A stretch of 64,000 bases of DNA from an uncultured Jannaschia sp. (GTDB lineage Bacteria; Pseudomonadota; Alphaproteobacteria; Rhodobacterales; Rhodobacteraceae). The DNA lies in assembly GCF_947503795.1 (NCBI RefSeq), contig NZ_CANNEZ010000003.1, forward strand, positions 214,357 to 278,356. Direction: 5' to 3'. The notes beneath the pieces were generated by a model. The model saw only the letters and a list, made by a program, of their open reading frames with translations. It was not told the DNA's origin and did not search any database. Positions 1-64,000 of the stretch are shown in pieces. The translations under genes were made by a program, and so were the position numbers. Each line of letters starts with the position of its first letter. Within the stretch, counting starts at the first letter, position 1.

Positions 1-649
1 CCTCGCGCGCGGCGAAGTCGTGGCCCTTCTGGGACCGAACGGGTCGGGCAAGACGACCAGCTTCTATTGCATCGCGGGCCTCGTGACGCCCGATGGCGGA
101 AAGGTCACACTGGACGGGCAGGACGTCACCTGGCTGCCGATGTATCGCCGCGCCAAGGCCGGCATCGGGTACCTGCCGCAGGAGATGTCGATCTTCCGCG
201 GCCTCACCGTCGAGCAGAACATCATGGCCATCCTCGAAGTGGCCGAGCCCAAGCGCCACCGCCGCCGCGAGCGGCTCGAGGAGCTTCTGGGCGAGTTCCA
301 TATCGAGCATCTGCGCCGCGCCTCGGCGCTGGCCCTGTCGGGCGGCGAGCGGCGCCGCGTCGAAATCGCGCGCTGTCTTGCCGCAAGCCCCCGCTACCTT
401 CTCCTGGACGAGCCCTTCGCCGGGGTCGATCCGATCGCCGTGGGCGACATCCGGGGCCTTGTGGTCGAGCTGAAATCCCGCGGCATCGGCGTGCTCATCA
501 CCGATCACAACGTCCGCGAAACCCTAGAGATCGTGGATCGAGCCTACATCCTGCATGACGGCGGCGTGCTGATGTCCGGCAGCCCCGACGAGGTGGTCGC
601 GAACGACAATGTCCGGCGCGTCTATCTGGGCGAAAGCTTCGCGCGCTAG
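1..649 (+). CDS. lptB: LPS export ABC transporter ATPase LptB (5' end cut off)
   Basis: Cytoplasmic ATPase that powers extraction of lipopolysaccharide from the inner membrane by LptFG and its transfer over the LptC-LptA bridge. The open frame runs off the left edge; 215 residues are visible. It holds the Walker A loop GPNGSGKTT close to the visible start, the ABC signature [13 protein letters not shown], Walker B YLLLDEP followed by FAGVDP, and the switch histidine in LITDHN. These features and the following hpf and ptsN genes match LptB rather than other ABC ATPases. Full-length family members are about 240-250 residues, so only the first 25-35 are missing. A GTG at position 20 is internal and is not the start. 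Confidence 0.93.
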
Positions 650-674
650 GCACGATCCCGCCCGGCGTCAAGCA

Positions 675-703
675 TTGACAGACGCTCCGCCAAAGCGCCC
701 AAT
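675..703 (+). promoter_or_regulatory. Candidate sigma-70-type promoter of hpf
   Basis: TTGACA at 675-680 is a perfect -35 box. A 17-base spacer places CCCAAT at 698-703, a poor -10 (3 of 6). The site lies in the 193-bp gap between lptB and hpf, which holds no other feature I can see. Inferred only. Confidence 0.3.
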
Positions 704-842
704 CGGGGGATGGAGCCCCGCTCTCGACATGGTGCCGCGTGCCGCGCCCACCCCGACGAGCCGCCGCGCGCAAGCCCGGCCGGGCCCCCCGTTCCACCAC
801 GCGGACGGGTGCGCCCCGTCCTCACCACCCCAGGGAGATTCC

Positions 843-1412
843 ATGCGCTATCAGATCACCGGAAAGCAGATCGACATCGGCGACGCCCTCCAGACCCATG
901 TCCAGACCGAGCTTGGGTCCGTGATGGAGAAATATGCGGGCCGGCCGACCGACGCGCAGGTGACCTTCTCGAAATCGGCGCATGAATATGTCTGCGAGTC
1001 GACCGTTCACCTCTCGACCGGGCTGACCGCGACGGCCAAGGCCAAGGCCACCGAGATCTACGCGGCCTTCGATGGCGCGGCCGAAAAGATGGAAAAACAG
1101 CTGCGTCGCTACAAGCGCCGCCTGAAGAACCACCACCAGGAGCGATCCCAGCCAGTTGAACTTTCGGGCGCATCCTCGTATATTCTTGCCTCCGAGGAGG
1201 GCGAGGACGAACCTGACTCCCTCGCACCCATGATCGTGGCCGAGATGGAGACGAAGATCCCCTCTCTGTCGGTTGGAGAAGCAGTGATGCAGATGGAGCT
1301 GGCCGGGGCCCCCGTGCTGGTCTTCAAAAACGAGAAGGGGGGCGGTGTGAACGTGGTCTACCGGCGCGACGATGGAAACGTCGGCTGGATTGACCCCGCC
1401 ACCGTCACCTGA
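843..1412 (+). CDS. hpf: Long-form ribosome hibernation promoting factor
   Basis: Binds the small ribosomal subunit and promotes inactive 100S ribosome dimers in stationary phase or starvation. The protein has 189 residues: an N-terminal HPF/RaiA domain (about 1-105, with the basic stretch KQLRRYKRRLK) and a C-terminal dimerisation domain (about 130-189) ending near VVYRRDDGNVGWIDP. This is the long type that forms dimers without RMF. The ATG at 843 is chosen because AGGGAG lies 6 bases upstream; the open frame extends further left but without conserved sequence. ptsN follows, the usual order; rpoN, which often sits between lptB and hpf in other Proteobacteria, is absent here. Confidence 0.93.
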   Translation: MRYQITGKQIDIGDALQTHVQTELGSVMEKYAGRPTDAQVTFSKSAHEYVCESTVHLSTGLTATAKAKATEIYAAFDGAAEKMEKQLRRYKRRLKNHHQERSQPVELSGASSYILASEEGEDEPDSLAPMIVAEMETKIPSLSVGEAVMQMELAGAPVLVFKNEKGGGVNVVYRRDDGNVGWIDPATVT

Positions 1413-1458
1413 CAACAGGCGCCCGCGTCCCGCGGGGATCGAAACGAGGACAGTCCGG

Positions 1459-1923
1459 ATGATCCTGACCGAAATCTTGGCCCCTGGGGCTGTTAAGGTG
1501 TTGCCGAAAGCAAGCAGCAAGAAGCGCCTGTTCTGCGACCTCGCCGGGATCGCGCGCGACGTGCACGGCATCGACTACGACACCGCCTTTTCCGCCCTGC
1601 AGGAGCGCGAGACCCTCGGGACCACCGGCGTCGGACTTGGCGTCGCGCTGCCCCATGCCCGTTTGCCCGATCTGGACGAGGTGCATGGCGTGTTCGTCCG
1701 CCTGGAGCACCCGCTCGACTTCGACGCGATGGACCGCAAGCCCGTGGATATCGTCTTCGCGCTCTTCGCGCCCGAGGGGGCGGGTGTCGCCCATCTCAAG
1801 GCGCTGGCGCTGGTCTCGCGGACGTTGCGCGATCCCGGTCTCTGCGCCAAGCTGAGGGCGAATGCGGATCCGGCCATCCTGTTCACCGTCCTCACGGAGA
1901 TGCAGGCCTCCGAAGCCGCCTGA
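1459..1923 (+). CDS. ptsN: Nitrogen-regulatory phosphotransferase enzyme IIA (EIIA-Ntr)
   Basis: Last phospho-acceptor of the nitrogen PTS (PtsP-PtsO-PtsN), a regulatory relay that influences potassium transport, sensor kinases and carbon/nitrogen balance instead of moving sugar. The 154-residue protein has the EIIA fold with the phosphorylatable histidine at residue 66 in GVALPHAR. The ATG at 1459 has a GAGGA ribosome site about 7 bases upstream. It lies 46 bp after hpf and is probably co-transcribed with it, as in most Proteobacteria. Length is normal for the family. Confidence 0.93.
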   Translation: MILTEILAPGAVKVLPKASSKKRLFCDLAGIARDVHGIDYDTAFSALQERETLGTTGVGLGVALPHARLPDLDEVHGVFVRLEHPLDFDAMDRKPVDIVFALFAPEGAGVAHLKALALVSRTLRDPGLCAKLRANADPAILFTVLTEMQASEAA

Positions 1924-1990
1924 CGCGGGCGCGGGAACGACCGACCCGCGCGCGTCGTTTCCCCGTCGCACCAGACCGGAGGGCTGTGCC

Positions 1991-2257
1991 ATGAATATCG
2001 ACGACATTCCGACCGGAGCGCCCGTCTTCGCGCGCGAAGGCGACGTCAATATCGGGGCCGTGCGCGGCCATGATGGCGACGCCCTGCTCATCCATTTCGA
2101 GAATCACGGCGAAGTCCGGCTGACGCCCGACCAGATCGCGTCGCATCACGACGGCAAGGTCATGCTGAACCTCGAATTGCTGCCCGCCGACCTCGCCGAT
2201 GCGATCGGTCATGCCCATGACGGCGAGATGCCGGTGGGCAAGATGCCCCCCCTCTGA
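1991..2257 (+). CDS. Small acidic conserved hypothetical protein, possibly PRC-barrel-like
   Basis: An 88-residue soluble protein without signal peptide or membrane segment. ATG at 1991 follows a good GGAGG site. The pattern of short beta segments (GAPVFAREGDVNIGAV, ALLIHFENHGEVRL, then PDQIASHHDGKVMLNL) resembles small PRC-barrel/DUF2171-type proteins, but this is only a loose visual similarity and I do not claim a function. It lies 67 bp after ptsN on the same strand and may be in the same transcript. Its stop is 4 bp from the end of the convergent sulfotransferase gene. Histidine-rich end: IGHAHDGEM. Confidence 0.7.
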   Translation: MNIDDIPTGAPVFAREGDVNIGAVRGHDGDALLIHFENHGEVRLTPDQIASHHDGKVMLNLELLPADLADAIGHAHDGEMPVGKMPPL

Positions 2258-2261
2258 GGCC

Positions 2262-3638
2262 CTAGCTGTTCGACCAGCGGCGAAAGCCGAACTGCAGGAA
2301 ATCGCGCCGATAGGCGTCGATGCAGGCATCGTCCAACCGCTCGAGCATATCGCCCCCGGCGATGGTCGGACGCGGCAGATCGATCGCCTGCCGGTCACGC
2401 CCGGCGTGATCGGCCAGCCGGTCGAGCTCGGCCTGTGCCTCGTGTTCGCGGATGATGCGCTGGGGCAGAACCGCCTGCGCCATTCCCGCCAGAAGCGCGG
2501 TCTGCGTGGCCCAGTCCGGCGCCACCGGCAGCGAGGACTGCCCCCCGAGATTGGCCTTCAGGAACCGCAGGAACCCGAGAAACGCCTCGTCCGCGTCGCC
2601 GTCCAGATCGACGCCATGTTGGTTGGTCAGGACACGGCGCAGCGTGTTGGCCTTGCCGCCCTTTCCCGCCAGCATATCGCGGAACGCGTCATGGGCCCGC
2701 GCCAAAGGATGCCGCAGCAGCGCGAAGCTCACGAAATCCTTGTGGCTGCGCATCCACGGCTTCAGATCGCGCTGCTTCATGCCGTCGACCGGCGGCGCCC
2801 CGTCGAGCCGGGTCATCCAATCGCGCAGCGCAGCTACTGGCCCACCGGGCAACGGCAGCGCCAGAAGCGGACTGGTCGCGGCGGCCATCAGGGTCGGGAC
2901 GGCCGCGCCGCGCGCGGGCTCCAGATGAACGGAGCGCCCGAGCGCGAACGGATCGAGCGTCGCGAGATGGGCGCGCATCTCGTCCGGGTTGGTGACCTTG
3001 TCCTCGATCTCGCCGGGGTTCTGCTTCTTGAGCTTGCCGGGGATCGCCTCCAGCCGGTCGGCGCAGCCGAGGAACGCGGCCAGCCCGTTCAGGACGCCGA
3101 GATCGCCGATCTGATCGTAGTTCAGCCAGAAGGCACTCTGCCCCGTCACCTGCAAGCGGTGGTGCAACCTGTCGCGAAAGGCGCGCTGCGCCTCGACCAG
3201 CGCATCGAAGGCCGCGGGGTCGAAGGGCACCGCCGCCGCCTTGGCCATCTTGGGGTTGGTCAGCCGCCATTGCCCGGTCTCGGCCGCGATGGCGAGCGAG
3301 ACGTAGCTTTCGAGCGGATTGCGCGTCAGCACGACCTTGGCGATGGACGCGTCGTCCAGCACGCGGTCCAGAATGCGCGGATCGTGATCGTGAAAGAAGC
3401 GGAACCCCGGCAGGCCCGGCTGCGCCAGGAGCGCGTCGAGAAGCGGCATCGGGTCGGCCTCGCGCGCGGCCATGTCGATCCCGAAGAGCTCGGTGCGATT
3501 GTGCTGGCCGAGAAAGACCGGATTGAAGACCTCGCCGAAGCAGGTGACGCCGTCGAGCCCGCCCAGCGATTCCTCGACATGGTTCGACCCCGTCCGCATC
3601 TCGGCGAAGAGGACGAAGGCCCGCGGCTCAGCCGGCAT
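2262..3638 (-). CDS. NodH/Stf0-like PAPS-dependent sulfotransferase
   Basis: Likely transfers sulfate from PAPS to a carbohydrate, probably a cell-surface glycan. Of 458 residues, the N-terminal third carries the two PAPS-binding signatures: RTGSN at residues 15-19 (5'-phosphosulfate loop) and KVVLTRNPLESYVS at about 101-114 (3'-phosphate site, Arg106 and Ser111 as expected). The C-terminal half is not assignable by eye; an internal stretch KDFVSFALLRHPLARAHD looks like a second sulfotransferase-type 3'-phosphate motif, so a degenerate second unit is possible. The start codon overlaps the end of the upstream GT14-like gene by 11 bp, so they are translationally linked. cysQ nearby removes the PAP by-product. 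Confidence 0.8.
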   Translation of the reverse strand: MPAEPRAFVLFAEMRTGSNHVEESLGGLDGVTCFGEVFNPVFLGQHNRTELFGIDMAAREADPMPLLDALLAQPGLPGFRFFHDHDPRILDRVLDDASIAKVVLTRNPLESYVSLAIAAETGQWRLTNPKMAKAAAVPFDPAAFDALVEAQRAFRDRLHHRLQVTGQSAFWLNYDQIGDLGVLNGLAAFLGCADRLEAIPGKLKKQNPGEIEDKVTNPDEMRAHLATLDPFALGRSVHLEPARGAAVPTLMAAATSPLLALPLPGGPVAALRDWMTRLDGAPPVDGMKQRDLKPWMRSHKDFVSFALLRHPLARAHDAFRDMLAGKGGKANTLRRVLTNQHGVDLDGDADEAFLGFLRFLKANLGGQSSLPVAPDWATQTALLAGMAQAVLPQRIIREHEAQAELDRLADHAGRDRQAIDLPRPTIAGGDMLERLDDACIDAYRRDFLQFGFRRWSNS

Positions 3639-5307
3639 CGCGCACCTCGCGCGGGCGCGCCGGCAGGGCGCTGAAGTCGCCCATCACCTGCGGCTTCATT
3701 CCCTCGTTGCGCAGGCGCTGCAGGAAGGCGGGCAGGTCCGAGATGTCCCGCATCTCGGGCAGGCCGGTCAGGCGGCGCGGGCCGGGGCCGTTGATCTCGT
3801 CGATGACGCCCTGCAGCTTCTCGAGCGGTTGGGCGACGAAATCCGCCAGCGTCCAGAGATGGACGCGCGCCGCGACACCCGGGCCACGCAGGCCCCGCAG
3901 GAACGCCAGCTCGGATCGTTGCAACCGCGCGGCCTCGGCACGGATGTCGGCGAAGGACGCGTCCGAAGCCGCGAGCGGCACGATCCATGCGCCCGACACG
4001 ACGACGACGGTCGCATTGGGATCGCGCGCGATGAAGGATCCGATCTCGGGGGTGTCGGCAGGGCCGTACATGAAGGTCTGACGCTCGCCCCGCGTCGACC
4101 AGACGAGGTTCGTCAGGAACTGGCTGGGACGGTAGTCGCGCAGCTCGGCATTGTCGGGCAGGCACCCGTTCATGATCGTCTCGCCGCCGGCGAAGCGCGC
4201 GCCGTCGGGATGGTAGAGGTGGCCGTGGATGCGCCCGCCGATGCGCCGCGACAGCCAGTCGCCGAACCCGTCATAGAGATCGTCGAGCCCGCTGAAGACG
4301 GAATAGCGCGCCGCCGTCAGCCCCGTCTCATGGCCGGGACGCGGGAACCGTGCCTGCGAATAGAGCCCCGGCCGCCCCATGCCCCGCCGCTCGTTCGCCT
4401 TCGAGAAGACGCGGTCGATCTTGCCGGGATTGGGTTCGGCGCGACGCTCCGAGACACGGCTCTCGGACAGGAACGTCTCGTAGAGAAGGTCCGCGCGCGG
4501 CCAGATCTTGCGGGCCATGAAGCAATCCGATCGCTCCAGCAGCGCGAGATGGTCGTCGTAGAAGACATGCGGTTTGCCCTGGATGTCGAACTTCGACAGC
4601 GTCAGCGACCGGCTCTCGATCCGGGAGGAATATCGCCGGGCGAGAGACTGGAAGTAGCTCTCGTCCGGGATCCAGACCTTGGCGAAATAGGCATCCATCG
4701 CGCCCCGGTCCGGCGCGTCCAGGATGGCACTCAGCGTCTTGCGCGTCAGGCACCACCACTGGCTACCGAGATGGGGCGATACGGCGTCGGGGACCTTGCG
4801 CTTGAGACCCAGCTTGCGCTGGAGTTCCACATAGCCGTCGAAGAGCCTTCGGTTCTTTCGCCAGGAGAACGGAAAGCGCATCGTGAACCGCTCGGCCTCG
4901 AGCCCGTCGATCGTCCAGGTCACCTCCTCGGTGGTGACGCTTTCGATGAAGTCGGTTTCGGGATGGGCGGCCAGATAGGCGCGCAGCTCGTCCGCCGGCC
5001 GCAGCGGCAGGCAGGAGCCGGAGACGAGATAGACGTGCTGGATATCGGGGAAGTTCGCCAAGAGCCGCGTCGCGGCCAGCTGCGTCGCCTTGACCAGCGA
5101 CCACGCGCCCCATTCGACGCGCACGCGCTTGGAGAACCGGATCATCGGCTCATCCTGGAAGCGGTCGCGGAAGGCGCGGAAGACCTTGGCGGTGACCTTG
5201 CCGTCGACATGGATCACCACGGGACAGTCGTGCCCGGCCCAGTAGCGCGCCACCTGCTCGGCCCGGTCGAAGGCGGTGTGGACCAGCATGGCGAACCCGA
5301 CGCTCAC
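3628..5307 (-). CDS. GT14-like (beta-1,6-GlcNAc/xylosyl-transferase type) glycosyltransferase with unknown C-terminal domain
   Basis: A 559-residue protein. The first ~300 residues look like the 'Branch' (GT14) glycosyltransferase fold: a beta strand with GFAMLVHTAFDRAEQ, then PVVIHVDGKV, then VYLVSGSCLPLRP, equivalent to the SGxDxPL stretch of the family. Residues from about 310 to the end form another domain unlike any I recognise, containing GETIMNGCLPDN and VVVVSGAWIVPL; comparable long Rhodobacteraceae proteins carry a DUF at this end. The start is the GTG at 5307, which overlaps the preceding gene's TGA as GTGA; an upstream in-frame start would overlap far more and is not conserved-looking. 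It probably acts on a surface polysaccharide with its neighbours. Confidence 0.78.
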   Translation of the reverse strand: MSVGFAMLVHTAFDRAEQVARYWAGHDCPVVIHVDGKVTAKVFRAFRDRFQDEPMIRFSKRVRVEWGAWSLVKATQLAATRLLANFPDIQHVYLVSGSCLPLRPADELRAYLAAHPETDFIESVTTEEVTWTIDGLEAERFTMRFPFSWRKNRRLFDGYVELQRKLGLKRKVPDAVSPHLGSQWWCLTRKTLSAILDAPDRGAMDAYFAKVWIPDESYFQSLARRYSSRIESRSLTLSKFDIQGKPHVFYDDHLALLERSDCFMARKIWPRADLLYETFLSESRVSERRAEPNPGKIDRVFSKANERRGMGRPGLYSQARFPRPGHETGLTAARYSVFSGLDDLYDGFGDWLSRRIGGRIHGHLYHPDGARFAGGETIMNGCLPDNAELRDYRPSQFLTNLVWSTRGERQTFMYGPADTPEIGSFIARDPNATVVVVSGAWIVPLAASDASFADIRAEAARLQRSELAFLRGLRGPGVAARVHLWTLADFVAQPLEKLQGVIDEINGPGPRRLTGLPEMRDISDLPAFLQRLRNEGMKPQVMGDFSALPARPREVRDAG

Positions 5308-6314
5308 GCCCAGTTCCCCTTGGAGATCAGCCCGAGGATCTCGAGTTGGCGCCAGTTGACGTAGCGTTCGGACCACTTGCACCAAAGGTTCGCCTTGGGA
5401 TCGAGCCCGTCGGAATAGGCCTTGTACTCGGCCCCTCCGCGATAGTGCTCGGACCGCTCGGCCTCCTCGCGGGCGCGGGCGACCATCAGGTTGAGGAACT
5501 TCGCGTGCAGAAGGACGCCCGTCGTTTTTTCGCCGCCATCGGCGTCATAGGTCAGGTTCAGGCCGCGCGGCAGAAGCTGATGGGTGGAGCTGATATAGGC
5601 GAAGTCGCGATGCCACTTGACCAGCGGCGTCTTGTTGAGCGCGGGCGCGGCCTTGGGGCGATCCGCGAAGAACGACCGCGCGCGCACGCCGCCCTGGATC
5701 CAGAGATTGCCGAAGCGGCCGTTGCGCTCGAACGTGTAGTTGCCGCTGTCGAACCAGGCCGCGATCTCGAACGGGTCCTGTCCCTCGTCATAGGTCTGCG
5801 CCCCGAGCGGGCCCTTGGGATACATGTCCAGCAGCATCGAGCCGAAGCTGCGCACGTTGCTCGCATCCAGCCAGTCGGTCAGCGCGCGCAGCGGTCGCGT
5901 GTCGCAGAACGGGTAGACCAGGAACTCGTCCACATCGACGGTCAGGCACCAGTGGCGATGGCCGAACCGGCGCTGCAGCCCGTTGAGCCAGTCGACCCCG
6001 AATTTCGCGCCCGCATAGCTGGCCTTGGTGGTCCAGACCGAAACGTCGTCCTGGGCCGCGAGATATTCGGCCGTGCCGTCATCGCTGCCGTTGTCGACGA
6101 AGATGAAATGGTCGATGCCCAGCGTGCGGTAGTATTCGAGGAAGTAGGGCAGCCGGATCCGCTCGTTGCGGATGGTGGTGAAACAGAGGATGTCGCTGCG
6201 GGCGATCGTGCTCGTCCGGTCCTGGACGCTCGACAGCTCGCGCCGGTGATACCGGGCACGGGCGTGCCAGTACTTGCGCCTCAGGCGCAGGCGATAGGAG
6301 GAGATCACGCCCAT
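5304..6314 (-). CDS. Glycosyltransferase family 2-like protein (paralogue 1)
   Basis: A 336-residue probable glycosyltransferase. After a basic N-terminal tail (1-40), it has FTTIRNERIRLP at 45-56, FVDNGSDDGT at 72-81 (nucleotide-sugar binding) and the metal-binding DxD in TVDVDEF at 125-131. This arrangement is that of the Glyco_tranf_2_4 type found in capsule and O-antigen loci. It is translationally coupled to the GT14-like gene by a GTGA overlap. The upstream 136-bp gap (6315-6450) separates it from its paralogue and probably contains a promoter, although no clear boxes are seen. Donor and acceptor are unknown. Confidence 0.85.
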   Translation of the reverse strand: MGVISSYRLRLRRKYWHARARYHRRELSSVQDRTSTIARSDILCFTTIRNERIRLPYFLEYYRTLGIDHFIFVDNGSDDGTAEYLAAQDDVSVWTTKASYAGAKFGVDWLNGLQRRFGHRHWCLTVDVDEFLVYPFCDTRPLRALTDWLDASNVRSFGSMLLDMYPKGPLGAQTYDEGQDPFEIAAWFDSGNYTFERNGRFGNLWIQGGVRARSFFADRPKAAPALNKTPLVKWHRDFAYISSTHQLLPRGLNLTYDADGGEKTTGVLLHAKFLNLMVARAREEAERSEHYRGGAEYKAYSDGLDPKANLWCKWSERYVNWRQLEILGLISKGNWA

Positions 6315-6450
6315 CCGGCCAGCTCGTCCCTTCTCTCGCCCCCATGCGGCGTACCGCTCGCGCCCCCTTTTGCGAAGGATGTCGGTCCGTGCGCAATAAC
6401 GTTCAGACGCAACGCGCTATCATGATTCCATTTCGCAACTGTTTCCAACA

Positions 6451-7473
6451 TCAGCTCCACCCGCCCGAGGAGATGAGGCCCAGCCCTTCCAGCTGGCGCC
6501 AGCCGGTGTAGCGGGTCGAGGACTCGCACCACAGAATCGGGTCTTCGATCAATGCGTTATAGTATCCCTCGTAGAGGTCCGAATTCTCGAAATGCTCGCG
6601 TCGGGCCTTCTCCTCGGCGGATTTGCTCAGGATGTTGGGCAGGAACTTGGTGTGCAAAAGCGCACCGCGCGGCGTGTCGGCGCGGTCGAAGTCGAACCCG
6701 AGATTGAGCGCGCGCGGCAACGCGGAATGGGTCGAGGAGACGTAGGCGTAGCGGCGGTTCCAGCGCACCAGCGGGATCTTCGACAGGGTCGGTGCGCGGC
6801 GCGGCTCGGTCGCGAAGAAGGCCCGCGCGCGCGGTCCGCCCTGCACCCAGAGATTCTGGAGCCGCCCCTGCCGGGTCATCACGTAGTTCCCGGCATCGAA
6901 ATAGGGCAGCGTCACGAGCGGATCGTCGTCCGGTCCATGCCGCGTCGCGCCCAGCGGTCCCCGCGGATAGAGGTCGAGCATCAGCGCGCCCATCACGCGC
7001 CGCCCCCGCGCAGCCAGCCAGTCGGTCAGCGCGTGCAGGTCGCGCCGGTCGTGATGGGCGAACACGAAGAGCTCGTCGGCATCGAGCGTCAGGCACCAAT
7101 GCCCGTGCCCGTAGCGCGCCAGAAGGACGGTCAGCCAGTCGATGCCGAAGCGCGACGCCTTGTAGCCATGGCCCGTCGACCAGAGCGACACATCGGGCTG
7201 CGCCGCGAGCCAGTCGTCCGAGCCGTCGTCGCTTCCGTTGTCGACGACGAGGAAATGATCGACGCCCAGGGCGCGATGATGTGCGATCCAGTGGGGTAGC
7301 CGAAGCCGCTCGTTGCGCATGGTCGCGAAGGCGAGGATGGCGCCGGGCGCGATGGCGGCGGTGCGGTTCGCGCGGACGGTCAGCTGGCGTCGCTTGGCGA
7401 AGGACCGCGCCAGCAGGCGACGTCGCCGCCACCGCAGGGCATAGGCGGTCCAGCCTTCGGCGACGGCGCCCAT
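6451..7473 (-). CDS. Glycosyltransferase family 2-like protein (paralogue 2)
   Basis: A 340-residue relative of the gene at 5304-6314 with the same block order: ATMRNERLRLP at about 50-60, VDNGSDDGS at 78-86 and the DxD in LDADELFVF at 130-138. Both proteins also share a C-terminal tail of the form WRQLE-GLIS-GW, so they arose by duplication. It begins with a strongly basic segment (RWRRRRLLARSFAKRR), which may associate with membrane. The gene starts 7 bp after the galU stop, so galU and this gene are likely co-transcribed, linking UDP-glucose supply to glycan assembly. Confidence 0.85.
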   Translation of the reverse strand: MGAVAEGWTAYALRWRRRRLLARSFAKRRQLTVRANRTAAIAPGAILAFATMRNERLRLPHWIAHHRALGVDHFLVVDNGSDDGSDDWLAAQPDVSLWSTGHGYKASRFGIDWLTVLLARYGHGHWCLTLDADELFVFAHHDRRDLHALTDWLAARGRRVMGALMLDLYPRGPLGATRHGPDDDPLVTLPYFDAGNYVMTRQGRLQNLWVQGGPRARAFFATEPRRAPTLSKIPLVRWNRRYAYVSSTHSALPRALNLGFDFDRADTPRGALLHTKFLPNILSKSAEEKARREHFENSDLYEGYYNALIEDPILWCESSTRYTGWRQLEGLGLISSGGWS

Positions 7474-7480
7474 GCCGGGC

Positions 7481-8377
7481 CTATTGGGCCGCGTAGCCGA
7501 CCGAGGAGAGGTCCGACAGGAAGTCCCGCAGCTCGTCGCGCAGATCGGGCCGGGCCAACCCGAACGCGACAGTGGCCTGCAGGAACCCGCTCTTGGAGCC
7601 GCAATCGTAGCGCTGACCCTGGAAGCGGAAGCCGTGGACGCCGTGCCCCTCCTCGATCTCGCGTGCGATCGCGTCCGTCAGCTGGATCTCGCCGCCCGCT
7701 CCGGACTTTACGGCATTCAGGTGCTTCATGACCTGCGGTGTGAGGATGTAGCGGCCGATCACGGCGAGGTTCGAGGGCGCGCTGCCGGCCTCTGGCTTCT
7801 CGACCATGCCCTTGATCGGCACGGTCGCGCCCAGTGCGTCCCCGACCGGGTCGAGGATGCCGTAGGACGAGGTCTTCTCGGTCGGCACCTCCATCGCGGC
7901 AACCATGTTGCCCCCGGTCTCGGCATAGGCCTCGACCATCTGCTGCAGGCAGGGCGTGTCGGCAGCGATCACGTCGTCGGGCAGAATGACGGCGAAGGGC
8001 TCGTTATGGACCAGCCGCCGCGCGCACCAGACCGCGTGCCCGAGGCCGCGCGCCTTGTGCTGGCGGACATAGGCGATCTGGCCGCTATCCATGGTGGTGG
8101 CCTTGAGCGTTTCCAGAAGGTCGGTCTTGCCCTTGCGCCGCAGCTCCTGCTCGAGAACCGGCGCGTCGTCGAAGTAATCCTCCAGCGCGGATTTTCCGCG
8201 CGAGGTGACGAAGATGAATTCCTTGATGCCCGCCGCCCGCGCCTCGTCGATCGCGTATTGGATCAGCGGCCGGTCGACGAGCGTCATGATCTCCTTCGGG
8301 ACGGATTTCGTCGCCGGAAGGAACCGGGTGCCCAGCCCCGCGACCGGGAAGATGGCCTTGGTGACCTTGCGCTTCAT
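7481..8377 (-). CDS. galU: UTP-glucose-1-phosphate uridylyltransferase
   Basis: Makes UDP-glucose from UTP and glucose 1-phosphate, the precursor for exopolysaccharide, LPS core and UDP-glucuronate. The 298-residue protein starts KRKVTKAIFPVAGLGTRFLP, the nucleotide-binding signature of GalU, followed by the KSVPKE lysine motif; GMVEKP and DCGSKSG later in the chain are also family hallmarks. ATG at 8377 is supported by GGAGGT 8 bases upstream; a longer frame upstream overlaps cysQ and has no family similarity. Its position in front of two glycosyltransferases fits its role. Confidence 0.96.
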   Translation of the reverse strand: MKRKVTKAIFPVAGLGTRFLPATKSVPKEIMTLVDRPLIQYAIDEARAAGIKEFIFVTSRGKSALEDYFDDAPVLEQELRRKGKTDLLETLKATTMDSGQIAYVRQHKARGLGHAVWCARRLVHNEPFAVILPDDVIAADTPCLQQMVEAYAETGGNMVAAMEVPTEKTSSYGILDPVGDALGATVPIKGMVEKPEAGSAPSNLAVIGRYILTPQVMKHLNAVKSGAGGEIQLTDAIAREIEEGHGVHGFRFQGQRYDCGSKSGFLQATVAFGLARPDLRDELRDFLSDLSSVGYAAQ

Positions 8378-8438
8378 CGATGCGTACCTCCGCGACTGCG
8401 TTTCGGCATATGAGAGAGGTATGACGCCAATGGGGCGA

Positions 8439-9239
8439 TCATGCACGGGGCACGAGTGTCACACCCGGCGCATAGGCGAGAAAGTACGGATTCTCGAAGC
8501 CGGGCTTGCCGTAGCGCAGGGGCTCGTGGTCGTCGAAACGCACGACCGTTCCACCCGCCCCGGCCAGCACGGCGTGCCCGGCCGCGGTGTCCCATTCCAT
8601 CGTCCGCCCGAGCCGCGGGTAGAGATCGGCCTCGCCGGTCGCCACGAGGCAGAATTTCAGCGACGACCCCGCCGAGCGCATGTCGGCCACGGCGTATTTG
8701 CCGATATAGTCGTCCGTCGCCTGATCCCGGTGCGATTTCGATGCCACCACCAGAAGCGCGGCGTCGTCGGGGGTGGAGACCGAGATCGGTGTCAGCGCCC
8801 CCACGGTGTCCGGATCGAACGGCCCGGCCTCCTCGACGGTGCAGCCCTCCGCGTCGGTCCAGAACAGGCGGCCGCGCGCGGGCGCATAGACGATACCGCG
8901 AACCGGCACGCCGTCCTCGACCCAGGCGATGTTGACGGTGAAGTCGCCGCGCCGCTGGACGAACTCCTTGGTGCCGTCCAGCGGATCGACGATGAAGAAA
9001 TCCCGGGCGTCGAGGTCGTGGGTGGCCGACTGCTCCTCGGTCACCAGCGCCGCGTCCGGCCAAGCCGCGCGCAACCCTGCCGAGATCAGCGCGTCGGCGG
9101 CTTCGTCGGCGGCGGTCACCGGGCTGGCGTCGGCCTTGGCTCGCACGCCCAGATCACCGCCCTCGTAGATCGCCATGATCGCATCGCCCGCTTCGAGCGC
9201 GAGACGCCGTAGCGTCACCATCATCTGGCCGTAATCCAT
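8439..9239 (-). CDS. cysQ: 3'(2'),5'-bisphosphate nucleotidase
   Basis: Hydrolyses 3'-phosphoadenosine 5'-phosphate (PAP), the by-product of PAPS-dependent reduction and sulfotransfer, to AMP. The 266-residue protein belongs to the lithium-sensitive inositol-monophosphatase superfamily: TEEQS metal ligand, IVDPLDGTKEF (metal-binding DPLDGT), and WDTAAGHAVLAGAGG near residue 215. Gene order with a sulfotransferase and glycosyltransferases suggests it supports glycan sulfation, although cysteine synthesis would also require it. It is 61 bp upstream of galU on the same strand. Confidence 0.93.
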   Translation of the reverse strand: MDYGQMMVTLRRLALEAGDAIMAIYEGGDLGVRAKADASPVTAADEAADALISAGLRAAWPDAALVTEEQSATHDLDARDFFIVDPLDGTKEFVQRRGDFTVNIAWVEDGVPVRGIVYAPARGRLFWTDAEGCTVEEAGPFDPDTVGALTPISVSTPDDAALLVVASKSHRDQATDDYIGKYAVADMRSAGSSLKFCLVATGEADLYPRLGRTMEWDTAAGHAVLAGAGGTVVRFDDHEPLRYGKPGFENPYFLAYAPGVTLVPRA

Positions 9240-9309
9240 GCCTATCTATCCCCGAATGCGAGACGATCCGCCGCGGGACGCCCCTTTGGCTCGATCGAGG
9301 CTTATGGTA

Positions 9310-9327
9310 TGCCCCGCCGGCGGGGCA
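9310..9327. repeat. Perfect 18-bp palindrome before the export permease gene
   Basis: TGCCCCGCCGGCGGGGCA reads identically on both strands. It ends 19 bases before the ATG of the permease gene and lies in the divergent cysQ/permease intergenic region. It could be an operator, or a hairpin in the 5' leader. No matching regulator is recognisable. Confidence 0.5.
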
Positions 9328-9346
9328 AGCGTTTGAGGAGACGCGC

Positions 9347-10168
9347 ATGTTCAAGGCGGAGAAGAAATTCAGCTATCCCGCCGCCGCCTTCCGGCTGGGC
9401 GAGCTGATCTTCCATTCGACGGTGCGCGAGACCCGCAAGGGTCACGGCAACGGCTTCGTGGCACTTGGCATGAACATCCTGACCACGGTGATCTTCGTCG
9501 CGGCCTTCTACATCATGTTCTCGGTGCTGGGCCTGAAGGGCAACGCGATCCGCGGCGATTTCGTGCTGTTCCTGATGTCGGGGATCTTCCTCTTCCTGAC
9601 GCACACCAAGGCGGTGGGCGCGGTCAGCGGCGCCGAAGGCCCGACTTCGGGCATGATGCTGCACGTGCCGATGAACACCTTCGTCGCGATCACCTCGGCC
9701 GCGCTGGCCTGCCTCTACCTCCAGACGCTCTCGATGGTGTTGGTGCTCTTCGTGATCCACGTCGCATGGCACCCGGTCATCATCCACGACCCGAGCCATG
9801 CCTTCCTGATGTTCATCCTCGCCTGGTTCACCGGCGTCGCGGTCGGGCTCTGCTTTCTGGCGCTCAAGCCGTGGTTCCCGAACTTCACCAATATCGGAAG
9901 CTCGATCTACCAGCGGATGAACATGATCGCCTCGGGCAAGATGTTCGTCGCCAACACGCTGCCCGCGACGATGCTGGCCTTCTTCGACTGGAACCCGCTG
10001 TTCCACACGATCGACCAGGCGCGGGGCTATACCTTCGTGAACTACAATCCGCATTACACGACCTGGCAATACGCGCTGCTGGTCGGCACCGTCCTGTTGG
10101 TGATCGGCTTCATGGGCGAGCATTTCACCCGCCGGAACACCTCCGCCTCGTGGTTCGCGACGCGATGA
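9347..10168 (+). CDS. ABC-2 type polysaccharide export permease (KpsM/Wzm-like)
   Basis: Inner-membrane channel subunit expected to export a polysaccharide together with an ATPase that is not in this window. The 273-residue protein has about six hydrophobic segments (around 45-65, 75-95, 115-140, 150-175, 200-215, 245-262) and the overall layout of the ABC-2 exporter family, with a cytoplasmic N-terminus. A GAGGAG ribosome site precedes the ATG. It is divergent from cysQ and overlaps the next gene by ATGA. The absence of the cognate ATPase next door is common in this family when the exporter is split between loci. Confidence 0.8.
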   Translation: MFKAEKKFSYPAAAFRLGELIFHSTVRETRKGHGNGFVALGMNILTTVIFVAAFYIMFSVLGLKGNAIRGDFVLFLMSGIFLFLTHTKAVGAVSGAEGPTSGMMLHVPMNTFVAITSAALACLYLQTLSMVLVLFVIHVAWHPVIIHDPSHAFLMFILAWFTGVAVGLCFLALKPWFPNFTNIGSSIYQRMNMIASGKMFVANTLPATMLAFFDWNPLFHTIDQARGYTFVNYNPHYTTWQYALLVGTVLLVIGFMGEHFTRRNTSASWFATR

Positions 10169-10764
10169 GGTGGATCGCCGCCATATGGCTCCTGCTGGCG
10201 GCAGGCCCGGCCGCGGCGACGCAGGACGCGTGGCCCGCGCTGTTCGACGTCGCGGGCGTGGCATCGGACGACGTCCTCAACATTCGCGCCGCCCCCCGCG
10301 CCGATGCGCCGATCCTCGGGACGCTCGCGCCGGACGCGACGGGCGTCGAGGTGGTGGCGCCCAACGGCCGCGAGACCTGGGGCCAAGTCAATGTCGACGA
10401 AGGCACGGGCTGGGTCTCGCTGCGCTTCCTCGCCCGGCAGCCGGGACAGTGGCAGGGCGCGTTCCCGCCGCTCGCGTCCTGCTTCGGGACCGAACCGTTC
10501 TGGACCGTTCGCGTCGACGGCGACACCGCGCGCTGGTCGACCCCCGAGGGCGAGATCGAGGGCCTCGTGACCGCGCGGGCCGGATCGCTGTCGCGGCGCG
10601 ACCGGCACGGCTTGCGGGTCGTGCTCGCCGACGGCTCGCGGATCGACGGCATCATCAGCTGGCGGGCCTGCAATGACGGCATGTCGGACCGCGGCTACGG
10701 CCTCGGGTTCGACGCACTCCGCGGCGAGAACGTCCTGAGCGGATGCTGCGCGCTGTCGAAATAG
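10165..10764 (+). CDS. Secreted SH3-like domain protein
   Basis: A 199-residue exported protein. Residues 1-19 form a signal peptide (MRWIAAIWLLLAAGPAAA), followed by a bacterial SH3-like domain at about 30-90 (DDVLNIRAAP, then GWVSLRFLA), as in cell-wall-associated proteins. The C-terminal half begins with CFGTEPFW, a motif of an uncharacterised COG3650-like domain, and ends with two adjacent cysteines (GCCALSK). It is translationally coupled (ATGA) to the export permease, which suggests a periplasmic role linked to surface assembly, but this is inference. No catalytic residues are evident. Confidence 0.8.
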   Translation: MRWIAAIWLLLAAGPAAATQDAWPALFDVAGVASDDVLNIRAAPRADAPILGTLAPDATGVEVVAPNGRETWGQVNVDEGTGWVSLRFLARQPGQWQGAFPPLASCFGTEPFWTVRVDGDTARWSTPEGEIEGLVTARAGSLSRRDRHGLRVVLADGSRIDGIISWRACNDGMSDRGYGLGFDALRGENVLSGCCALSK

Positions 10765-10790
10765 TTATTTCGTAAGGGTCGGCACGCGCA

Positions 10791-11429
10791 TCACGTCACG
10801 ACCCGGAGCGTCAGATTGATCCGCCCGGGCCCGTCCAGCAGCGTCGAGGTCCCCGCCGCGATCCGGTCCACCCCGTGGTGCAGCAGGCGCGCGTCGCCGC
10901 TCATGACCAGCACGTCGCCCGACCGCAGCCAGACGCTCTCGGTCGGCCCGCCCCGCGCGATGTTCCCGATCCGGAACAGCGCGTCGTCCCCGAGCGAGAT
11001 CGACACCACCGGCTGATCGAAATCCGCCTCGTCCCGATCCTGGTGCATCCCCATCCGCGCGCCCGGCGCGTACCAGTTCACGAGGCACGATTCAGGCGGC
11101 CGCGCATTCGGTGCCACCGCGTCCCAGACGGCCCGCACCGATGCGGGGATCTCGGGCCAGGCCACGCCCGAAGGATGCCGCGGCTCGTAGCGATATCCCG
11201 TCCGGTCGGTCACCCAGCCGAAGCGCCCGGCGGCGGTCATCCGCACCGACATCTCCCGTCGGAACCGGGTCACGGGCGTCACGAAGGGCGCGTCCCGCGC
11301 CACGGCACGGATATCTGCGACCATGGCGAGCTGCGCGGCCGGGTCCAGCAGCCCGTCGTGCAGTTTCGCGCCGCGGATCGTCCGATTGGCGGAGGAGGGG
11401 TGCAACTCGCTCAATTTGTGCCCCTTCAC
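10791..11429 (-). CDS. alkB: Alpha-ketoglutarate-dependent dioxygenase AlkB
   Basis: Repairs alkylated bases (1-methyladenine, 3-methylcytosine) by oxidative demethylation using Fe(II), oxygen and 2-oxoglutarate. The iron ligands are HQD in MGMHQDRDEAD and the histidine in LLHHGVDRI; the arginine in INLTLR binds 2-oxoglutarate. The substrate loop VRMTAAGRFGW and RYEPRHPSG are typical of alphaproteobacterial AlkB. The start is uncertain: the frame opens with GTG at 11429, and the first ~18 residues are not conserved-looking; TTG codons just downstream are alternatives. It is divergent from dnaK with about 140 bp between them. Confidence 0.9.
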   Translation of the reverse strand: MKGHKLSELHPSSANRTIRGAKLHDGLLDPAAQLAMVADIRAVARDAPFVTPVTRFRREMSVRMTAAGRFGWVTDRTGYRYEPRHPSGVAWPEIPASVRAVWDAVAPNARPPESCLVNWYAPGARMGMHQDRDEADFDQPVVSISLGDDALFRIGNIARGGPTESVWLRSGDVLVMSGDARLLHHGVDRIAAGTSTLLDGPGRINLTLRVVT

Positions 11430-11432
11430 ATC

Positions 11433-11462
11433 CTTGCGAGGTCAAAACCCCCTCCTTATATA
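11433..11462 (+). promoter_or_regulatory. Candidate heat-shock (RpoH) promoter of dnaK
   Basis: CTTGCG at 11433-11438 and CCTTATATA at 11454-11462 are separated by 15 bases and resemble the sigma-32 -35 (CTTGAA) and -10 (CCCCATnTA) boxes. The site lies 110 bases before the dnaK start, and no CIRCE repeat is present there, so sigma-32 control would be expected. By-eye match only. Confidence 0.45.
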
Positions 11463-11571
11463 CCCCCCGAACCGCGGGACGGGTCTACCCGATCCGCATT
11501 CAACGGGATGAGGACCGGGGTGCCGAAACGGGCCCGGGGCCGAGCAAATCGCCAAGAAGGATACGACAGAC

Positions 11572-13491
11572 ATGGCTAAAGTCATCGGTATCGACCTGGG
11601 AACGACCAATTCCTGCGTCGCAATCATGGACGGCTCGCAGCCGCGGGTCATCGAGAACGCCGAGGGCGCGCGCACGACGCCCTCCATCGTGGGCTACACC
11701 GAGAGCGAGCGGCTGGTCGGCCAGCCCGCCAAGCGGCAGGCCGTCACCAACCCCGAGAACACCGTCTTCGGCGTCAAGCGCCTGATCGGGCGCCGGTTCG
11801 ACGACGAGCATCTCGCCAAGGACAAGAAAAACCTCCCCTTCAACGTGGTCTCCGGCGGCAACGGCGACGCGTGGGTCGAGGTGCGGGGCGAGAAGTTCTC
11901 GCCCGCGCAGGTCAGCGCGCTGATCCTCCAGAAAATGAAGGAAACCGCCGAGTCCTACCTGGGCGAGGATGTGACGCAGGCCGTCATCACGGTGCCCGCC
12001 TATTTCAACGACGCCCAGCGTCAGGCCACCAAGGACGCGGGCAAGATCGCCGGCCTCGAGGTGCTGCGCATCATCAACGAGCCGACGGCCGCCGCACTGG
12101 CCTACGGTCTCGACAAGAAGGAAACGCGCACCATCGCGGTCTATGACCTCGGCGGCGGCACCTTCGACGTGACCATCCTCGAAATCGACGACGGCCTCTT
12201 TGAGGTGAAGTCCACCAACGGCGACACGTTCCTCGGCGGTGAAGATTTCGACATGCGGATCGTCAACTACCTGGCAGACGAGTTCAAGAAAGAGCACGGC
12301 ACCGACCTGACGCAGGACAAGATGGCGCTCCAGCGCCTGAAAGAAGCGGCGGAGAAGGCCAAGATCGAGCTCAGCTCGGCCAACCAGACCGAGATCAACC
12401 AGCCCTTCATCTCGATGGGCGCCAACGGCCAGCCGCTGCACATGGTCATGAAGCTGACCCGCGCCAAGCTGGAAAGCCTCGTGGGCGACCTGATCAAGGC
12501 GTCGATCAAGCCTTGCAAAGAGGCCCTGAAGGACGCGGGCCTGACCACGTCGGATATCGACGAGGTCGTGCTGGTCGGCGGCATGACGCGGATGCCGAAG
12601 GTCATCGAAGAGGTGACCAAGTTCTTCGGCAAGGAGCCGCACAAGGGTGTGAACCCCGACGAGGTCGTGGCCATGGGCGCCGCGATCCAGGCGGGCGTGC
12701 TTCAGGGTGACGTCAAGGACGTGGTCCTGCTCGACGTAACGCCGCTGAGCCTCGGCATCGAGACGCTGGGTGGCGTGTTCACCCGACTGATCGACCGCAA
12801 CACGACGATCCCGACCAAGAAGTCGCAGGTCTTCTCGACCGCCGAGGACAATCAGAACGCCGTGACCCTGCGCGTCTTCCAGGGCGAGCGCGAGATGGCG
12901 GCCGACAACAAGATGCTCGGCCAGTTCAACCTCGAGGATATCCCGCCGGCCCCCCGCGGCTTGCCGCAGATCGAGGTGACGTTCGACATCGACGCCAACG
13001 GCATCGTGTCGGTCGGCGCCAAGGATAAGGGCACCGGCAAGGAGCAGTCGATCACGATCCAGGCGTCGGGGGGTCTCTCGGACGAGGATATCGAGCAGAT
13101 GGTCAAGGACGCCGAGGCGAATGCCGAGGCCGACAAGGGCCGCCGCGAGCTGGTCGAGGCCCGGAACCAGGCGGAAAGCCTGATCCACTCGACCAAGAAG
13201 TCGCTCGAGGAGCATGGCGACAAGGTCGACCCGTCCACCGTCGAGGCCATCGAGTTCGCGGTCACCGCGCTCGAGGAGTCGATGGACAGCGAGGACGCGG
13301 GCAAGATCAAGTCCGGCATCCAGAACGTCACCGAGGCCGCGATGCGGCTGGGCGAGGCGATCTACAAGGCGCAGGCCGAGTCCGAAGAGGGCGAGGGCGC
13401 ACCCGAAACCGCCGATGCCGAGCCCGGTTCGGATGACGAGATCCTCGATGCCGATTTCGAGGACCTCGACGACGACCAGAAGCGGGCCTGA
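11572..13491 (+). CDS. dnaK: Chaperone DnaK (Hsp70)
   Basis: ATP-dependent chaperone that binds unfolded segments and works with DnaJ and GrpE. The 639-residue protein starts with [17 protein letters not shown] (phosphate loop), contains [20 protein letters not shown], the [14 protein letters not shown] signature and [10 protein letters not shown], and has the substrate-binding domain from about 385 ([14 protein letters not shown]). The C-terminus is acidic and ends [19 protein letters not shown], near the conserved EEV-type tail of the family. AAGGA lies upstream of the ATG. A strong hairpin separates it from dnaJ. Confidence 0.98.
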
Positions 13492-13513
13492 TCTTCGGGT
13501 CGGATCACAACCG

Positions 13514-13544
13514 AAGGCCGGCCCCCTCACCGGGCCGGCCTTTT
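13514..13544 (+). terminator. Hairpin between dnaK and dnaJ (attenuating terminator)
   Basis: Perfect 11-bp stem: AAGGCCGGCCC (13514-13524) pairs with GGGCCGGCCTT (13532-13542) over a 7-base loop, then a short T run (13541-13544). It sits 23 bases after the dnaK stop and 14 before dnaJ. Probably terminates part of the transcripts, giving more DnaK than DnaJ. Confidence 0.75.
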
Positions 13545-13557
13545 CGTTGGAGTATGA

Positions 13558-14724
13558 ATGATGGCGAAACGTGACTACTACGAGACGCTGGGCGTCTCGA
13601 AGGGCGCCAGCGCCGACGAGATCAAGAAAGCCTATCGCACCAAGGCCAAGGAGCTGCATCCCGACCGCAATTCGGACAATCCGAACGCCGAGGCGCAGTT
13701 CAAGGAAGCCAACGAGGCCTACGACATCCTCAAGGATGCCGAGCGGAAGGCGGCCTATGACCGCTTCGGCCACGCAGCCTTCGAGGGCGGCATGGGCGGC
13801 GGCGGGCGGCGTCCCGGGGCAGGGCCGCAGGGGCAGGGGGATTTCGCCTCGGCCTTTTCGGACGTGTTCGAGGATCTCTTCGGCGACTTCATGGGTGGCC
13901 AGCCCGGCGGCGGCCGCGCCGGCGGCAGCCGGCGCGCGGCGCGCGGCTCGGACCTGCGCTATAACATGCGGATCTCGCTGGAAGACGCGTTCGGCGGCCA
14001 GCAGAAGACGATCACCGTCCCGACCGCGGTCCAATGCTCCAAATGCGAGGGCAAGGGCACCGAGGGCGCGTCCGAACCCGCGACCTGCCCGACCTGTACG
14101 GGCATGGGCAAGGTGCGCGCGCAGCAGGGCTTCTTCACCGTCGAGCGGACCTGTCCGACCTGTTCGGGTGCAGGCCAGATCATCAAGAACCCCTGCGAGG
14201 CCTGCGGCGGCGGTGGCCGGGTCGAGAAGGAGCGCCAGCTTTCGGTGAACATCCCCGCGGGGGTCGAGACGGGCACGCGCATCCGCCTCTCGGGCGAAGG
14301 GGAGGCCGGCCTGCGCGGCGGGCCGACCGGCGACCTCTACATCTTCATCGAGGTCGAGGATCATCCGATCTTCGAGCGCGACAGCGTGAACCTCTATTGC
14401 CGCGTGCCGGTGTCGATGACGACGGCGGCGCTGGGCGGCGAGGTCGAGGTGCCGACGATCGATGGCGGCCGAAGCCGGGTGAAGGTGCCCGGCGGCTCGC
14501 AGACCGGTCGGCAGATGCGCCTGCGCGGCAAGGGCATGCCCGCGCTGCGCGGCAGTGGGTCCGGTGACATGTTCATCGAGCTGGCCATCGAGACGCCGGT
14601 GAACCTGACCACCCGCCAGAAGGAGCTGCTGCGCGAGTTCGACAAGATCGATGCCGACAACAACCCGCAGGGCGACAGCTTCTTTCGCAAGGTCAAAGGC
14701 TTCTGGGACGGCATGACGCAGTGA
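13558..14724 (+). CDS. dnaJ: Co-chaperone DnaJ (Hsp40)
   Basis: Delivers substrates to DnaK and stimulates its ATPase. Of 388 residues, the J domain (1-70) holds the HPD triad in LHPDRNSD; a Gly/Phe-rich linker follows (80-130); four zinc-binding CxxCxGxG repeats ([32 protein letters not shown]) lie at about 160-225; the two substrate-binding domains complete it. Two tandem ATG codons exist at 13558 and 13561; GGAG at 13549-13552 is 5 or 8 bases away, so the second may be the true start. Confidence 0.97.
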
Positions 14725-14740
14725 TGCCCGACGGGGCGGC

Positions 14741-15364
14741 TCAGAAGTCGAACCGAAGCTGATCGTGAAGTGGCCCGAGGCTGCGCTGGTGTCCCAGCCT
14801 GGCCTCGGCCGCCAAAGCGACCTGGGCCGCGGCGCGCGCATCCTCGCCCGCGTCGTGATGTCGAAAGTCGAGACCGAGCACGCCCTTGAGGTTGGCCAGC
14901 CCATGGCCCCCGTTCCCCCGGAGTTCCGGAAAGGCGCGGCGGGCGAGGGTGACGCTGTTGACCCAGGGACAGCGAAGGGGCTGCGCCCCGATGGCGCGGC
15001 AGGCGGCATCGAACGCGCGCTCGTCGTAGCGGCTGTGCTGGACGACCGGATAGGCCTCCATCACGGGTCGGAGTTCCGGGAAGAGCGCGGCGAAGACCGG
15101 CGCGCCCGCGACATCCGCATCGGTCAGACCGTGGACGCGCGTGGTCCAGCGGGTGATCGGCGCGCACGGATCGACCAGGCTCGACCACGTCGCGATGCGC
15201 CCGTCGAAGCCCACGAAGGCGAGACCGATCTGGCAGATGCTGCCGATGCCGCGCCCTGCCGTCTCGACGTCGAGCGCGAGGAAGCGGAATCGCCCCTCGG
15301 GCAGCTCGCCCAAATGGCGGAGGCCCGTCCGGTCGGGCGCGGGGCTGGTGGGTCTGTCGTTCAT
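14741..15364 (-). CDS. DEDDh 3'-5' exonuclease (DnaQ-like)
   Basis: A 207-residue exonuclease of the DNA polymerase III epsilon superfamily. Catalytic acids are seen in FLALDVETAG (Asp and Glu), in VVQHSRYDERAFD (Asp) and in RHHDAGEDARAA (His and final Asp). Distances match an RNase T/DnaQ-type fold. It is distinct from the genuine dnaQ at 35340. The start at 15364 gives MNDRPTSPAPD; the frame continues upstream but has no conserved residues. Substrate unknown: it may trim DNA or small RNA. Convergent with dnaJ, 16 bp apart. Confidence 0.82.
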   Translation of the reverse strand: MNDRPTSPAPDRTGLRHLGELPEGRFRFLALDVETAGRGIGSICQIGLAFVGFDGRIATWSSLVDPCAPITRWTTRVHGLTDADVAGAPVFAALFPELRPVMEAYPVVQHSRYDERAFDAACRAIGAQPLRCPWVNSVTLARRAFPELRGNGGHGLANLKGVLGLDFRHHDAGEDARAAAQVALAAEARLGHQRSLGPLHDQLRFDF

Positions 15365-15546
15365 CGGATGCCATGTAGGGTGCCGCAACCGATCCCGCCA
15401 AGGACACCGGGACCCAGACGTCGCGGCGGCGTGGCGCATCGGACGGCAAGGATGTGGCGCGTCATCGGAACCGGTGCGCGCGCCGGCTACGATTCACGCG
15501 GTGGGCCCTGCCGCGTCCTGCATATTTGGGGAGCAAAGACCGGGGG

Positions 15547-17808
15547 TCAGCCACCCACCCGGCAGGCGGCGAGGAGTGCCATGTTGAGGATATCGCTGGC
15601 GGTCGAGCCGGTGGATGCGATCTGCACGGGGCGGTCGATGCCCGTCAGGATCGGGCCGATCACCGTGGCGCCCGCCATCTCCTGCATCAGCTTGACGGAG
15701 ATGCTGGCCGAATGGCGCGCGGGTACGACGAGGACGTTCGCCGGCCCCGTCAGCCGTGAGAAGGGATAGGCCGCCATGGCGTCGGGGTTCAGGGCCACGT
15801 CGACGGTCATCTCGCCCTCGAACTCGAAATCGGCGCCGCGGGCCTCGAGGACATGGGGCGCCTCGTGCATCTTGGTCGCCCGCTCCGAGACCGGGTAGCC
15901 GAAGGTCGAGAAGCTGACGAAGGCGACGCGCGGCTCCATCCCGAAATTGCGCGCGACCTGTGCGCCGGCCTCGGCGATCGTGGCGAGGTCCTCGGCGTCG
16001 GGCCATTCATGCACCAGCGTGTCGCCGATCAGCACGATCCGGCCCCGGTGCAGCAGCGCCGTGATGCCGACCGCATCGGCGTTCTTCTGGATGTCGAACA
16101 CATGATCGAGCAGGCGCATCGCGTGGGCCGACTTGCGCGTGGCCCCGGTCACGAGCCCGTCGCCGTGATCATGCGCCAGCATCAGCGCCGCAAAGACGTG
16201 GCGATCGCGGGTGGCCAGGCGATGCACGTCCTGCGCATCGTAACCCTGCCGTTGAAGCCGCTGGTAGAGATGATCCTTGTAGGTCTCGAGATGCCGGGTG
16301 TTCGCGGCATTCACGACCTCCAGTTCGCGCACGGCATCGGCGAGGCCCGCCGCCTCGAGCTTGGCCTTCACGTCTTCGGCCCGCCCGACGACCAGCGCCT
16401 TGCCATAGCCGTTGCGCTGATAGGCGACGGCGGCGCGCAGGACGCGCGGATCGTCCCCTTCGGCGAAGATCATCCGGGCCTGCGCCTGCCGCGACCGCGC
16501 CGACAATCCCTGCAGGATGCTGGCCGTGGGATCCATCCGCGCCGCCAGTTGGTGGGTATAGCCCTCCATGTCGACGATGGGACGCCTCGCGACGCCGGTA
16601 TCCATGCCGGCCCGCGCGACGGCGGGCGGGATGACGTGGATCAGCCGGGGGTCGAAGGGCGTCGGGATGATGTAGTCGCGCCCGAAGGTCAGCTTGCGCC
16701 CATAGGCCATCGCGACCTCGTCGGGCACATCCTCGCGGGCCAGCGCGGCGAGCGCCTCGGCACAGGCGATCTTCATCTCGTCGTTGATGGCCCGCGCGTG
16801 GATGTCGAGCGCACCACGGAAGAGATACGGGAAGCCGAGGACATTGTTCACCTGGTTGGGGTAATCTGAACGTCCCGTCGCGACGATGGCGTCGGGGCGG
16901 ACGGCTCGCGCCTCCTCCGGGGTGATCTCGGGATCGGGATTGGCCATCGCGAAGATAACGGGGTTTTCGGCCATGTTGGAGACCATCTCGGGCGTCACCG
17001 CCCCCTTGGCCGACACCCCGAGAAACACGTCCGCGCCCTGCATCGCCTCATCCAACGTGCGCAGGTCGGTGGCGACAGCATGGGCCGATTTCCACTGGTT
17101 CATGCCCTCGGTCCGACCTTGGTAGATCACGCCCTTGGTGTCGCAGGTGATGCAATTCTCGTGCCGCGCGCCCATCGACTTCAGAAGCTCGATACAGGCG
17201 ATCCCGGCCGCACCCGCGCCGTTCAGCACGATCTTCACGTCCTCGATCTTCTTGCCCGAGATGTGCAGCGCGTTGATGAGGCCCGCGGCGCAGATCACGG
17301 CTGTCCCATGCTGGTCGTCGTGGAAGACGGGGATGTCCATCTCCTCCTTCAGACGGCTCTCGATCATGAAGCATTCGGGCGCCTTGATGTCCTCGAGGTT
17401 GATGCCCCCGAAGCTCGGCCCCATCAGCTTGACGGCGGCGACGAAGGCGTCGACCTCCTCGGTGTCGAGTTCGATATCGATGGAGTTCACGTCGGCGAAG
17501 CGTTTGAAGAGGACGGCCTTGCCCTCCATCACCGGCTTGGAGGCCAGCGCCCCGAGATTGCCCAGCCCCAGCACCGCCGTCCCGTTCGAGATCACGGCCA
17601 CGAGGTTGCCCTTGGTGGTGTAGTCGTAGGCCAGGGCCGGGTTCTCGGCGATCCGCTCGCAAGGGACGGCGACGCCGGGGGAATAGGCCAGCGACAGATC
17701 GCGCTGGGTGGCCATTGCGGTCGAGGCGTTGATCTCGATCTTCCCCGGCCGCGGCTCGAGATGATAGCTGAGCGCCTCTTCCGGCGTGATCTTGGTGCGG
17801 CCTGCCAT
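15547..17808 (-). CDS. maeB: NADP-dependent malic enzyme with C-terminal phosphotransacetylase-like domain
   Basis: Converts malate to pyruvate with release of CO2 and formation of NADPH. The 753-residue protein has the N-terminal malic domain (YSPGVAVPCERIAENP; the catalytic lysine in CGEK-type position is in the VMEGKAVLFKRFADVNSID stretch), the NAD(P)-binding domain (VLNGAGAAGIACIELLKSMG, about residue 195), and a C-terminal PTA-like domain of about 320 residues (from FAEGDDPRVL), which is regulatory in MaeB. An in-frame extension of 31 residues upstream is rejected because ATG 17808 has an AGGAGAC site just before it. Divergent from ppa with a 107-bp gap. Confidence 0.96.
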   Translation of the reverse strand: MAGRTKITPEEALSYHLEPRPGKIEINASTAMATQRDLSLAYSPGVAVPCERIAENPALAYDYTTKGNLVAVISNGTAVLGLGNLGALASKPVMEGKAVLFKRFADVNSIDIELDTEEVDAFVAAVKLMGPSFGGINLEDIKAPECFMIESRLKEEMDIPVFHDDQHGTAVICAAGLINALHISGKKIEDVKIVLNGAGAAGIACIELLKSMGARHENCITCDTKGVIYQGRTEGMNQWKSAHAVATDLRTLDEAMQGADVFLGVSAKGAVTPEMVSNMAENPVIFAMANPDPEITPEEARAVRPDAIVATGRSDYPNQVNNVLGFPYLFRGALDIHARAINDEMKIACAEALAALAREDVPDEVAMAYGRKLTFGRDYIIPTPFDPRLIHVIPPAVARAGMDTGVARRPIVDMEGYTHQLAARMDPTASILQGLSARSRQAQARMIFAEGDDPRVLRAAVAYQRNGYGKALVVGRAEDVKAKLEAAGLADAVRELEVVNAANTRHLETYKDHLYQRLQRQGYDAQDVHRLATRDRHVFAALMLAHDHGDGLVTGATRKSAHAMRLLDHVFDIQKNADAVGITALLHRGRIVLIGDTLVHEWPDAEDLATIAEAGAQVARNFGMEPRVAFVSFSTFGYPVSERATKMHEAPHVLEARGADFEFEGEMTVDVALNPDAMAAYPFSRLTGPANVLVVPARHSASISVKLMQEMAGATVIGPILTGIDRPVQIASTGSTASDILNMALLAACRVGG

Positions 17809-17915
17809 GCGTGTCTCCTGTCCCTCGGACCGGTCTAGCCGACCCCTGTCGCGGGGGACAGGCGCAACGATCCGGGCCGCTCGCGCATTGGAGCGGGACA
17901 CGCCCGGAGGCCCCC

Positions 17916-18434
17916 ATGTTCCACGATGCCCTGAAATCCGTCCCGTCCCGCACCGAAGCCGGCGACATCAATGTCTTCATCGAGACCCCGATGGGCAGCC
18001 AGCACAAATACGAGCTCGACCCGTCGGGCCTCTTCAAGATCGCGCTCTCGCTGCCCGATGGGATGCGCTTTCCCTTCGGCTTCGGCTTCGTGCCCGGCAC
18101 CGAGGCTGGGGACGGCGACCCGCTGGACATCCTCCTGCTGACCGACGGGCCAGTGCCCGCGGGCTTCTTGATCGACGCGCGCCTGATCGGTGTCCTGAAG
18201 ATGGAGAACGAGGAGGATGGCGAGATGGTGCGAAACGACCGCATCGTCGCCGTGGCCAAGCTCAGCCGCATCTTCTCCGACTACGACGACCTCGAACAGA
18301 TGCGGTCGGGCTTCGCATGGGACATGGAGCGGTTCTTCAAGACCTACAACGCCATGATCGAGCGCCGGTTCGAGGTGATCGGTCGCGGCAACCGGTCGGA
18401 CGCACGCAAGATGCTCGAAGACGCGGGGCGCTGA
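17916..18434 (+). CDS. ppa: Inorganic pyrophosphatase (family I)
   Basis: Cleaves pyrophosphate to phosphate, pulling biosynthetic reactions forward. The 172-residue protein carries the family signature DGDPLDILLLTD (three metal-binding aspartates) at about residues 69-80, and earlier EL-KYELD-type substrate residues (GSQHKYELDPSG). It is more divergent than the housekeeping 176-179-residue Ppa and lacks the usual NYG motif, so it may be a secondary pyrophosphatase. The ATG at 17916 follows CCGGAGG; a longer upstream frame is not conserved. mutS follows after 57 bp. Confidence 0.85.
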   Translation: MFHDALKSVPSRTEAGDINVFIETPMGSQHKYELDPSGLFKIALSLPDGMRFPFGFGFVPGTEAGDGDPLDILLLTDGPVPAGFLIDARLIGVLKMENEEDGEMVRNDRIVAVAKLSRIFSDYDDLEQMRSGFAWDMERFFKTYNAMIERRFEVIGRGNRSDARKMLEDAGR

Positions 18435-18491
18435 CTTCCGCCTCCGGGCGGCCCTTGGTATCACCCCGGGACGCTTCACCCCGGAGGGGCC

Positions 18492-21089
18492 ATGACCAGC
18501 ACCGTCACGCCGATGATGGCCCAGTATCTCGGCATCAAGGAAGAAGCGCCCGACGCGCTCCTGTTCTACCGGATGGGGGATTTCTACGAGCTGTTCTTCG
18601 ACGATGCCGTCCTCGCCGCGGCCGCGCTCGACATCGCGCTGACCAAGCGGGGCAAGCATCTGGGCGAGGACATCGCCATGTGCGGCGTGCCCGTGCATTC
18701 CGCCGAGGGCTACCTGATGACGCTGATCCGCAAGGGATTTCGGGTCGCGGTCTGCGAACAGCTGGAGCGTCCCGAGGAGGCGAAGGCGCGGGGTTCGAAA
18801 TCCGTCGTCAAGCGCGGCATCGTGCGGCTCGTCACGCCGGGCACGCTGACGGAAGACACGCTTTTGGACGCGCGCGCGCACAATCACCTCGCCGCCTGGT
18901 GCGAGGTGCGGGGCGAGGGGGCGCTGGCCTGGGCCGATATCTCGACCGGCGCGTTCCACGTCACGCCCTGTCCGCGCGTGCGTCTGGGCCCGGACCTGGC
19001 CCGTCTCGGGGTGCGCGAACTGATCGTGACCGAAGGTGCTGGCGTCGATGGGATCGCGGAAGATCAGGGTGCGGCGTTGACACCCCTGGGCGCCAGCGCC
19101 TTCGACAGCGCCTCGGCCGAGGCGCGACTGGTCCAGCTCTTCGATGTGGCCGCGCTCGACGCGTTCGGCAGCTTCGGACGGGCCGAGTTGGGCGCGATGG
19201 GCGCGCTCGTCGAGTATGTCGAGATCACCCAGCGCGGCCGTCTGCCGGTTCTGCGCCCCCCGCGGCGCGAGGCGGCGGACACGCTGATGGCGATCGACGC
19301 CGCTACACGCCGCAACCTCGAGCTGACGCGGAGCATGACGGGCGGGCGCGCCGGCTCGCTCATCTGGGCAATCGACCGGACGGTGACTGCGGGCGGCGGG
19401 CGCCTGTTGGAGCGGCGAATCTCGGCGCCCTCGGCCGAGATCGAGACGATCCGCGCCCGGCTGGATGCGGTCGACTGGGCCGTGGACAGGGACGCGCTGG
19501 CCGCTGATACCCGCACGCGGCTGCGGCAGGCACCGGACATGGATCGGGCGCTGTCGCGCCTGTCCCTCGACCGCGCGGGACCGCGAGACCTCGGCGCGAT
19601 CCGTGATGGCCTCCGGGTGAGCGGCGAGATTCACGACCTGCTGTCGGAGACCGATCTGCCGTTGGATCGGTCCGGCCTCATCGGGCAGGAGGCGCTTCGG
19701 GCGCTGCTCGACGAGGCGCTGGTGGCCGAGCCGCCGGTTCAGATGCGCGACGGCGGACTGGTCGCCGCGGGCTTCGACGCCGATCTCGACGACGCACGAC
19801 GCCTGCGCGACGAGGGGCGCGGGGTGATCGCGGGACTCCAGGGCCAGTATATCGAGGCCACGGGCATCGCGTCGCTCAAGATCAAGCACAACAACGTGCT
19901 GGGTTACTTCATCGAAACGACTGCGACCCATGCGGAGAAGATGCGCGCGGACGCCATCTTCGTACACCGCCAGACCACCGCGAACCAAGTGCGATTCACG
20001 ACCGTCGAACTCTCCGAGTTAGAGACGAAAATCCTCAATGCAGGCGGCCGCGCGCAGGAGATCGAAGCGACCATTTTCGCCCGGCTTCGTGCCGCGATCC
20101 TCGATCAGTCCGACGCCATATTCGCCGCGGCCCGCGTGCTGGCCGAACTTGATGTGATTACAGCGCTCGCCGACCTGTCGCGCGCGGAGAATTGGGCCCG
20201 GCCAAAGGTCGATCAAAGCCGGGCGTTCGAGATCGCAGGCGGACGCCACCCGGTGGTCGAACGCGCGCTCAAGCGCGATGGCCAACCCTTCGTGGCCAAC
20301 GACACCGTTCTGACAGCGACCGACGGCGCGGCAATCCGCCTTCTGACCGGGCCGAACATGGCGGGCAAATCGACGTGGCTGCGCCAGAACGCTCTGATCG
20401 CGGTGCTGGCGCAGATGGGCAGCCATGTCCCCGCCGATACCGCGCATATCGGGATCGTGGGGCAGCTCTTCAGCCGGGTCGGCGCGTCCGACGATCTCGC
20501 GCGCGGGCGCTCCACCTTCATGGTCGAGATGGTCGAGACGGCCGCGATCCTGAACCAGGCCGACGACCGCGCCTTCGTCATCCTCGACGAGATCGGGCGC
20601 GGCACCGCGACCTATGACGGGCTCAGCATCGCCTGGGCCACGCTCGAACACCTGCATGACGTGAACCGCTGCCGCGCGCTCTTCGCGACACATTACCACG
20701 AGATGACCGCGCTCGCAGCCAAGCTCGACGGGGTCGAGAACGCCACCGTCGCCGTCCGCGAGTGGGAGGGCGACGTGATTTTCCTCCACGAGGTGCGCGA
20801 CGGCGCGGCCGACCGGTCCTACGGGGTTCAGGTGGCCAAGCTCGCGGGTCTGCCCGATGCGGTCGTCGGACGCGCGCGAGAGGTATTGGATGCGTTGGAA
20901 GCGGGCGAGCGGAAAGGGGGGTCGAAGGCGGTGATCGACGACCTGCCGCTCTTCAGCGTGACCCCGTCGCCGCCCCGCGCCGCCAAGACCGAAAGCGCCG
21001 CCGAAATCCGGCTGCGGGACGTCATGCCAGACACGCTGACCCCGCGCGAGGCGCTCGACCTGATCTACGAGTTGAAGGACCTGACCTGA
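18492..21089 (+). CDS. mutS: DNA mismatch repair ATPase MutS
   Basis: Recognises mispaired bases and starts mismatch repair with MutL. The 865-residue protein has the mismatch-probing Phe-x-Glu in MGDFYELFFDD at about residues 28-38, the connector and lever domains, and the ABC-type ATPase: Walker A GPNMAGKSTWLRQ (about 618), the signature region ASDDLARGRSTFMVEM, Walker B VILDEIGRGTATYDG and the switch histidine in FATHYHEM. The C-terminal tail (DVMPDTLTPREALDLIYELK) is the dimer-to-tetramer helix. ATG at 18492 follows GGAGG. Convergent with grpE, separated by 9 bp. Confidence 0.98.
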   Translation: MTSTVTPMMAQYLGIKEEAPDALLFYRMGDFYELFFDDAVLAAAALDIALTKRGKHLGEDIAMCGVPVHSAEGYLMTLIRKGFRVAVCEQLERPEEAKARGSKSVVKRGIVRLVTPGTLTEDTLLDARAHNHLAAWCEVRGEGALAWADISTGAFHVTPCPRVRLGPDLARLGVRELIVTEGAGVDGIAEDQGAALTPLGASAFDSASAEARLVQLFDVAALDAFGSFGRAELGAMGALVEYVEITQRGRLPVLRPPRREAADTLMAIDAATRRNLELTRSMTGGRAGSLIWAIDRTVTAGGGRLLERRISAPSAEIETIRARLDAVDWAVDRDALAADTRTRLRQAPDMDRALSRLSLDRAGPRDLGAIRDGLRVSGEIHDLLSETDLPLDRSGLIGQEALRALLDEALVAEPPVQMRDGGLVAAGFDADLDDARRLRDEGRGVIAGLQGQYIEATGIASLKIKHNNVLGYFIETTATHAEKMRADAIFVHRQTTANQVRFTTVELSELETKILNAGGRAQEIEATIFARLRAAILDQSDAIFAAARVLAELDVITALADLSRAENWARPKVDQSRAFEIAGGRHPVVERALKRDGQPFVANDTVLTATDGAAIRLLTGPNMAGKSTWLRQNALIAVLAQMGSHVPADTAHIGIVGQLFSRVGASDDLARGRSTFMVEMVETAAILNQADDRAFVILDEIGRGTATYDGLSIAWATLEHLHDVNRCRALFATHYHEMTALAAKLDGVENATVAVREWEGDVIFLHEVRDGAADRSYGVQVAKLAGLPDAVVGRAREVLDALEAGERKGGSKAVIDDLPLFSVTPSPPRAAKTESAAEIRLRDVMPDTLTPREALDLIYELKDLT

Positions 21090-21098
21090 ACGCGCCGG

Positions 21099-21659
21099 TC
21101 AGGCGGGGGTGGACGAGACCCCGACCTGCGCGGGGCGCAGCAGTCGATCGTGCAGCTTGAAGCCCACGGCGGCGACCTGGATGATATCGCCGGCCTTGGT
21201 GTCGGGCAGGGGCGCCTCGAACATCGCCTGATGCTCCTGCGGGTCGAAGCGGTCGCCGATCTGGGGCGCGACGAGGGTGATGCCGTGCTTGGCGAAGACG
21301 CCCACCAGCTCCTTCATCGTCAGCTCGATCCCCTCGACGATGCCATCCTTGGCATCACCCGCCGCCTCGAGTGCGCGGGCAAGGTTGTCGTAGACCGGCA
21401 GCAGATCGCGCGCGAGCTTGGAGCCGCCGTATTGCTCGGCTTCCACGCGGTCGCGGGCGGCGCGCTTGCGGACGTTCTCGGCCTCGGCCAGCGCGCGCAT
21501 CAGGCGGTCCCGCATCTCGTCGCGCTCGGCCACGATGGCATCGACATTGGCGCGCGCGTGATCGGTCGGGCCATCGCCCTCCTCCATCGCGGCGTCGAGG
21601 TCGAACTCCTCCTCGGCTTCGGGATCGTCGAGGAAGGGATTCTCCTGTGGGTCGGCCAT
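21099..21659 (-). CDS. grpE: Nucleotide exchange factor GrpE
   Basis: Releases ADP from DnaK and acts as thermosensor. Of 186 residues, the first ~45 are acidic and disordered, residues 45-120 form the long dimerising helix (IVAERDEMRDRLMRALAEAE, NVRKRAARD), and the C-terminal beta domain holds GITLVAPQIGDRFDPQEHQAM and VGFKLHDRLLRPAQVGVS, which are family signatures. The start ATG at 21659 gives MADPQENPF; the far longer open frame upstream lies inside hrcA and is not coding. Only 5 bp separate it from the hrcA stop, so the genes form one heat-shock operon. Confidence 0.96.
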   Translation of the reverse strand: MADPQENPFLDDPEAEEEFDLDAAMEEGDGPTDHARANVDAIVAERDEMRDRLMRALAEAENVRKRAARDRVEAEQYGGSKLARDLLPVYDNLARALEAAGDAKDGIVEGIELTMKELVGVFAKHGITLVAPQIGDRFDPQEHQAMFEAPLPDTKAGDIIQVAAVGFKLHDRLLRPAQVGVSSTPA

Positions 21660-21664
21660 GCGCT

Positions 21665-22732
21665 CTACCTTGTTCCGGGGCCGGACAGCATGCGTCCGAC
21701 CAGTTGGGCCGTGTAGTCCACGATGGGGACGATTCGCCCGTAATTGAGACGTGTGGGACCGATCACGCCGACGGCGCCCACGATCTTGCGATCCGCGTTC
21801 ATATAGGGGGAAACCACCAGAGATGAACCGGAAAGTGAGAAGAGTTTGTTCTCCGATCCGATGAAGATGCGGACGCCCTCGCCGTCTTCCGTCAGGGACA
21901 GGAATTCGGCGATGTCGCGCTTGCGCTCCAGGTCGTCGAAGAGGCTGCGAATCCGCTCCAGTTGTGCGGGCGCGGCGCCCTCGTCGAGGAGATGGGACCG
22001 CCCGCGCACGATCAGCCGTTCGCTGCGCTCGCCCTCGTTCTCCCACGCGGCGAGACCCTTCGCGATCAGGTCATGCGCCAGTCCGTCGATCTCCTGGCGG
22101 CGGGCGGCAACCTCGCGGCGCATGAGGTCGCTCAGATCCGAGATCGTGCGCCCCTCGATCAGCGCGTTGAGAAGGTTCGCCGCCTCGCGCATCGCCGAGG
22201 GGGTCTGGCCGGCGGGCGGCACGAAGACGCGGTTCTCCACGTGGCCGTCGGCGAAGACCAGCACCACGAGCGCGCGGTCCGGCGCGAGCTGCACGAACTC
22301 GATATGCTTGATCGGCGCCTCGCGCTTGGGCGCCAGCACCAGCGACGCGCCCTGCGTGATCCCGGAAAGCGCGCTGCCGACCCGGTCCATCATCGCGGTG
22401 ACGTCGTCCTCGGACGCGCCGACGCTGGCCTCGATCTGCTCGCGGTCGTCCTCGCCCAGTTGCGCCTCCAGAAGGCCGTCGACGAACATCCGCAGGCCCG
22501 ATTGCGTCGGGATTCGCCCCGCGCTGACATGCGGCGCTTCCAGAAGCCCGAGAAACTCCAGATCCTGCATGACGTTGCGGATCGTCGCGGCCGAGACCTT
22601 CTCGGACATGCTGCGGGTCAGCGTCCGGCTGCCGACCGGATCGCCGGACCCCAGATAGCCTTCGACCACGCGGCGAAAGACTTCGCGCGAGCGATCATTC
22701 ATCTCGGACAGGATCTGGGCGTTGTCGGGCAT
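21665..22732 (-). CDS. hrcA: Heat-inducible transcription repressor HrcA
   Basis: Represses chaperone genes by binding CIRCE elements and is kept active by GroEL. The 355-residue protein has the N-terminal winged-helix domain (MNDRSREVFRRVVEGYLGSG, then SAATIRNVMQDLEFLGLLE, then SAGRIPTQSGLRMFVDGLL) and a GAF-like core (IEFVQLAPDRALVVLVFADG), ending with NYGRIVPIVDYTAQLVGRML, typical of the family. ATG at 22732 yields MPDNAQIL; longer frames have no similarity. No CIRCE sequence is visible in this window, so its main target is probably groESL elsewhere. Confidence 0.96.
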   Translation of the reverse strand: MPDNAQILSEMNDRSREVFRRVVEGYLGSGDPVGSRTLTRSMSEKVSAATIRNVMQDLEFLGLLEAPHVSAGRIPTQSGLRMFVDGLLEAQLGEDDREQIEASVGASEDDVTAMMDRVGSALSGITQGASLVLAPKREAPIKHIEFVQLAPDRALVVLVFADGHVENRVFVPPAGQTPSAMREAANLLNALIEGRTISDLSDLMRREVAARRQEIDGLAHDLIAKGLAAWENEGERSERLIVRGRSHLLDEGAAPAQLERIRSLFDDLERKRDIAEFLSLTEDGEGVRIFIGSENKLFSLSGSSLVVSPYMNADRKIVGAVGVIGPTRLNYGRIVPIVDYTAQLVGRMLSGPGTR

Positions 22733-22833
22733 GGGCGACAGGCATGTATGCAACGTGCCGGGCCGGGTCAATCGGGGTTGCACCATCGCGGCGGCGCGGG
22801 CATCCAACGCGCAACCACTGACAGGAGTATCAC

Positions 22834-23547
22834 ATGCGACCTTCCGGCCGGGCTCTGGACCAGATGCGCGACATCTCGATCGAAGTGGATGTCACGCGCC
22901 ATGCCGAAGGATCGTGCATGATCCGCTGCGGCGACACGCATGTGCTCTGCACCGCGTCCCTCGAGGAGCGGGTGCCGCCCTTCCTGCGCAATTCGGGCCT
23001 CGGCTGGGTGACGGCGGAATACGGGATGCTGCCGCGGGCGACCACGACACGCATGCGCCGCGAGGCCAGCGCGGGCAAGCAATCCGGCCGTACGCAGGAA
23101 ATCCAGCGCCTGATCGGCCGGTCCTTGCGCGCCGGCATCGACCGGAACGCGCTGGGCGAGCGCCAGATCACCGTCGATTGCGATGTCATCCAGGCCGATG
23201 GCGGCACGCGCTGCGCGTCGATCACCGGCGGTTGGGTCGCGCTCCGACTGGCGGTCAACGCGCTCATGAAGGCGGGCGACATCGTCACCGATCCCATGGT
23301 CGATCCGGTCGCAGCCGTGTCCTGCGGCATCTATGCGGGCCAACCGGTGCTCGACCTCGACTACCCCGAGGACAGCGAGGCGGGAACGGACGCGAATTTC
23401 GTCATGACCGGCGGCGGCGCGATGATCGAGGTGCAGGCCTCGGCCGAGGGCTCCACCTTCAGCCAGGACGAGTTCGGCGCGATGCTGGAGCTCGCGCAGA
23501 AGGGCGTGGGCGAGCTGGTGGCCGCGCAGAAGGCCGCCACGGCGTGA
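22834..23547 (+). CDS. rph: Ribonuclease PH
   Basis: Phosphorolytic 3'-5' exoribonuclease that trims tRNA 3' ends. The 237-residue protein starts [14 protein letters not shown], contains [17 protein letters not shown], the [17 protein letters not shown]-binding stretch, [14 protein letters not shown] and the phosphate-binding end [23 protein letters not shown]. Length is standard. The ATG follows an AGGAG site. Its stop overlaps the GTG start of rdgB (GTGA), and it leads the rph-rdgB-ridA-hemW operon, divergent from hrcA with about 100 bp between. Confidence 0.97.
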
Positions 23548-24149
23548 GACGGTTCGATGGCGATACCCTCCTGATCGCCACGCATAATGCGGGCAAGCTG
23601 GAGGAGTTTCGCGCACTGCTCGGACCCCGCGGCATCGCCTGCGTCTCGAACGCCGATTACGACCTGCCCGAACCGGAGGAGACGGAGACGACCTTCCTCG
23701 GCAATGCGCGGATCAAGGCGCGGGCCGCGGTCGCGGCGACGGGCCTGCCTGCGCTGGCCGACGATTCGGGCATCGTGATCGATGGGCTGGACGGCGCGCC
23801 GGGCGTGCACACCGCCGATTGGGCCGAGACCGGCGCAGGGCGCGACTTCCGCATCGCCATGACCCGCGCCTGGACCGAGCTCGAGGCCCGTAATGCGCCC
23901 GAGCCGCGCACCGCCCGGTTCTGTGCGACGCTCGTCCTCCTCTGGCCCGACGGTCACGAAGAGGCGTTCGAGGGTGTTGCCGAGGGCCGGATCGTCTGGC
24001 CCATGCGCGGCGAGACCGGCCATGGCTACGACCCGATCTTCATGCCCGAGGGGCACGACCGCACCTTCGGCGAGATGCCCGCTAAGGAAAAGAACCGCCT
24101 GAGCCACCGGGCCCGCGCGCTGGCCAAGATGGCGGAGGTATTCGCATGA
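23544..24149 (+). CDS. rdgB: dITP/XTP pyrophosphatase (non-canonical purine NTPase)
   Basis: House-cleaning enzyme that hydrolyses dITP, ITP and XTP to monophosphates. Family motifs in its 201 residues: [14 protein letters not shown] (residues 9-22), the catalytic [19 protein letters not shown] at about 72-90, and [18 protein letters not shown] near 165, with the terminal [11 protein letters not shown]. The start is a GTG at 23544 overlapping the rph stop; no ATG in frame precedes the conserved block, so GTG is firm. Typical Rhodobacterales partner of rph. Confidence 0.95.
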
Positions 24150-24529
24150 CCCGACGCCTCATCTCTACCGGGTCCAGCTTCGAGCGCGAGGTCGGCTACT
24201 CGCGCGCCGTCTGCCAAGGCGACTGGTGCTTCATGGCGGGCGTCACGGGCTACGACTACGCCACGATGCAGCTTCCCATCGACCTCGCCACACAGGTGCG
24301 GAATTGCTACGCCACCGTGCGCGCGGTTCTGGCCGAGGCTGGGTTCTCCGACGCCCATATCGTCCGCGTGACCCACTACGTCGCCGACCGGTTCCTCGTC
24401 GACGATCTCGTGCCGCTTCTCGGGGCCCAACTGGGCGAAGTCCGACCCGCGGCCACCATGGTCATTGCCGGTTTGATGCAGGAGCAGATGCTCTACGAGG
24501 TCGAGGTGACGGCCTATCGCGGCGGATGA
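24146..24529 (+). CDS. RidA family enamine/imine deaminase-like protein
   Basis: A 127-residue single-domain RidA/YjgF protein, which usually forms trimers that hydrolyse reactive 2-aminoacrylate-like imines. Family blocks seen: YSRAVCQGDWCFMAGVTG, ATVRAVLAEAGFSDAHIVRVTHYV and the end stretch GEVRPAATMVIAGL. The catalytic arginine of RidA corresponds to the Arg in VRPAATMV. It overlaps rdgB and hemW by ATGA on both sides, so it is a fixed member of the operon. Subgroup and substrate cannot be told by eye. Confidence 0.88.
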   Translation: MTRRLISTGSSFEREVGYSRAVCQGDWCFMAGVTGYDYATMQLPIDLATQVRNCYATVRAVLAEAGFSDAHIVRVTHYVADRFLVDDLVPLLGAQLGEVRPAATMVIAGLMQEQMLYEVEVTAYRGG

Positions 24530-25698
24530 CCCTCGCGAATTGGCAGGAGGCCGGCTTCGGCCTTTATCTCCACTGGCCGTTCTGTGCCGCCAAGTGCCCT
24601 TACTGCGACTTCAACAGCCATGTCGCCGCATCCATCGACCACGCGGCGTGGCAACGCGCCTATCTCTCCGATCTCGACCATTGGGCCGCACGCACGCCGG
24701 GCCGCGTTCTGACATCGGTGTTCCTCGGCGGCGGCACGCCCTCGTTGATGCAACCCGAAGTGGTCGCGGCGATCCTCGAGCGCATCCATCGGAACTGGAC
24801 CGTCGCCAACGATCTTGAGGTCACGCTCGAAGCCAATCCCGGCTCGGTCGATGCGGATCGCTTCGCAGCCTTCCACGCGGCCGGGGTGAACCGCTTCTCG
24901 GTCGGGTTGCAGGCCCTGAACGATGAGGATCTGCGCCGTCTCGGGCGCCTGCACACCGTCGCCGAGGGTCGCGCCGCGTTCGAGGTCGCCGCGTCGCTGA
25001 CCGACCGGGTGTCCTTCGATCTCATCTACGCGCGACAGGACCAATCGCTCGGCGACTGGGAGGCGGAATTGCGGTCCGCTTTGAGCCAGGCGGGCGAACA
25101 CCTGTCGCTCTACCAGCTCACCATCGAGGACGGCACCGCCTTCGGGGCGCGTCACGCGGCGGGCGGGTTGCGTGGCCTTCCGACCGAAGAGCTGTCCGTC
25201 GCGCAATACGAGATCACGCAGGCCCTGACCGCCGAGGCCGGCTTGCGCCGCTACGAGGTTTCGAATCACGCGCGGCCCGGGGCCGAGTCGCGGCACAACC
25301 TGATCTACTGGCGGGGCGGCGACTGGCTCGGGGTTGGACCCGGTGCACATGGCCGCGTCGCCCTCGACGGCGCGCGCCTCGCGACGGTGGCCCATCGCGC
25401 ACCCGGTGCCTGGTTGCAGGCCGTGGCGCGGCAGGGTCATGGCATCGAGACGACCGAGCCCTTGCCCGCGACAGAAATCGCCGATGAATACGCCCTGATG
25501 TCGCTGCGCCTGACCGAGGGGATGGATCTCGCCCGCCACGCCCGGCTCGGCGGCGCCATCGACGCGGCCGAGGTCGCGGCACTGGTCCAGAGCGGCCATC
25601 TGATGGAGGAGAACGGCCGCCTTCGCGCGACGGAGGCGGGTATCCTCGTATTGAACGCCCTACTTGGACGTATCCTGGGCGAGCCCCCGCGAGAGTAG
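24526..25698 (+). CDS. hemW: Radical SAM heme chaperone HemW
   Basis: Heme chaperone related to oxygen-independent coproporphyrinogen III oxidase, formerly annotated HemN. Of 390 residues, the radical SAM cluster motif CAAKCPYCDFN (CxxxCxxC) is at about 19-29, followed by FLGGGTPSLM, LEANPGSVD and the HemW-specific NRFSVGLQALND. It lacks the HemN N-terminal extension, so HemW is preferred. ATG 24526 overlaps the ridA stop. The last 39 bp overlap, antisense, the end of parB. Confidence 0.93.
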   Translation: MTLANWQEAGFGLYLHWPFCAAKCPYCDFNSHVAASIDHAAWQRAYLSDLDHWAARTPGRVLTSVFLGGGTPSLMQPEVVAAILERIHRNWTVANDLEVTLEANPGSVDADRFAAFHAAGVNRFSVGLQALNDEDLRRLGRLHTVAEGRAAFEVAASLTDRVSFDLIYARQDQSLGDWEAELRSALSQAGEHLSLYQLTIEDGTAFGARHAAGGLRGLPTEELSVAQYEITQALTAEAGLRRYEVSNHARPGAESRHNLIYWRGGDWLGVGPGAHGRVALDGARLATVAHRAPGAWLQAVARQGHGIETTEPLPATEIADEYALMSLRLTEGMDLARHARLGGAIDAAEVAALVQSGHLMEENGRLRATEAGILVLNALLGRILGEPPRE

Positions 25699-26568
25699 GC
25701 GGCACACCGCATCCAACTCGTCGAGCGACTGATAGGCGACCGAGACGGAACCGCCCTGCGTCGCCGCGTCGTGATCGATCGTCACCTTCTGACCCAGGGC
25801 AGCCGTCAGGTCCCCCTCAAGCGCACGGGTATCGGCGTCCTTTGCCGGCTTCGGGGCCGCACGCGGCGTCGACGCCGCCTCGCCCGCCTTGGCCAGCCGC
25901 TCGGTTTCCCGCACCGAAAGGCCCTTGGCGATGACCCGTTCGGCCAACCCGGCCGCATCGGGCGCGTTAATCAGCGCGCGGGCATGTCCAGCCGAGAGTC
26001 GCCCCTCGCGGACGTGATCCTGCACCCGCGCCGGAAGCTTCAGCAGCCGCATCAGGTTGGCCAGGTGGCTCCGAGACTTGCCGAGGACACGGCCCAACTG
26101 CTCCTGCGTGTGTCCGAACCGGTCTATAAGCTGTTGATATCCTTGCGCTTCCTCGATCGCGTTCAGATCCGCCCTCTGCACGTTCTCGATGATCGCGACC
26201 TCGAGTACCGTCTGGTCGTCCATCTCGCGGACGATGATCGGCACCTCGTGCAGCGCGGCCCGTTGCGCCGCGCGCCACCGACGTTCGCCCGCGACGATTT
26301 CGTAGCGTGTGGCGCCTCGGGGGTTTGGCCGCACGACAATCGGCTGGATGATTCCACGCTCCCGGATCGAGGCGGCGAGATCGGACAGATCGTCCTCCTC
26401 GAATCGCTTCCGGGGCTGATCGGCATTCGGCTGCAGCGACTCGATCGGCGCCATCCCGTCGGTCCGCGCGGTCGACGCCGTCGGCGCGCCTTCGGCGTCG
26501 ACCCCGATATCGGCCATCAGGGCGGACAGGCCGCGCCCCATCGGACGGTTCTGGCGCGCATCAGACAT
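25660..26568 (-). CDS. parB: Chromosome partitioning protein ParB
   Basis: CTP-dependent DNA clamp that loads at parS and spreads along DNA for origin segregation with ParA and SMC. The 302-residue protein begins with RPMGRGLSALMADIG, then the ParB/Srx domain with IVVRPNP and the GERRWRAAQRA CTP-binding motif (about 92-102), the ENVQRADLNAIEEAQGY block, the helix-turn-helix HTQEQLGRVLGKSRSHLANLMRLL, and a C-terminal dimerisation region. Two perfect parS sites lie 1.3 and 3.2 kb upstream. It overlaps parA by 8 bp and hemW by 39 bp. Confidence 0.97.
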   Translation of the reverse strand: MSDARQNRPMGRGLSALMADIGVDAEGAPTASTARTDGMAPIESLQPNADQPRKRFEEDDLSDLAASIRERGIIQPIVVRPNPRGATRYEIVAGERRWRAAQRAALHEVPIIVREMDDQTVLEVAIIENVQRADLNAIEEAQGYQQLIDRFGHTQEQLGRVLGKSRSHLANLMRLLKLPARVQDHVREGRLSAGHARALINAPDAAGLAERVIAKGLSVRETERLAKAGEAASTPRAAPKPAKDADTRALEGDLTAALGQKVTIDHDAATQGGSVSVAYQSLDELDAVCRLLSRGLAQDTSK

Positions 26569-27349
26569 GGCTCATGTCCTCCTGTTCGTGACGCTGCATC
26601 AATTCGCTGGCGAGGCTGCGATAGGCGACCGCACCCCGTGACGAAGGATCGTAGTTCAGCACCGGCATCGCATGGCTCGGTGCTTCGCTCAGACGGACAT
26701 TGCGCGGGATCTTCGTGTCGAACACTAGGTCGCCCAGCGTCTCGCGCGCCTCGTCTTCAACCTGCAGGCAGAGATTGTTGCGACGGTCGAACATCGTCAG
26801 GACGACCCCCTCCAGCCTCAGGTCGGGATTGGCCGTCCCCCGTACCTCCCGAACCGTCAGCAGCAACTGGCTGAGGCCCTCAAGCGCAAAGAACTCGGCC
26901 TGAAGTGGCACGAGAATGCGTTGGGCGGCTACAAATGCGTTAATAGTCAGTAGGTTAAGAGACGGTGGGCAGTCGATCAGAACATAGTCGAAGCTCGTCT
27001 CCCGAAGGCGGATCGCGTTCCGAAGATGCATCACGCGACGCGCGCTCGACATCAGCTCCGCATCCGCCGAAGCAAGGTCCATGGTTGCCGGAACGATGGA
27101 AAAGTTGTCGACCCCGGTCGCCTGCGACAGATCATCGACCGAAGCGTCCCCGAGAAGAAGATCGTAGCTGCTGCGCATCCGAGCATCGCGCGCGATCCCG
27201 AGTCCGGTGGATGCGTTTCCTTGGGGATCGAGATCCAGCAGGCACACGCGCTTGCCCCGCATCGCGAGCGCGGCGCCCAGGTTGATTGCGGTGGTCGTCT
27301 TTCCGACGCCGCCCTTCTGGTTTGCCACCGCAATGGTCCGTGCCATCAT
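26561..27349 (-). CDS. parA: Chromosome partitioning ATPase ParA (Soj type)
   Basis: Deviant Walker ATPase that binds nucleoid DNA and moves ParB-parS complexes apart. Of 262 residues, the signature loop is VANQKGGVGKTTTAINLG at 8-25, with LLDLDPQGNASTGLG (A' motif) at about 39-53 and VLIDCPPSLNLLTINA (Walker B) near 125. Two ATG codons in tandem can start the protein (27349 or 27346). It lies 1 bp from the rsmG stop and overlaps parB, forming the rsmG-parA-parB tail of the mnmE-mnmG operon. Confidence 0.97.
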   Translation of the reverse strand: MMARTIAVANQKGGVGKTTTAINLGAALAMRGKRVCLLDLDPQGNASTGLGIARDARMRSSYDLLLGDASVDDLSQATGVDNFSIVPATMDLASADAELMSSARRVMHLRNAIRLRETSFDYVLIDCPPSLNLLTINAFVAAQRILVPLQAEFFALEGLSQLLLTVREVRGTANPDLRLEGVVLTMFDRRNNLCLQVEDEARETLGDLVFDTKIPRNVRLSEAPSHAMPVLNYDPSSRGAVAYRSLASELMQRHEQEDMSHV

Positions 27350-27350
27350 G

Positions 27351-27941
27351 CTATTTCGGGCTCCACTCGCGGATTCTCAGGATGACCGATCCGGCGCGTG
27401 TCACGCTTTCAATCGGCTCAATATCAAAATCCCATTCCCGCCGCGCCTCGTCCACCTCTGATCTCCAGCCTTCGCCCTTCGGAAACACAAGTGTCGCGTC
27501 CGTGCCAGCATGGCGCGTCGCGTACCCAAACAACGTCGTCAAAGGGGCCAAGGCACGCGCCGTGATCGTCTTGGCGCCTTGGGGTGGCGCCGCTTCTATA
27601 CGGTCCGCAATGACGTCGCATGACAGTCCGAGCGATCGCCGCACGGTTCGGAGGAATTCCGCCTTGCGACGGTCGGATTCGATCAAGACAAGCGGATGAA
27701 CGCGGTCCGTGCAGGCGAGGACAAGACCGGGCAATCCTCCACCGCTCCCGAGATCGACCCATTTCCCTGTTTCACCGCCTATCGCGATCAGTTCGAGCGA
27801 ATCTACGATGTGGCGCTCCCAGACGTCGTCCAACGTGGACGCCGAGACCAGATTAATCCGACTGTTCCACTTCTTGAGGAGCGCGACATAGCCATCCAAT
27901 CGCTCTCGTGTTTCACGTGAAACATCGACAAGCGCGGTCAT
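27351..27941 (-). CDS. rsmG: 16S rRNA (guanine527-N7)-methyltransferase RsmG
   Basis: Methylates G527 of 16S rRNA; loss gives low-level streptomycin resistance. The 196-residue protein has [20 protein letters not shown], and the SAM-binding [16 protein letters not shown] at about 61-76. The N-terminal VSRET residues are encoded by a parS site (27909-27924), explaining their persistence in relatives. Its ATG overlaps the mnmG stop by 4 bp. Confidence 0.97.
27909..27924. promoter_or_regulatory. parS: parS centromere site (within rsmG)
   Basis: TGTTTCACGTGAAACA, a perfect 16-bp palindrome, identical to the bacterial parS consensus bound by ParB. It overlaps codons 6-11 of rsmG. An identical copy lies 1.9 kb away at 29793. 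Confidence 0.96.
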
Positions 27942-29809
27942 GCCGCACGCATATGGCGACGAACCGTCGAAAGGATAAGGACGATTGCGGCGGGCGTCAT
28001 ACCTTCCAGTCGCTCCGCGGAGGCGATGTCGACGGGTCGAATGCGGTTCAACTTCTCTCGAAGCTCGGTCGTCAAACCCGAGACATCGCGCCAGTCGATA
28101 TCCCCGGGAATGATCTGACTGCGGCCGCTCTCGACAGCCCGTATGTCGCCATCCATTCGTGACAGGTAGTTGGCATAGATCGCCTCGCGTGCCACCTGGC
28201 GCATCGCCTCGCGGTCATCGCCCGCCTGAAAGACGCAGTCGATCAGCTTCTCTGCATCGATCCCGGGCATTGCCAGGCCGTCGAACACGCTGCGGGTCCT
28301 CTGCCGCGACCCGACTGTCGCATTGCAATCCGCGAGAACGTCGTCGGATACATTCCGCGCCCGAAGGACCTCTCGCGTTGCAGCAAGTACCGTCATCTTG
28401 GCCGAACATGACGCCGCACGTCGTGGCCCCACCACAACGAGTGAAATCCCATCGGCCGTGAGGCGCTGATCCGCGTTATCCGCGCGAAGATGCAAGCGGT
28501 GCTCGGCCCGAGAGGTGAACATCCTGTAAGGCTCGGTCACCCCACGCGACACAAGATCGTCGACCATCACACCGATATAGGACTGATCCCGCCGAAATAC
28601 GTAAGGCGCCCGTCCGGTGGCTGCCAGACCGGCGTTGAGACCCGCAACAAGGCCCTGCGCCGCGGCTTCCTCGTACCCGGTCGTCCCATTGATCTGACCG
28701 GCGAGATATAACCCCGACAATCGATCCAGCTCGAGCGTCGGTCGAAGCTCCCGCGGGTCAACATAGTCGTACTCGATCGCGTAACCTGGCTGCGCAATCT
28801 CTGCCGCCTCAAGACCCTTGATCGTTCGGACATACGCCTCCTGCGCGTCCACGGGCAGCGACGTCGAGATCCCGTTCGGATAGATTACGTCGCCCTCTGC
28901 GGTTTCCGGCTCCAGAAAGATCTGGTGCGATGCCTTGTCGGCGAACCGAACGATCTTGTCCTCGATCGAGGGGCAATAGCGCGGACCGACACCGTCGATC
29001 GTCCCACCGTACATCGCCGACTCGTCCAGCCGGTCTCGGATGATATTGTGGGTCAGCTCGTTGGTGTGGGTGATCGCGCAGGCAATCTGCCGAGCAATGG
29101 GCGCCTCCGAGAGGAAGGAGAACATCGTCGGGTCGGTATCGCCCGGTTGCTCTTCCAACCCGTCCCAATTGATCGTGCTCGCGCGAAGGCGCGGCGGTGT
29201 CCCCGTCTTCAACCGTCCGATTCGGAGACCCAGGTCACGCAGCCTCGCCCCGAGGGCGTTGGCGCCATCGGCCCCCATACGGCCGCCCGGCTGTTGCGCG
29301 CGCCCTATATGGATCACACCACCAAGGAAGGTTCCTGTGGTCAGAATGACCGTCGTGCCTCGGACGGTTCGCCCATCTGCAAGTTGTACGCCCTCGGCCA
29401 CCCCGGCGTCGGCGCCAACCAGATCGGCGACTTCACCAAGGATGAGGTCGATATTCTCCGCCGCAGCAATCTCCCCACTCATCGCGGCACGGTAGCGATT
29501 GCGATCGATCTGCGCGCGCGGGCCTTGAACGGCCGGACCTTTCCGACGGTTCAGCAGACGAAACTGAATACCAGCCTGATCCGCCAGGCGCCCCATGATG
29601 CCGTCGAAGGCATCGATCTCCCGGACAAGATGACCCTTGCCCAATCCACCGATCGCCGGGTTGCAGGACATCGTCCCAAGATCGGTCTCGCGCATCGTGA
29701 CGAGTGCAACGCGACAGCCCAGACGGTGCGCCACATGCGCCGCCTCACAGCCGGCATGGCCCCCGCCGATAACCACAACATCATATGCATCATGTTTCAC
29801 GTGAAACAC
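27938..29809 (-). CDS. mnmG: tRNA uridine-5-carboxymethylaminomethyl modification enzyme MnmG
   Basis: FAD enzyme that with MnmE installs carboxymethylaminomethyl groups at the wobble U34 of certain tRNAs. Of 623 residues, FAD-binding [16 protein letters not shown] is at 11-26; [51 protein letters not shown] and [21 protein letters not shown] are strict family blocks. The start is GTG at 29809 (no in-frame ATG precedes the FAD motif), and a parS site overlaps codons 1-6, encoding FHVKH. It follows mnmE directly without a gap. Confidence 0.97.
29793..29808. promoter_or_regulatory. parS: parS centromere site (at the mnmG start)
   Basis: Perfect TGTTTCACGTGAAACA palindrome beginning one base inside the mnmG GTG start codon. 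It is read in a different frame from the copy in rsmG. About 3.2 kb from the proposed origin. Confidence 0.96.
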
Positions 29810-31096
29810 CTATTTGCCGATACAGAACGACGAGAAGATTTCGCCTAGGACATCTTCGACGCCGATCGCTCCTGTGATCTGACCGAGCGTGTCCGAAACC
29901 TCGCGCAGTCTTACCGCCAATAGTTCGGATTCGCCATCAGGGTTTGCGGCGATATCGTCTAGCCGCAGCAAGATGCCTTCAAGGAGCTGGACGTCTCGCA
30001 CCTGCGTCGTCAGACCGGCCGATGCGACACGCTGGGACAGGCGGTCGGCGACATCTGTAAGGAACGCATCAATACCCTCGCGCGTCACGGCAGAGATGTC
30101 ACCTTGCTCGGAAATATCGGATTTCCCGCGCAGGATGATATCTGCCGCTTCGATCAGATCGTCGCCAGGCCGCGCCTCACCATCCACGAGCAGCACCCGC
30201 AGGTCTGCATCCGCCGCACGGCGGCGCGCACGTTCGATACCGGCCCGCTCGACGCGATCATCCGTTTCGCGCAGGCCAGCCGTATCGAGAAAGGTGACCG
30301 GGATGCCCTGGAGGTCCATCCGCACCTCGATTACGTCCCGTGTGGTTCCCGGAATCTCGGTGACAATCGACGCCTCGGATCGAGATAACGCATTGATAAG
30401 AGAGGACTTTCCAACGTTTGGCGCGCCGATGATCGCAACCTCGAAGGATGATCGCAACCGCCGTGCGGCCGCGGCGCCGGCAATCTCGGACGCGATCTCG
30501 TCGCGCACGGACCGAAGGAGATCCTCGACTTCGGGCATCACATCGACCGGGACGTCTTCGTCCGCGAAGTCGATGGTCGCCTCGATCAGCGCGTGGGCAC
30601 GGATCATGCGGCTCCGCCATCCCGCAATGCGGTCCGACAGCTCACCCGTGAAGACGCGGAGCGCCTCGCGACGCTGGGCTTCGGTCTCGGCCTCGATCAG
30701 ATCGGCAAGCCCCTTGACCTGCGCCAGGTCGAGGCGGTCGTTCTCCAGCGCGCGCCGTGTGAACTCGCCCGGCTCCGCCAACCGGGCCTGCCCCCTCGCC
30801 GCGATCGCTGCCAGAACGGCGCGCACGATCGCGCGGCTGCCGTGGAGCTGGAATTCGACGGTGTCCTCACCGGTGTAGCTGGCCCCCGCCTCGAAGCGGA
30901 GCACCAACGCCTCGTCCAGAAGGCGGCCCTCACTGTCCCTGACGGGTGCGAGCGTCGCCATCCGCGCCGGGACAGCGCGGCCGGACAGCGCGCGCAGGAT
31001 CGCGATGCTGGCGGGTCCGGAGACGCGGATCACGGCCAGCCCGGCCTTCCCCTCGGCGGTGGCGAGGGCGAAGATCGTATCTCCCACCCCCGCCAT
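29810..31096 (-). CDS. mnmE: tRNA modification GTPase MnmE
   Basis: Partner of MnmG in U34 modification. The 428-residue protein starts [22 protein letters not shown] (folate-binding domain), contains [25 protein letters not shown], the G domain with [14 protein letters not shown] (P loop), TRDVIEV and [10 protein letters not shown] (G3), and ends in SSFCIGK, whose cysteine is the conserved C-terminal residue of the family. It is slightly shorter than the 450-residue average. Placed 6 bp after the rho stop. Confidence 0.97.
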
Positions 31097-31102
31097 CGGG
31101 GG

Positions 31103-32419
31103 TCAGGAGTTCATGGAGTCGAAGAAATCCGAGTTGGTCTTCGTCTGCTTGAGCTTGCCGATCAGGAACTCGATCGCATCGGTCGTTCCCATCGGGTTCA
31201 GGATGCGGCGCAGCACGAAGGTCTTCTGCAGGTCCTTCGGATCGACCAGCAGATCCTCTTTCCGGGTGCCGGACTTGAGGATGTCCATTGCCGGGAAGAC
31301 GCGCTTGTCGGCGACCTTGCGGTCCAGGACGATCTCGGAGTTGCCGGTGCCCTTGAACTCTTCGAAGATCACCTCGTCCATGCGGCTGCCGGTGTCGATC
31401 AGCGCGGTCGCGATGATCGTCAGCGATCCGCCTTCCTCGATGTTCCGCGCCGCACCGAAGAATCGCTTGGGGCGCTGCAGGGCGTTGGCGTCGACACCAC
31501 CGGTCAGCACCTTGCCCGAGGACGGCACGACAGTGTTGTAGGCCCGGCCCAGGCGCGTGATCGAGTCGAGCAGGATGACGACGTCACGCTTGTGCTCCAC
31601 CAGACGCTTGGCCTTCTCGATGACCATTTCGGCCACGGCGACGTGACGCGTGGGCGGCTCGTCGAAAGTGGACGACACGACCTCGCCCTTCACGGACCGC
31701 TGCATGTCGGTGACTTCCTCGGGCCGCTCGTCGATGAGCAGGACCATGAGGTAGCAATCGGGATGGTTCGTCTCGATCGACTTGGCGATGTTCTGCAGAA
31801 GGACGGTCTTACCCGTCCGCGGCGGAGCCACGATGAGCGAGCGCTGGCCTTTGCCGATGGGCGCCACGAGATCGATGATCCGGGCCGAGCGATCCTTGAT
31901 GGTCGGATCCTCGATCTCCATCTGGAACCGCTCGTCAGGATAGAGCGGCGTCAGGTTGTCGAAGCTGACCTTGTGCTTGGCCATCTCGGGATCGGCGAAG
32001 TTGATGCTCGTGACCTTGGTGATCGCGAAATAGCGCTCGTTGTCGTCAGGCGCCTGGATGATGCCGTCGACCGTGTCGCCGGTGCGCAGCGAGTGGCCGC
32101 GGATGACGTCCGTGCTGACATAGATATCATCGGGGCCCGGCAGGTAGTTGGCCTCGGGGTTGCGCAGGAAGCCGAAGCCGTCCTGCAGCACTTCGAGCAC
32201 GCCCTCGCCCGAAATCTCCCAGCCTTCGTCCGCCCGCTCGCGCAGGATCGAGAACATCATCTCGCCCTTGCGCATGGTCGACGCGTTCTCGATCTCGAGT
32301 TCCTCGGCCATCTCAACGAGATCCTTGGCGGCCATCGCCTTCAGGTCGCGCAGGTTCAGCTGGCCGGTCGGGCCGTCGGTTTCGTCATGGGTCTCGTCGG
32401 TCTGGTGGTCGTCGCGCAT
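31103..32419 (-). CDS. rho: Transcription termination factor Rho
   Basis: Hexameric RNA helicase that ends transcription. Of 438 residues, the N-terminal Rho domain has [21 protein letters not shown]; the RNA-binding cold-shock-like domain has [14 protein letters not shown] and [18 protein letters not shown]; the ATPase has Walker [14 protein letters not shown] and Walker [17 protein letters not shown]; the Q and R loops ([17 protein letters not shown]) follow. ATG at 32419 is preferred over one 15 bases upstream because GAGG precedes it by 7 bases. The 136-bp gap before hemJ may hold an autoregulatory leader. Confidence 0.97.
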
Positions 32420-32555
32420 CGGGCGGCCTCGCATGTGGCGACGCAGGCCGGTCGGGGCCTGCGGATCGGTCTGGAAACTGGAAAGCGGCGCTTGGGCCAG
32501 GACGGCCCGCCGTTGCCACGTCAGCTAAGGCGCGCGCGCGCCCAAGTCAACGCGT

Positions 32556-32987
32556 TCAGAACGGCTTGACGATCACCGCCACGACGAGAACCACGAGAAG
32601 CACCGTCGGAACCTCGTTCATCAGCCGGTAATGACGGCCGGTGGCGCCGCCCCCGTCGAGGAGGATCTTGCGCTGTCCGGCGCACCACATATGGAACCAC
32701 GTCATCGTCAGGACGCAGACCGCCTTCACCCAGGGCCAGACCTGCCCCCAGTCGATTCCGCCCATCGCGATCATCCAGAGGCCGAACACCCAGCTTGCGA
32801 TCATGGCGGGGTTCATGATGCCCCGGAGCAGTCGACGCTCCATGATCTCGAGGACCGGCATCATCGCGGGTACATCGGCCCGGCGTTCGACGTGATAGAC
32901 GAACAGCCGCGGCAGGTAGAAGATCCCGGCCATCCACGCGATCACCGAGATCACGTGTCCTGCCTTCACCCAGAGATACAGGTCCAT
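32556..32987 (-). CDS. hemJ: Protoporphyrinogen IX oxidase HemJ
   Basis: Membrane enzyme that oxidises protoporphyrinogen IX to protoporphyrin IX. The 143-residue protein has four hydrophobic segments and the family stretch KAGHVISVIAWMAGIFYLPRLFVYH, containing the heme-binding histidine, plus MTWFHMWCAG and YRLMNEVPT. The ATG at 32987 gives MDLYLWVKAGH; an extension upstream would run into the origin region. In several relatives hemE lies beside it at the origin; hemE is not present here. Confidence 0.9.
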   Translation of the reverse strand: MDLYLWVKAGHVISVIAWMAGIFYLPRLFVYHVERRADVPAMMPVLEIMERRLLRGIMNPAMIASWVFGLWMIAMGGIDWGQVWPWVKAVCVLTMTWFHMWCAGQRKILLDGGGATGRHYRLMNEVPTVLLVVLVVAVIVKPF

Positions 32988-33059
32988 GTCGCGCCCCCGT
33001 CCGAACCTGTCCCCTCTTAAAGAAAGAAAGAAGAAAGAGAAGTTGTTGTGGTTGGGCAC

Positions 33060-33068
33060 CGTGGATAA
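33060..33068 (-). promoter_or_regulatory. DnaA box (8 of 9)
   Basis: TTATCCACG on the minus strand, one mismatch to TTATCCACA, next to the AT-rich tract of the proposed origin. Confidence 0.7.
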
Positions 33069-33082
33069 CGGGGATTAAACGA

Positions 33083-33091
33083 TGATCCACA
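33083..33091 (+). promoter_or_regulatory. DnaA box (8 of 9)
   Basis: TGATCCACA, one mismatch to TTATCCACA, 14 bases from the previous box and in the opposite orientation. Confidence 0.65.
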
Positions 33092-33383
33092 TCGGGAGCG
33101 TTTCTGCGTCGCGGCACGGCCCGATGGCCTCCGTCCTGTGGAGGACTCGGGGGCTTGACGCACGGGCCTTGGAGGATTCGCTGTGGAACGTCTTGGGGAG
33201 TGCGGTTGAAGCACGAGGTACAGGTCAGACCGCTCCACAGCTGGCGATCCAACGGGTGCCATCTGGAAAAGTTCCCTGGGTTCGGCGATAACCCGCCCGG
33301 TTGTCCCCCGCGCGCCACGACACCGGGTTCCCCACCGGTCCATCGACAGGGTTCTCCCGCGGGTTTCTCACAGATCGGTCCCC

Positions 33384-33965
33384 ATGCTCATCCTCGCCTC
33401 GACCTCCACGATCCGGCAGACCCTCCTGCGGAATGCCGGCGTCCCGTTCGAGGCCGTGCCCGCTCGCGTCGACGAGGAGATGGTGCGCGACGCGCTCCGG
33501 GCCGAGGAGGCGCCGCCCCGCGACGTCGCGGACACCCTGGCCGAGATGAAGGCGCTGCGAGTCCGGCGGCCGGGCTTGATCCTCGGCTGCGATCAGGTGC
33601 TGGCCTTCGAGGGCGAGGTGATCGGCAAGCCGGAGACACCCGAGGCGGCCATCGCCCAGCTGACCGCGATGGGCGGCAAGCGCCACAAGCTGCACAGCGC
33701 GGCGGTGATCGTCGAGGATGGCAAGCCGATCTGGCGACATGTCGCGGAGGTCACCATGACCATGCGAACGCCGACCCTGGATTACCTCGCCGCCTATGTT
33801 GCGCGAAACTGGGACGATATCCGCCATTGTGCGGGCGGCTACATGCTCGAGGGCGAGGGCGCACGGCTCTTCCACCGGGTCGACGGCGATTACTTTTCGG
33901 TACTCGGCCTGCCGCTCCTGCCGCTTCTGGGATATCTCGTGACGCGGGGGGAGATTGCCGCATGA
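33384..33965 (+). CDS. maf: Maf-family nucleotide pyrophosphatase
   Basis: Hydrolyses non-canonical or modified nucleoside triphosphates; once called a septum formation inhibitor. The 193-residue protein starts [20 protein letters not shown] (the SxSxxR motif), has VPARVDEE, the catalytic aspartate in [23 protein letters not shown] and [15 protein letters not shown]. It is the first gene right of the proposed origin and starts the maf-aroE-coaE-dnaQ operon, all with ATGA overlaps. No strong ribosome site is visible before its ATG. Confidence 0.93.
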
Positions 33966-34777
33966 CCATCCTGGCCGGCGTGATCGGCGACCCGATCGCC
34001 CAGAGCCGATCGCCCCGGCTGCACGGACATTGGCTCGCGCGATACGGGATCGACGGGCAGTACGTGCCGCTGCATGTGCGCCCGGACGATCTGGCCGAGA
34101 CGCTGCACCTCCTGCCGAGGTTGGGCTTTGCCGGGGTCAACGTCACTATTCCGCACAAGGAGGCCGTCTTCGCGTTGGCCGATGAACGGACCGCACGGGC
34201 CGAGGCCGCGGGCGCCGCGAACACGCTGGTCTTCCGGGGCGGGCGGATCATGGCGGACAATACCGACGGGCTGGGCTTCGTCGCATCCGTCCAGCAGGGC
34301 GCGCCGAACTGGCAGATGGATCGACCCGCGCTCCTGCTCGGCGCGGGCGGGGCCGCGCGCGGGATCGTCGCCGGGCTGCTGGCGGCGGGTCTTCCCGAAG
34401 TGGTCGTCGCGAACCGGACGGCGGACAAGGCCGCGGCGCTGGCGGACCTCTTCCCCGGCAGGGTCCGCGCCGTGCCGTGGGATCGCGCACCGGACGCGCT
34501 CGGCGGGATCGGTCTCCTGGCCAACACCACCAGTCTCGGGATGACCGGCCAGCCGCCCCTCGAATTCGCGCTCGATCATCTGCCGCCCGAAGCCGTCGTG
34601 ACCGACATCGTCTACGCGCCCCTCCGGACCCCGCTTCTGGACCGGGCTGCGGCGCGCGGCCACGCGACGGTCGACGGGCTGGGAATGCTCCTCCACCAGG
34701 CGGCTCCGGGGTTCGAGGCGTGGTTCGGCCAAATGCCCGAGGTCGATGACGCGCTTCGGGCGGCGGTCCTCGCATGA
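33962..34777 (+). CDS. aroE: Shikimate dehydrogenase
   Basis: NADPH-dependent reduction of 3-dehydroshikimate to shikimate in aromatic amino acid synthesis. Of 271 residues, the substrate pocket has [13 protein letters not shown], the catalytic lysine lies in [10 protein letters not shown] (about residue 68) and Asp in DNTDGLGF (about 101); the cofactor loop is [15 protein letters not shown] and the NADPH-binding NRTADKA. The GLGMLLHQA end block is typical. ATGA overlap with maf and coaE. Confidence 0.96.
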
Positions 34778-35343
34778 CGATTCTTGGCCTGACCGGCTCG
34801 ATCGGGATGGGCAAATCGACCACCGCCGCGATGTTCGCCGAGGCGGGCATTCCGGTCTGGGACGCCGATGCGACGGTCCACACGCTCTATGCCGAAGGGG
34901 GCGCCGCCGTGCCCGCCATCGGCGCGGCCTTTCCCGGCACGATCGCCGCAGGCGCCGTGGACCGCGATGCCCTGCGTGCCATCGTGACGGCCGATAGCGG
35001 GGCGCTCGATCGGTTGAATGCCATCGTCCATCCGCTCGTGGCCGAGGACCGTGCGGCGTTTCTGGACGGGCGGACGGGCCTCGTGGTGCTCGACGTGCCG
35101 CTTCTCTTCGAGACGGGGCTCGACGCGACCTGCGACCGGATTGCTGTCGTCTCGGTCGATGCCGCGATCCAGCGCGCGCGGGTGCTGGAGCGCGGCGGCA
35201 TGGACGCGGCCCAGCTTGATGCGATCCTCGCGCGCCAGGTGCCCGATGCCGAGAAACGCGCGCGTGCGGACTACGTCATCGACACTTCCACCCTCGTGTC
35301 GGCGCAGGATATGGTGGCGACGATCATCGCGGAGCTGACATGA
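34774..35343 (+). CDS. coaE: Dephospho-CoA kinase
   Basis: Last step of coenzyme A synthesis. The 189-residue protein has the P loop GLTGSIGMGKSTTAAMFAEAG at the start, WDADATVH, the lid-domain VVLDVPLLFETGLD and the C-terminal ADYVIDTS. Length is somewhat below the usual ~200. It overlaps aroE and dnaQ by ATGA. Confidence 0.95.
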   Translation: MTILGLTGSIGMGKSTTAAMFAEAGIPVWDADATVHTLYAEGGAAVPAIGAAFPGTIAAGAVDRDALRAIVTADSGALDRLNAIVHPLVAEDRAAFLDGRTGLVVLDVPLLFETGLDATCDRIAVVSVDAAIQRARVLERGGMDAAQLDAILARQVPDAEKRARADYVIDTSTLVSAQDMVATIIAELT

Positions 35344-36020
35344 GAGAGATCGTCCTCGACACCGAAACCACCGGGTTCGAGCCGGAATCCGGCGACCGCA
35401 TCGTCGAGATCGGCTGTGTCGAACTGGTCAACCACGTCGCCACCGGCGAAGTCTATCACCAGTACATCAACCCCGAACGCAGCATGCCGCAAGGCGCGTT
35501 CGAGGTGCATGGCCTCGGCGACGATTTCCTCAAGGATCATCCCGTGTTCGCGCAGGTCGGGCAGGCCTTCCTGGATTTCATCGGCGACGCGAAGCTGGTG
35601 ATCCACAATGCCGCCTTCGACATGAAATTCCTCAACGCCGAGCTGGACGGGATGGGGCTGGCGCGTCTGCCCATGGATCGGACGGTCGATACGCTGGCCA
35701 TCGCGCGATCGAAATTCCCGGGCTCGCCCGCGTCGCTCGACGCGCTCTGCCGCCGCTTCGGGATCGACAACGGCTCGCGGACCAAGCACGGCGCGCTTCT
35801 CGACAGCGAGCTTCTGGCCGAGGTCTATCTCGAGCTGATCGGTGGGCGGCAGCCGACCATGTCGCTGACCGCCGAGGCCGGGCGCGACGATGCGCGCTCC
35901 GGTCCCTGGACGCCGATGCCGCGACCGACCCCGCTGGCGCCACGACTGACCGAGGCCGAGGCGGCGCGCCACGCGGCCTTCATCGATGCGCTGGGCGACG
36001 ACGCGCTCTGGCGGCGCTAG
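35340..36020 (+). CDS. dnaQ: DNA polymerase III epsilon subunit (proofreading exonuclease)
   Basis: 3'-5' proofreading subunit of the replicative polymerase. Of 226 residues, ExoI motif is VLDTETTGFEP (Asp and Glu), ExoII is LVIHNAAFDMKFLNAE and ExoIII is HGALLDSELLAEVY, with the catalytic histidine and aspartate. After residue ~175 a short linker and tail (LTEAEAARHAAFIDALG) bind the alpha subunit. Its place immediately after coaE next to the origin is conserved in alphaproteobacteria. Convergent with the dehydratase operon, 1 bp apart. Confidence 0.95.
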   Translation: MREIVLDTETTGFEPESGDRIVEIGCVELVNHVATGEVYHQYINPERSMPQGAFEVHGLGDDFLKDHPVFAQVGQAFLDFIGDAKLVIHNAAFDMKFLNAELDGMGLARLPMDRTVDTLAIARSKFPGSPASLDALCRRFGIDNGSRTKHGALLDSELLAEVYLELIGGRQPTMSLTAEAGRDDARSGPWTPMPRPTPLAPRLTEAEAARHAAFIDALGDDALWRR

Positions 36021-36021
36021 C

Positions 36022-36690
36022 TCACCCGATCAGCTCGTCGGACTTGTCGTCGGTCTCGCCGAAGCGCTTGAGCGTGGCGGGCCGCGTGCCCTCGTAGACC
36101 CGATCGAGATTTTTCGAGATGCGCTCGTTCTCGCGCTCGAAAAGGCACCGTCCCTCCATGTCCGAGGCGACGATGAACGGGCCCATCTTGTTGCACCGGA
36201 TCACCCACATCGCCTGCGCGAGGCCCAGTTCCTCGTTCCAATGCACGGCCTCGACGTTCTCGACCCCGCGTCCCAGAAGCGCCCCGGTCCCGTAGCCCAC
36301 GGTCGACAGGTACACCGCGCCGTTGGGCACGAAGTAGTCCTTGTAATCCTTAGACGACATGCCGCCCTTGCCGATCACGAGCTTGGCGCCCGATTTCGCC
36401 AGCCATTCGGGCAGCCACTTGGCAAAGCGGAACGAGGCGGTCGCGGTCACGGCACCCATCTCGAACGTTCCGTCGGGATTGATCCGGGCGGCGGGGGAGC
36501 AGTGGAAATTCGCCGCGCTTTCGGACGGCAACTCCATCGGGATGTTGGCCTTGTCCTCGAGCGCGCGCTTATAGACGCCCTCGCGCGCCGTATACATCAG
36601 CCCGTCGAGATAGACGATGTCGCCGAGGCGCAGCTCGGCCAACGCCTCGGGTGTCGGCGTCGTGGACAGACGGATCTCGCGCGGGCTCAT
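36022..36690 (-). CDS. Class I fumarase/tartrate dehydratase-type, beta subunit
   Basis: The 222-residue small subunit of an iron-sulfur hydro-lyase related to the C-terminal half of FumA and to TtdB. Visible blocks: LRLGDIVYLDGLMYTAREGVYKRAL, HCSPAAR, VIGKGGMSS and GYGTGALLGRG. It would add or remove water on a dicarboxylate with its alpha partner at 37781-38752, but the two subunits are separated by a CoA transferase gene, which is unusual. It is the last gene of the operon; its start overlaps the transferase stop. Fumarase, tartrate dehydratase or mesaconase cannot be told apart by eye. Confidence 0.85.
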   Translation of the reverse strand: MSPREIRLSTTPTPEALAELRLGDIVYLDGLMYTAREGVYKRALEDKANIPMELPSESAANFHCSPAARINPDGTFEMGAVTATASFRFAKWLPEWLAKSGAKLVIGKGGMSSKDYKDYFVPNGAVYLSTVGYGTGALLGRGVENVEAVHWNEELGLAQAMWVIRCNKMGPFIVASDMEGRCLFERENERISKNLDRVYEGTRPATLKRFGETDDKSDELIG

Positions 36691-37784
36691 GCGGCGTACT
36701 CCTCAAGGATGCGGTCGGTGTCCCGGCCGAGGGTCGGCGCGGGGTCGAGGCGGTCGGGCGTCCAATCCGCGCGGATGGGCAGGGTGGGCACGCGAACGGT
36801 TTCGTCCAGTTCGGGAACGGGCAGGTCGGCCCAGCCGGAGCTGGAGGCCATCTGCGGGTGTTCGAGACATTCCGCCAGCGTCAGGACCGGACCGGCGGGC
36901 ACGTCCGCCCCCGCAAGGATCGCGTCCCAGTCCGCGGCCGCGCGGGTGGCGAAGATCGCCGGCAGTTTCGCGGGGTCGTCGGTGCCCAGGGCGGCCTGCA
37001 TCCGCGCGACCTGCGCCGGGGTGTTCGCGGTCACGACGAGCTGTCCTTCGGCACAGTCGAACCGCCCCGACCACGGCGAATCGGAAAAGGCGCGGTTGCC
37101 GTCCAGCCCGCGCAGCGCACCGGTCGTCTGGTGGTTCACGGCGTAGGCCCCCATCAACCCGGTGATCGCGTCGAGCATCGAGACGTGGAGGCGCTGGGCC
37201 TCCGCGCGCTTCGCCCGACGCAGAAGTGCAGCGAGTATGGCGGAGACGAGCGCTTGTCCCGCGACGTAATCGACGATCGGAAGGCCGACGCGCAACGGAC
37301 CGGAGCCCGCGTCGCCCGTCATCGCCATCAGGCCGCTGACCCCTTGCAGGATGTGGTCATAGGCGGGCCGGTCGGCGAGCGGCCCGTCCTCGCCGAAGCC
37401 CGAAAGCCCCGCATGGACGATGCCGGGGTTCACGGCACGCACGGCCTCGAAGCCGAGGCCGAGGCGGTCGATCACGCCGGGCCGAAAGTTCTGGACCAGA
37501 ACGTCGGCCCGCGCGGCGATACGGAGCGCGGCGGCGCGGCCCTCCTCGGATTTCAGGTCGAGCGTGACGGATTCCTTGCCCGCGTTCTGGCTGAGGAAGC
37601 TCGCGCCCAGCCCGGACGCCCGCATCGCGTCGGTGCCGCCATGCCGCCGCACGAAATCGTCGCCATCGGGCCGCTCCACGCGGATGACGCGCGCCCCCAT
37701 CATCCGCAGCTGCCCGGTCGCGAAGGGCCCGGCGAGGACATGGCTGAAGTCGAGGATCGTGACACCGTCCAGCGGCGCCGTCAT
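36687..37784 (-). CDS. CaiB/BaiF family (family III) CoA transferase
   Basis: A 365-residue enzyme expected to move CoA between carboxylic acids. N-terminal block LDGVTILDFSHVLAGPFATGQLRMMGA, KESVTLDLKSEEGR, ADVLVQNFRPG and GLSGFGEDGP are diagnostic; the aspartate in GLPIVDYVAGQ is the catalytic Asp that forms the mixed anhydride. Start ATG at 37784 overlaps the alpha subunit stop (ATGA); an upstream extension has no family similarity. Its place between dehydratase subunits suggests that it activates the hydrated product or exchanges CoA with succinyl-CoA. Substrate unknown. Confidence 0.9.
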   Translation of the reverse strand: MTAPLDGVTILDFSHVLAGPFATGQLRMMGARVIRVERPDGDDFVRRHGGTDAMRASGLGASFLSQNAGKESVTLDLKSEEGRAAALRIAARADVLVQNFRPGVIDRLGLGFEAVRAVNPGIVHAGLSGFGEDGPLADRPAYDHILQGVSGLMAMTGDAGSGPLRVGLPIVDYVAGQALVSAILAALLRRAKRAEAQRLHVSMLDAITGLMGAYAVNHQTTGALRGLDGNRAFSDSPWSGRFDCAEGQLVVTANTPAQVARMQAALGTDDPAKLPAIFATRAAADWDAILAGADVPAGPVLTLAECLEHPQMASSSGWADLPVPELDETVRVPTLPIRADWTPDRLDPAPTLGRDTDRILEEYAA

Positions 37785-38752
37785 TCCGCCGCCTCCAGCG
37801 CGGGCATTTGCCATTCGACGGTCTCGCGCCGCTGGTAGTCGGTGAACCAGTCGGGATCCGTGCGATGCTCGACGCGACCATCGGCATGGATGCGCGCGAC
37901 GGCGCGGCGCGACGACAGGCAGAAGGCGTGGACCGACATTTGCATCCCGCCGGTGTGGCAATACCCGACCTCGATATGGGCATCGATCACCATGGACTTC
38001 CCGACGAATCCCATCGCGCCCATTCCGATCGAATTGCCCAGCTCCTTCAGCTCCAGCTCCAGCTCGGCGATCTTCGGGTCACTGTTGCGGTCGCCCACGG
38101 TGCGAAGGCACGCGGCGCGCTTGCCCAGCACCATGCAGGTGTCCTTGCAGCCGCCCAGCCCGATCCCGATGATCGCGGGCTGACAGGCGAGGCCGCGCTT
38201 GCCGAACGCCACGAGACTGTCGAGGTAGAACCGCTTGATCCCCTGAATGCCGTCCGACGGGAACAGCATCCGGTAATCCGTTCCGAAAAGCCCGCCCTTG
38301 TGCACGGTGATGAGGTCGATCCAGCCACCCTCGCCGGGGCGATGCGGCTCGTAGCCGTACTCGATCTCGGGGGCGCCGATGCCGACGTTGTTGTCGTGGT
38401 CCGTGCGCCAGAGCGGGTGCACCCGGTTCGGCCGCAGCGGCACGCCATTGGTCGCATTCGCGGTGGCCCGCCGCAACGCCGCCTCCAGCGCGATCGGCCC
38501 GCCCTCGACCGTCGTGTCGTTGGCCATCTTCACGTACCAGCGCGGCGTGCCGGTGTCGCCGCACATGGCGCGGCGGTCTTCCTTGGCGGCTTCGTAATTC
38601 TCCAGCATCGCCTTCAGCACGAAGGACGACAGGTCCCCCTCCTCGTCGGCCGCCGCGGCCTGAAGCCCCGTCAGGTAGTCGTCGGGGATCTCGATCGCGG
38701 CCTTGTCCATCAGCGTCTCGGCGGTGCGCTGGATCAGGTCGATGGGGATCAT
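37781..38752 (-). CDS. Class I fumarase/tartrate dehydratase-type, alpha subunit
   Basis: The 323-residue large subunit of the oxygen-sensitive [4Fe-4S] hydro-lyase. Three cysteines in family positions likely bind the cluster: MCGDTGT (about 64), GLGGCKDTC (about 205) and VGYCHTGG (about 272). PLRPNRVHPLWRTDHDNNVG and GSIGMGAMGF-type block ELGNSIGMGAMGFVG are typical of FumA-N/TtdA. It starts right after the DAO-like gene (3 bp gap), in an operon with an SDH-like complex. It may convert fumarate, or a methyl analogue such as mesaconate. Confidence 0.87.
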   Translation of the reverse strand: MIPIDLIQRTAETLMDKAAIEIPDDYLTGLQAAAADEEGDLSSFVLKAMLENYEAAKEDRRAMCGDTGTPRWYVKMANDTTVEGGPIALEAALRRATANATNGVPLRPNRVHPLWRTDHDNNVGIGAPEIEYGYEPHRPGEGGWIDLITVHKGGLFGTDYRMLFPSDGIQGIKRFYLDSLVAFGKRGLACQPAIIGIGLGGCKDTCMVLGKRAACLRTVGDRNSDPKIAELELELKELGNSIGMGAMGFVGKSMVIDAHIEVGYCHTGGMQMSVHAFCLSSRRAVARIHADGRVEHRTDPDWFTDYQRRETVEWQMPALEAAE

Positions 38753-38755
38753 GGC

Positions 38756-39802
38756 TCAGGCTCCTTGCAGGGCGCGATCGGGGCGCAGGTGGGCGATGTC
38801 ATGGGGCATGTCGCGCCCGATCAGCGGGGCGGCGATGCAGGCGGCGACGATGGGGGCGAGGGTCAGGCCGGAATGGGTGACCGCGACCGACAGGTCGTCG
38901 CGGCCCGGCCACCGCCCCAGAAGCGGCAGGCCGTCGGCGGGGATCGGTCGGGTGCGGGCGATGCGCTCGGCCACGCGCAGGTCGGTTTGGCCGAACAGTT
39001 TCGAGATATGGGCCGTGGCCTCGGCGGCGATCATGTCGTCGGCATCACCGGTCCCGGTGGCCGAGCTGGATGCGATCAGAAACGCCCCGTCGTCGCGCTG
39101 CCAGAAGTCGTAGGACGGCGTCGCGAAGACCGCGTCCGAGACGGGGCGACCGGGGGTCGTGCGGATCAGGAGGCCGGGCTTGCCCGCGACCCGGAGATCG
39201 AGCCCCGCCGTTGCCAGAAGGGCCGACGCGCCCTCGCCTGCCGCCATGACGATATGGTCGGCGTCAAGCGTCGTTCCGTCGTCAAGACGAAGGGCGCCTG
39301 GTCCGAGGGCGGCGGCCTGGCCGCGCAGATGCATGGCACCCGCCGCTTCGGCGCGTGTGCGCAGCCAAGGCAGGATCAGCGCCGGATCGGCACAGCCCTC
39401 GTCGGAGACGAAGAGACCGGTCTCGGGCGGATGGCGCAGGCCCGGCGCCACGGCGGCGATACCCGCCCGGTCCAGCCGGGCGACGGGGCAACCGAGCGCG
39501 CCCAGTCGGGCCGCCATCGTGTCACTCGCGTCCGACCCCCAGAAAAGCGATCCGCCGAAGCGCACCGGCGCCCCTGCCTCGGCCCAGTCGCGCCACCCGG
39601 CCAGGGCCGCACGGCGCAATCGCACATAGCCCGGATCGGTGGCGGTCGAGGCGTTGAGCCATGCGAGCGATCCGACCGAGGCGGTTCGCGCGTCCCCCTC
39701 GGGTGCCACGACACGGACCGTCCGTCCCGCACGCGCCAGCTCGCCCGCGATGGCCCATCCGAGGACGCCGCCGCCCACGACGAGGATCGCGCCGCCGGTC
39801 AT
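38756..39802 (-). CDS. FAD-dependent D-amino-acid oxidase-like dehydrogenase
   Basis: A 348-residue flavoenzyme of the DAO superfamily. The dinucleotide fold is ILVVGGGVLGWAIAGELARAG at 6-26; CADPALILPWLRTRAEAAGA and the C-terminal RPIPADGLPLLGRWPG-SVAVTHSGLTLAP are the DAO/DadA/HypO signature that binds substrate and flavin. It begins inside the stop of the SDH-like flavoprotein (ATGA). A role in oxidising an amino acid (glycine, a D-amino acid, an N-methyl or branched amino acid) feeding the following dehydratase is possible, but not shown. Confidence 0.85.
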   Translation of the reverse strand: MTGGAILVVGGGVLGWAIAGELARAGRTVRVVAPEGDARTASVGSLAWLNASTATDPGYVRLRRAALAGWRDWAEAGAPVRFGGSLFWGSDASDTMAARLGALGCPVARLDRAGIAAVAPGLRHPPETGLFVSDEGCADPALILPWLRTRAEAAGAMHLRGQAAALGPGALRLDDGTTLDADHIVMAAGEGASALLATAGLDLRVAGKPGLLIRTTPGRPVSDAVFATPSYDFWQRDDGAFLIASSSATGTGDADDMIAAEATAHISKLFGQTDLRVAERIARTRPIPADGLPLLGRWPGRDDLSVAVTHSGLTLAPIVAACIAAPLIGRDMPHDIAHLRPDRALQGA

Positions 39803-41553
39803 TCCGCCGCCGCGACCAGCGTGGCCGGTTCGCCATCGGGAAGGATTGTCTCGCCCGGCCGCACGATGGTGAACTGTACCGGCTCGCGCGTCACGTCGAC
39901 GGCATCGCCCGCCTTCCGAGCGACTGTGAAGTAGCTCTCGTCCAGGTCGCCCGCCTCGGGGAAATCCTCTCGGAAATGGGCACCGCGCGAATTCTCGCGG
40001 GCCAGACCCGCGCGCGCGATCACGTCCGAGATCTCGGTCAGCGACGCCATGTTCAGCCAGTCGTGCCATGTCAGGTTGAAGGCGAGGTTCGCGCCGTCCA
40101 CACCCGTCTCCGCCAGCTCGGCGCGCAGCTCGGCCACCCGGTCGATGCCGCGCCGCATTCCACCGGCGGTGCGCATGACGCCGACCTCCTCCCACATCGC
40201 CTCCTGCAATGCGTGGCGCAGGCTCTGGATATGACCGGGCCGCTGTCCGAGCGGCACCATCGCGCGCGCGATCTCGGCGTCGAGCATCGCGGGGTCCGGA
40301 TCGCGCAGCGACATCGCCGCCACATCGCGCCCCATCACGTCGCCCGCCACCCCGCCATAAACGGTGGAGTTGGCGACACCGTTGCCGCCCAGCCGGTTCG
40401 ATCCGTGGGCGCCGCCGGAATCTTCGCCCGCGACATAGAGACCTTGAAGCGCGGTGCGCGTGTCGGCATCCACGACGACGCCACCCATGAAGTAATGCGC
40501 GGTCGGCACCACCTCCACGAGGCCGCTGGCGAGGTCGAACCCGCTATCGGCGCAGCGCTTGACCATGCCCGCGAACTTCGCGCGCACGTTGTCCGGCCCG
40601 AGATGCGCCATCGAGATGAAGACGCCGACCTGCTCGGGGTCGTTGGCCTTGCGCATCTCGGCATAGATGCCCCGGCTGACGACGTCGCGCGTCGCGCGTT
40701 CGCCCTTGCGATCGTAGTCATACATGAAGCGCTGGCCCGAATGACTGATGAGCTGGCCGCCCGCGCCGCGCAGCCCCTCTTCCAGCACGGTGCCCGTCAT
40801 CTTGGTGTGATCGCCCGCCAGCAGGCCCGTGGGATGGAACTGCACCATCTCCATGTCGCGCAGGGGCAGCCCCGCGCGCAGCGCCATCGCCAGCCCGTCC
40901 ATCGTCTTGTCGCCCGAAGGCGTGTGGTACTTGTACATGGTCGGGCCGCCGCCGGTGCCCATCATCACGCATTTCGCCCGCACCAGCCGAAAGCGCCCGG
41001 TGCGCATGTCGATCATCAAGACGCCGGCCAGCGTTGATCCATCCGCCGTTGGAATCAGGCCGATGGCGCGATGCTCCTGCAGCTTCTCGATGGGCCGCGA
41101 CAGCACCTGTTCCATCAGCCGGTTGATGATCTCGATGCCGGTCAGGTCGCCCTTGTGGACGGTGCGGTCGGCGGTCTGGCCCGCGAAGGCCTTGTGATGA
41201 AGCGAACCGTCGCCGTTCCGGTCGAAGAAGCACCCGACCTCGTTCTCCAGCTCACGAACCCGGACGACCGCCTGTTCGCAGAGCTTCCAAGCCATGTCCT
41301 GATCGGGCAGCCATTTGCCGCCTTCGATCGTATCCATGAAATGCCGCTCGACGCTGTCTCCCGGCCCGAGCGCCACGTTGTAGCCGCCCTGCACCATCCG
41401 TGTGCAGCCGCATTTTCCGATCAGGCCCTTCACGGCCATGGTGATCTTCGTGCCCGGCGGCGCGCTCTGCTGGGCGTGGAGCGCGGCGAACATGCCCGCG
41501 CCGCCCGAGCCGAGGATGAGGATATCGGTGTCGTGTCGATCGATCTCGGGCAT
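39799..41553 (-). CDS. Succinate dehydrogenase/fumarate reductase-like flavoprotein (covalent-FAD histidine missing)
   Basis: A 584-residue flavoprotein. FAD loop DILILGSGGAGMFAALHA at 10-27. In SdhA/FrdA the histidine that binds FAD covalently lies in SHTxxxQGG; here this reads CGCTRMVQGG (48-57), with Cys50 in the histidine position, so FAD is probably non-covalent. Dicarboxylate-binding elements remain: QFHPTGLLAG, DVVSRGIYAEMR (the catalytic arginine), HYFMGGV and SNRLGGNGVANS. The usual active-site Thr-Glu of SdhA is altered (VLEEGLRG). This differs from the main Rhodobacterales SdhA and suggests another substrate or a reductase role. Fourth gene of an eight-gene operon. Confidence 0.88.
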   Translation of the reverse strand: MPEIDRHDTDILILGSGGAGMFAALHAQQSAPPGTKITMAVKGLIGKCGCTRMVQGGYNVALGPGDSVERHFMDTIEGGKWLPDQDMAWKLCEQAVVRVRELENEVGCFFDRNGDGSLHHKAFAGQTADRTVHKGDLTGIEIINRLMEQVLSRPIEKLQEHRAIGLIPTADGSTLAGVLMIDMRTGRFRLVRAKCVMMGTGGGPTMYKYHTPSGDKTMDGLAMALRAGLPLRDMEMVQFHPTGLLAGDHTKMTGTVLEEGLRGAGGQLISHSGQRFMYDYDRKGERATRDVVSRGIYAEMRKANDPEQVGVFISMAHLGPDNVRAKFAGMVKRCADSGFDLASGLVEVVPTAHYFMGGVVVDADTRTALQGLYVAGEDSGGAHGSNRLGGNGVANSTVYGGVAGDVMGRDVAAMSLRDPDPAMLDAEIARAMVPLGQRPGHIQSLRHALQEAMWEEVGVMRTAGGMRRGIDRVAELRAELAETGVDGANLAFNLTWHDWLNMASLTEISDVIARAGLARENSRGAHFREDFPEAGDLDESYFTVARKAGDAVDVTREPVQFTIVRPGETILPDGEPATLVAAAE

Positions 41554-41556
41554 GGG

Positions 41557-41892
41557 TCAGATCGCCTGCATCAGGAAGGTGGTCGAGACCAGGAACGAGA
41601 GCGCCGTCGCCCCCGCGGCCAGCGTCTTCTGTCGCGGGGTCCAGGGCAGCCATTCGAGCGCCAGCAGCCGCAATCCGCCGAACATGTGGACCGCAAGCCC
41701 GAAGACCAGCGCGAACTCGGCCAGCTTGACTGCCGGATTGTCGGTCAGGGCGAGGAACCCGTCCAGCCGTTCGGGCGCGGTTAGGGCCTGCGCCAGCACA
41801 AGGAAGTGGACGGGCAGGAACAGCGCCAGCGCCAGCCCCGAGACGCGATGCACGAGATAGGCCCACCACAGCGGATGATTACGATACCTCAT
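41557..41892 (-). CDS. SDH-like membrane anchor subunit (SdhC-type)
   Basis: A 111-residue membrane protein with three hydrophobic segments. It carries the quinone/heme-b anchor motif VHRVSGLALALFLPVHFLVL (HRxSG, with a histidine two turns later), then LVFGLAVHMFGGLRLL, whose histidine is a heme ligand candidate. Together with the next gene it would anchor the complex and pass electrons to quinone. Its start overlaps the other anchor gene by ATGA and it lies 3 bp before the flavoprotein gene. Confidence 0.82.
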   Translation of the reverse strand: MRYRNHPLWWAYLVHRVSGLALALFLPVHFLVLAQALTAPERLDGFLALTDNPAVKLAEFALVFGLAVHMFGGLRLLALEWLPWTPRQKTLAAGATALSFLVSTTFLMQAI

Positions 41893-42221
41893 GGCCAGGT
41901 CACCGCGATCACGGACCAGCCACCGAGGGCAAGAAGGATCGCGCCCGCGCCCCACATCAGTGCCTCGAGCCGGGCGCCGGACCACCCCGCCAGCTCATGT
42001 GTGATCACACGAAGGCCGATGGCCGCGTGGATCGAGATGGCGAGGACGAACCCACCGTAAAACAGGAACCACGCGACGGAGCCCTGTGTCCGCCCGAGGA
42101 TCTCCGCCGCGGTTACGCCGCCCCGGATCGCGTAGATCATCACCCCGAGATGGACGAGCACGAAGGGCGCCATCAAAAGCGCCGTCACCCGCTGCGCGAT
42201 ATAGAGCCTAACGTTGAGCAT
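41889..42221 (-). CDS. SDH-like membrane anchor subunit (SdhD/SdhC-type)
   Basis: A 110-residue three-helix membrane protein: QRVTALLMAPFVLVHLGVMIYAIRGG (helix 1 with histidine), FLFYGGFVLAISIHAAIGLRVITHE (helix 2 with histidine), and LLALGGWSVIAVTWP (helix 3). Both anchors look similar to each other and to SdhC, as in type A/B complexes with two heme-binding subunits. The frame overlaps the iron-sulfur gene by 14 bp. Confidence 0.8.
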   Translation of the reverse strand: MLNVRLYIAQRVTALLMAPFVLVHLGVMIYAIRGGVTAAEILGRTQGSVAWFLFYGGFVLAISIHAAIGLRVITHELAGWSGARLEALMWGAGAILLALGGWSVIAVTWP

Positions 42222-42984
42222 TTCGTCCTTTTAACGCGCGTCTCATCGTCTCCCGCTTGAGCCCCGCGATGGCCTTCATCGGGTTCAGGTCGTTCGGGCA
42301 ATGCACCGCGCAGGACCCTTGGCTGTGGCAGTTGTGGCAGCCGCCCGCGCCCGACACCGCGTCGAGGATCGCGTCTCCGCCTGCGTCCTTGGCGTCGTTC
42401 CAGAGCGTCCACGCCCTCTGCAGCGCCGCAGGCCCCAGGTAATCCGCATTGCCCGCAACCGTGTCGCAGGCCGCGTAGCAGATCGAGCAGTTTATGCATT
42501 CGATCCCGGTATTCGCCTCGACCCGCGCAGCACTGGCCGGGTCGATGGGGACGATATCGTCGTCGCGGCTGCGGCTGGGGTGATGGACGGCTTCGGCGGC
42601 GACCCATTTGTCGAAGAACGGATCCATATCGGTCGCGAGGTCCTTCAACACCGGTAGGTTCCGCAGCGGCCCGATCTCGACCGCGCCGTCGCCCGAAACC
42701 TTGTCGATATGGGTCCGGCAGGTCCAGCGCGGCACCCCGTTCACCATCATGGCACAGGATCCGCACATCCCCACGCGACAGGCATAGCGGTAGGTCAGCG
42801 TCGGATCGGCGTTTTGCTGCACCCAGGCCACGACATCGAGCACGGTCTGGTTGGCGCGCGCGGGCACGGCATGAGCCTCGTAGCCGCCGCCCGTGGGGCC
42901 ACCCCGCCAGATGCGCACGTCGAGCGTCGCATCGCCCTCGTCGATGGTGTCGCGCACGCTGCCCTCCCACGCCGTGCCCGACAA
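42208..42984 (-). CDS. SDH/fumarate reductase-like iron-sulfur subunit
   Basis: A 258-residue electron-transfer subunit. The [2Fe-2S] cluster site is CRVGMCGSCAMMVNGVPRWTC (about 69-89, split here for length: CRVGMCGSC then C20 later), the [4Fe-4S] site is CINCSICYAAC, and the [3Fe-4S] site is CHSQGSCAVHCPNDLNP (C-x5-C-x3-CP). All cysteines are present, so the chain to quinone is intact. It is the first gene of the operon; its order B-D-C-A is reversed from the usual sdhCDAB. An upstream 60-bp gap probably holds the promoter. Confidence 0.88.
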   Translation of the reverse strand: MSGTAWEGSVRDTIDEGDATLDVRIWRGGPTGGGYEAHAVPARANQTVLDVVAWVQQNADPTLTYRYACRVGMCGSCAMMVNGVPRWTCRTHIDKVSGDGAVEIGPLRNLPVLKDLATDMDPFFDKWVAAEAVHHPSRSRDDDIVPIDPASAARVEANTGIECINCSICYAACDTVAGNADYLGPAALQRAWTLWNDAKDAGGDAILDAVSGAGGCHNCHSQGSCAVHCPNDLNPMKAIAGLKRETMRRALKGRNAQR

Positions 42985-43032
42985 CCTAGAGACGCGTTCA
43001 CCTAACCGGAAGCCACAAATCCTGACGTGACC

Positions 43033-43049
43033 CGTAAGGCTGCCTTACG
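43033..43049. repeat. Hairpin at the 3' end of the amidohydrolase gene
   Basis: CGTAAGG (43033-43039) and CCTTACG (43043-43049) form a 7-bp stem over 3 bases, overlapping the stop codon. It has no T run. It may limit read-through into the SDH-like operon, transcribed in the same direction. Confidence 0.45.
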
Positions 43050-44223
43050 AAACGGGAAGACGCTGTTCCGTCAACTCGACCCAGTAGGAGCAGCCGATCG
43101 GGATGATCTCGTCGTTGAAATCGTATTCCGGATGATGGAGCCCCGCCGAGGGACCGTTGCCGATCTGGATATAGGCCCCGGGGCAGGCGCGCAGCATGTA
43201 GGCGAAATCCTCGCCGCCGGTGGTGCGCGGCGCCTCCATGTTCACGGCGCCCGCGACGGCGCGCGCCGCGTTCCCCGCGTGGTCCGTCTCGGGCGCATGG
43301 TTCTCCATCACGGGATAGGGCTCCTCCTCGAAATGGAAGGCGGCGGTGGCGCCATAGGCCGCGGCGGTCGAATCGATCACGCGGCGCAAATCGGCGAGCG
43401 CCTTCTCGCGGGTCGCCTCGTCGAAGCTGCGGATCGTGCCGCGCAGCGTGGCGGCGTCGGGAATGACGTTGAACGCCTCGCTGTCGGTGCGGAACGCCGT
43501 GACCGAGATCACCAGCGGCTGCTGCGGGTCGGTGTTGCGGCTGACGACCGATTGCACCGCCAGCACGATGGCCGAGGCGGCGAGGGTCGTGTCGACGGTG
43601 TTGTTGGGCCGGGCCGCGTGGCCGCCCTTGCCGCGCACGTCGATCCGGAAGCTGTCGACCGCGGCATAGAAGGGACCGGGCCGGATCGCGAACTGACCCA
43701 CGGGCACCAGCGGCGAATTGTGCATGCCGTAGATCTCGGTGATGCCGAACCGCTCGATCAGGCCGTCCCGCACCATCGCCTCGGCCCCGGCGCCGCCCTC
43801 CTCGGCGGGCTGGAAGATCAGCGCCACGGTCCCGTCGAAGGCCCTCGTCTCGGCCAGGTGCTTCGCCGCACCCAGCAGCATGGTCGTATGGCCGTCATGG
43901 CCGCAGGCATGCATCTTCCCGGGAATGGTGCTGGCATGGGCGGCCCCCGTCGCCTCGGCGATGGGGAGCGCATCCATATCGGCGCGCAGTCCGATGACAC
44001 GGCCCGGATCTTCGGCCGATCGTCCGCGCCCGTGGATCAGCGCGACGACCCCCGTGCGACCGATCCCCTCGTGGATCGCATCGACCCCGGCGGCGCGCAG
44101 CCCCTCGACCACGCGCCCGGCCGTGCGTTCGACATCGTATTGCAGCTCGGGATGCATGTGCAGGTCGTGCCGGAACGCGGTGAGTTCGGGCAGGAGATCG
44201 GCGAATCGGTTTCGGACGGGCAT
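43045..44223 (-). CDS. M20 family amidohydrolase (hippurate hydrolase/N-acyl amino acid type)
   Basis: A 392-residue zinc or manganese dependent peptidase-family hydrolase that removes acyl groups from amino acids. Metal site: LRADMDALPI, HACGHDGHTTMLLGAAKHL and FQPAEEGGAGAEAMVRDGL; the dimerisation domain holds GKGGHAARPNNTVD. The start is ATG 44223; a longer frame upstream runs antisense through the tungstate transporter and is rejected. It lies 60 bp upstream of the SDH-like operon on the same strand, so partial read-through is possible, but the hairpin argues for its own unit. Confidence 0.9.
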   Translation of the reverse strand: MPVRNRFADLLPELTAFRHDLHMHPELQYDVERTAGRVVEGLRAAGVDAIHEGIGRTGVVALIHGRGRSAEDPGRVIGLRADMDALPIAEATGAAHASTIPGKMHACGHDGHTTMLLGAAKHLAETRAFDGTVALIFQPAEEGGAGAEAMVRDGLIERFGITEIYGMHNSPLVPVGQFAIRPGPFYAAVDSFRIDVRGKGGHAARPNNTVDTTLAASAIVLAVQSVVSRNTDPQQPLVISVTAFRTDSEAFNVIPDAATLRGTIRSFDEATREKALADLRRVIDSTAAAYGATAAFHFEEEPYPVMENHAPETDHAGNAARAVAGAVNMEAPRTTGGEDFAYMLRACPGAYIQIGNGPSAGLHHPEYDFNDEIIPIGCSYWVELTEQRLPVS

Positions 44224-44328
44224 GGGACACCTTTGGTCGGGACAGCGCCGAGCGTGCCGTGACGCCGCGCGGAAGGGAAGGGTCGGGAACGGGCTTGCCC
44301 CCGCGCGGCCCGGCGGCGCAACTGCGGC

Positions 44329-45033
44329 ATGGACGATCTGACCGCCGGATTGCTTCGGGCCGTGCAGCTGGTGCTGACGCTGGATCCGGAACTGATCGAG
44401 ATCACGCTGCGCTCGCTGCAGGTGACGCTGACCGCGCTCGCCATCGGATGCGTGATCGCGATGCCGCTGGGCGCGTGGCTGGCGGTGCGGCGGTTCCGCG
44501 CGCGGCGCCTGGTGATCGCGGTGATGAACGCGCTGATCGGGTTGCCGCCCGTGGTCGTCGGCCTCGTGGTGTACCTGATGCTGTCGCGGTCGGGGCCGTT
44601 CGGGGTGCTCGACCTGCTGTTTACGCCGACGGCCATGATTATCGCGCAGGTCGTCATCATCACGCCGCTGGTCGCCAGCATCGCGCATCAGGCGATGCGC
44701 GATCTCTGGGCCGATTACCACGACCTCCTGATCTCGCTTAACGCGACGCGGGCGCAGCGGGTCGGGGCGATCCTGCGTGACGGACGCCGCGCGCTGCTGA
44801 CGGCGGCGCTGGCGGGCTTCGGGCGGGCCATCGGCGAGGTCGGGGCGATCATGATCGTCGGCGGCAATATCGACGGGATGACCCGCGTTCTGACGACGGC
44901 GATCGCGCTCGAGACCGGGCGCGGCGATTTCGCCTTGGCGCTGGCGCTGGGGATTGTCCTGATCGTGCTGTCGCTGGCGGTCTCGGGGCTGAGCCATTGG
45001 GCGCTCCGGACCGAAGCGCGGGGCCGGTGGTGA
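44329..45033 (+). CDS. tupB: Tungstate ABC transporter permease (TupB-like)
   Basis: A 234-residue membrane subunit with about five helices and the inner EAA-like loop GRRALLTAALAGFGRAIGEVGAIMIVGGNI. N-terminal segment ITLRSLQVTLTALAIG and PLVASIAHQAMRDL are typical of TupB/ModB-like permeases. Its start has no strong ribosome site. The ABC ATPase follows with GTGA overlap and the binding protein comes third, so the order is tupB-tupC-tupA. Tungstate is inferred from the binding protein; molybdate cannot be fully excluded. Confidence 0.82.
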   Translation: MDDLTAGLLRAVQLVLTLDPELIEITLRSLQVTLTALAIGCVIAMPLGAWLAVRRFRARRLVIAVMNALIGLPPVVVGLVVYLMLSRSGPFGVLDLLFTPTAMIIAQVVIITPLVASIAHQAMRDLWADYHDLLISLNATRAQRVGAILRDGRRALLTAALAGFGRAIGEVGAIMIVGGNIDGMTRVLTTAIALETGRGDFALALALGIVLIVLSLAVSGLSHWALRTEARGRW

Positions 45034-45737
45034 GCGTCCTGCCCCTGACACTCCGCGCGGCGTCGGGCCGTCGGCGCGGCCAGACCGTGGTGGGGCCCGT
45101 CGACCTGACGATCGGGGCCGGCGGGATCACCTGCGTCATCGGGCCGAACGGGTCGGGCAAGACCGCGCTCCTGCGGCTGATGCACGGGCTCGACCGGGCG
45201 CGGGGCGATATCGACTGGGCCGTGCCGACGGTGCAGGCGCGCGGCGCGCAGGCCTACGTGTTCCAGCAGCCGACGGTCCTGCGCCGCAGCGTGGCGGCGA
45301 ACCTCGCCTACCCGCTGCGCCTGCGTGGCGTCGGCCGTGCCGAAGCGACGGATCGCGCGCGCGCGCAGGCGGCCCGCTTCGATCTCGAGGCGCTTCTCGA
45401 CCAATCCGCGCCGTCGCTGTCGGGCGGCGAGGCGCAGCGTCTGGCCTTGGCCCGGGCCCTGATCGCCGCCCCCGAGATCGTCTTTGCCGACGAGCCCTGC
45501 GCCGCCCTCGACGGACGCGCCACCCGCGCCATCGAAACGCGCCTGACCGAGGCGGCCGCGTCGGGTACCACGCTGGTCGTCGCCACCCACGACATGGGAC
45601 AGGCGCGGCGCATCGCGGACCGGGTGATCTTTCTGCTCCATGGCCGCATCCACGAGGATGCGACGGCCGACGCCTTCTTCGCCGCGCCGGCCACGCCCGA
45701 GGCGCGGGCCTTTCTGCGCGGGGATATCGTCGAATGA
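45030..45737 (+). CDS. tupC: Tungstate ABC transporter ATPase (TupC-like)
   Basis: A 235-residue ATPase. Walker A is [18 protein letters not shown] near residue 36, the Q loop is VFQQPTVLRRSVAANL, signature LSGGEAQRLALARAL, Walker B IVFADEPCAALD and switch VVATHDMGQARR. The start is taken as GTG 45030 overlapping the tupB stop, giving VSVLPLTLRAASG; no ATG lies nearby. Length is typical for the small single-domain TupC. Confidence 0.85.
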   Translation: MSVLPLTLRAASGRRRGQTVVGPVDLTIGAGGITCVIGPNGSGKTALLRLMHGLDRARGDIDWAVPTVQARGAQAYVFQQPTVLRRSVAANLAYPLRLRGVGRAEATDRARAQAARFDLEALLDQSAPSLSGGEAQRLALARALIAAPEIVFADEPCAALDGRATRAIETRLTEAAASGTTLVVATHDMGQARRIADRVIFLLHGRIHEDATADAFFAAPATPEARAFLRGDIVE

Positions 45738-46522
45738 TCCGGGTTCTTCTCGCGCTTCTATCGCTCACCCAGCCTCTCCAGGCCGAGCCGCTGCGGCTGG
45801 CCGTGACGACCTCGTTCAACAATTCCGGTTTGGCCGACCACCTGCTGCCCGCGATCCGGGACGAGACAGGGCTCGAGGTGGCACTCTTGGTGGTCGGAAC
45901 GGGACAGGCGCTGCGGTTGGGGGCGGCTGGGGATGTCGATGCGGTTCTGGTTCACGATGCCGCCGCCGAGGAGGCCTTCGTCGCCGCCGGACACGCCACC
46001 CATCGGCGCGAGATCATGTATAACGATTTCGTCCTGCTGGGCCCCGTGGACGATCCGGCGGGCCTGGGTGCCGCGACCAGCGCCGTGGAGGCCTTCGCCG
46101 CCATTGCCAACGGCCGCGTCCCCTTCGTCAGCCGCGGCGACGACAGCGGCACCCACAAGGCCGAGCTTCGGCTCTGGGACGCAGCGGGGATCGACCCGGA
46201 CGGGCCGTGGTATCGCCCCGTCGGCGCGGGCATGGGGGCCGCGCTCAACACCGCGACGGCGATGCAGGCGTATATCCTGTCGGATCGGGCAAGCTGGCTG
46301 AACTTCGGCAATCGCGAGGGGATGGCGCTCCTGTTCGAGGGCGATCCCGCGCTCTTCAACCAATACGCCTTCTTGCCGGTGAACCCCGTGCGCCATCCCC
46401 ATGTCGACGCGGCAGGGGCGGCACGGCTCGAGGACTGGCTTGTCTCCGACCGCGCGCGCACGCTGATCGACGGCCACCGGATCGCGGGCGCGGCCACGTT
46501 CACGTGGAATGCCACGCGCTAA
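45734..46522 (+). CDS. tupA: Tungstate-binding periplasmic protein (TupA-like)
   Basis: A 262-residue binding protein. Signal peptide 1-18 (MIRVLLALLSLTQPLQA). The mature start EPLRLAVTTSFNNSGLADHLLP has the TTS-xxxSGL oxyanion loop of TupA, and VSRGDDSGTHKAEL is the second anion-binding loop (SGT). These two motifs separate the tungstate family from ModA. Overlaps tupC by ATGA. Tungsten would serve, for example, a tungsten formate dehydrogenase or aldehyde oxidoreductase outside this window. Confidence 0.85.
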   Translation: MIRVLLALLSLTQPLQAEPLRLAVTTSFNNSGLADHLLPAIRDETGLEVALLVVGTGQALRLGAAGDVDAVLVHDAAAEEAFVAAGHATHRREIMYNDFVLLGPVDDPAGLGAATSAVEAFAAIANGRVPFVSRGDDSGTHKAELRLWDAAGIDPDGPWYRPVGAGMGAALNTATAMQAYILSDRASWLNFGNREGMALLFEGDPALFNQYAFLPVNPVRHPHVDAAGAARLEDWLVSDRARTLIDGHRIAGAATFTWNATR

Positions 46523-46677
46523 GGTCGCACCCGTAACGTCCCTGTTCCAATTCCGTCACGGATATGTCGTTATCGGGCGATTGCAGGTGCTTGCCCTCGG
46601 TGGCGGACCCGCAAGACGACGACCGCGACGATCCGGCCTGACTGAAATGGACCGGGCGCGCCCACAGGGAGAAGAGA

Positions 46678-47652
46678 ATGATCAAGACGACCACACTAGG
46701 TCTGGCGCTCGCGCTGCCGCTGACTGCCGGGGCCGCGCTGGCCGACGGCCATGGCTGCGGCGAGGTGTCCATCACCGAGATGAACTGGGCCTCGTCCGCC
46801 GTGGTGACGGCGGTGTCCAAGTTCCTGATGGAACAGGGCTACGGCTGCACCGTGAACAGCATTCCGTCCTCGACCAACCCCGCGATCACGTCGGTCGCCG
46901 AAACGGGCGAGCCGGACATCCTGACCGAACTCTGGGTCAACGCGGCGCCGGTCTACGACCGCCTCGCGGCCGAAGGAAAGGTCGAGCCCCTGACCGAAGT
47001 GCTGTCGGATGGCGGCATCGAGGGCTGGTGGGTGCCCGACTACGTGGTCGAAGCCAACCCCGAGGCGGCGACGCTGGAAGGCATCCTCGCCAACCCTGAA
47101 CTGGTCGGCAATCGCTTCCACCAGTGCCCGGACGGCTGGGCCTGCAAGACGGTGAACATGAACAACCTCGCCGCCGCGGGCACCGAAGCCGCCGGCATCG
47201 AGACCTTCGTGCACGGCTCGGGCGAGACGATGGCGACCTCCATCGCCGCCGCCTTCGAGAACGAGGAGCCGTGGTTCGGCTACTACTGGGCGCCGACCAG
47301 CGTTCTGGGCAAATATCCGATGACCCTCGTGGACGTGGGCGAGTTCGACGCCGAGGCGCATACCTGCAACGCGCTCGACCCGTGCCCGGACCCGGCCCTT
47401 TCGGCCTATCCGCGCGGCAAGGTGCTGACCGTGGTGACGGCCGACTTCCGGGACAACAATCCCGAGGTCACCGAGCTGATGCGCAACGTCTCCTTCACCA
47501 ACGCCCAGATGGGCGAGGTGCTGGCGTGGCAGGAGGACAACTCCGCCTCGGCCGAGGAAGCGGCAGTCTACTTCCTGACCAATTACAAGGACGTGTGGCC
47601 CAATTGGCTGAACGACGACGCCCGCGAGAAGCTGGCGGCGATCATCCAGTAA
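46678..47652 (+). CDS. Betaine/choline-type ABC transporter substrate-binding protein
   Basis: A 324-residue periplasmic OpuAC-family protein. Signal peptide 1-22, cleaved before DGHGCGE. Many tryptophans and tyrosines suited to hold a quaternary amine by cation-pi contacts: EMNWASS, TELWVN, EGWWVPDY, WFGYYWAP. Several cysteines are present (GYGC, HQCPDGWAC, HTCNALDPCPD), more than in E. coli ProX. It leads the transporter operon and lies opposite betICBA, so choline or glycine betaine is likely. A strong hairpin follows before the permease. Confidence 0.88.
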   Translation: MIKTTTLGLALALPLTAGAALADGHGCGEVSITEMNWASSAVVTAVSKFLMEQGYGCTVNSIPSSTNPAITSVAETGEPDILTELWVNAAPVYDRLAAEGKVEPLTEVLSDGGIEGWWVPDYVVEANPEAATLEGILANPELVGNRFHQCPDGWACKTVNMNNLAAAGTEAAGIETFVHGSGETMATSIAAAFENEEPWFGYYWAPTSVLGKYPMTLVDVGEFDAEAHTCNALDPCPDPALSAYPRGKVLTVVTADFRDNNPEVTELMRNVSFTNAQMGEVLAWQEDNSASAEEAAVYFLTNYKDVWPNWLNDDAREKLAAIIQ

Positions 47653-47662
47653 GCGCGATGGA

Positions 47663-47688
47663 CGGGCCGGAGGTACTCCTCCGGCCCG
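47663..47688 (+). terminator. Hairpin between binding-protein and permease genes
   Basis: Perfect 11-bp stem CGGGCCGGAGG (47663-47673) with CCTCCGGCCCG (47678-47688) over TACT. No T run. It lies 10 bases after the binding-protein stop and 24 before the permease. Likely protects the upstream mRNA or partly terminates, giving excess binding protein. Confidence 0.7.
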
Positions 47689-47711
47689 ATCCGCATCCGG
47701 GGGACGGAACA

Positions 47712-48737
47712 ATGGCATATTACGACGGCGCGTTCGACGCGCTCGGCCTTCGCGACTGGTGCGATGGCGGCGATGATGGCGGGCCGATGAGCATGGCCGA
47801 CCTGCTTGCACAGTCGGGCAGCGTGCAGGAGGGGCCGGCGCTTCCGTTTCCGTCGCTCGACGAGCTCCACAAGGCCTGCAACGCCGTGCCGCGCACGCGC
47901 GAGATGACCAACGGCGTCGAGACCGCCTTCCTCGAGGCCAAGGACGCGCTGAAATTCGTTCTCGACCCGATCACCCAGCCCCTGTCCTGGATGCTGGACG
48001 GGGCGCTCGACCTCTTTACCTGGATGCCGTGGTGGATCCTGATCCCCGGCCTCATCGCGCTCTGCTGGTGGGTGTCGCGCAGCATCGGCGTCACGATCTT
48101 CGTGGCGCTCAGCTTCCTGTTCCTCGGCGTGATCGATCATCTCGATGTGGCGATCCAGACGCTCTCGATCATCTTCGTGTGCACCGGGCTCTGCGTGGTG
48201 CTCGGCGTGCCCATCGGCATCGCGATGTCCAAGTCCGACCGGCTGCAGCGCGCGACGATTCCGGTGCTGGACCTGCTCCAGACGCTGCCCAGCTTCGTCT
48301 ACCTGATCCCGCTGATCTTCCTCTTCTCGGTGACCGAATCCAAACTCTACGGCATCGCGATCATCCTCTATGCGATCGTGCCGGTCGTGCGCCTGACGGA
48401 TCTCGGCATCCGCCTCGTGGACCGCGACGTGATCGAGGCGGCGGACGCCTTCGGCATGACGCCGCGCCAGAAGCTCTGGAAGGTGGAGGTGCCGCTGGCC
48501 CTGCCGAACATCATGGCGGGCGTGAACCAGACGATCATGATGTCGCTGGCGATGGTGGTGATCGCATCGCTCGTCTCGGCGCCGGGCCTCGGGGTCCTCG
48601 TGCTGCGCGGCATCCGCAATCTCGAACTGGGCGTCGGCCTCGTGGCCGGCCTCGGGATCGTGCTGCTGGCGGTGATGCTGGACCGGGCCTCCAAGGCCGC
48701 ATTGGCGCGCGTCGACGTGTCGAGGAGTGTGAAATGA
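47712..48737 (+). CDS. Betaine/choline-type ABC transporter permease
   Basis: A 341-residue permease of the ProW/OpuAB type. A long cytoplasmic N-terminus of about 95 residues (with acidic FDALGLRDWCDGGDDGG) comes before five to seven membrane helices (from about 97, including WWILIPGLIALCWWVS). The EAA loop that touches the ATPase is VIEAADAFGMTPRQKLWKV; ALPNIMAGVNQTIMMSLAMV is typical. Longer than ChoW. Overlaps the ATPase gene by ATGA. Confidence 0.88.
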   Translation: MAYYDGAFDALGLRDWCDGGDDGGPMSMADLLAQSGSVQEGPALPFPSLDELHKACNAVPRTREMTNGVETAFLEAKDALKFVLDPITQPLSWMLDGALDLFTWMPWWILIPGLIALCWWVSRSIGVTIFVALSFLFLGVIDHLDVAIQTLSIIFVCTGLCVVLGVPIGIAMSKSDRLQRATIPVLDLLQTLPSFVYLIPLIFLFSVTESKLYGIAIILYAIVPVVRLTDLGIRLVDRDVIEAADAFGMTPRQKLWKVEVPLALPNIMAGVNQTIMMSLAMVVIASLVSAPGLGVLVLRGIRNLELGVGLVAGLGIVLLAVMLDRASKAALARVDVSRSVK

Positions 48738-49795
48738 AAACCTCGCGCCAGGGCACGCCGCAAGTCCGGATCGACGGGCTCTACAAGATCTTCGGCCCGC
48801 AATCGAAGGCGATGATGACCCAGGTTCGCGGCGGCATGGGCAAGCCGGAGCTTCTGGCCGAGCACAATCACGTGCTGGGGCTCCAGAACATCGACGTCGA
48901 CATGTGGGCCGGCGAAATCACCGTCGTCATGGGCCTGTCGGGGTCGGGCAAATCCACCCTGATCCGGCACCTGAACCTGCTGATCGAGCCGACGGCCGGC
49001 GTGGTCGAGGTGGACGGCGTCGACGTCACTTCGCTCAACGAGGAAGACCTGCGCGAGATGCGGCGCAAGAAGATGTCGATGGTGTTCCAGAAGTTCGCGC
49101 TGCTGCCGCACCGGACCGTACTCGGCAACGCCGCCATGCCGCTCGAGGTGCAGGGCGTCGATCAGGAGACGCGCGAGGCGGAGGGGCGCAAATGGCTCGC
49201 TCGCGTGGGCCTCGCGGGCTACGAGGATCGCTATCCGCACCAGCTTTCAGGCGGGATGCAGCAGCGCGTTGGCATCGCCCGTGCGCTGACCTCGAATTCC
49301 GACATCATGCTGATGGACGAGGCGTTCTCGGCGCTCGACCCGCTGATCCGCACCGACATGCAGGACCTCCTGCTGGAGTTGCAGGCCGAGCTTCACAAGA
49401 CGGTCGTCTTCATCACCCACGATCTCGACGAGGCGCTGAAGCTGGCCGATCACCTCGTGATCCTGAACGACGGCGCCGTCGTCCAGCAGGGCGAGCCGCA
49501 GGACATCCTTCTGAACCCGGCCGATCCCTACATCGAGGACTTCGTGAGCGACATCAATCGCGCCCGCGTGCTGCGCGTCCGCTCGGTCATGCACGAGACG
49601 CCGACGGGCCGCGAGGTGGCGGGGGATGTCGATGCGAATGCCACTCTCGAAAGCCTGATCGCCGAGTCGGGCGGCGAGACCGACCGCGCCTATCGCGTCA
49701 TGCAGGACGGGCGTCCCGTGGGCGAGATCGACATGGCCGACCTCGTCCGCGCGCTGGTGCCGCGGGTGTCGGAAGGGGCCGCGCGCGCGAGTTGA
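48734..49795 (+). CDS. Betaine/choline-type ABC transporter ATPase
   Basis: A 353-residue ATPase of the ProV/OpuAA type. Walker A GLSGSGKSTLIRHLN at about 72-86, Q loop MVFQKFALLPHRTV, signature LSGGMQQRVGIARAL, Walker B IMLMDEAFSALDPLIR and VVFITHDLDEALKLAD. After residue ~275 a C-terminal extension (EDFVSDINRARVLRVRS; ending ADLVRALVPR) corresponds to a partial CBS-like regulatory region that may sense ionic strength. ATG overlaps the permease stop. Confidence 0.92.
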   Translation: MKTSRQGTPQVRIDGLYKIFGPQSKAMMTQVRGGMGKPELLAEHNHVLGLQNIDVDMWAGEITVVMGLSGSGKSTLIRHLNLLIEPTAGVVEVDGVDVTSLNEEDLREMRRKKMSMVFQKFALLPHRTVLGNAAMPLEVQGVDQETREAEGRKWLARVGLAGYEDRYPHQLSGGMQQRVGIARALTSNSDIMLMDEAFSALDPLIRTDMQDLLLELQAELHKTVVFITHDLDEALKLADHLVILNDGAVVQQGEPQDILLNPADPYIEDFVSDINRARVLRVRSVMHETPTGREVAGDVDANATLESLIAESGGETDRAYRVMQDGRPVGEIDMADLVRALVPRVSEGAARAS

Positions 49796-49835
49796 GGCCG
49801 GGCCGGGGGCCAGCCCCCGGACCCCCGAGGTATTT
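49796..49835 (+). repeat. REP-like GC hairpin element, copy 1
   Basis: Right after the ATPase stop: CCGGGGGC (49803-49810), CA, GCCCCCGG (49813-49820), then ACCCCCGAGGTATTT. A near-identical arrangement in the opposite orientation lies at 53016-53056. Probably a terminator-like intergenic repeat. Confidence 0.6.
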
Positions 49836-49876
49836 CCGGCCAGAGGATCGCAGACCGGACGATCCTCGATGCGCGG

Positions 49877-51523
49877 TCAGCGTTGCGAGACCCGCCAGTT
49901 CGGATGGATCCACGGCTCGGCGTTCGAGGCGGGCAGGCGGCGGCCCAGGATGTGGTCCGATGCCTTTTCACCCACCATGATCGACGGCCCGTTGAGATTG
50001 CCGTTGGTGATGCGCGGGAAGATCGAGCTGTCCGCGAGACGCAGGCCCTCGACCCCGATCACCCGGCACTCCGGGTCGACCACCGCGCCCGGATCGTCGG
50101 CCGCGCCCATGCGGCAGGTGCCGCAGGGGTGATAGGCGCTTTCGGCATGGTCGCGGATTGCGGCGTCCAGCTCCGCATCTGATGCGACGGCCTCGCCCGG
50201 CTGGATCTCGTGGCGCCGGTAGGGCGCGAACGCGTCCTGAGCGAATATCTCGCGCGTCAGGCGGATGCAGCGCCGGAACTCCTCCCAGTCGCGCGCCTCG
50301 CTCATGTAGTTGAAGCGGATGCGCGGCGCCTCGGCGGGATCGCCCGACCGAAGCATGACCTCGCCCCGCGAGGTCGAGCGCATCGGCCCGACATGGGCCT
50401 GGAAGCCGTGCCCCTCGGCCGCGGCCTGCCCGTCATAGCGCACCGCCAGCGGGAGGAAGTGGAACTGGATATCGGGGTATTCGATGCCCGCTTCAGATCG
50501 GATGAAACCGCAGCTTTCGAAGTTGTTCGTGGCCCCCGGCCCCGTCCGCGTGAACAGCCAGCGCGCCCCGACATAGGCCTTGCCCAGTAGGCTCCAGTAG
50601 CGAAATAGCGTGACTGGCTGGCTTGCCGCCATCTGGACATACATCTCGAGATGGTCCTGCAGGTTCTGACCGACGCCGGCGCAGGCGGCTCGGACATCGA
50701 TGCCGTGGTCTCCCAGATGCGCGCCAGGACCGATACCCGATAGCATCAGCAGCTTCGGCGAATTGATCGCGCCCGCCGCCAGCACCACCTCGGCACGCGC
50801 GCGGACGATCTGCCCACCGGCCAGCGCCACCCCGGTCGCGCGATCGCCGTCGAAGAGGATGCGCTCGGCCAGCCCGTGAACCACCTCGCAGCGCTGCGTG
50901 GCGCGCGCGGGCTTCAGATAGGCGTTCGCCGCCGACCAGCGCCTGCCCTTCCAGACCGTCTGCTCGAAGGGGCCGAACCCCTCCTGCTTCTCGCCGTTGT
51001 AGTCGTCCGTCGTCTCGTATCCGGCCTGCCGCCCCGCCTCGACAAAGGCTCTGTACAAGGGATTTTCGCGTGTGCCGCGGCTGACATGCAGCGGCCCGTC
51101 GGTGCCGCGCCAGTCGGGATCACCGCCATGGCCGCCGTCGTGCCAGCTCTCCATTCGCTTGAAATACGGCAGCACGTCGGCATGCCCCCAGCCCGTCGCG
51201 CCCATCTCGACCCAGTGGTCGAAGTCGCAGGCGTGTCCGCGCACGTAGACCATGCCGTTGATGCTGCTCGATCCGCCGATCACCTTGCCCCGCGGCGTTG
51301 CAAGGCGGCGCCCGCCCAGATGCGGCTCGGGCTCGCTCGTGTAGCCCCAGTCGTAGCGCGCCATGTTCATCGGAAAGGACAGCGCGCCTGGCATCTGGAT
51401 CAGCGGCCCCGCGTCGGTGCCACCATGCTCGATCACCAGGACAGAGCGCCCCGCCTCGGCCAGCCGGTAGGCCATGGCGCAGCCGGCGCTGCCTGCGCCG
51501 ACGATGACGTAATCGGCTTCCAT
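49877..51523 (-). CDS. betA: Choline dehydrogenase
   Basis: Membrane-associated FAD enzyme of the GMC family that oxidises choline to betaine aldehyde. The 548-residue protein begins [22 protein letters not shown] (FAD), has GMC signatures [18 protein letters not shown] and [16 protein letters not shown], and the catalytic histidine stretch [12 protein letters not shown] near 465 plus [20 protein letters not shown] at 51523 is 1 bp after the betB stop; the longer frame is rejected. Last gene of betICBA. Confidence 0.96.
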
Positions 51524-51524
51524 G

Positions 51525-52985
51525 TCAGTAGGCCGCCTCGACCGGACCCATGCCGACATAAACGCTCTGGATCTCGGTGAAGTGGTCCATCGCGGCGCGC
51601 GCGTTCTCGCGGCCGATGCCCGACAGCTTCGAGCCACCGAAGGGCAGCCCGGCCGGCGTCAGGTTGTACTGGTTGATCCAGCAGGATCCGGCGTGAAGCT
51701 GGCGCACGATGCGATGCGCGCGCGCGAGGTCGCGGGTGAACACCCCGGCGGATAGTCCGAACGGCGTCGCATTGGCGCGGGCGACGACCTCGTCCTCGGT
51801 CTCGAAGTCCAGAACGGACATGACCGGGCCAAACACCTCCTCGCGCACGACCTGCATGTCGTCCGTCAGGTCGGTCAGCACGGTCGGTGCGATCCACCAG
51901 CCCTCGCGGTCGATGCGGTGACCCCCGGTGACCACGCGCGCGCCCTCCGCCTTGGCCGTCTCGAGGTAGCGCAGGACGATCCCGGTCTGCGCCTCCGTCG
52001 TCATCGGCCCGAAATTGGTGCTCTCATCCAGCGGATCGCCGGTGATCACACCGTCCAGCCTGGCCGTCAGGCGTTCGATGAAGGCGTCCTTCAGATGCGT
52101 CTGCACGAAGACCCGGGTCCCATTGGAACAGACCTGCCCGGACGCGTAGAAATTCGCGTTGATCGCCCCCGAGACCGCGTCGTCCAGATCGGCATCGTCG
52201 AACAGGATCAGGGGCGATTTGCCGCCCAGCTCCAGCGTCACCTGCTTCAACTCGCCCGCAGCCGCCGACGCGACTTTGCGCCCCGTCGGCACCGATCCGG
52301 TGAGCGATACCTTGGCGACGCGCGGATCGGTCGTCAGCGCCGCGCCGACCTCGCCCAAGCCCTGGATCACGGTGAACAGACCCTTGGGAAGACCCGCCTC
52401 GTACAGGATCTCGGCGATCTTGAGGGCGCAGAGCGGTGTCGTCTCGGACGGCTTGAACACCATCGCGTTGCCGGTCGCGAGCGCGGGCGCGCCCTTCCAG
52501 CAGGCGATCTGCGTGGGGTAGTTCCACGCTCCTATCCCGACGCAGACCCCCAGCGGCCGCCGGATCGTGTAGGCCCAATCGTTGCCGAAGTTCATCTGCG
52601 TGCCGGTGTGGTCGACCGCCAACCCGCCGAAATATTCCAGCGCATCGGCGCCCGACGCCGCATCCGCCAACAGCGTTTCCTGAAGGGGCTTTCCGGTGTC
52701 GAGCGTCTCCAGCTCGGACAGTTCGCGGTTCCGATCACGGATCAGGTCCGCCGCCCGCCGGAGGATGCGCCCGCGCGACGCGGGATCGGTCGCCGCCCAT
52801 TCGACCTGTGCGCGCACGGCCGACGCCAGCGCGCGGTCCACGATCTCGGGCGTCGCGGCGTGCACGGTCGCGATCGTCTCGCCGGTCGCGGGATAGATCA
52901 CGGGAATCGCGGTGCCTGCCCTGTCCTCGACATAGGCCCCGTCGATGAAATGGCTGGCGGTGGGGTGTGCGTTTGGTCGGGTCAT
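51525..52985 (-). CDS. betB: Betaine aldehyde dehydrogenase
   Basis: NAD-dependent oxidation of betaine aldehyde to glycine betaine. The 486-residue protein has [19 protein letters not shown] (substrate pocket), the cofactor loop [11 protein letters not shown], catalytic Glu in [10 protein letters not shown] and catalytic Cys in [14 protein letters not shown] (about residue 285), plus [16 protein letters not shown] at 52985 has GGAGG 12 bases upstream, a wide spacing. A REP-like element lies between betC and betB. Confidence 0.96.
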
Positions 52986-53015
52986 GGCGCTGCGACGCCT
53001 CCTTCGATGTTCTTC

Positions 53016-53056
53016 AAAATATGCCGGGGTGCGCGAGGGGCTGGCCCCTCGCCCGT
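53016..53056 (-). repeat. REP-like GC hairpin element, copy 2
   Basis: Directly after the betC stop on the minus strand: GCGAGGGG (minus strand 53052-53045), CCAG, CCCCTCGC (53040-53033), then GCACCCCGGCATATTTT. Same layout as copy 1 at 49796-49835. Confidence 0.6.
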
Positions 53057-54565
53057 TCATTCGCCGCGGGGAAAGCGTGTCTCGTCTTCGAGTACGTTGA
53101 GATCCATGTGGTTGCGCATGTACCGCTCGGAGGCGACGCGCAGCGGCTGGTAATCCCACGGGTAGTATCCACCCTCGCGCAGGGCCTCGTAGACGACCCA
53201 GCGGCGCGCCTGGCTTTCGCGCACCTCGGCGTCGAACCGGTCGAGATCCCAGCGGGCGTCGGCCTCGGCACGGAACCCGGTCAGCGTCTCGGCGTGGGTC
53301 GGGTCACCCGCGAGGTTCGTCAACTCGTGCGGATCGGCATCGAGGTCGAAGAGCTGTTCGGGGTCGAGCGTGCAGCGCGTGTATTTCCAGCGCCCCTGCC
53401 GCAGCGCGACGAGCGGCGCGTAGGAGCCTTCGGCAGCGTACTCCATCGCGACCGGGGTCGTGCGCGTGCCACCCCGCCCCAGATGGACCAGCGATTCGCC
53501 CGTGGTCCAGGGCGCGACCTCCGAGATATCGACACCCGCGATCTCGCAAAGCGTCGGGCAGACATCGATGTTCGACACGGGTGTCTCGTCGAGGCCGGGC
53601 TCGATGCCCGGCGAGGCGAGCAACATCGGCACCCGCGCCGAGCCTTCGAGGAAGCTCATCTTGTACCAGAGCCCCCGCTCGCCCAGCATGTCGCCGTGGT
53701 CCGACACGAAGAGGATCGTCGCCTCCTGCCGCGTGTCGTCCAGTACCCGGAGCACCTTGCCGATCTTGTCGTCCAGATAGGAGATGTTGGCGAAATAGGC
53801 GCGGCGTGACCGGATCACGTCCGCCTCGGTCACGTCGAAATTCCCGCGGTCGTTGGCGTCGAGGATGCGCTTGGAATGCGGGTCGTGAGCCTCGTATGCC
53901 ATCTCGGGAACGGACGGCAGCAGGTGCGCGCAATCCTCGTAGAGATCCCAGAACCGCTTCCGCGTCACATACGGATCGTGCGGGTGGGTGAAGCTGACCG
54001 TCAGGCACCAGGGGCGATCGTCCTGCCCGCGCGCCGCGTCGTAGAGCCACGCCTTCGCATGGTGCGCGACGTCGTCGTCATATTCCATCTGGTTGGTGAT
54101 CTCGGCCACGCCCGAGCCGGTGACGGACCCCATGTTGTGATACCACCAGTCGATCCGCTCGCCTGGCTTTCGGTAGTCGGGCGTCCAGCCGAAATCGGCC
54201 GGGTAGATGTCGGTCGTCAGCCGTTCCTCGAAGCCGTGGAGCTGGTCGGGGCCGACGAAATGCATCTTGCCCGACAAACAGGTCTTCCACCCCGCGCGGC
54301 GCAGGTGATGCGCGTAGGTGGGGATGTCCGACGCGAACTCGGCGGCGTTGTCGTAGACCCGCGTGCGGCTGGGCAGCAGACCCGACATGAACGACGCGCG
54401 GCCAGGCGCGCAGAGCGGGGACGCGGTGTAGCAGTTGGCGAAGCGCCGCGACCGGGCCGCCAGCGCCTTGAGGTGAGGCGCGTGCAGCCAATCGACGGGC
54501 CCGTCGGGAAAGAGCGTCCCGTTGAGCTGATCGACCATCAAAATGAGGATGTTCGGCTTCGTCAT
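53057..54565 (-). CDS. betC: Choline sulfatase
   Basis: Hydrolyses choline-O-sulfate to choline and sulfate, giving both osmoprotectant precursor and sulfur. The 502-residue alkaline phosphatase-like sulfatase starts [14 protein letters not shown] (metal-binding Asp), has the formylglycine motif [12 protein letters not shown] with Cys for conversion (about residue 52), [17 protein letters not shown] and [18 protein letters not shown]. The C-terminal segment with RDNRHMDL-like [14 protein letters not shown] is the choline-sulfatase tetramer tail. It starts over the betI stop (ATGA). Confidence 0.95.
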
Positions 54566-55122
54566 CGCAGGGCCTTCCGGATGGTGTCCCGGACGAGTGC
54601 GATGGCCGCGGCGGGATCGGTGTCCGACAGCGCGTGGCGCACGTAGAGCCCGTCGATCAGCGCGCCGACCGTCTCGGCCAGGCGTTCGGGCTGGTGGGTG
54701 AGCGGTCGCGCGGCATGGATCAGGTTCGACCGCAGGCGCCGCTGGTAGACATGCAGAAGCTGCCGGGTCCCGGCATCATGCTGGGCGTGGACGTAGAAGG
54801 TCAGCCAGGCGGCGACGATGTCGCGCTCGAAGGTGCGGGGCGCGAGGCATGCGGCGACGATTGCGTCGAGCCGGTCCTTGGGCGTCTTCGCTCCGGCCAG
54901 TTCGGCGCGGACGCTGGCACCGAGATCGCGCAGGATGTGCCGCATCGCGGCCACCAGCATCCGGTCCTTCGATCCGAAATAGTGATGCGCCAATGCGGGC
55001 GACATGCCGGCGCGCTTCGCGATCGTCGCGACGGTCACGTCCAGCGATCCGCGCGCGCCGATCTCGGCGATGGCGGCCTCGGCCAAAGCGGCGCGGCGGA
55101 CAGGTTCGGGCTGGGTGCGCAT
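54562..55122 (-). CDS. betI: TetR-family repressor BetI
   Basis: Choline-responsive repressor of the bet genes. The 186-residue protein has the TetR helix-turn-helix ATIAKRAGMSPALAHHYFGSKDRMLVAAMR (about 33-62) and the ligand domain ending LYVRHALSD. The frame could start at a TTG at 55152, but that codon lies inside the palindrome at 55132-55153; ATG 55122 gives the length of E. coli BetI and keeps the operator outside the gene. First gene of betICBA, downstream of oxyR on the same strand. Confidence 0.9.
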   Translation of the reverse strand: MRTQPEPVRRAALAEAAIAEIGARGSLDVTVATIAKRAGMSPALAHHYFGSKDRMLVAAMRHILRDLGASVRAELAGAKTPKDRLDAIVAACLAPRTFERDIVAAWLTFYVHAQHDAGTRQLLHVYQRRLRSNLIHAARPLTHQPERLAETVGALIDGLYVRHALSDTDPAAAIALVRDTIRKALR

Positions 55123-55131
55123 CGGAAGTCC

Positions 55132-55153
55132 ATTGATTGACCAGTCAATCAAT
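55132..55153. promoter_or_regulatory. Probable BetI operator
   Basis: Perfect inverted repeat ATTGATTGAC-CA-GTCAATCAAT (10-bp arms). It lies 9 bases before the betI ATG, and TTGACA on the minus strand at 55177-55172 may be the -35 box, with a weak -10 overlapping the operator. Typical TetR-type autoregulatory site. Confidence 0.75.
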
Positions 55154-55173
55154 CTTCACACCACGCGTGTTTG

Positions 55174-58377
<3,204 letters not shown>

Positions 58378-58388
58378 TGCGCTTCGGC

Positions 58389-58411
58389 GGGCGGCCCGGA
58401 CCGGGCCGCCC
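58389..58411. terminator. Hairpin between convergent katG and wbpM-like genes
   Basis: GGGCGGCCC (58389-58397) pairs with GGGCCGCCC (58403-58411) over GGACC, 11 bases past the katG stop. No T run on either side; may act bidirectionally. Confidence 0.55.
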
Positions 58412-58421
58412 GGACCGCGCG

Positions 58422-60323
58422 TCAGGCGGCGGGCTTGCGCATGGGGTCCGCTCGGGCCGTCTCCAGCGGCGTCGTTCGGGGCGGCGCATACCCCTCGACA
58501 TACTCGGACAGAAGCGCCCGCAGCACATCCGGCCGTCCGTCATGGATCGCGGTCGAGAGCGCGTCGAGCATGCCGCAGATCGCCCCCTCGGTCAGCCCCG
58601 CCTCCTCGGCGCGGAGGATCTTGGGATGCGGGGTGGACCGCAGGCTGGCATCGTCGATCAGCAGCTCCTCATAAAGCTTCTCGCCCGGCCGAAGCCCCGT
58701 GATCCGGATCTCGATATCGCCCTGACCCGTTTCGGGGTCGATCGGCTTGCGCCCCGAGAGCGCGATCATCCGCAGCGCGATGTCGAGGATCTTCTGCGGC
58801 TCGCCCATGTCGAGAACGAAGAGGTCGCGCCCCTGGGCGAAGGCCGAGGCGAGCAGCACCAGCCGAGCCGCCTCGGCGATGGTCATGAAGAAACGGGTCA
58901 CGTCGGGATGAGTGACGGTGACGGGCCCACCCGCCCGGATCTGTTCCGCGAAGAGTGGAAGCACTGATCCAGACGAGCCGAGCACATTGCCGAAGCGGAC
59001 CATCGCGAATTTCGTGGCCGGGTGGCGTGGCTGCAGGTCCTGCACCACCAGTTCGGCCAACCGCTTCGTCGCGCCCATGACATTGGTGGGCCGCACCGCC
59101 TTGTCGGTCGAGACGAGGATGAACCGCTCGACGCCGGCTTGCGCGGCGGCCTCGGCGGCGATGCGGGTTCCGATGATGTTGTTCGCGCCGCCCACGAGTG
59201 CATTTTCCTCGACGAGGGGGACGTGTTTGTAGGCGGCGGCGTGCAGCATGATCTGCACCCCTTCGCGGGCAAGGACGCGCGCGAGCGTCTCTGCGTCGGT
59301 GACCGATCCGAGGCGCGGCGCGATGCGGACGCCGTGGCGCGCGGCCAGCGAGACCAGATCGCGATGCGCATCGTAGAGCGCGTGTTCGGAATGATCGAAG
59401 AGGATGATCGCGGCCGGCCCGCAGGTCACGAGCTGGCGGCAAAGCTCGGACCCGATAGAGCCGCCGGCCCCGGTGACCATCACCACCTTGCCGGAATAGG
59501 CGGCGGCGATCTCGGGCGTGTCGAGATTGACTTGGTCGCGGCCCAGAAGCGCGCCGGGTTCGACCGTGCGCAGCGTGTCGTCGTCGGTCCCGGCCATGAT
59601 CTCGACATAGGAGGGCAGGACCTGCGTCCGGATCGGCAGCGGCTCCAGCCGTTCGAGGATCTCGCGCCGCACCTCGTCGGGGACGGACGGCATGGCGAGA
59701 AGCACGCGTCGGAGGTCGTGGCTCTCGACCAGCGAGGGCAGCCGCTTGGCGGGATAGACCGGGAGCCCCGCGATCAGGAGGCCGGAGAGGCCGGGATCGT
59801 CGTCGACGAAGAGGACGGGGCGCGCCTCCTGGCTCTGGCGAAGCGCCGCGGCCAGCTGGATTCCGGCCCGTCCCGCACCGTAGATCGCGACGGGCTCGGC
59901 GACGGCGGGTGGCCAGAACGTCTCGAGAAGGATGATCGCCGCGAGGCGGCCCAGGATCGTGAAACAGAAGAACAAGGCACCCGTCATCGCGGGCACCGAG
60001 CGGGGCGACCCGGCCTGCAGCATGAAGCTCAGCGTGGCCATGCCGATTGCGATCGCCCCCGCCGCAAGCGCGATCTTGATGATCGCATGGGCTTCCAGCG
60101 CGTTGAGCTTGATCCAGGGCAGGCGCAGCACGGTGACAATCACGAGGCCCAGTGCCGTGGCCAGAAGGAGATAGGGTGCGCCCCCATCGAGCGGGGGCGT
60201 CGCCGTCCCGTAGCGGAGCGCATGCGCCAGATAGAGGCTCAACGGCACCAGAAGCCCGTCCATGACGAGAAAGATCATCCGCTTCGTGCGACGGGACAGG
60301 TCTTGTGGGGTGAAACCGGACAT
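58422..60323 (-). CDS. Membrane nucleotide-sugar 4,6-dehydratase/epimerase (WbpM/CapD-like)
   Basis: A 633-residue polysaccharide enzyme. Four membrane helices (about 15-130), a CoA-binding-like Rossmann domain (IYGAGRAGIQLAAALR, near 148), then the catalytic SDR domain with VVMVTGAGGSIGSELCRQLV at about 281-300. The dehydratase motifs are HAAAYKHVPLVE, STDKAVRPTNVMGATKR and GEKLYEELL. It makes UDP-4-keto-6-deoxy sugars such as precursors of bacillosamine, fucosamine or quinovosamine. Upstream 117-bp gap separates it from the wzc-like gene. Confidence 0.92.
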   Translation of the reverse strand: MSGFTPQDLSRRTKRMIFLVMDGLLVPLSLYLAHALRYGTATPPLDGGAPYLLLATALGLVIVTVLRLPWIKLNALEAHAIIKIALAAGAIAIGMATLSFMLQAGSPRSVPAMTGALFFCFTILGRLAAIILLETFWPPAVAEPVAIYGAGRAGIQLAAALRQSQEARPVLFVDDDPGLSGLLIAGLPVYPAKRLPSLVESHDLRRVLLAMPSVPDEVRREILERLEPLPIRTQVLPSYVEIMAGTDDDTLRTVEPGALLGRDQVNLDTPEIAAAYSGKVVMVTGAGGSIGSELCRQLVTCGPAAIILFDHSEHALYDAHRDLVSLAARHGVRIAPRLGSVTDAETLARVLAREGVQIMLHAAAYKHVPLVEENALVGGANNIIGTRIAAEAAAQAGVERFILVSTDKAVRPTNVMGATKRLAELVVQDLQPRHPATKFAMVRFGNVLGSSGSVLPLFAEQIRAGGPVTVTHPDVTRFFMTIAEAARLVLLASAFAQGRDLFVLDMGEPQKILDIALRMIALSGRKPIDPETGQGDIEIRITGLRPGEKLYEELLIDDASLRSTPHPKILRAEEAGLTEGAICGMLDALSTAIHDGRPDVLRALLSEYVEGYAPPRTTPLETARADPMRKPAA

Positions 60324-60440
60324 TCATCTCCCTGCGGTCCGATTCCCTGCGGACTCAAGCGGAGCCCACATTACCAGATATGTCGGATGATGTAGAGATC
60401 GCGTCTAACGCCAGGCGCAGGGGGCGATTCCGGGTAGCGC

Positions 60441-62546
60441 TCAGTCGGAGTAGTAGCCCCGGCCGTAGCGTCCATATTCGCCGTAGCCCATCTTCTCCAT
60501 TCCTGCGAGGTCGATCTGGGTCAGCACGAGGCCCGAGACCTTGACGCGCGCGGTTTCCAGCAGGCGCAGACCTTCGCGCACGGCGGAGCGGGGGGTGTCG
60601 TTCCACTTCACCGAATAGAGGACGGCATCGACCTTCTGGGCGATGACGCGGCTGTCGGGAACGGCGAGGACGGGGGCCGTGTCGATGACGACCACATCGT
60701 AGCGCGCCCGCATGTCGGAAAGGAACTGCGCGAAGCGGTCCGACTGGAAGGTGTCGACCGGGTTCACGTTGCTCTTCTCGCCGATCAGGACGTCGACGCG
60801 ACCGAGCTGCGGGCTGTGCTGGATGACCTCGCCCAGCTCGGCCTCGCCCGACAGCACCGAGATCAGCCCGAACCCGTCGGTGAAACCGAGCTTCTGCGCG
60901 AAGATGCGGCGGCGGACGTCGCACTCGATGAGCAGGACGGTCTTGCCCAGACTGGCGAAGTTCTGCGCCAGGGCGAGCGATTGGGTCGTCTTGCCTTCGC
61001 CGGGCAGGGACGAGGTCGACATGATCACCTTCGGCGGCGTGTCGAGATTGGACAGCATCACGCTCGTGCGCAGATTGCGGAACGCCTCGGCCAGCCGCGA
61101 GGTCGGCTTCTCGGCGAGATAGTCGAGCATTGCCTTGCGGGACTTGATCTTCACGCGCGGCAGCTGGCCCATGACGGTGACGCCGGTCTGCGCCTCGAGT
61201 TGTTCGGCCGAGCGGTAGCCGGTCTGGCGCTGTTCCCGGAAGATCAGCGCGCCCGCGCCGGCCATCATCCCGAGAATCGCCGACAGCGCGAGGATCAGGG
61301 GCTTGCGGGGGCTCGTGGGATTGATCGGAACCACGGCGGAACTGAGGATCCTCGCATCGGCCTGCTGGATGCCCTGCTGGACGGCGGTCTCGCGCAGGCG
61401 GTTCTGGAAGTAGTCGAAGAGAAGCTGCGCCTGCTCGACCGCGCGCTCCAATCCTTGGCGTTGCAACAGCGCCTCGGACTGGGCCGCGAGCTGCGCTTCG
61501 AGCTCGGCCAGCGATACGCGCAGGGCCCGAGCCTGCGCCACGTTGCGCCGGTCGCCGCTCCGCGCCGTCTCGACCAGCTGGATGCTGCGTGCGCGCAAGG
61601 CATCGGCACTGGGCGCGTCGAGCGACATGATCCGGGCCAGCGCGCGGTCGCCGGTGAGCTCGAGGATGCGGGCGAAATCCTCGGCGTCGAGCGCGGCCTG
61701 CAGCGTCTCGGCCACGCCTTCGTCCGCGTCCGTCGCGCCGTCCATCCCGGTGATGCGCGTGCGCAGGTCGGCGATCTGTCGGTTGAGCGCCGCGACCTCC
61801 TCGGGGGTGACGAGTTCGGAGACGGCGGTGAAGGCGGTCAGCTCGTCCTGCACGGCCTCGAGCTCGGCGCCTTGCTCGGCGACCTTCTCGCTCAGCCAGG
61901 CGGTGGCGCGGGCCGTCGCCTCGAACTTCACCTCGATCTGTTCGAGAATGTAGAGATCGGCCAACGCGTTGGCGATCTCCGTCGCGGTGGCGGCGCTTTC
62001 GGAGCGGACGGAGATGCGAAAGACGAGCGAATTGCGGATATTGGTGATCGACAGCGCGTCCAGCACCGCGTTGATCGTCCGGTTGCGGATCTGCTCCTCG
62101 GTCGGCGCCTCCATCGGCTCGGGCGCGAGCCACGGGACGACCGACGCGACGATCGACCCAAGTGACACGCCGTCCGGGCGCAGCGTCGCGTTGAACTCGG
62201 GATCGGTCGTCAGGTCGAGCCGATCCACGAGCTTGCCGATCAGGCCGCGCGACTGCAGCACCTCGATCTCGGTGTTGATGATCGACTGGTCCCCCGAGAG
62301 GCCCGACACGACGCTTTCGAAATCGACGACGGATTGCTCGCGGCTTTCGAGCGCGACCGTGGCGGCGGCGGTGTAGATCGGAACCGCGAGACGGAAGGCG
62401 TAGAGCCCGCCGACCGTGATCGCCAAAACGGTGGTCAGCACGACCCACCACTTCCCAAGCCAGATCGTCAGGAGTAGCTTTCCGAGACCGATGTCGTCAT
62501 CATGCGCGGCCTCGACGGTCGAACTGATCGCGAGACTGTCATTCAT
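60441..62546 (-). CDS. Wzc-like polysaccharide co-polymerase / BY-kinase
   Basis: A 701-residue inner-membrane tyrosine kinase that controls chain length and export. Transmembrane 1 at ~33-52, periplasmic Wzz region with coiled coil (~200-400), transmembrane 2 at ~417-436, then the kinase: Walker A PGEGKTT at 515-521, A' LLIECDVRR at 538-546 and B YDVVVIDTAP at 616-625. A tyrosine cluster at the C-terminus (Tyr688, 691, 694, 698, 699) is the autophosphorylation tail. It is divergent from a PPP phosphatase. Confidence 0.93.
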   Translation of the reverse strand: MNDSLAISSTVEAAHDDDIGLGKLLLTIWLGKWWVVLTTVLAITVGGLYAFRLAVPIYTAAATVALESREQSVVDFESVVSGLSGDQSIINTEIEVLQSRGLIGKLVDRLDLTTDPEFNATLRPDGVSLGSIVASVVPWLAPEPMEAPTEEQIRNRTINAVLDALSITNIRNSLVFRISVRSESAATATEIANALADLYILEQIEVKFEATARATAWLSEKVAEQGAELEAVQDELTAFTAVSELVTPEEVAALNRQIADLRTRITGMDGATDADEGVAETLQAALDAEDFARILELTGDRALARIMSLDAPSADALRARSIQLVETARSGDRRNVAQARALRVSLAELEAQLAAQSEALLQRQGLERAVEQAQLLFDYFQNRLRETAVQQGIQQADARILSSAVVPINPTSPRKPLILALSAILGMMAGAGALIFREQRQTGYRSAEQLEAQTGVTVMGQLPRVKIKSRKAMLDYLAEKPTSRLAEAFRNLRTSVMLSNLDTPPKVIMSTSSLPGEGKTTQSLALAQNFASLGKTVLLIECDVRRRIFAQKLGFTDGFGLISVLSGEAELGEVIQHSPQLGRVDVLIGEKSNVNPVDTFQSDRFAQFLSDMRARYDVVVIDTAPVLAVPDSRVIAQKVDAVLYSVKWNDTPRSAVREGLRLLETARVKVSGLVLTQIDLAGMEKMGYGEYGRYGRGYYSD

Positions 62547-62651
62547 GCCGGGACGACCATCGTAATTCGGTGTCTTACGCCTATGTCATAGGAACCGGCG
62601 CGCGGCAACGCAGCGAGCGGGCGTGACCCCGCCACCGCGTGAAACAGAGCC

Positions 62652-63440
62652 ATGGATCCCATGCTGAAGACATTGAGCAAACGCTTCGGGCGCAGCGCCA
62701 CCGGTTCGGTCTTCGAGGCCGCGCTGCGACCCGATGCCCGGACCTATGTCGTCGGGGACATCCACGGCCGGCTGGATCTTCTGCACGGCGCGCTGGCGTT
62801 TCTGGATGCCGATATCGCCGAGAACGGCCCCGATTGCGAAATCGTGTTCCTCGGGGATTACGTCGACCGGGGCGAGACCTCGGCGGGTGTGCTGACGCTT
62901 CTGCATGGGATCGAGGCGGCCTGCCCGGTCCCCGCGACCGTCCTGATGGGCAATCACGAGCGGATGATGCTGGATTTCATGGATCAGCCGGTCGTGGCCG
63001 GACGTCGCTGGCTGGTCAATGGAGGGCTCCAGACGGCGGCGAGCTTCGGCGTTGCAGGGCTAACCGACCGCGCCGGTCCGAAGGCCCTTGTCGCCGCGCG
63101 CGCCGCAATCGCCGATGCGATGCCCGACGGGATGCTGAGCTGGCTGGAGCGACTGCCCCTGATGCACCGGAGCGGCAATCTCGTCTGCCTTCATGCGGGG
63201 GCCGACCCGGACCTGCCGATTGACGCGCAGGACAAGGATACGCTGCTCTGGGGGCATCGCGCCTTCACGACGACGCCCCGGCGCGACGGTCTGTGGATCG
63301 CACATGGCCACCATATCGTCGAGACGCCGACCGTCACCGCCGGCCGGATCGCGGTCGATACGGGCGCATATCATTCGGGGCGTCTGACCGTCGGCATCCT
63401 CGACACCGACCGGATCGACTTTCACATCATCGGGGCCTGA
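62652..63440 (+). CDS. PPP-family serine/threonine (tyrosine) phosphatase
   Basis: A 262-residue metallophosphatase with the three PPP signatures: VVGDIHGRLD (about 33-42), FLGDYVDRGETS (about 65-76) and LMGNHERMMLDF (about 98-109); later histidines LHAGAD and HGHH complete the metal site. It would remove phosphate from proteins, perhaps the kinase encoded divergently, although such kinases usually pair with a low-molecular-weight phosphatase. Convergent with the wza-like gene, separated by 18 bp. Confidence 0.9.
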   Translation: MDPMLKTLSKRFGRSATGSVFEAALRPDARTYVVGDIHGRLDLLHGALAFLDADIAENGPDCEIVFLGDYVDRGETSAGVLTLLHGIEAACPVPATVLMGNHERMMLDFMDQPVVAGRRWLVNGGLQTAASFGVAGLTDRAGPKALVAARAAIADAMPDGMLSWLERLPLMHRSGNLVCLHAGADPDLPIDAQDKDTLLWGHRAFTTTPRRDGLWIAHGHHIVETPTVTAGRIAVDTGAYHSGRLTVGILDTDRIDFHIIGA

Positions 63441-63458
63441 CGGCCGGCCGACTGCGGA

Positions 63459-64000
63459 TCAGTCGTTGACCGCGTTCCCGACCGCGATGACCTGCGGCAG
63501 AAGCTGGCTGATGGCGCGGTTCCACCGGGTGATGGGCTGCTCGGCCAGGAATACGACGTCGCCGGGCCGCATCTGCATCCTCGTGGCGACCGTCAGGTTC
63601 GCGGCGTTGCGCGCGTCGAGATGCCACGCGGTGACGGCTCCCAGATCGGCCGGATCGCTGGCCGCCCGGAGCACGTAGATCTGGCCCGGATTGGCCGTCT
63701 GCGTCGTGAAGCCGCCATTGTCGTAGAGCGCGTCGGCCAGCGTCGCCTGCCGCCCGAAGGGCAAAAGGAACCGGCTGGGATTGTTCACCTCGCCCGTCAG
63801 GTAGACATAGTCGCGGTCGACGGCATCGAGCGCGATGCGGTCGCGGAAGTTGCCCCGTGCCTCCTCGAGATTGCCGCGGCGGATGCCGATCTGGGCCTGG
63901 AGCTCGTTCAGGGCCTGGTTGCGCTGACCGGCCCGGAAATTGGCGAGCTGGATCTGTTCTGCGAAATAGGCCTGCGCCTGATCGAGATCGAACTCGTCGC
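63459..64000 (-). CDS. Wza-like polysaccharide export protein (5' end beyond the window)
   Basis: C-terminal 180 residues of an outer-membrane export protein. The visible part begins with DEFDLDQAQAYFAEQ, contains a coiled coil (RNQALNELQAQIG) and an SLBB-like ligand domain (YVYLTGEVNNPSRFLLPFGR, then LADALYDNGG), ending WNRAISQLLPQVIAVGNAVND. These match periplasmic domains of Wza/KpsD-type proteins. The open reading continues off the right edge. Works with the Wzc-like kinase for exopolysaccharide export. Confidence 0.85.
   Translation of the reverse strand, partial: DEFDLDQAQAYFAEQIQLANFRAGQRNQALNELQAQIGIRRGNLEEARGNFRDRIALDAVDRDYVYLTGEVNNPSRFLLPFGRQATLADALYDNGGFTTQTANPGQIYVLRAASDPADLGAVTAWHLDARNAANLTVATRMQMRPGDVVFLAEQPITRWNRAISQLLPQVIAVGNAVND

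Follow-up and report, generated by a model that had tools for sequence, protein, structure and literature searches.

The window, by which we mean the whole analysed stretch of 64,000 nucleotides (G000:C3:214357-278356), belongs to a 3.46-Mb genome assembled in four contigs. It contains a 396-bp non-coding gap flanked by two divergent genes, hemJ and maf:

32556 to 32987, minus strand: hemJ, left boundary gene, with its ATG at 32987; PF03653 above the cut-off, TIGR00701 (HemJ) just below it
32988 to 33383, no strand: hemJ-maf divergent intergenic region, predicted as the chromosomal oriC from its length, kept in the family, and from the skew
33384 to 33965, plus strand: maf, right boundary gene, with its ATG at 33384; PF02545 above the cut-off, TIGR00172 just below it

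The two start codons agree with the limits that the first-pass annotation had set for the gap. Among the best 80 of 492 confirmed, named maf relatives, those ranked 1-10 are all Jannaschia. To the left of the gap, hemJ, rho, mnmE, mnmG, rsmG, parA and parB follow each other on the minus strand, and to the right, maf, aroE, coaE and a gene for a DnaQ-like exonuclease lie on the plus strand; the profile matches thus bear out that the genes on both flanks are directed away from the gap. The further claim that the window has no other stretch above 300 bp free of genes holds approximately and is not proven, since there are other candidates. Two more stretches went uncalled by the crude coding-potential script, 55087-55863 and 27350-27937, the latter being rsmG by profile match. 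In addition, Pfam gave no match for the ORF called at 9347-10168, which overlaps an Rfam match at 9911-10063, a region that may be a second gene-poor stretch. This match, on the minus strand at 60.9 bits and overlapping ORFs, is to the Ruegeria Cis2 sRNA (RF02645). It is the sole Rfam match in the 64-kb window and lies outside the hemJ-maf gap, and an RNA reading of the gap was therefore rejected.

Two oppositely oriented DnaA boxes with one mismatch each had been annotated in the gap, and both their positions and their letters proved correct. They are listed here together with three degenerate boxes that occupy recurrent columns of the gap alignment, which comprises 81 rows (the window, 5 same-genus loci and 75 named loci):

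33060 to 33068, minus strand: DnaA box TTATCCACG, 1 mismatch; column 128, near-consensus in 7 of 81 rows
33069 to 33077, minus strand: degenerate box TAATCCCCG, 3 mismatches; column 137, near-consensus in 24 of 81 rows
33083 to 33091, plus strand: DnaA box TGATCCACA, T to G at position 2; column 151, near-consensus in 6 of 81 rows
33194 to 33202, minus strand: degenerate box CACTCCCCA, 4 mismatches; column 333, near-consensus in 43 of 81 rows
33364 to 33372, plus strand: degenerate box TTTCTCACA, 3 mismatches, adjoining maf; column 575, the best-conserved box column, near-consensus in 55 of 81 rows

The box TTATCCACA occurs at three sites with at most one mismatch in the 64-kb window, against 2.51 expected, so that the total is not above chance. 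The clustering is: two of the three sites lie in the gap, inverted and 23 bp apart, and two near-consensus boxes were never reached in 2000 mononucleotide shuffles of the gap. Genome-wide, only two pairs of such sites lie less than 400 bp apart, one in the hemJ-maf gap and the other at C1:860267/860291. The shuffles and the genome-wide pair list together rule out a chance origin of the pair in the gap. Sites resembling TGATCCACA (at most one mismatch) number 22 in the window versus 10.9 expected; being above chance window-wide, they say little about the gap. Boxes with the T-to-G substitution are described in the excerpted text of PMC4468827 as G-boxes with moderate DnaA affinity, and W-boxes as very weak.

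Several other motifs were found in the gap:

33015 to 33056, plus strand: AT-rich polypurine tract, candidate DNA-unwinding element (33017-33056: AT 0.65, purine 0.78)
33069 to 33075, plus strand: CGGGGAT, directly after the box at 33060, in 16 of 16 same-genus rows, overlapping the column-137 box position
33144 to 33148, no strand: GANTC site, from the motif search
33175 to 33179, no strand: GANTC site, from the motif search

The AT-rich purine tract reported to the left of the boxes is real, as the AT richness of the 40-mer at 33015 is equalled by 10 of the 63,961 40-mers of the window, and the tract is present in all 16 same-genus rows compared. It adjoins the boxes and is a candidate DNA-unwinding element, a role assigned from its composition and position. 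A DnaA-trio is defined in the excerpted text of PMC7561715 as more than three triplets beside a GC cluster. We saw by eye no clear run of triplets in the window; TAGG stands near a box in 63 of the 81 rows, the window has TTGG, and among the relatives only a first triplet TAG before a run of G recurs.

The two GANTC sites are likewise real, and over 75 family gaps GANTC is denser inside (4.02 per kb) than in the surrounding DNA of their loci (1.81 per kb). The ratio of observed to expected sites is 1.09 inside the gaps and 0.50 outside, so the gap only escapes a depletion found outside it, which makes GANTC unfit as an origin mark. In the window as a whole GANTC is scarce, with 66 sites versus 360 expected from dinucleotide shuffles, a figure in which the palindrome was possibly counted on both strands; this scarcity is in line with CcrM-type avoidance. 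The CtrA site TTAA-N7-TTAA has no match in the window at up to one mismatch, which speaks against Caulobacter-like CtrA control, and the full site occurs in 8 of the 81 family gaps.

We examined the conservation of the gap in the best 80 of the 492 confirmed, named maf loci. In 75 of these 80, hemJ is divergent to maf across a gap of 379-443 bp. The other five have no hemJ match: in three (L191, L205 and L227) the sequence, with 74-430 bp before maf, is too short to show hemJ, and in L188 and L206 hemJ was not found beside maf despite ~3 kb of upstream sequence. The 75 family gaps contain 192 near-consensus boxes (at most one mismatch), versus 8.2 expected from shuffles; at least one such box is present in 71 of them, at least two in 63 and a perfect box in 19. 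The DnaA-box count proposed in the first-pass annotation, when run over these gaps, gave 6.04 near-consensus boxes per kb inside versus 0.24 elsewhere in the same loci, a 25-fold difference. Besides the columns listed above, column 173 recurs in 18 of the 81 rows, and there the window has no recognisable box. Since columns 128 and 151 carry a box in so few rows, the boxes at 33060 and 33083 are good local evidence and not the family-conserved ones.

Within the genus, 19 relatives were compared, of which the 6 without a DNA match at E ≤ 0.001 were left out; L022 and L024, which belong to other genera, were kept out of the alignment (the maf match of L024 covers residues 2-69 only). The gap measures 379-409 bp in the 14 same-genus loci that include our own. 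This length, the AT-rich purine tract and CGGGGAT (16 of 16 rows for each of the latter two) are the genus-wide constants. Canonical boxes, searched with three patterns, are absent from 8 of the 13 same-genus relatives with a full gap (L004, L007-L013).

The region to the left of the gap carries a chromosome partitioning system:

25660 to 26568, minus strand: parB, from profile matches
26561 to 27349, minus strand: parA; Pfam AAA_31 and CbiA above the cut-off, ParA/RepA/MinD-type NCBIfam below it
27909 to 27924, no strand: perfect parS TGTTTCACGTGAAACA within the 5' end of rsmG, ~5.1 kb from the gap
29793 to 29808, no strand: perfect parS TGTTTCACGTGAAACA within the 5' end of mnmG, ~3.2 kb from the gap

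These are the only two parS sites in the whole genome at up to two mismatches. The cumulative GC skew, also proposed as a check, was calculated from sampled stretches and, as the assembly is in four contigs, read contig by contig. On C3, the 120 kb sampled to the left of the window have a skew, as (G-C) per base, of -0.0126 (five of six stretches negative, one positive), and the 111 kb sampled to its right have one of +0.0178 (six of six positive). The sign thus changes about the window, and the cumulative minimum lies within it at C3:258 kb, ~11 kb to the right of the gap (C3:247.3-247.7 kb). A same-genus genome in a single contig of 3.32 Mb (G014), of which 380 kb around the homologous locus was read gap-free, has its skew trough at 1.61-1.67 Mb, with the lowest values near 1.635 and 1.666 Mb; the homologous locus, at 1.6328 Mb, falls in this trough, and the sampled maximum at 3.24-3.28 Mb is about half a genome away. 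For a second relative, genome G003 (20 stretches in 180-kb steps), the agreement is coarse: the minimum near 0.72 Mb and the locus at 0.60 Mb agree within one step. The 573-kb contig C2 (G000:C2) of our own genome shows mixed skew. The skew resolves to tens of kilobases, which fixes the region and does not single out the gap; the gap itself, as the predicted origin, is singled out by its boxes and their conservation.

Judged from its sequence, the stretch 32988-33383 is very probably the chromosomal oriC of this Jannaschia-type bacterium. The skew, the parS sites and the family-wide enrichment of boxes all support the first-pass proposal of a chromosomal origin between hemJ and maf. Several observations speak against it: canonical boxes are scarce here and vary between members of the genus, as the eight relatives devoid of them show; the skew trough is broad and its lowest point on C3 lies off the gap; one-mismatch sites are no commoner genome-wide than those of a reversed control pattern (86 versus 191); an equally tight pair that includes a perfect box lies upstream of mraZ; and the window shows no clear DnaA-trio. 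An origin beside dnaA was rejected, because dnaA lies at C1:144308, on a different contig from the window.

The mechanism that we infer starts from what can be read in the DNA itself, namely the boxes, the tract, the family conservation, the parS sites and the skew. DnaA would assemble across the 396-bp gap on boxes that are mostly sub-consensus, probably nucleating at the inverted pair of stronger boxes (33060 and 33083), with the weak sites then filled cooperatively. The bound DnaA would melt the adjoining AT-rich purine tract at 33015-33056 and two helicases would be loaded, from which bidirectional forks would start and leave along the transcription directions of the flanking genes. Segregation of the new origins may then fall to ParB on the two parS sites, which lie 3-5 kb from the gap.

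An oriC adjoining maf is a conserved feature of Rhodobacteraceae according to DoriC, as stated in the excerpted report on Ketogulonicigenium vulgare Hbe602 (PMC4793288), and in the excerpted text of PMC6699656 Ori-Finder was used to assign the oriC of 101 Rhodobacteraceae strains, closeness to parAB being a criterion. Since maf-adjacent oriC is thus reported across Rhodobacteraceae in the former source, the hemJ-maf gap is a new, further member of an already known kind. Like the other members, it is a box-bearing gap directly upstream of maf (33384) with parAB near (25660-27349); it differs in having few consensus boxes, and the three commonest conserved columns are degenerate here. Similarly, the region of oriC1 in Rhodobacter sphaeroides was placed by cumulative GC skew, and this origin is tracked through its parABS system (ParB foci), as described in PMC6315104; its likeness to our locus is one of description.

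The gap also resembles Cori of Caulobacter crescentus in its G-box form TGATCCACA, its few weak DnaA sites, its AT-rich tract and its length of about 400 bp. The box at 33083 has the letters of the Caulobacter G-box; Cori has two G-boxes, against this single exact one in the gap. According to the excerpted text of PMC1914354, Cori (404 bp) and the Rickettsia origins are bounded by hemE and COG1806. Here the bounds are hemJ and maf: the only hemE (URO-D) match is at C1:448176, on a different contig from the gap, and COG1806 (Kinase-PPPase, PF03618) has no match in our genome. The window also differs from Cori in having no TTAA-N7-TTAA site for CtrA. Strictly speaking, the hemJ-maf gap does not belong to the Cori type of origin; it would work like other DnaA origins.

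The second tight pair of boxes in the genome consists of TTATCCCCA and a perfect TTATCCACA at C1:860267-860299, between an mrp/apbC-like ORF and mraZ-rsmH. These genes were named by reading the ORFs and from the MraZ profile match at C1:860651, which is just under the cut-off. An mraZ match is present in 16 of 18 same-genus genomes, our own included, and absent from 2. Upstream of mraZ, a box with at most one mismatch is found in 15 of these 16 loci, our own included (the exception is L275), two or three boxes, spaced by 12 or 23-24 bp, in 13 of 16, and a perfect TTATCCACA in 14 of 16, again including our own. The array terminates in TGTGGATAA in 13 of the 16 loci. A few bases past the array, TGG repeats ~10 bp apart were seen by eye in most same-genus loci and were unclear in L264 and L267; they resemble an MraZ operator and may be one. 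The same-genus loci are L264-L279, and the array was located at L253:1501-1570 and in L278 (G000:C1:860267-860299). At the class level (n = 10), five mraZ loci have no box and the others one to three scattered boxes, with a perfect box in L256 and L262. A family-wide search for an inverted pair at mraZ gave 1 of 61 genomes, a count that is uninformative because the pattern was too strict and misses our own array. The parts of the literature covered, which include excerpts of PMC4446571, PMC9275681 and PMC4414408, made no mention of mraZ promoters with DnaA boxes in this group; this does not prove that no such report exists.

The search for a rival DnaA-box cluster elsewhere therefore did turn up an equally tight pair, one with a perfect box, and this failed as an origin on skew and parS. 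That the true origin is the array upstream of mraZ seems extremely improbable to us, even though it is the sole other pair of boxes less than 400 bp apart in the genome, includes a perfect box and recurs in almost all same-genus loci. The mraZ gene of G014, at 2.549 Mb, is ~0.9 Mb away from the skew trough; in our genome both parS sites are on contig C3 and the array is on C1; and the array stands at the start of mraZ-rsmH beside the TGG repeats, as expected of a transcriptional operator. Its distance from the G014 skew minimum makes the array look like a promoter element and not an origin, and DnaA may control the operon through it or be titrated by it. More tentatively, and with rather less than even confidence, we propose that the genus uses an origin of nearly all sub-consensus DnaA sites, and that the 12-bp-phased array at the promoter of mraZ, in the division and cell-wall operon, may act as a DnaA transcription factor site or in titration, coupling division to the start of replication.

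A closer competitor is an origin elsewhere in the ori-proximal region, in another gap within ~30 kb or beside parAB, with the hemJ-maf gap serving as a conserved divergent promoter of DnaA-regulated genes. The coarse resolution of the skew and the position of the C3 minimum to the right of the gap leave room for such a site, which we nevertheless consider very unlikely, given that the hemJ-maf gap has the family-wide box enrichment, the recurrent columns, the near-fixed length and the AT-rich tract, and that the DoriC statement, as excerpted in PMC4793288, names maf. A different doubt concerns the boxes at 33060 and 33083, which might be unused while weaker sites elsewhere matter; this would be compatible with the gap being oriC. 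The rarity of near-consensus boxes at columns 128 and 151 is in its favour, but none of the 2000 gap shuffles yielded two boxes, and column 137, only 9 columns from 128, is box-bearing in 24 of the 81 rows, so that box position may drift. We regard the disuse of these two boxes as unlikely, and retain the hemJ-maf gap as the predicted oriC.

This reading would place the replication origin of a Jannaschia-type genome. Conserved over the 75 named relatives are the hemJ-maf length, the AT-rich tract and the box columns near hemJ, in mid-gap and beside maf, and not any particular consensus DnaA box. Origin prediction should take note that, ranked by the number of DnaA boxes alone, the mraZ promoter would equal or outrank the origin in this genome. 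Elsewhere in the genome, a 56-kb stretch chosen by eye (G000:C1:904551-960300) holds ten near-DnaA-box sites (at most one mismatch), versus ~1.4 expected from the genome mean; it is perhaps a low-GC island.
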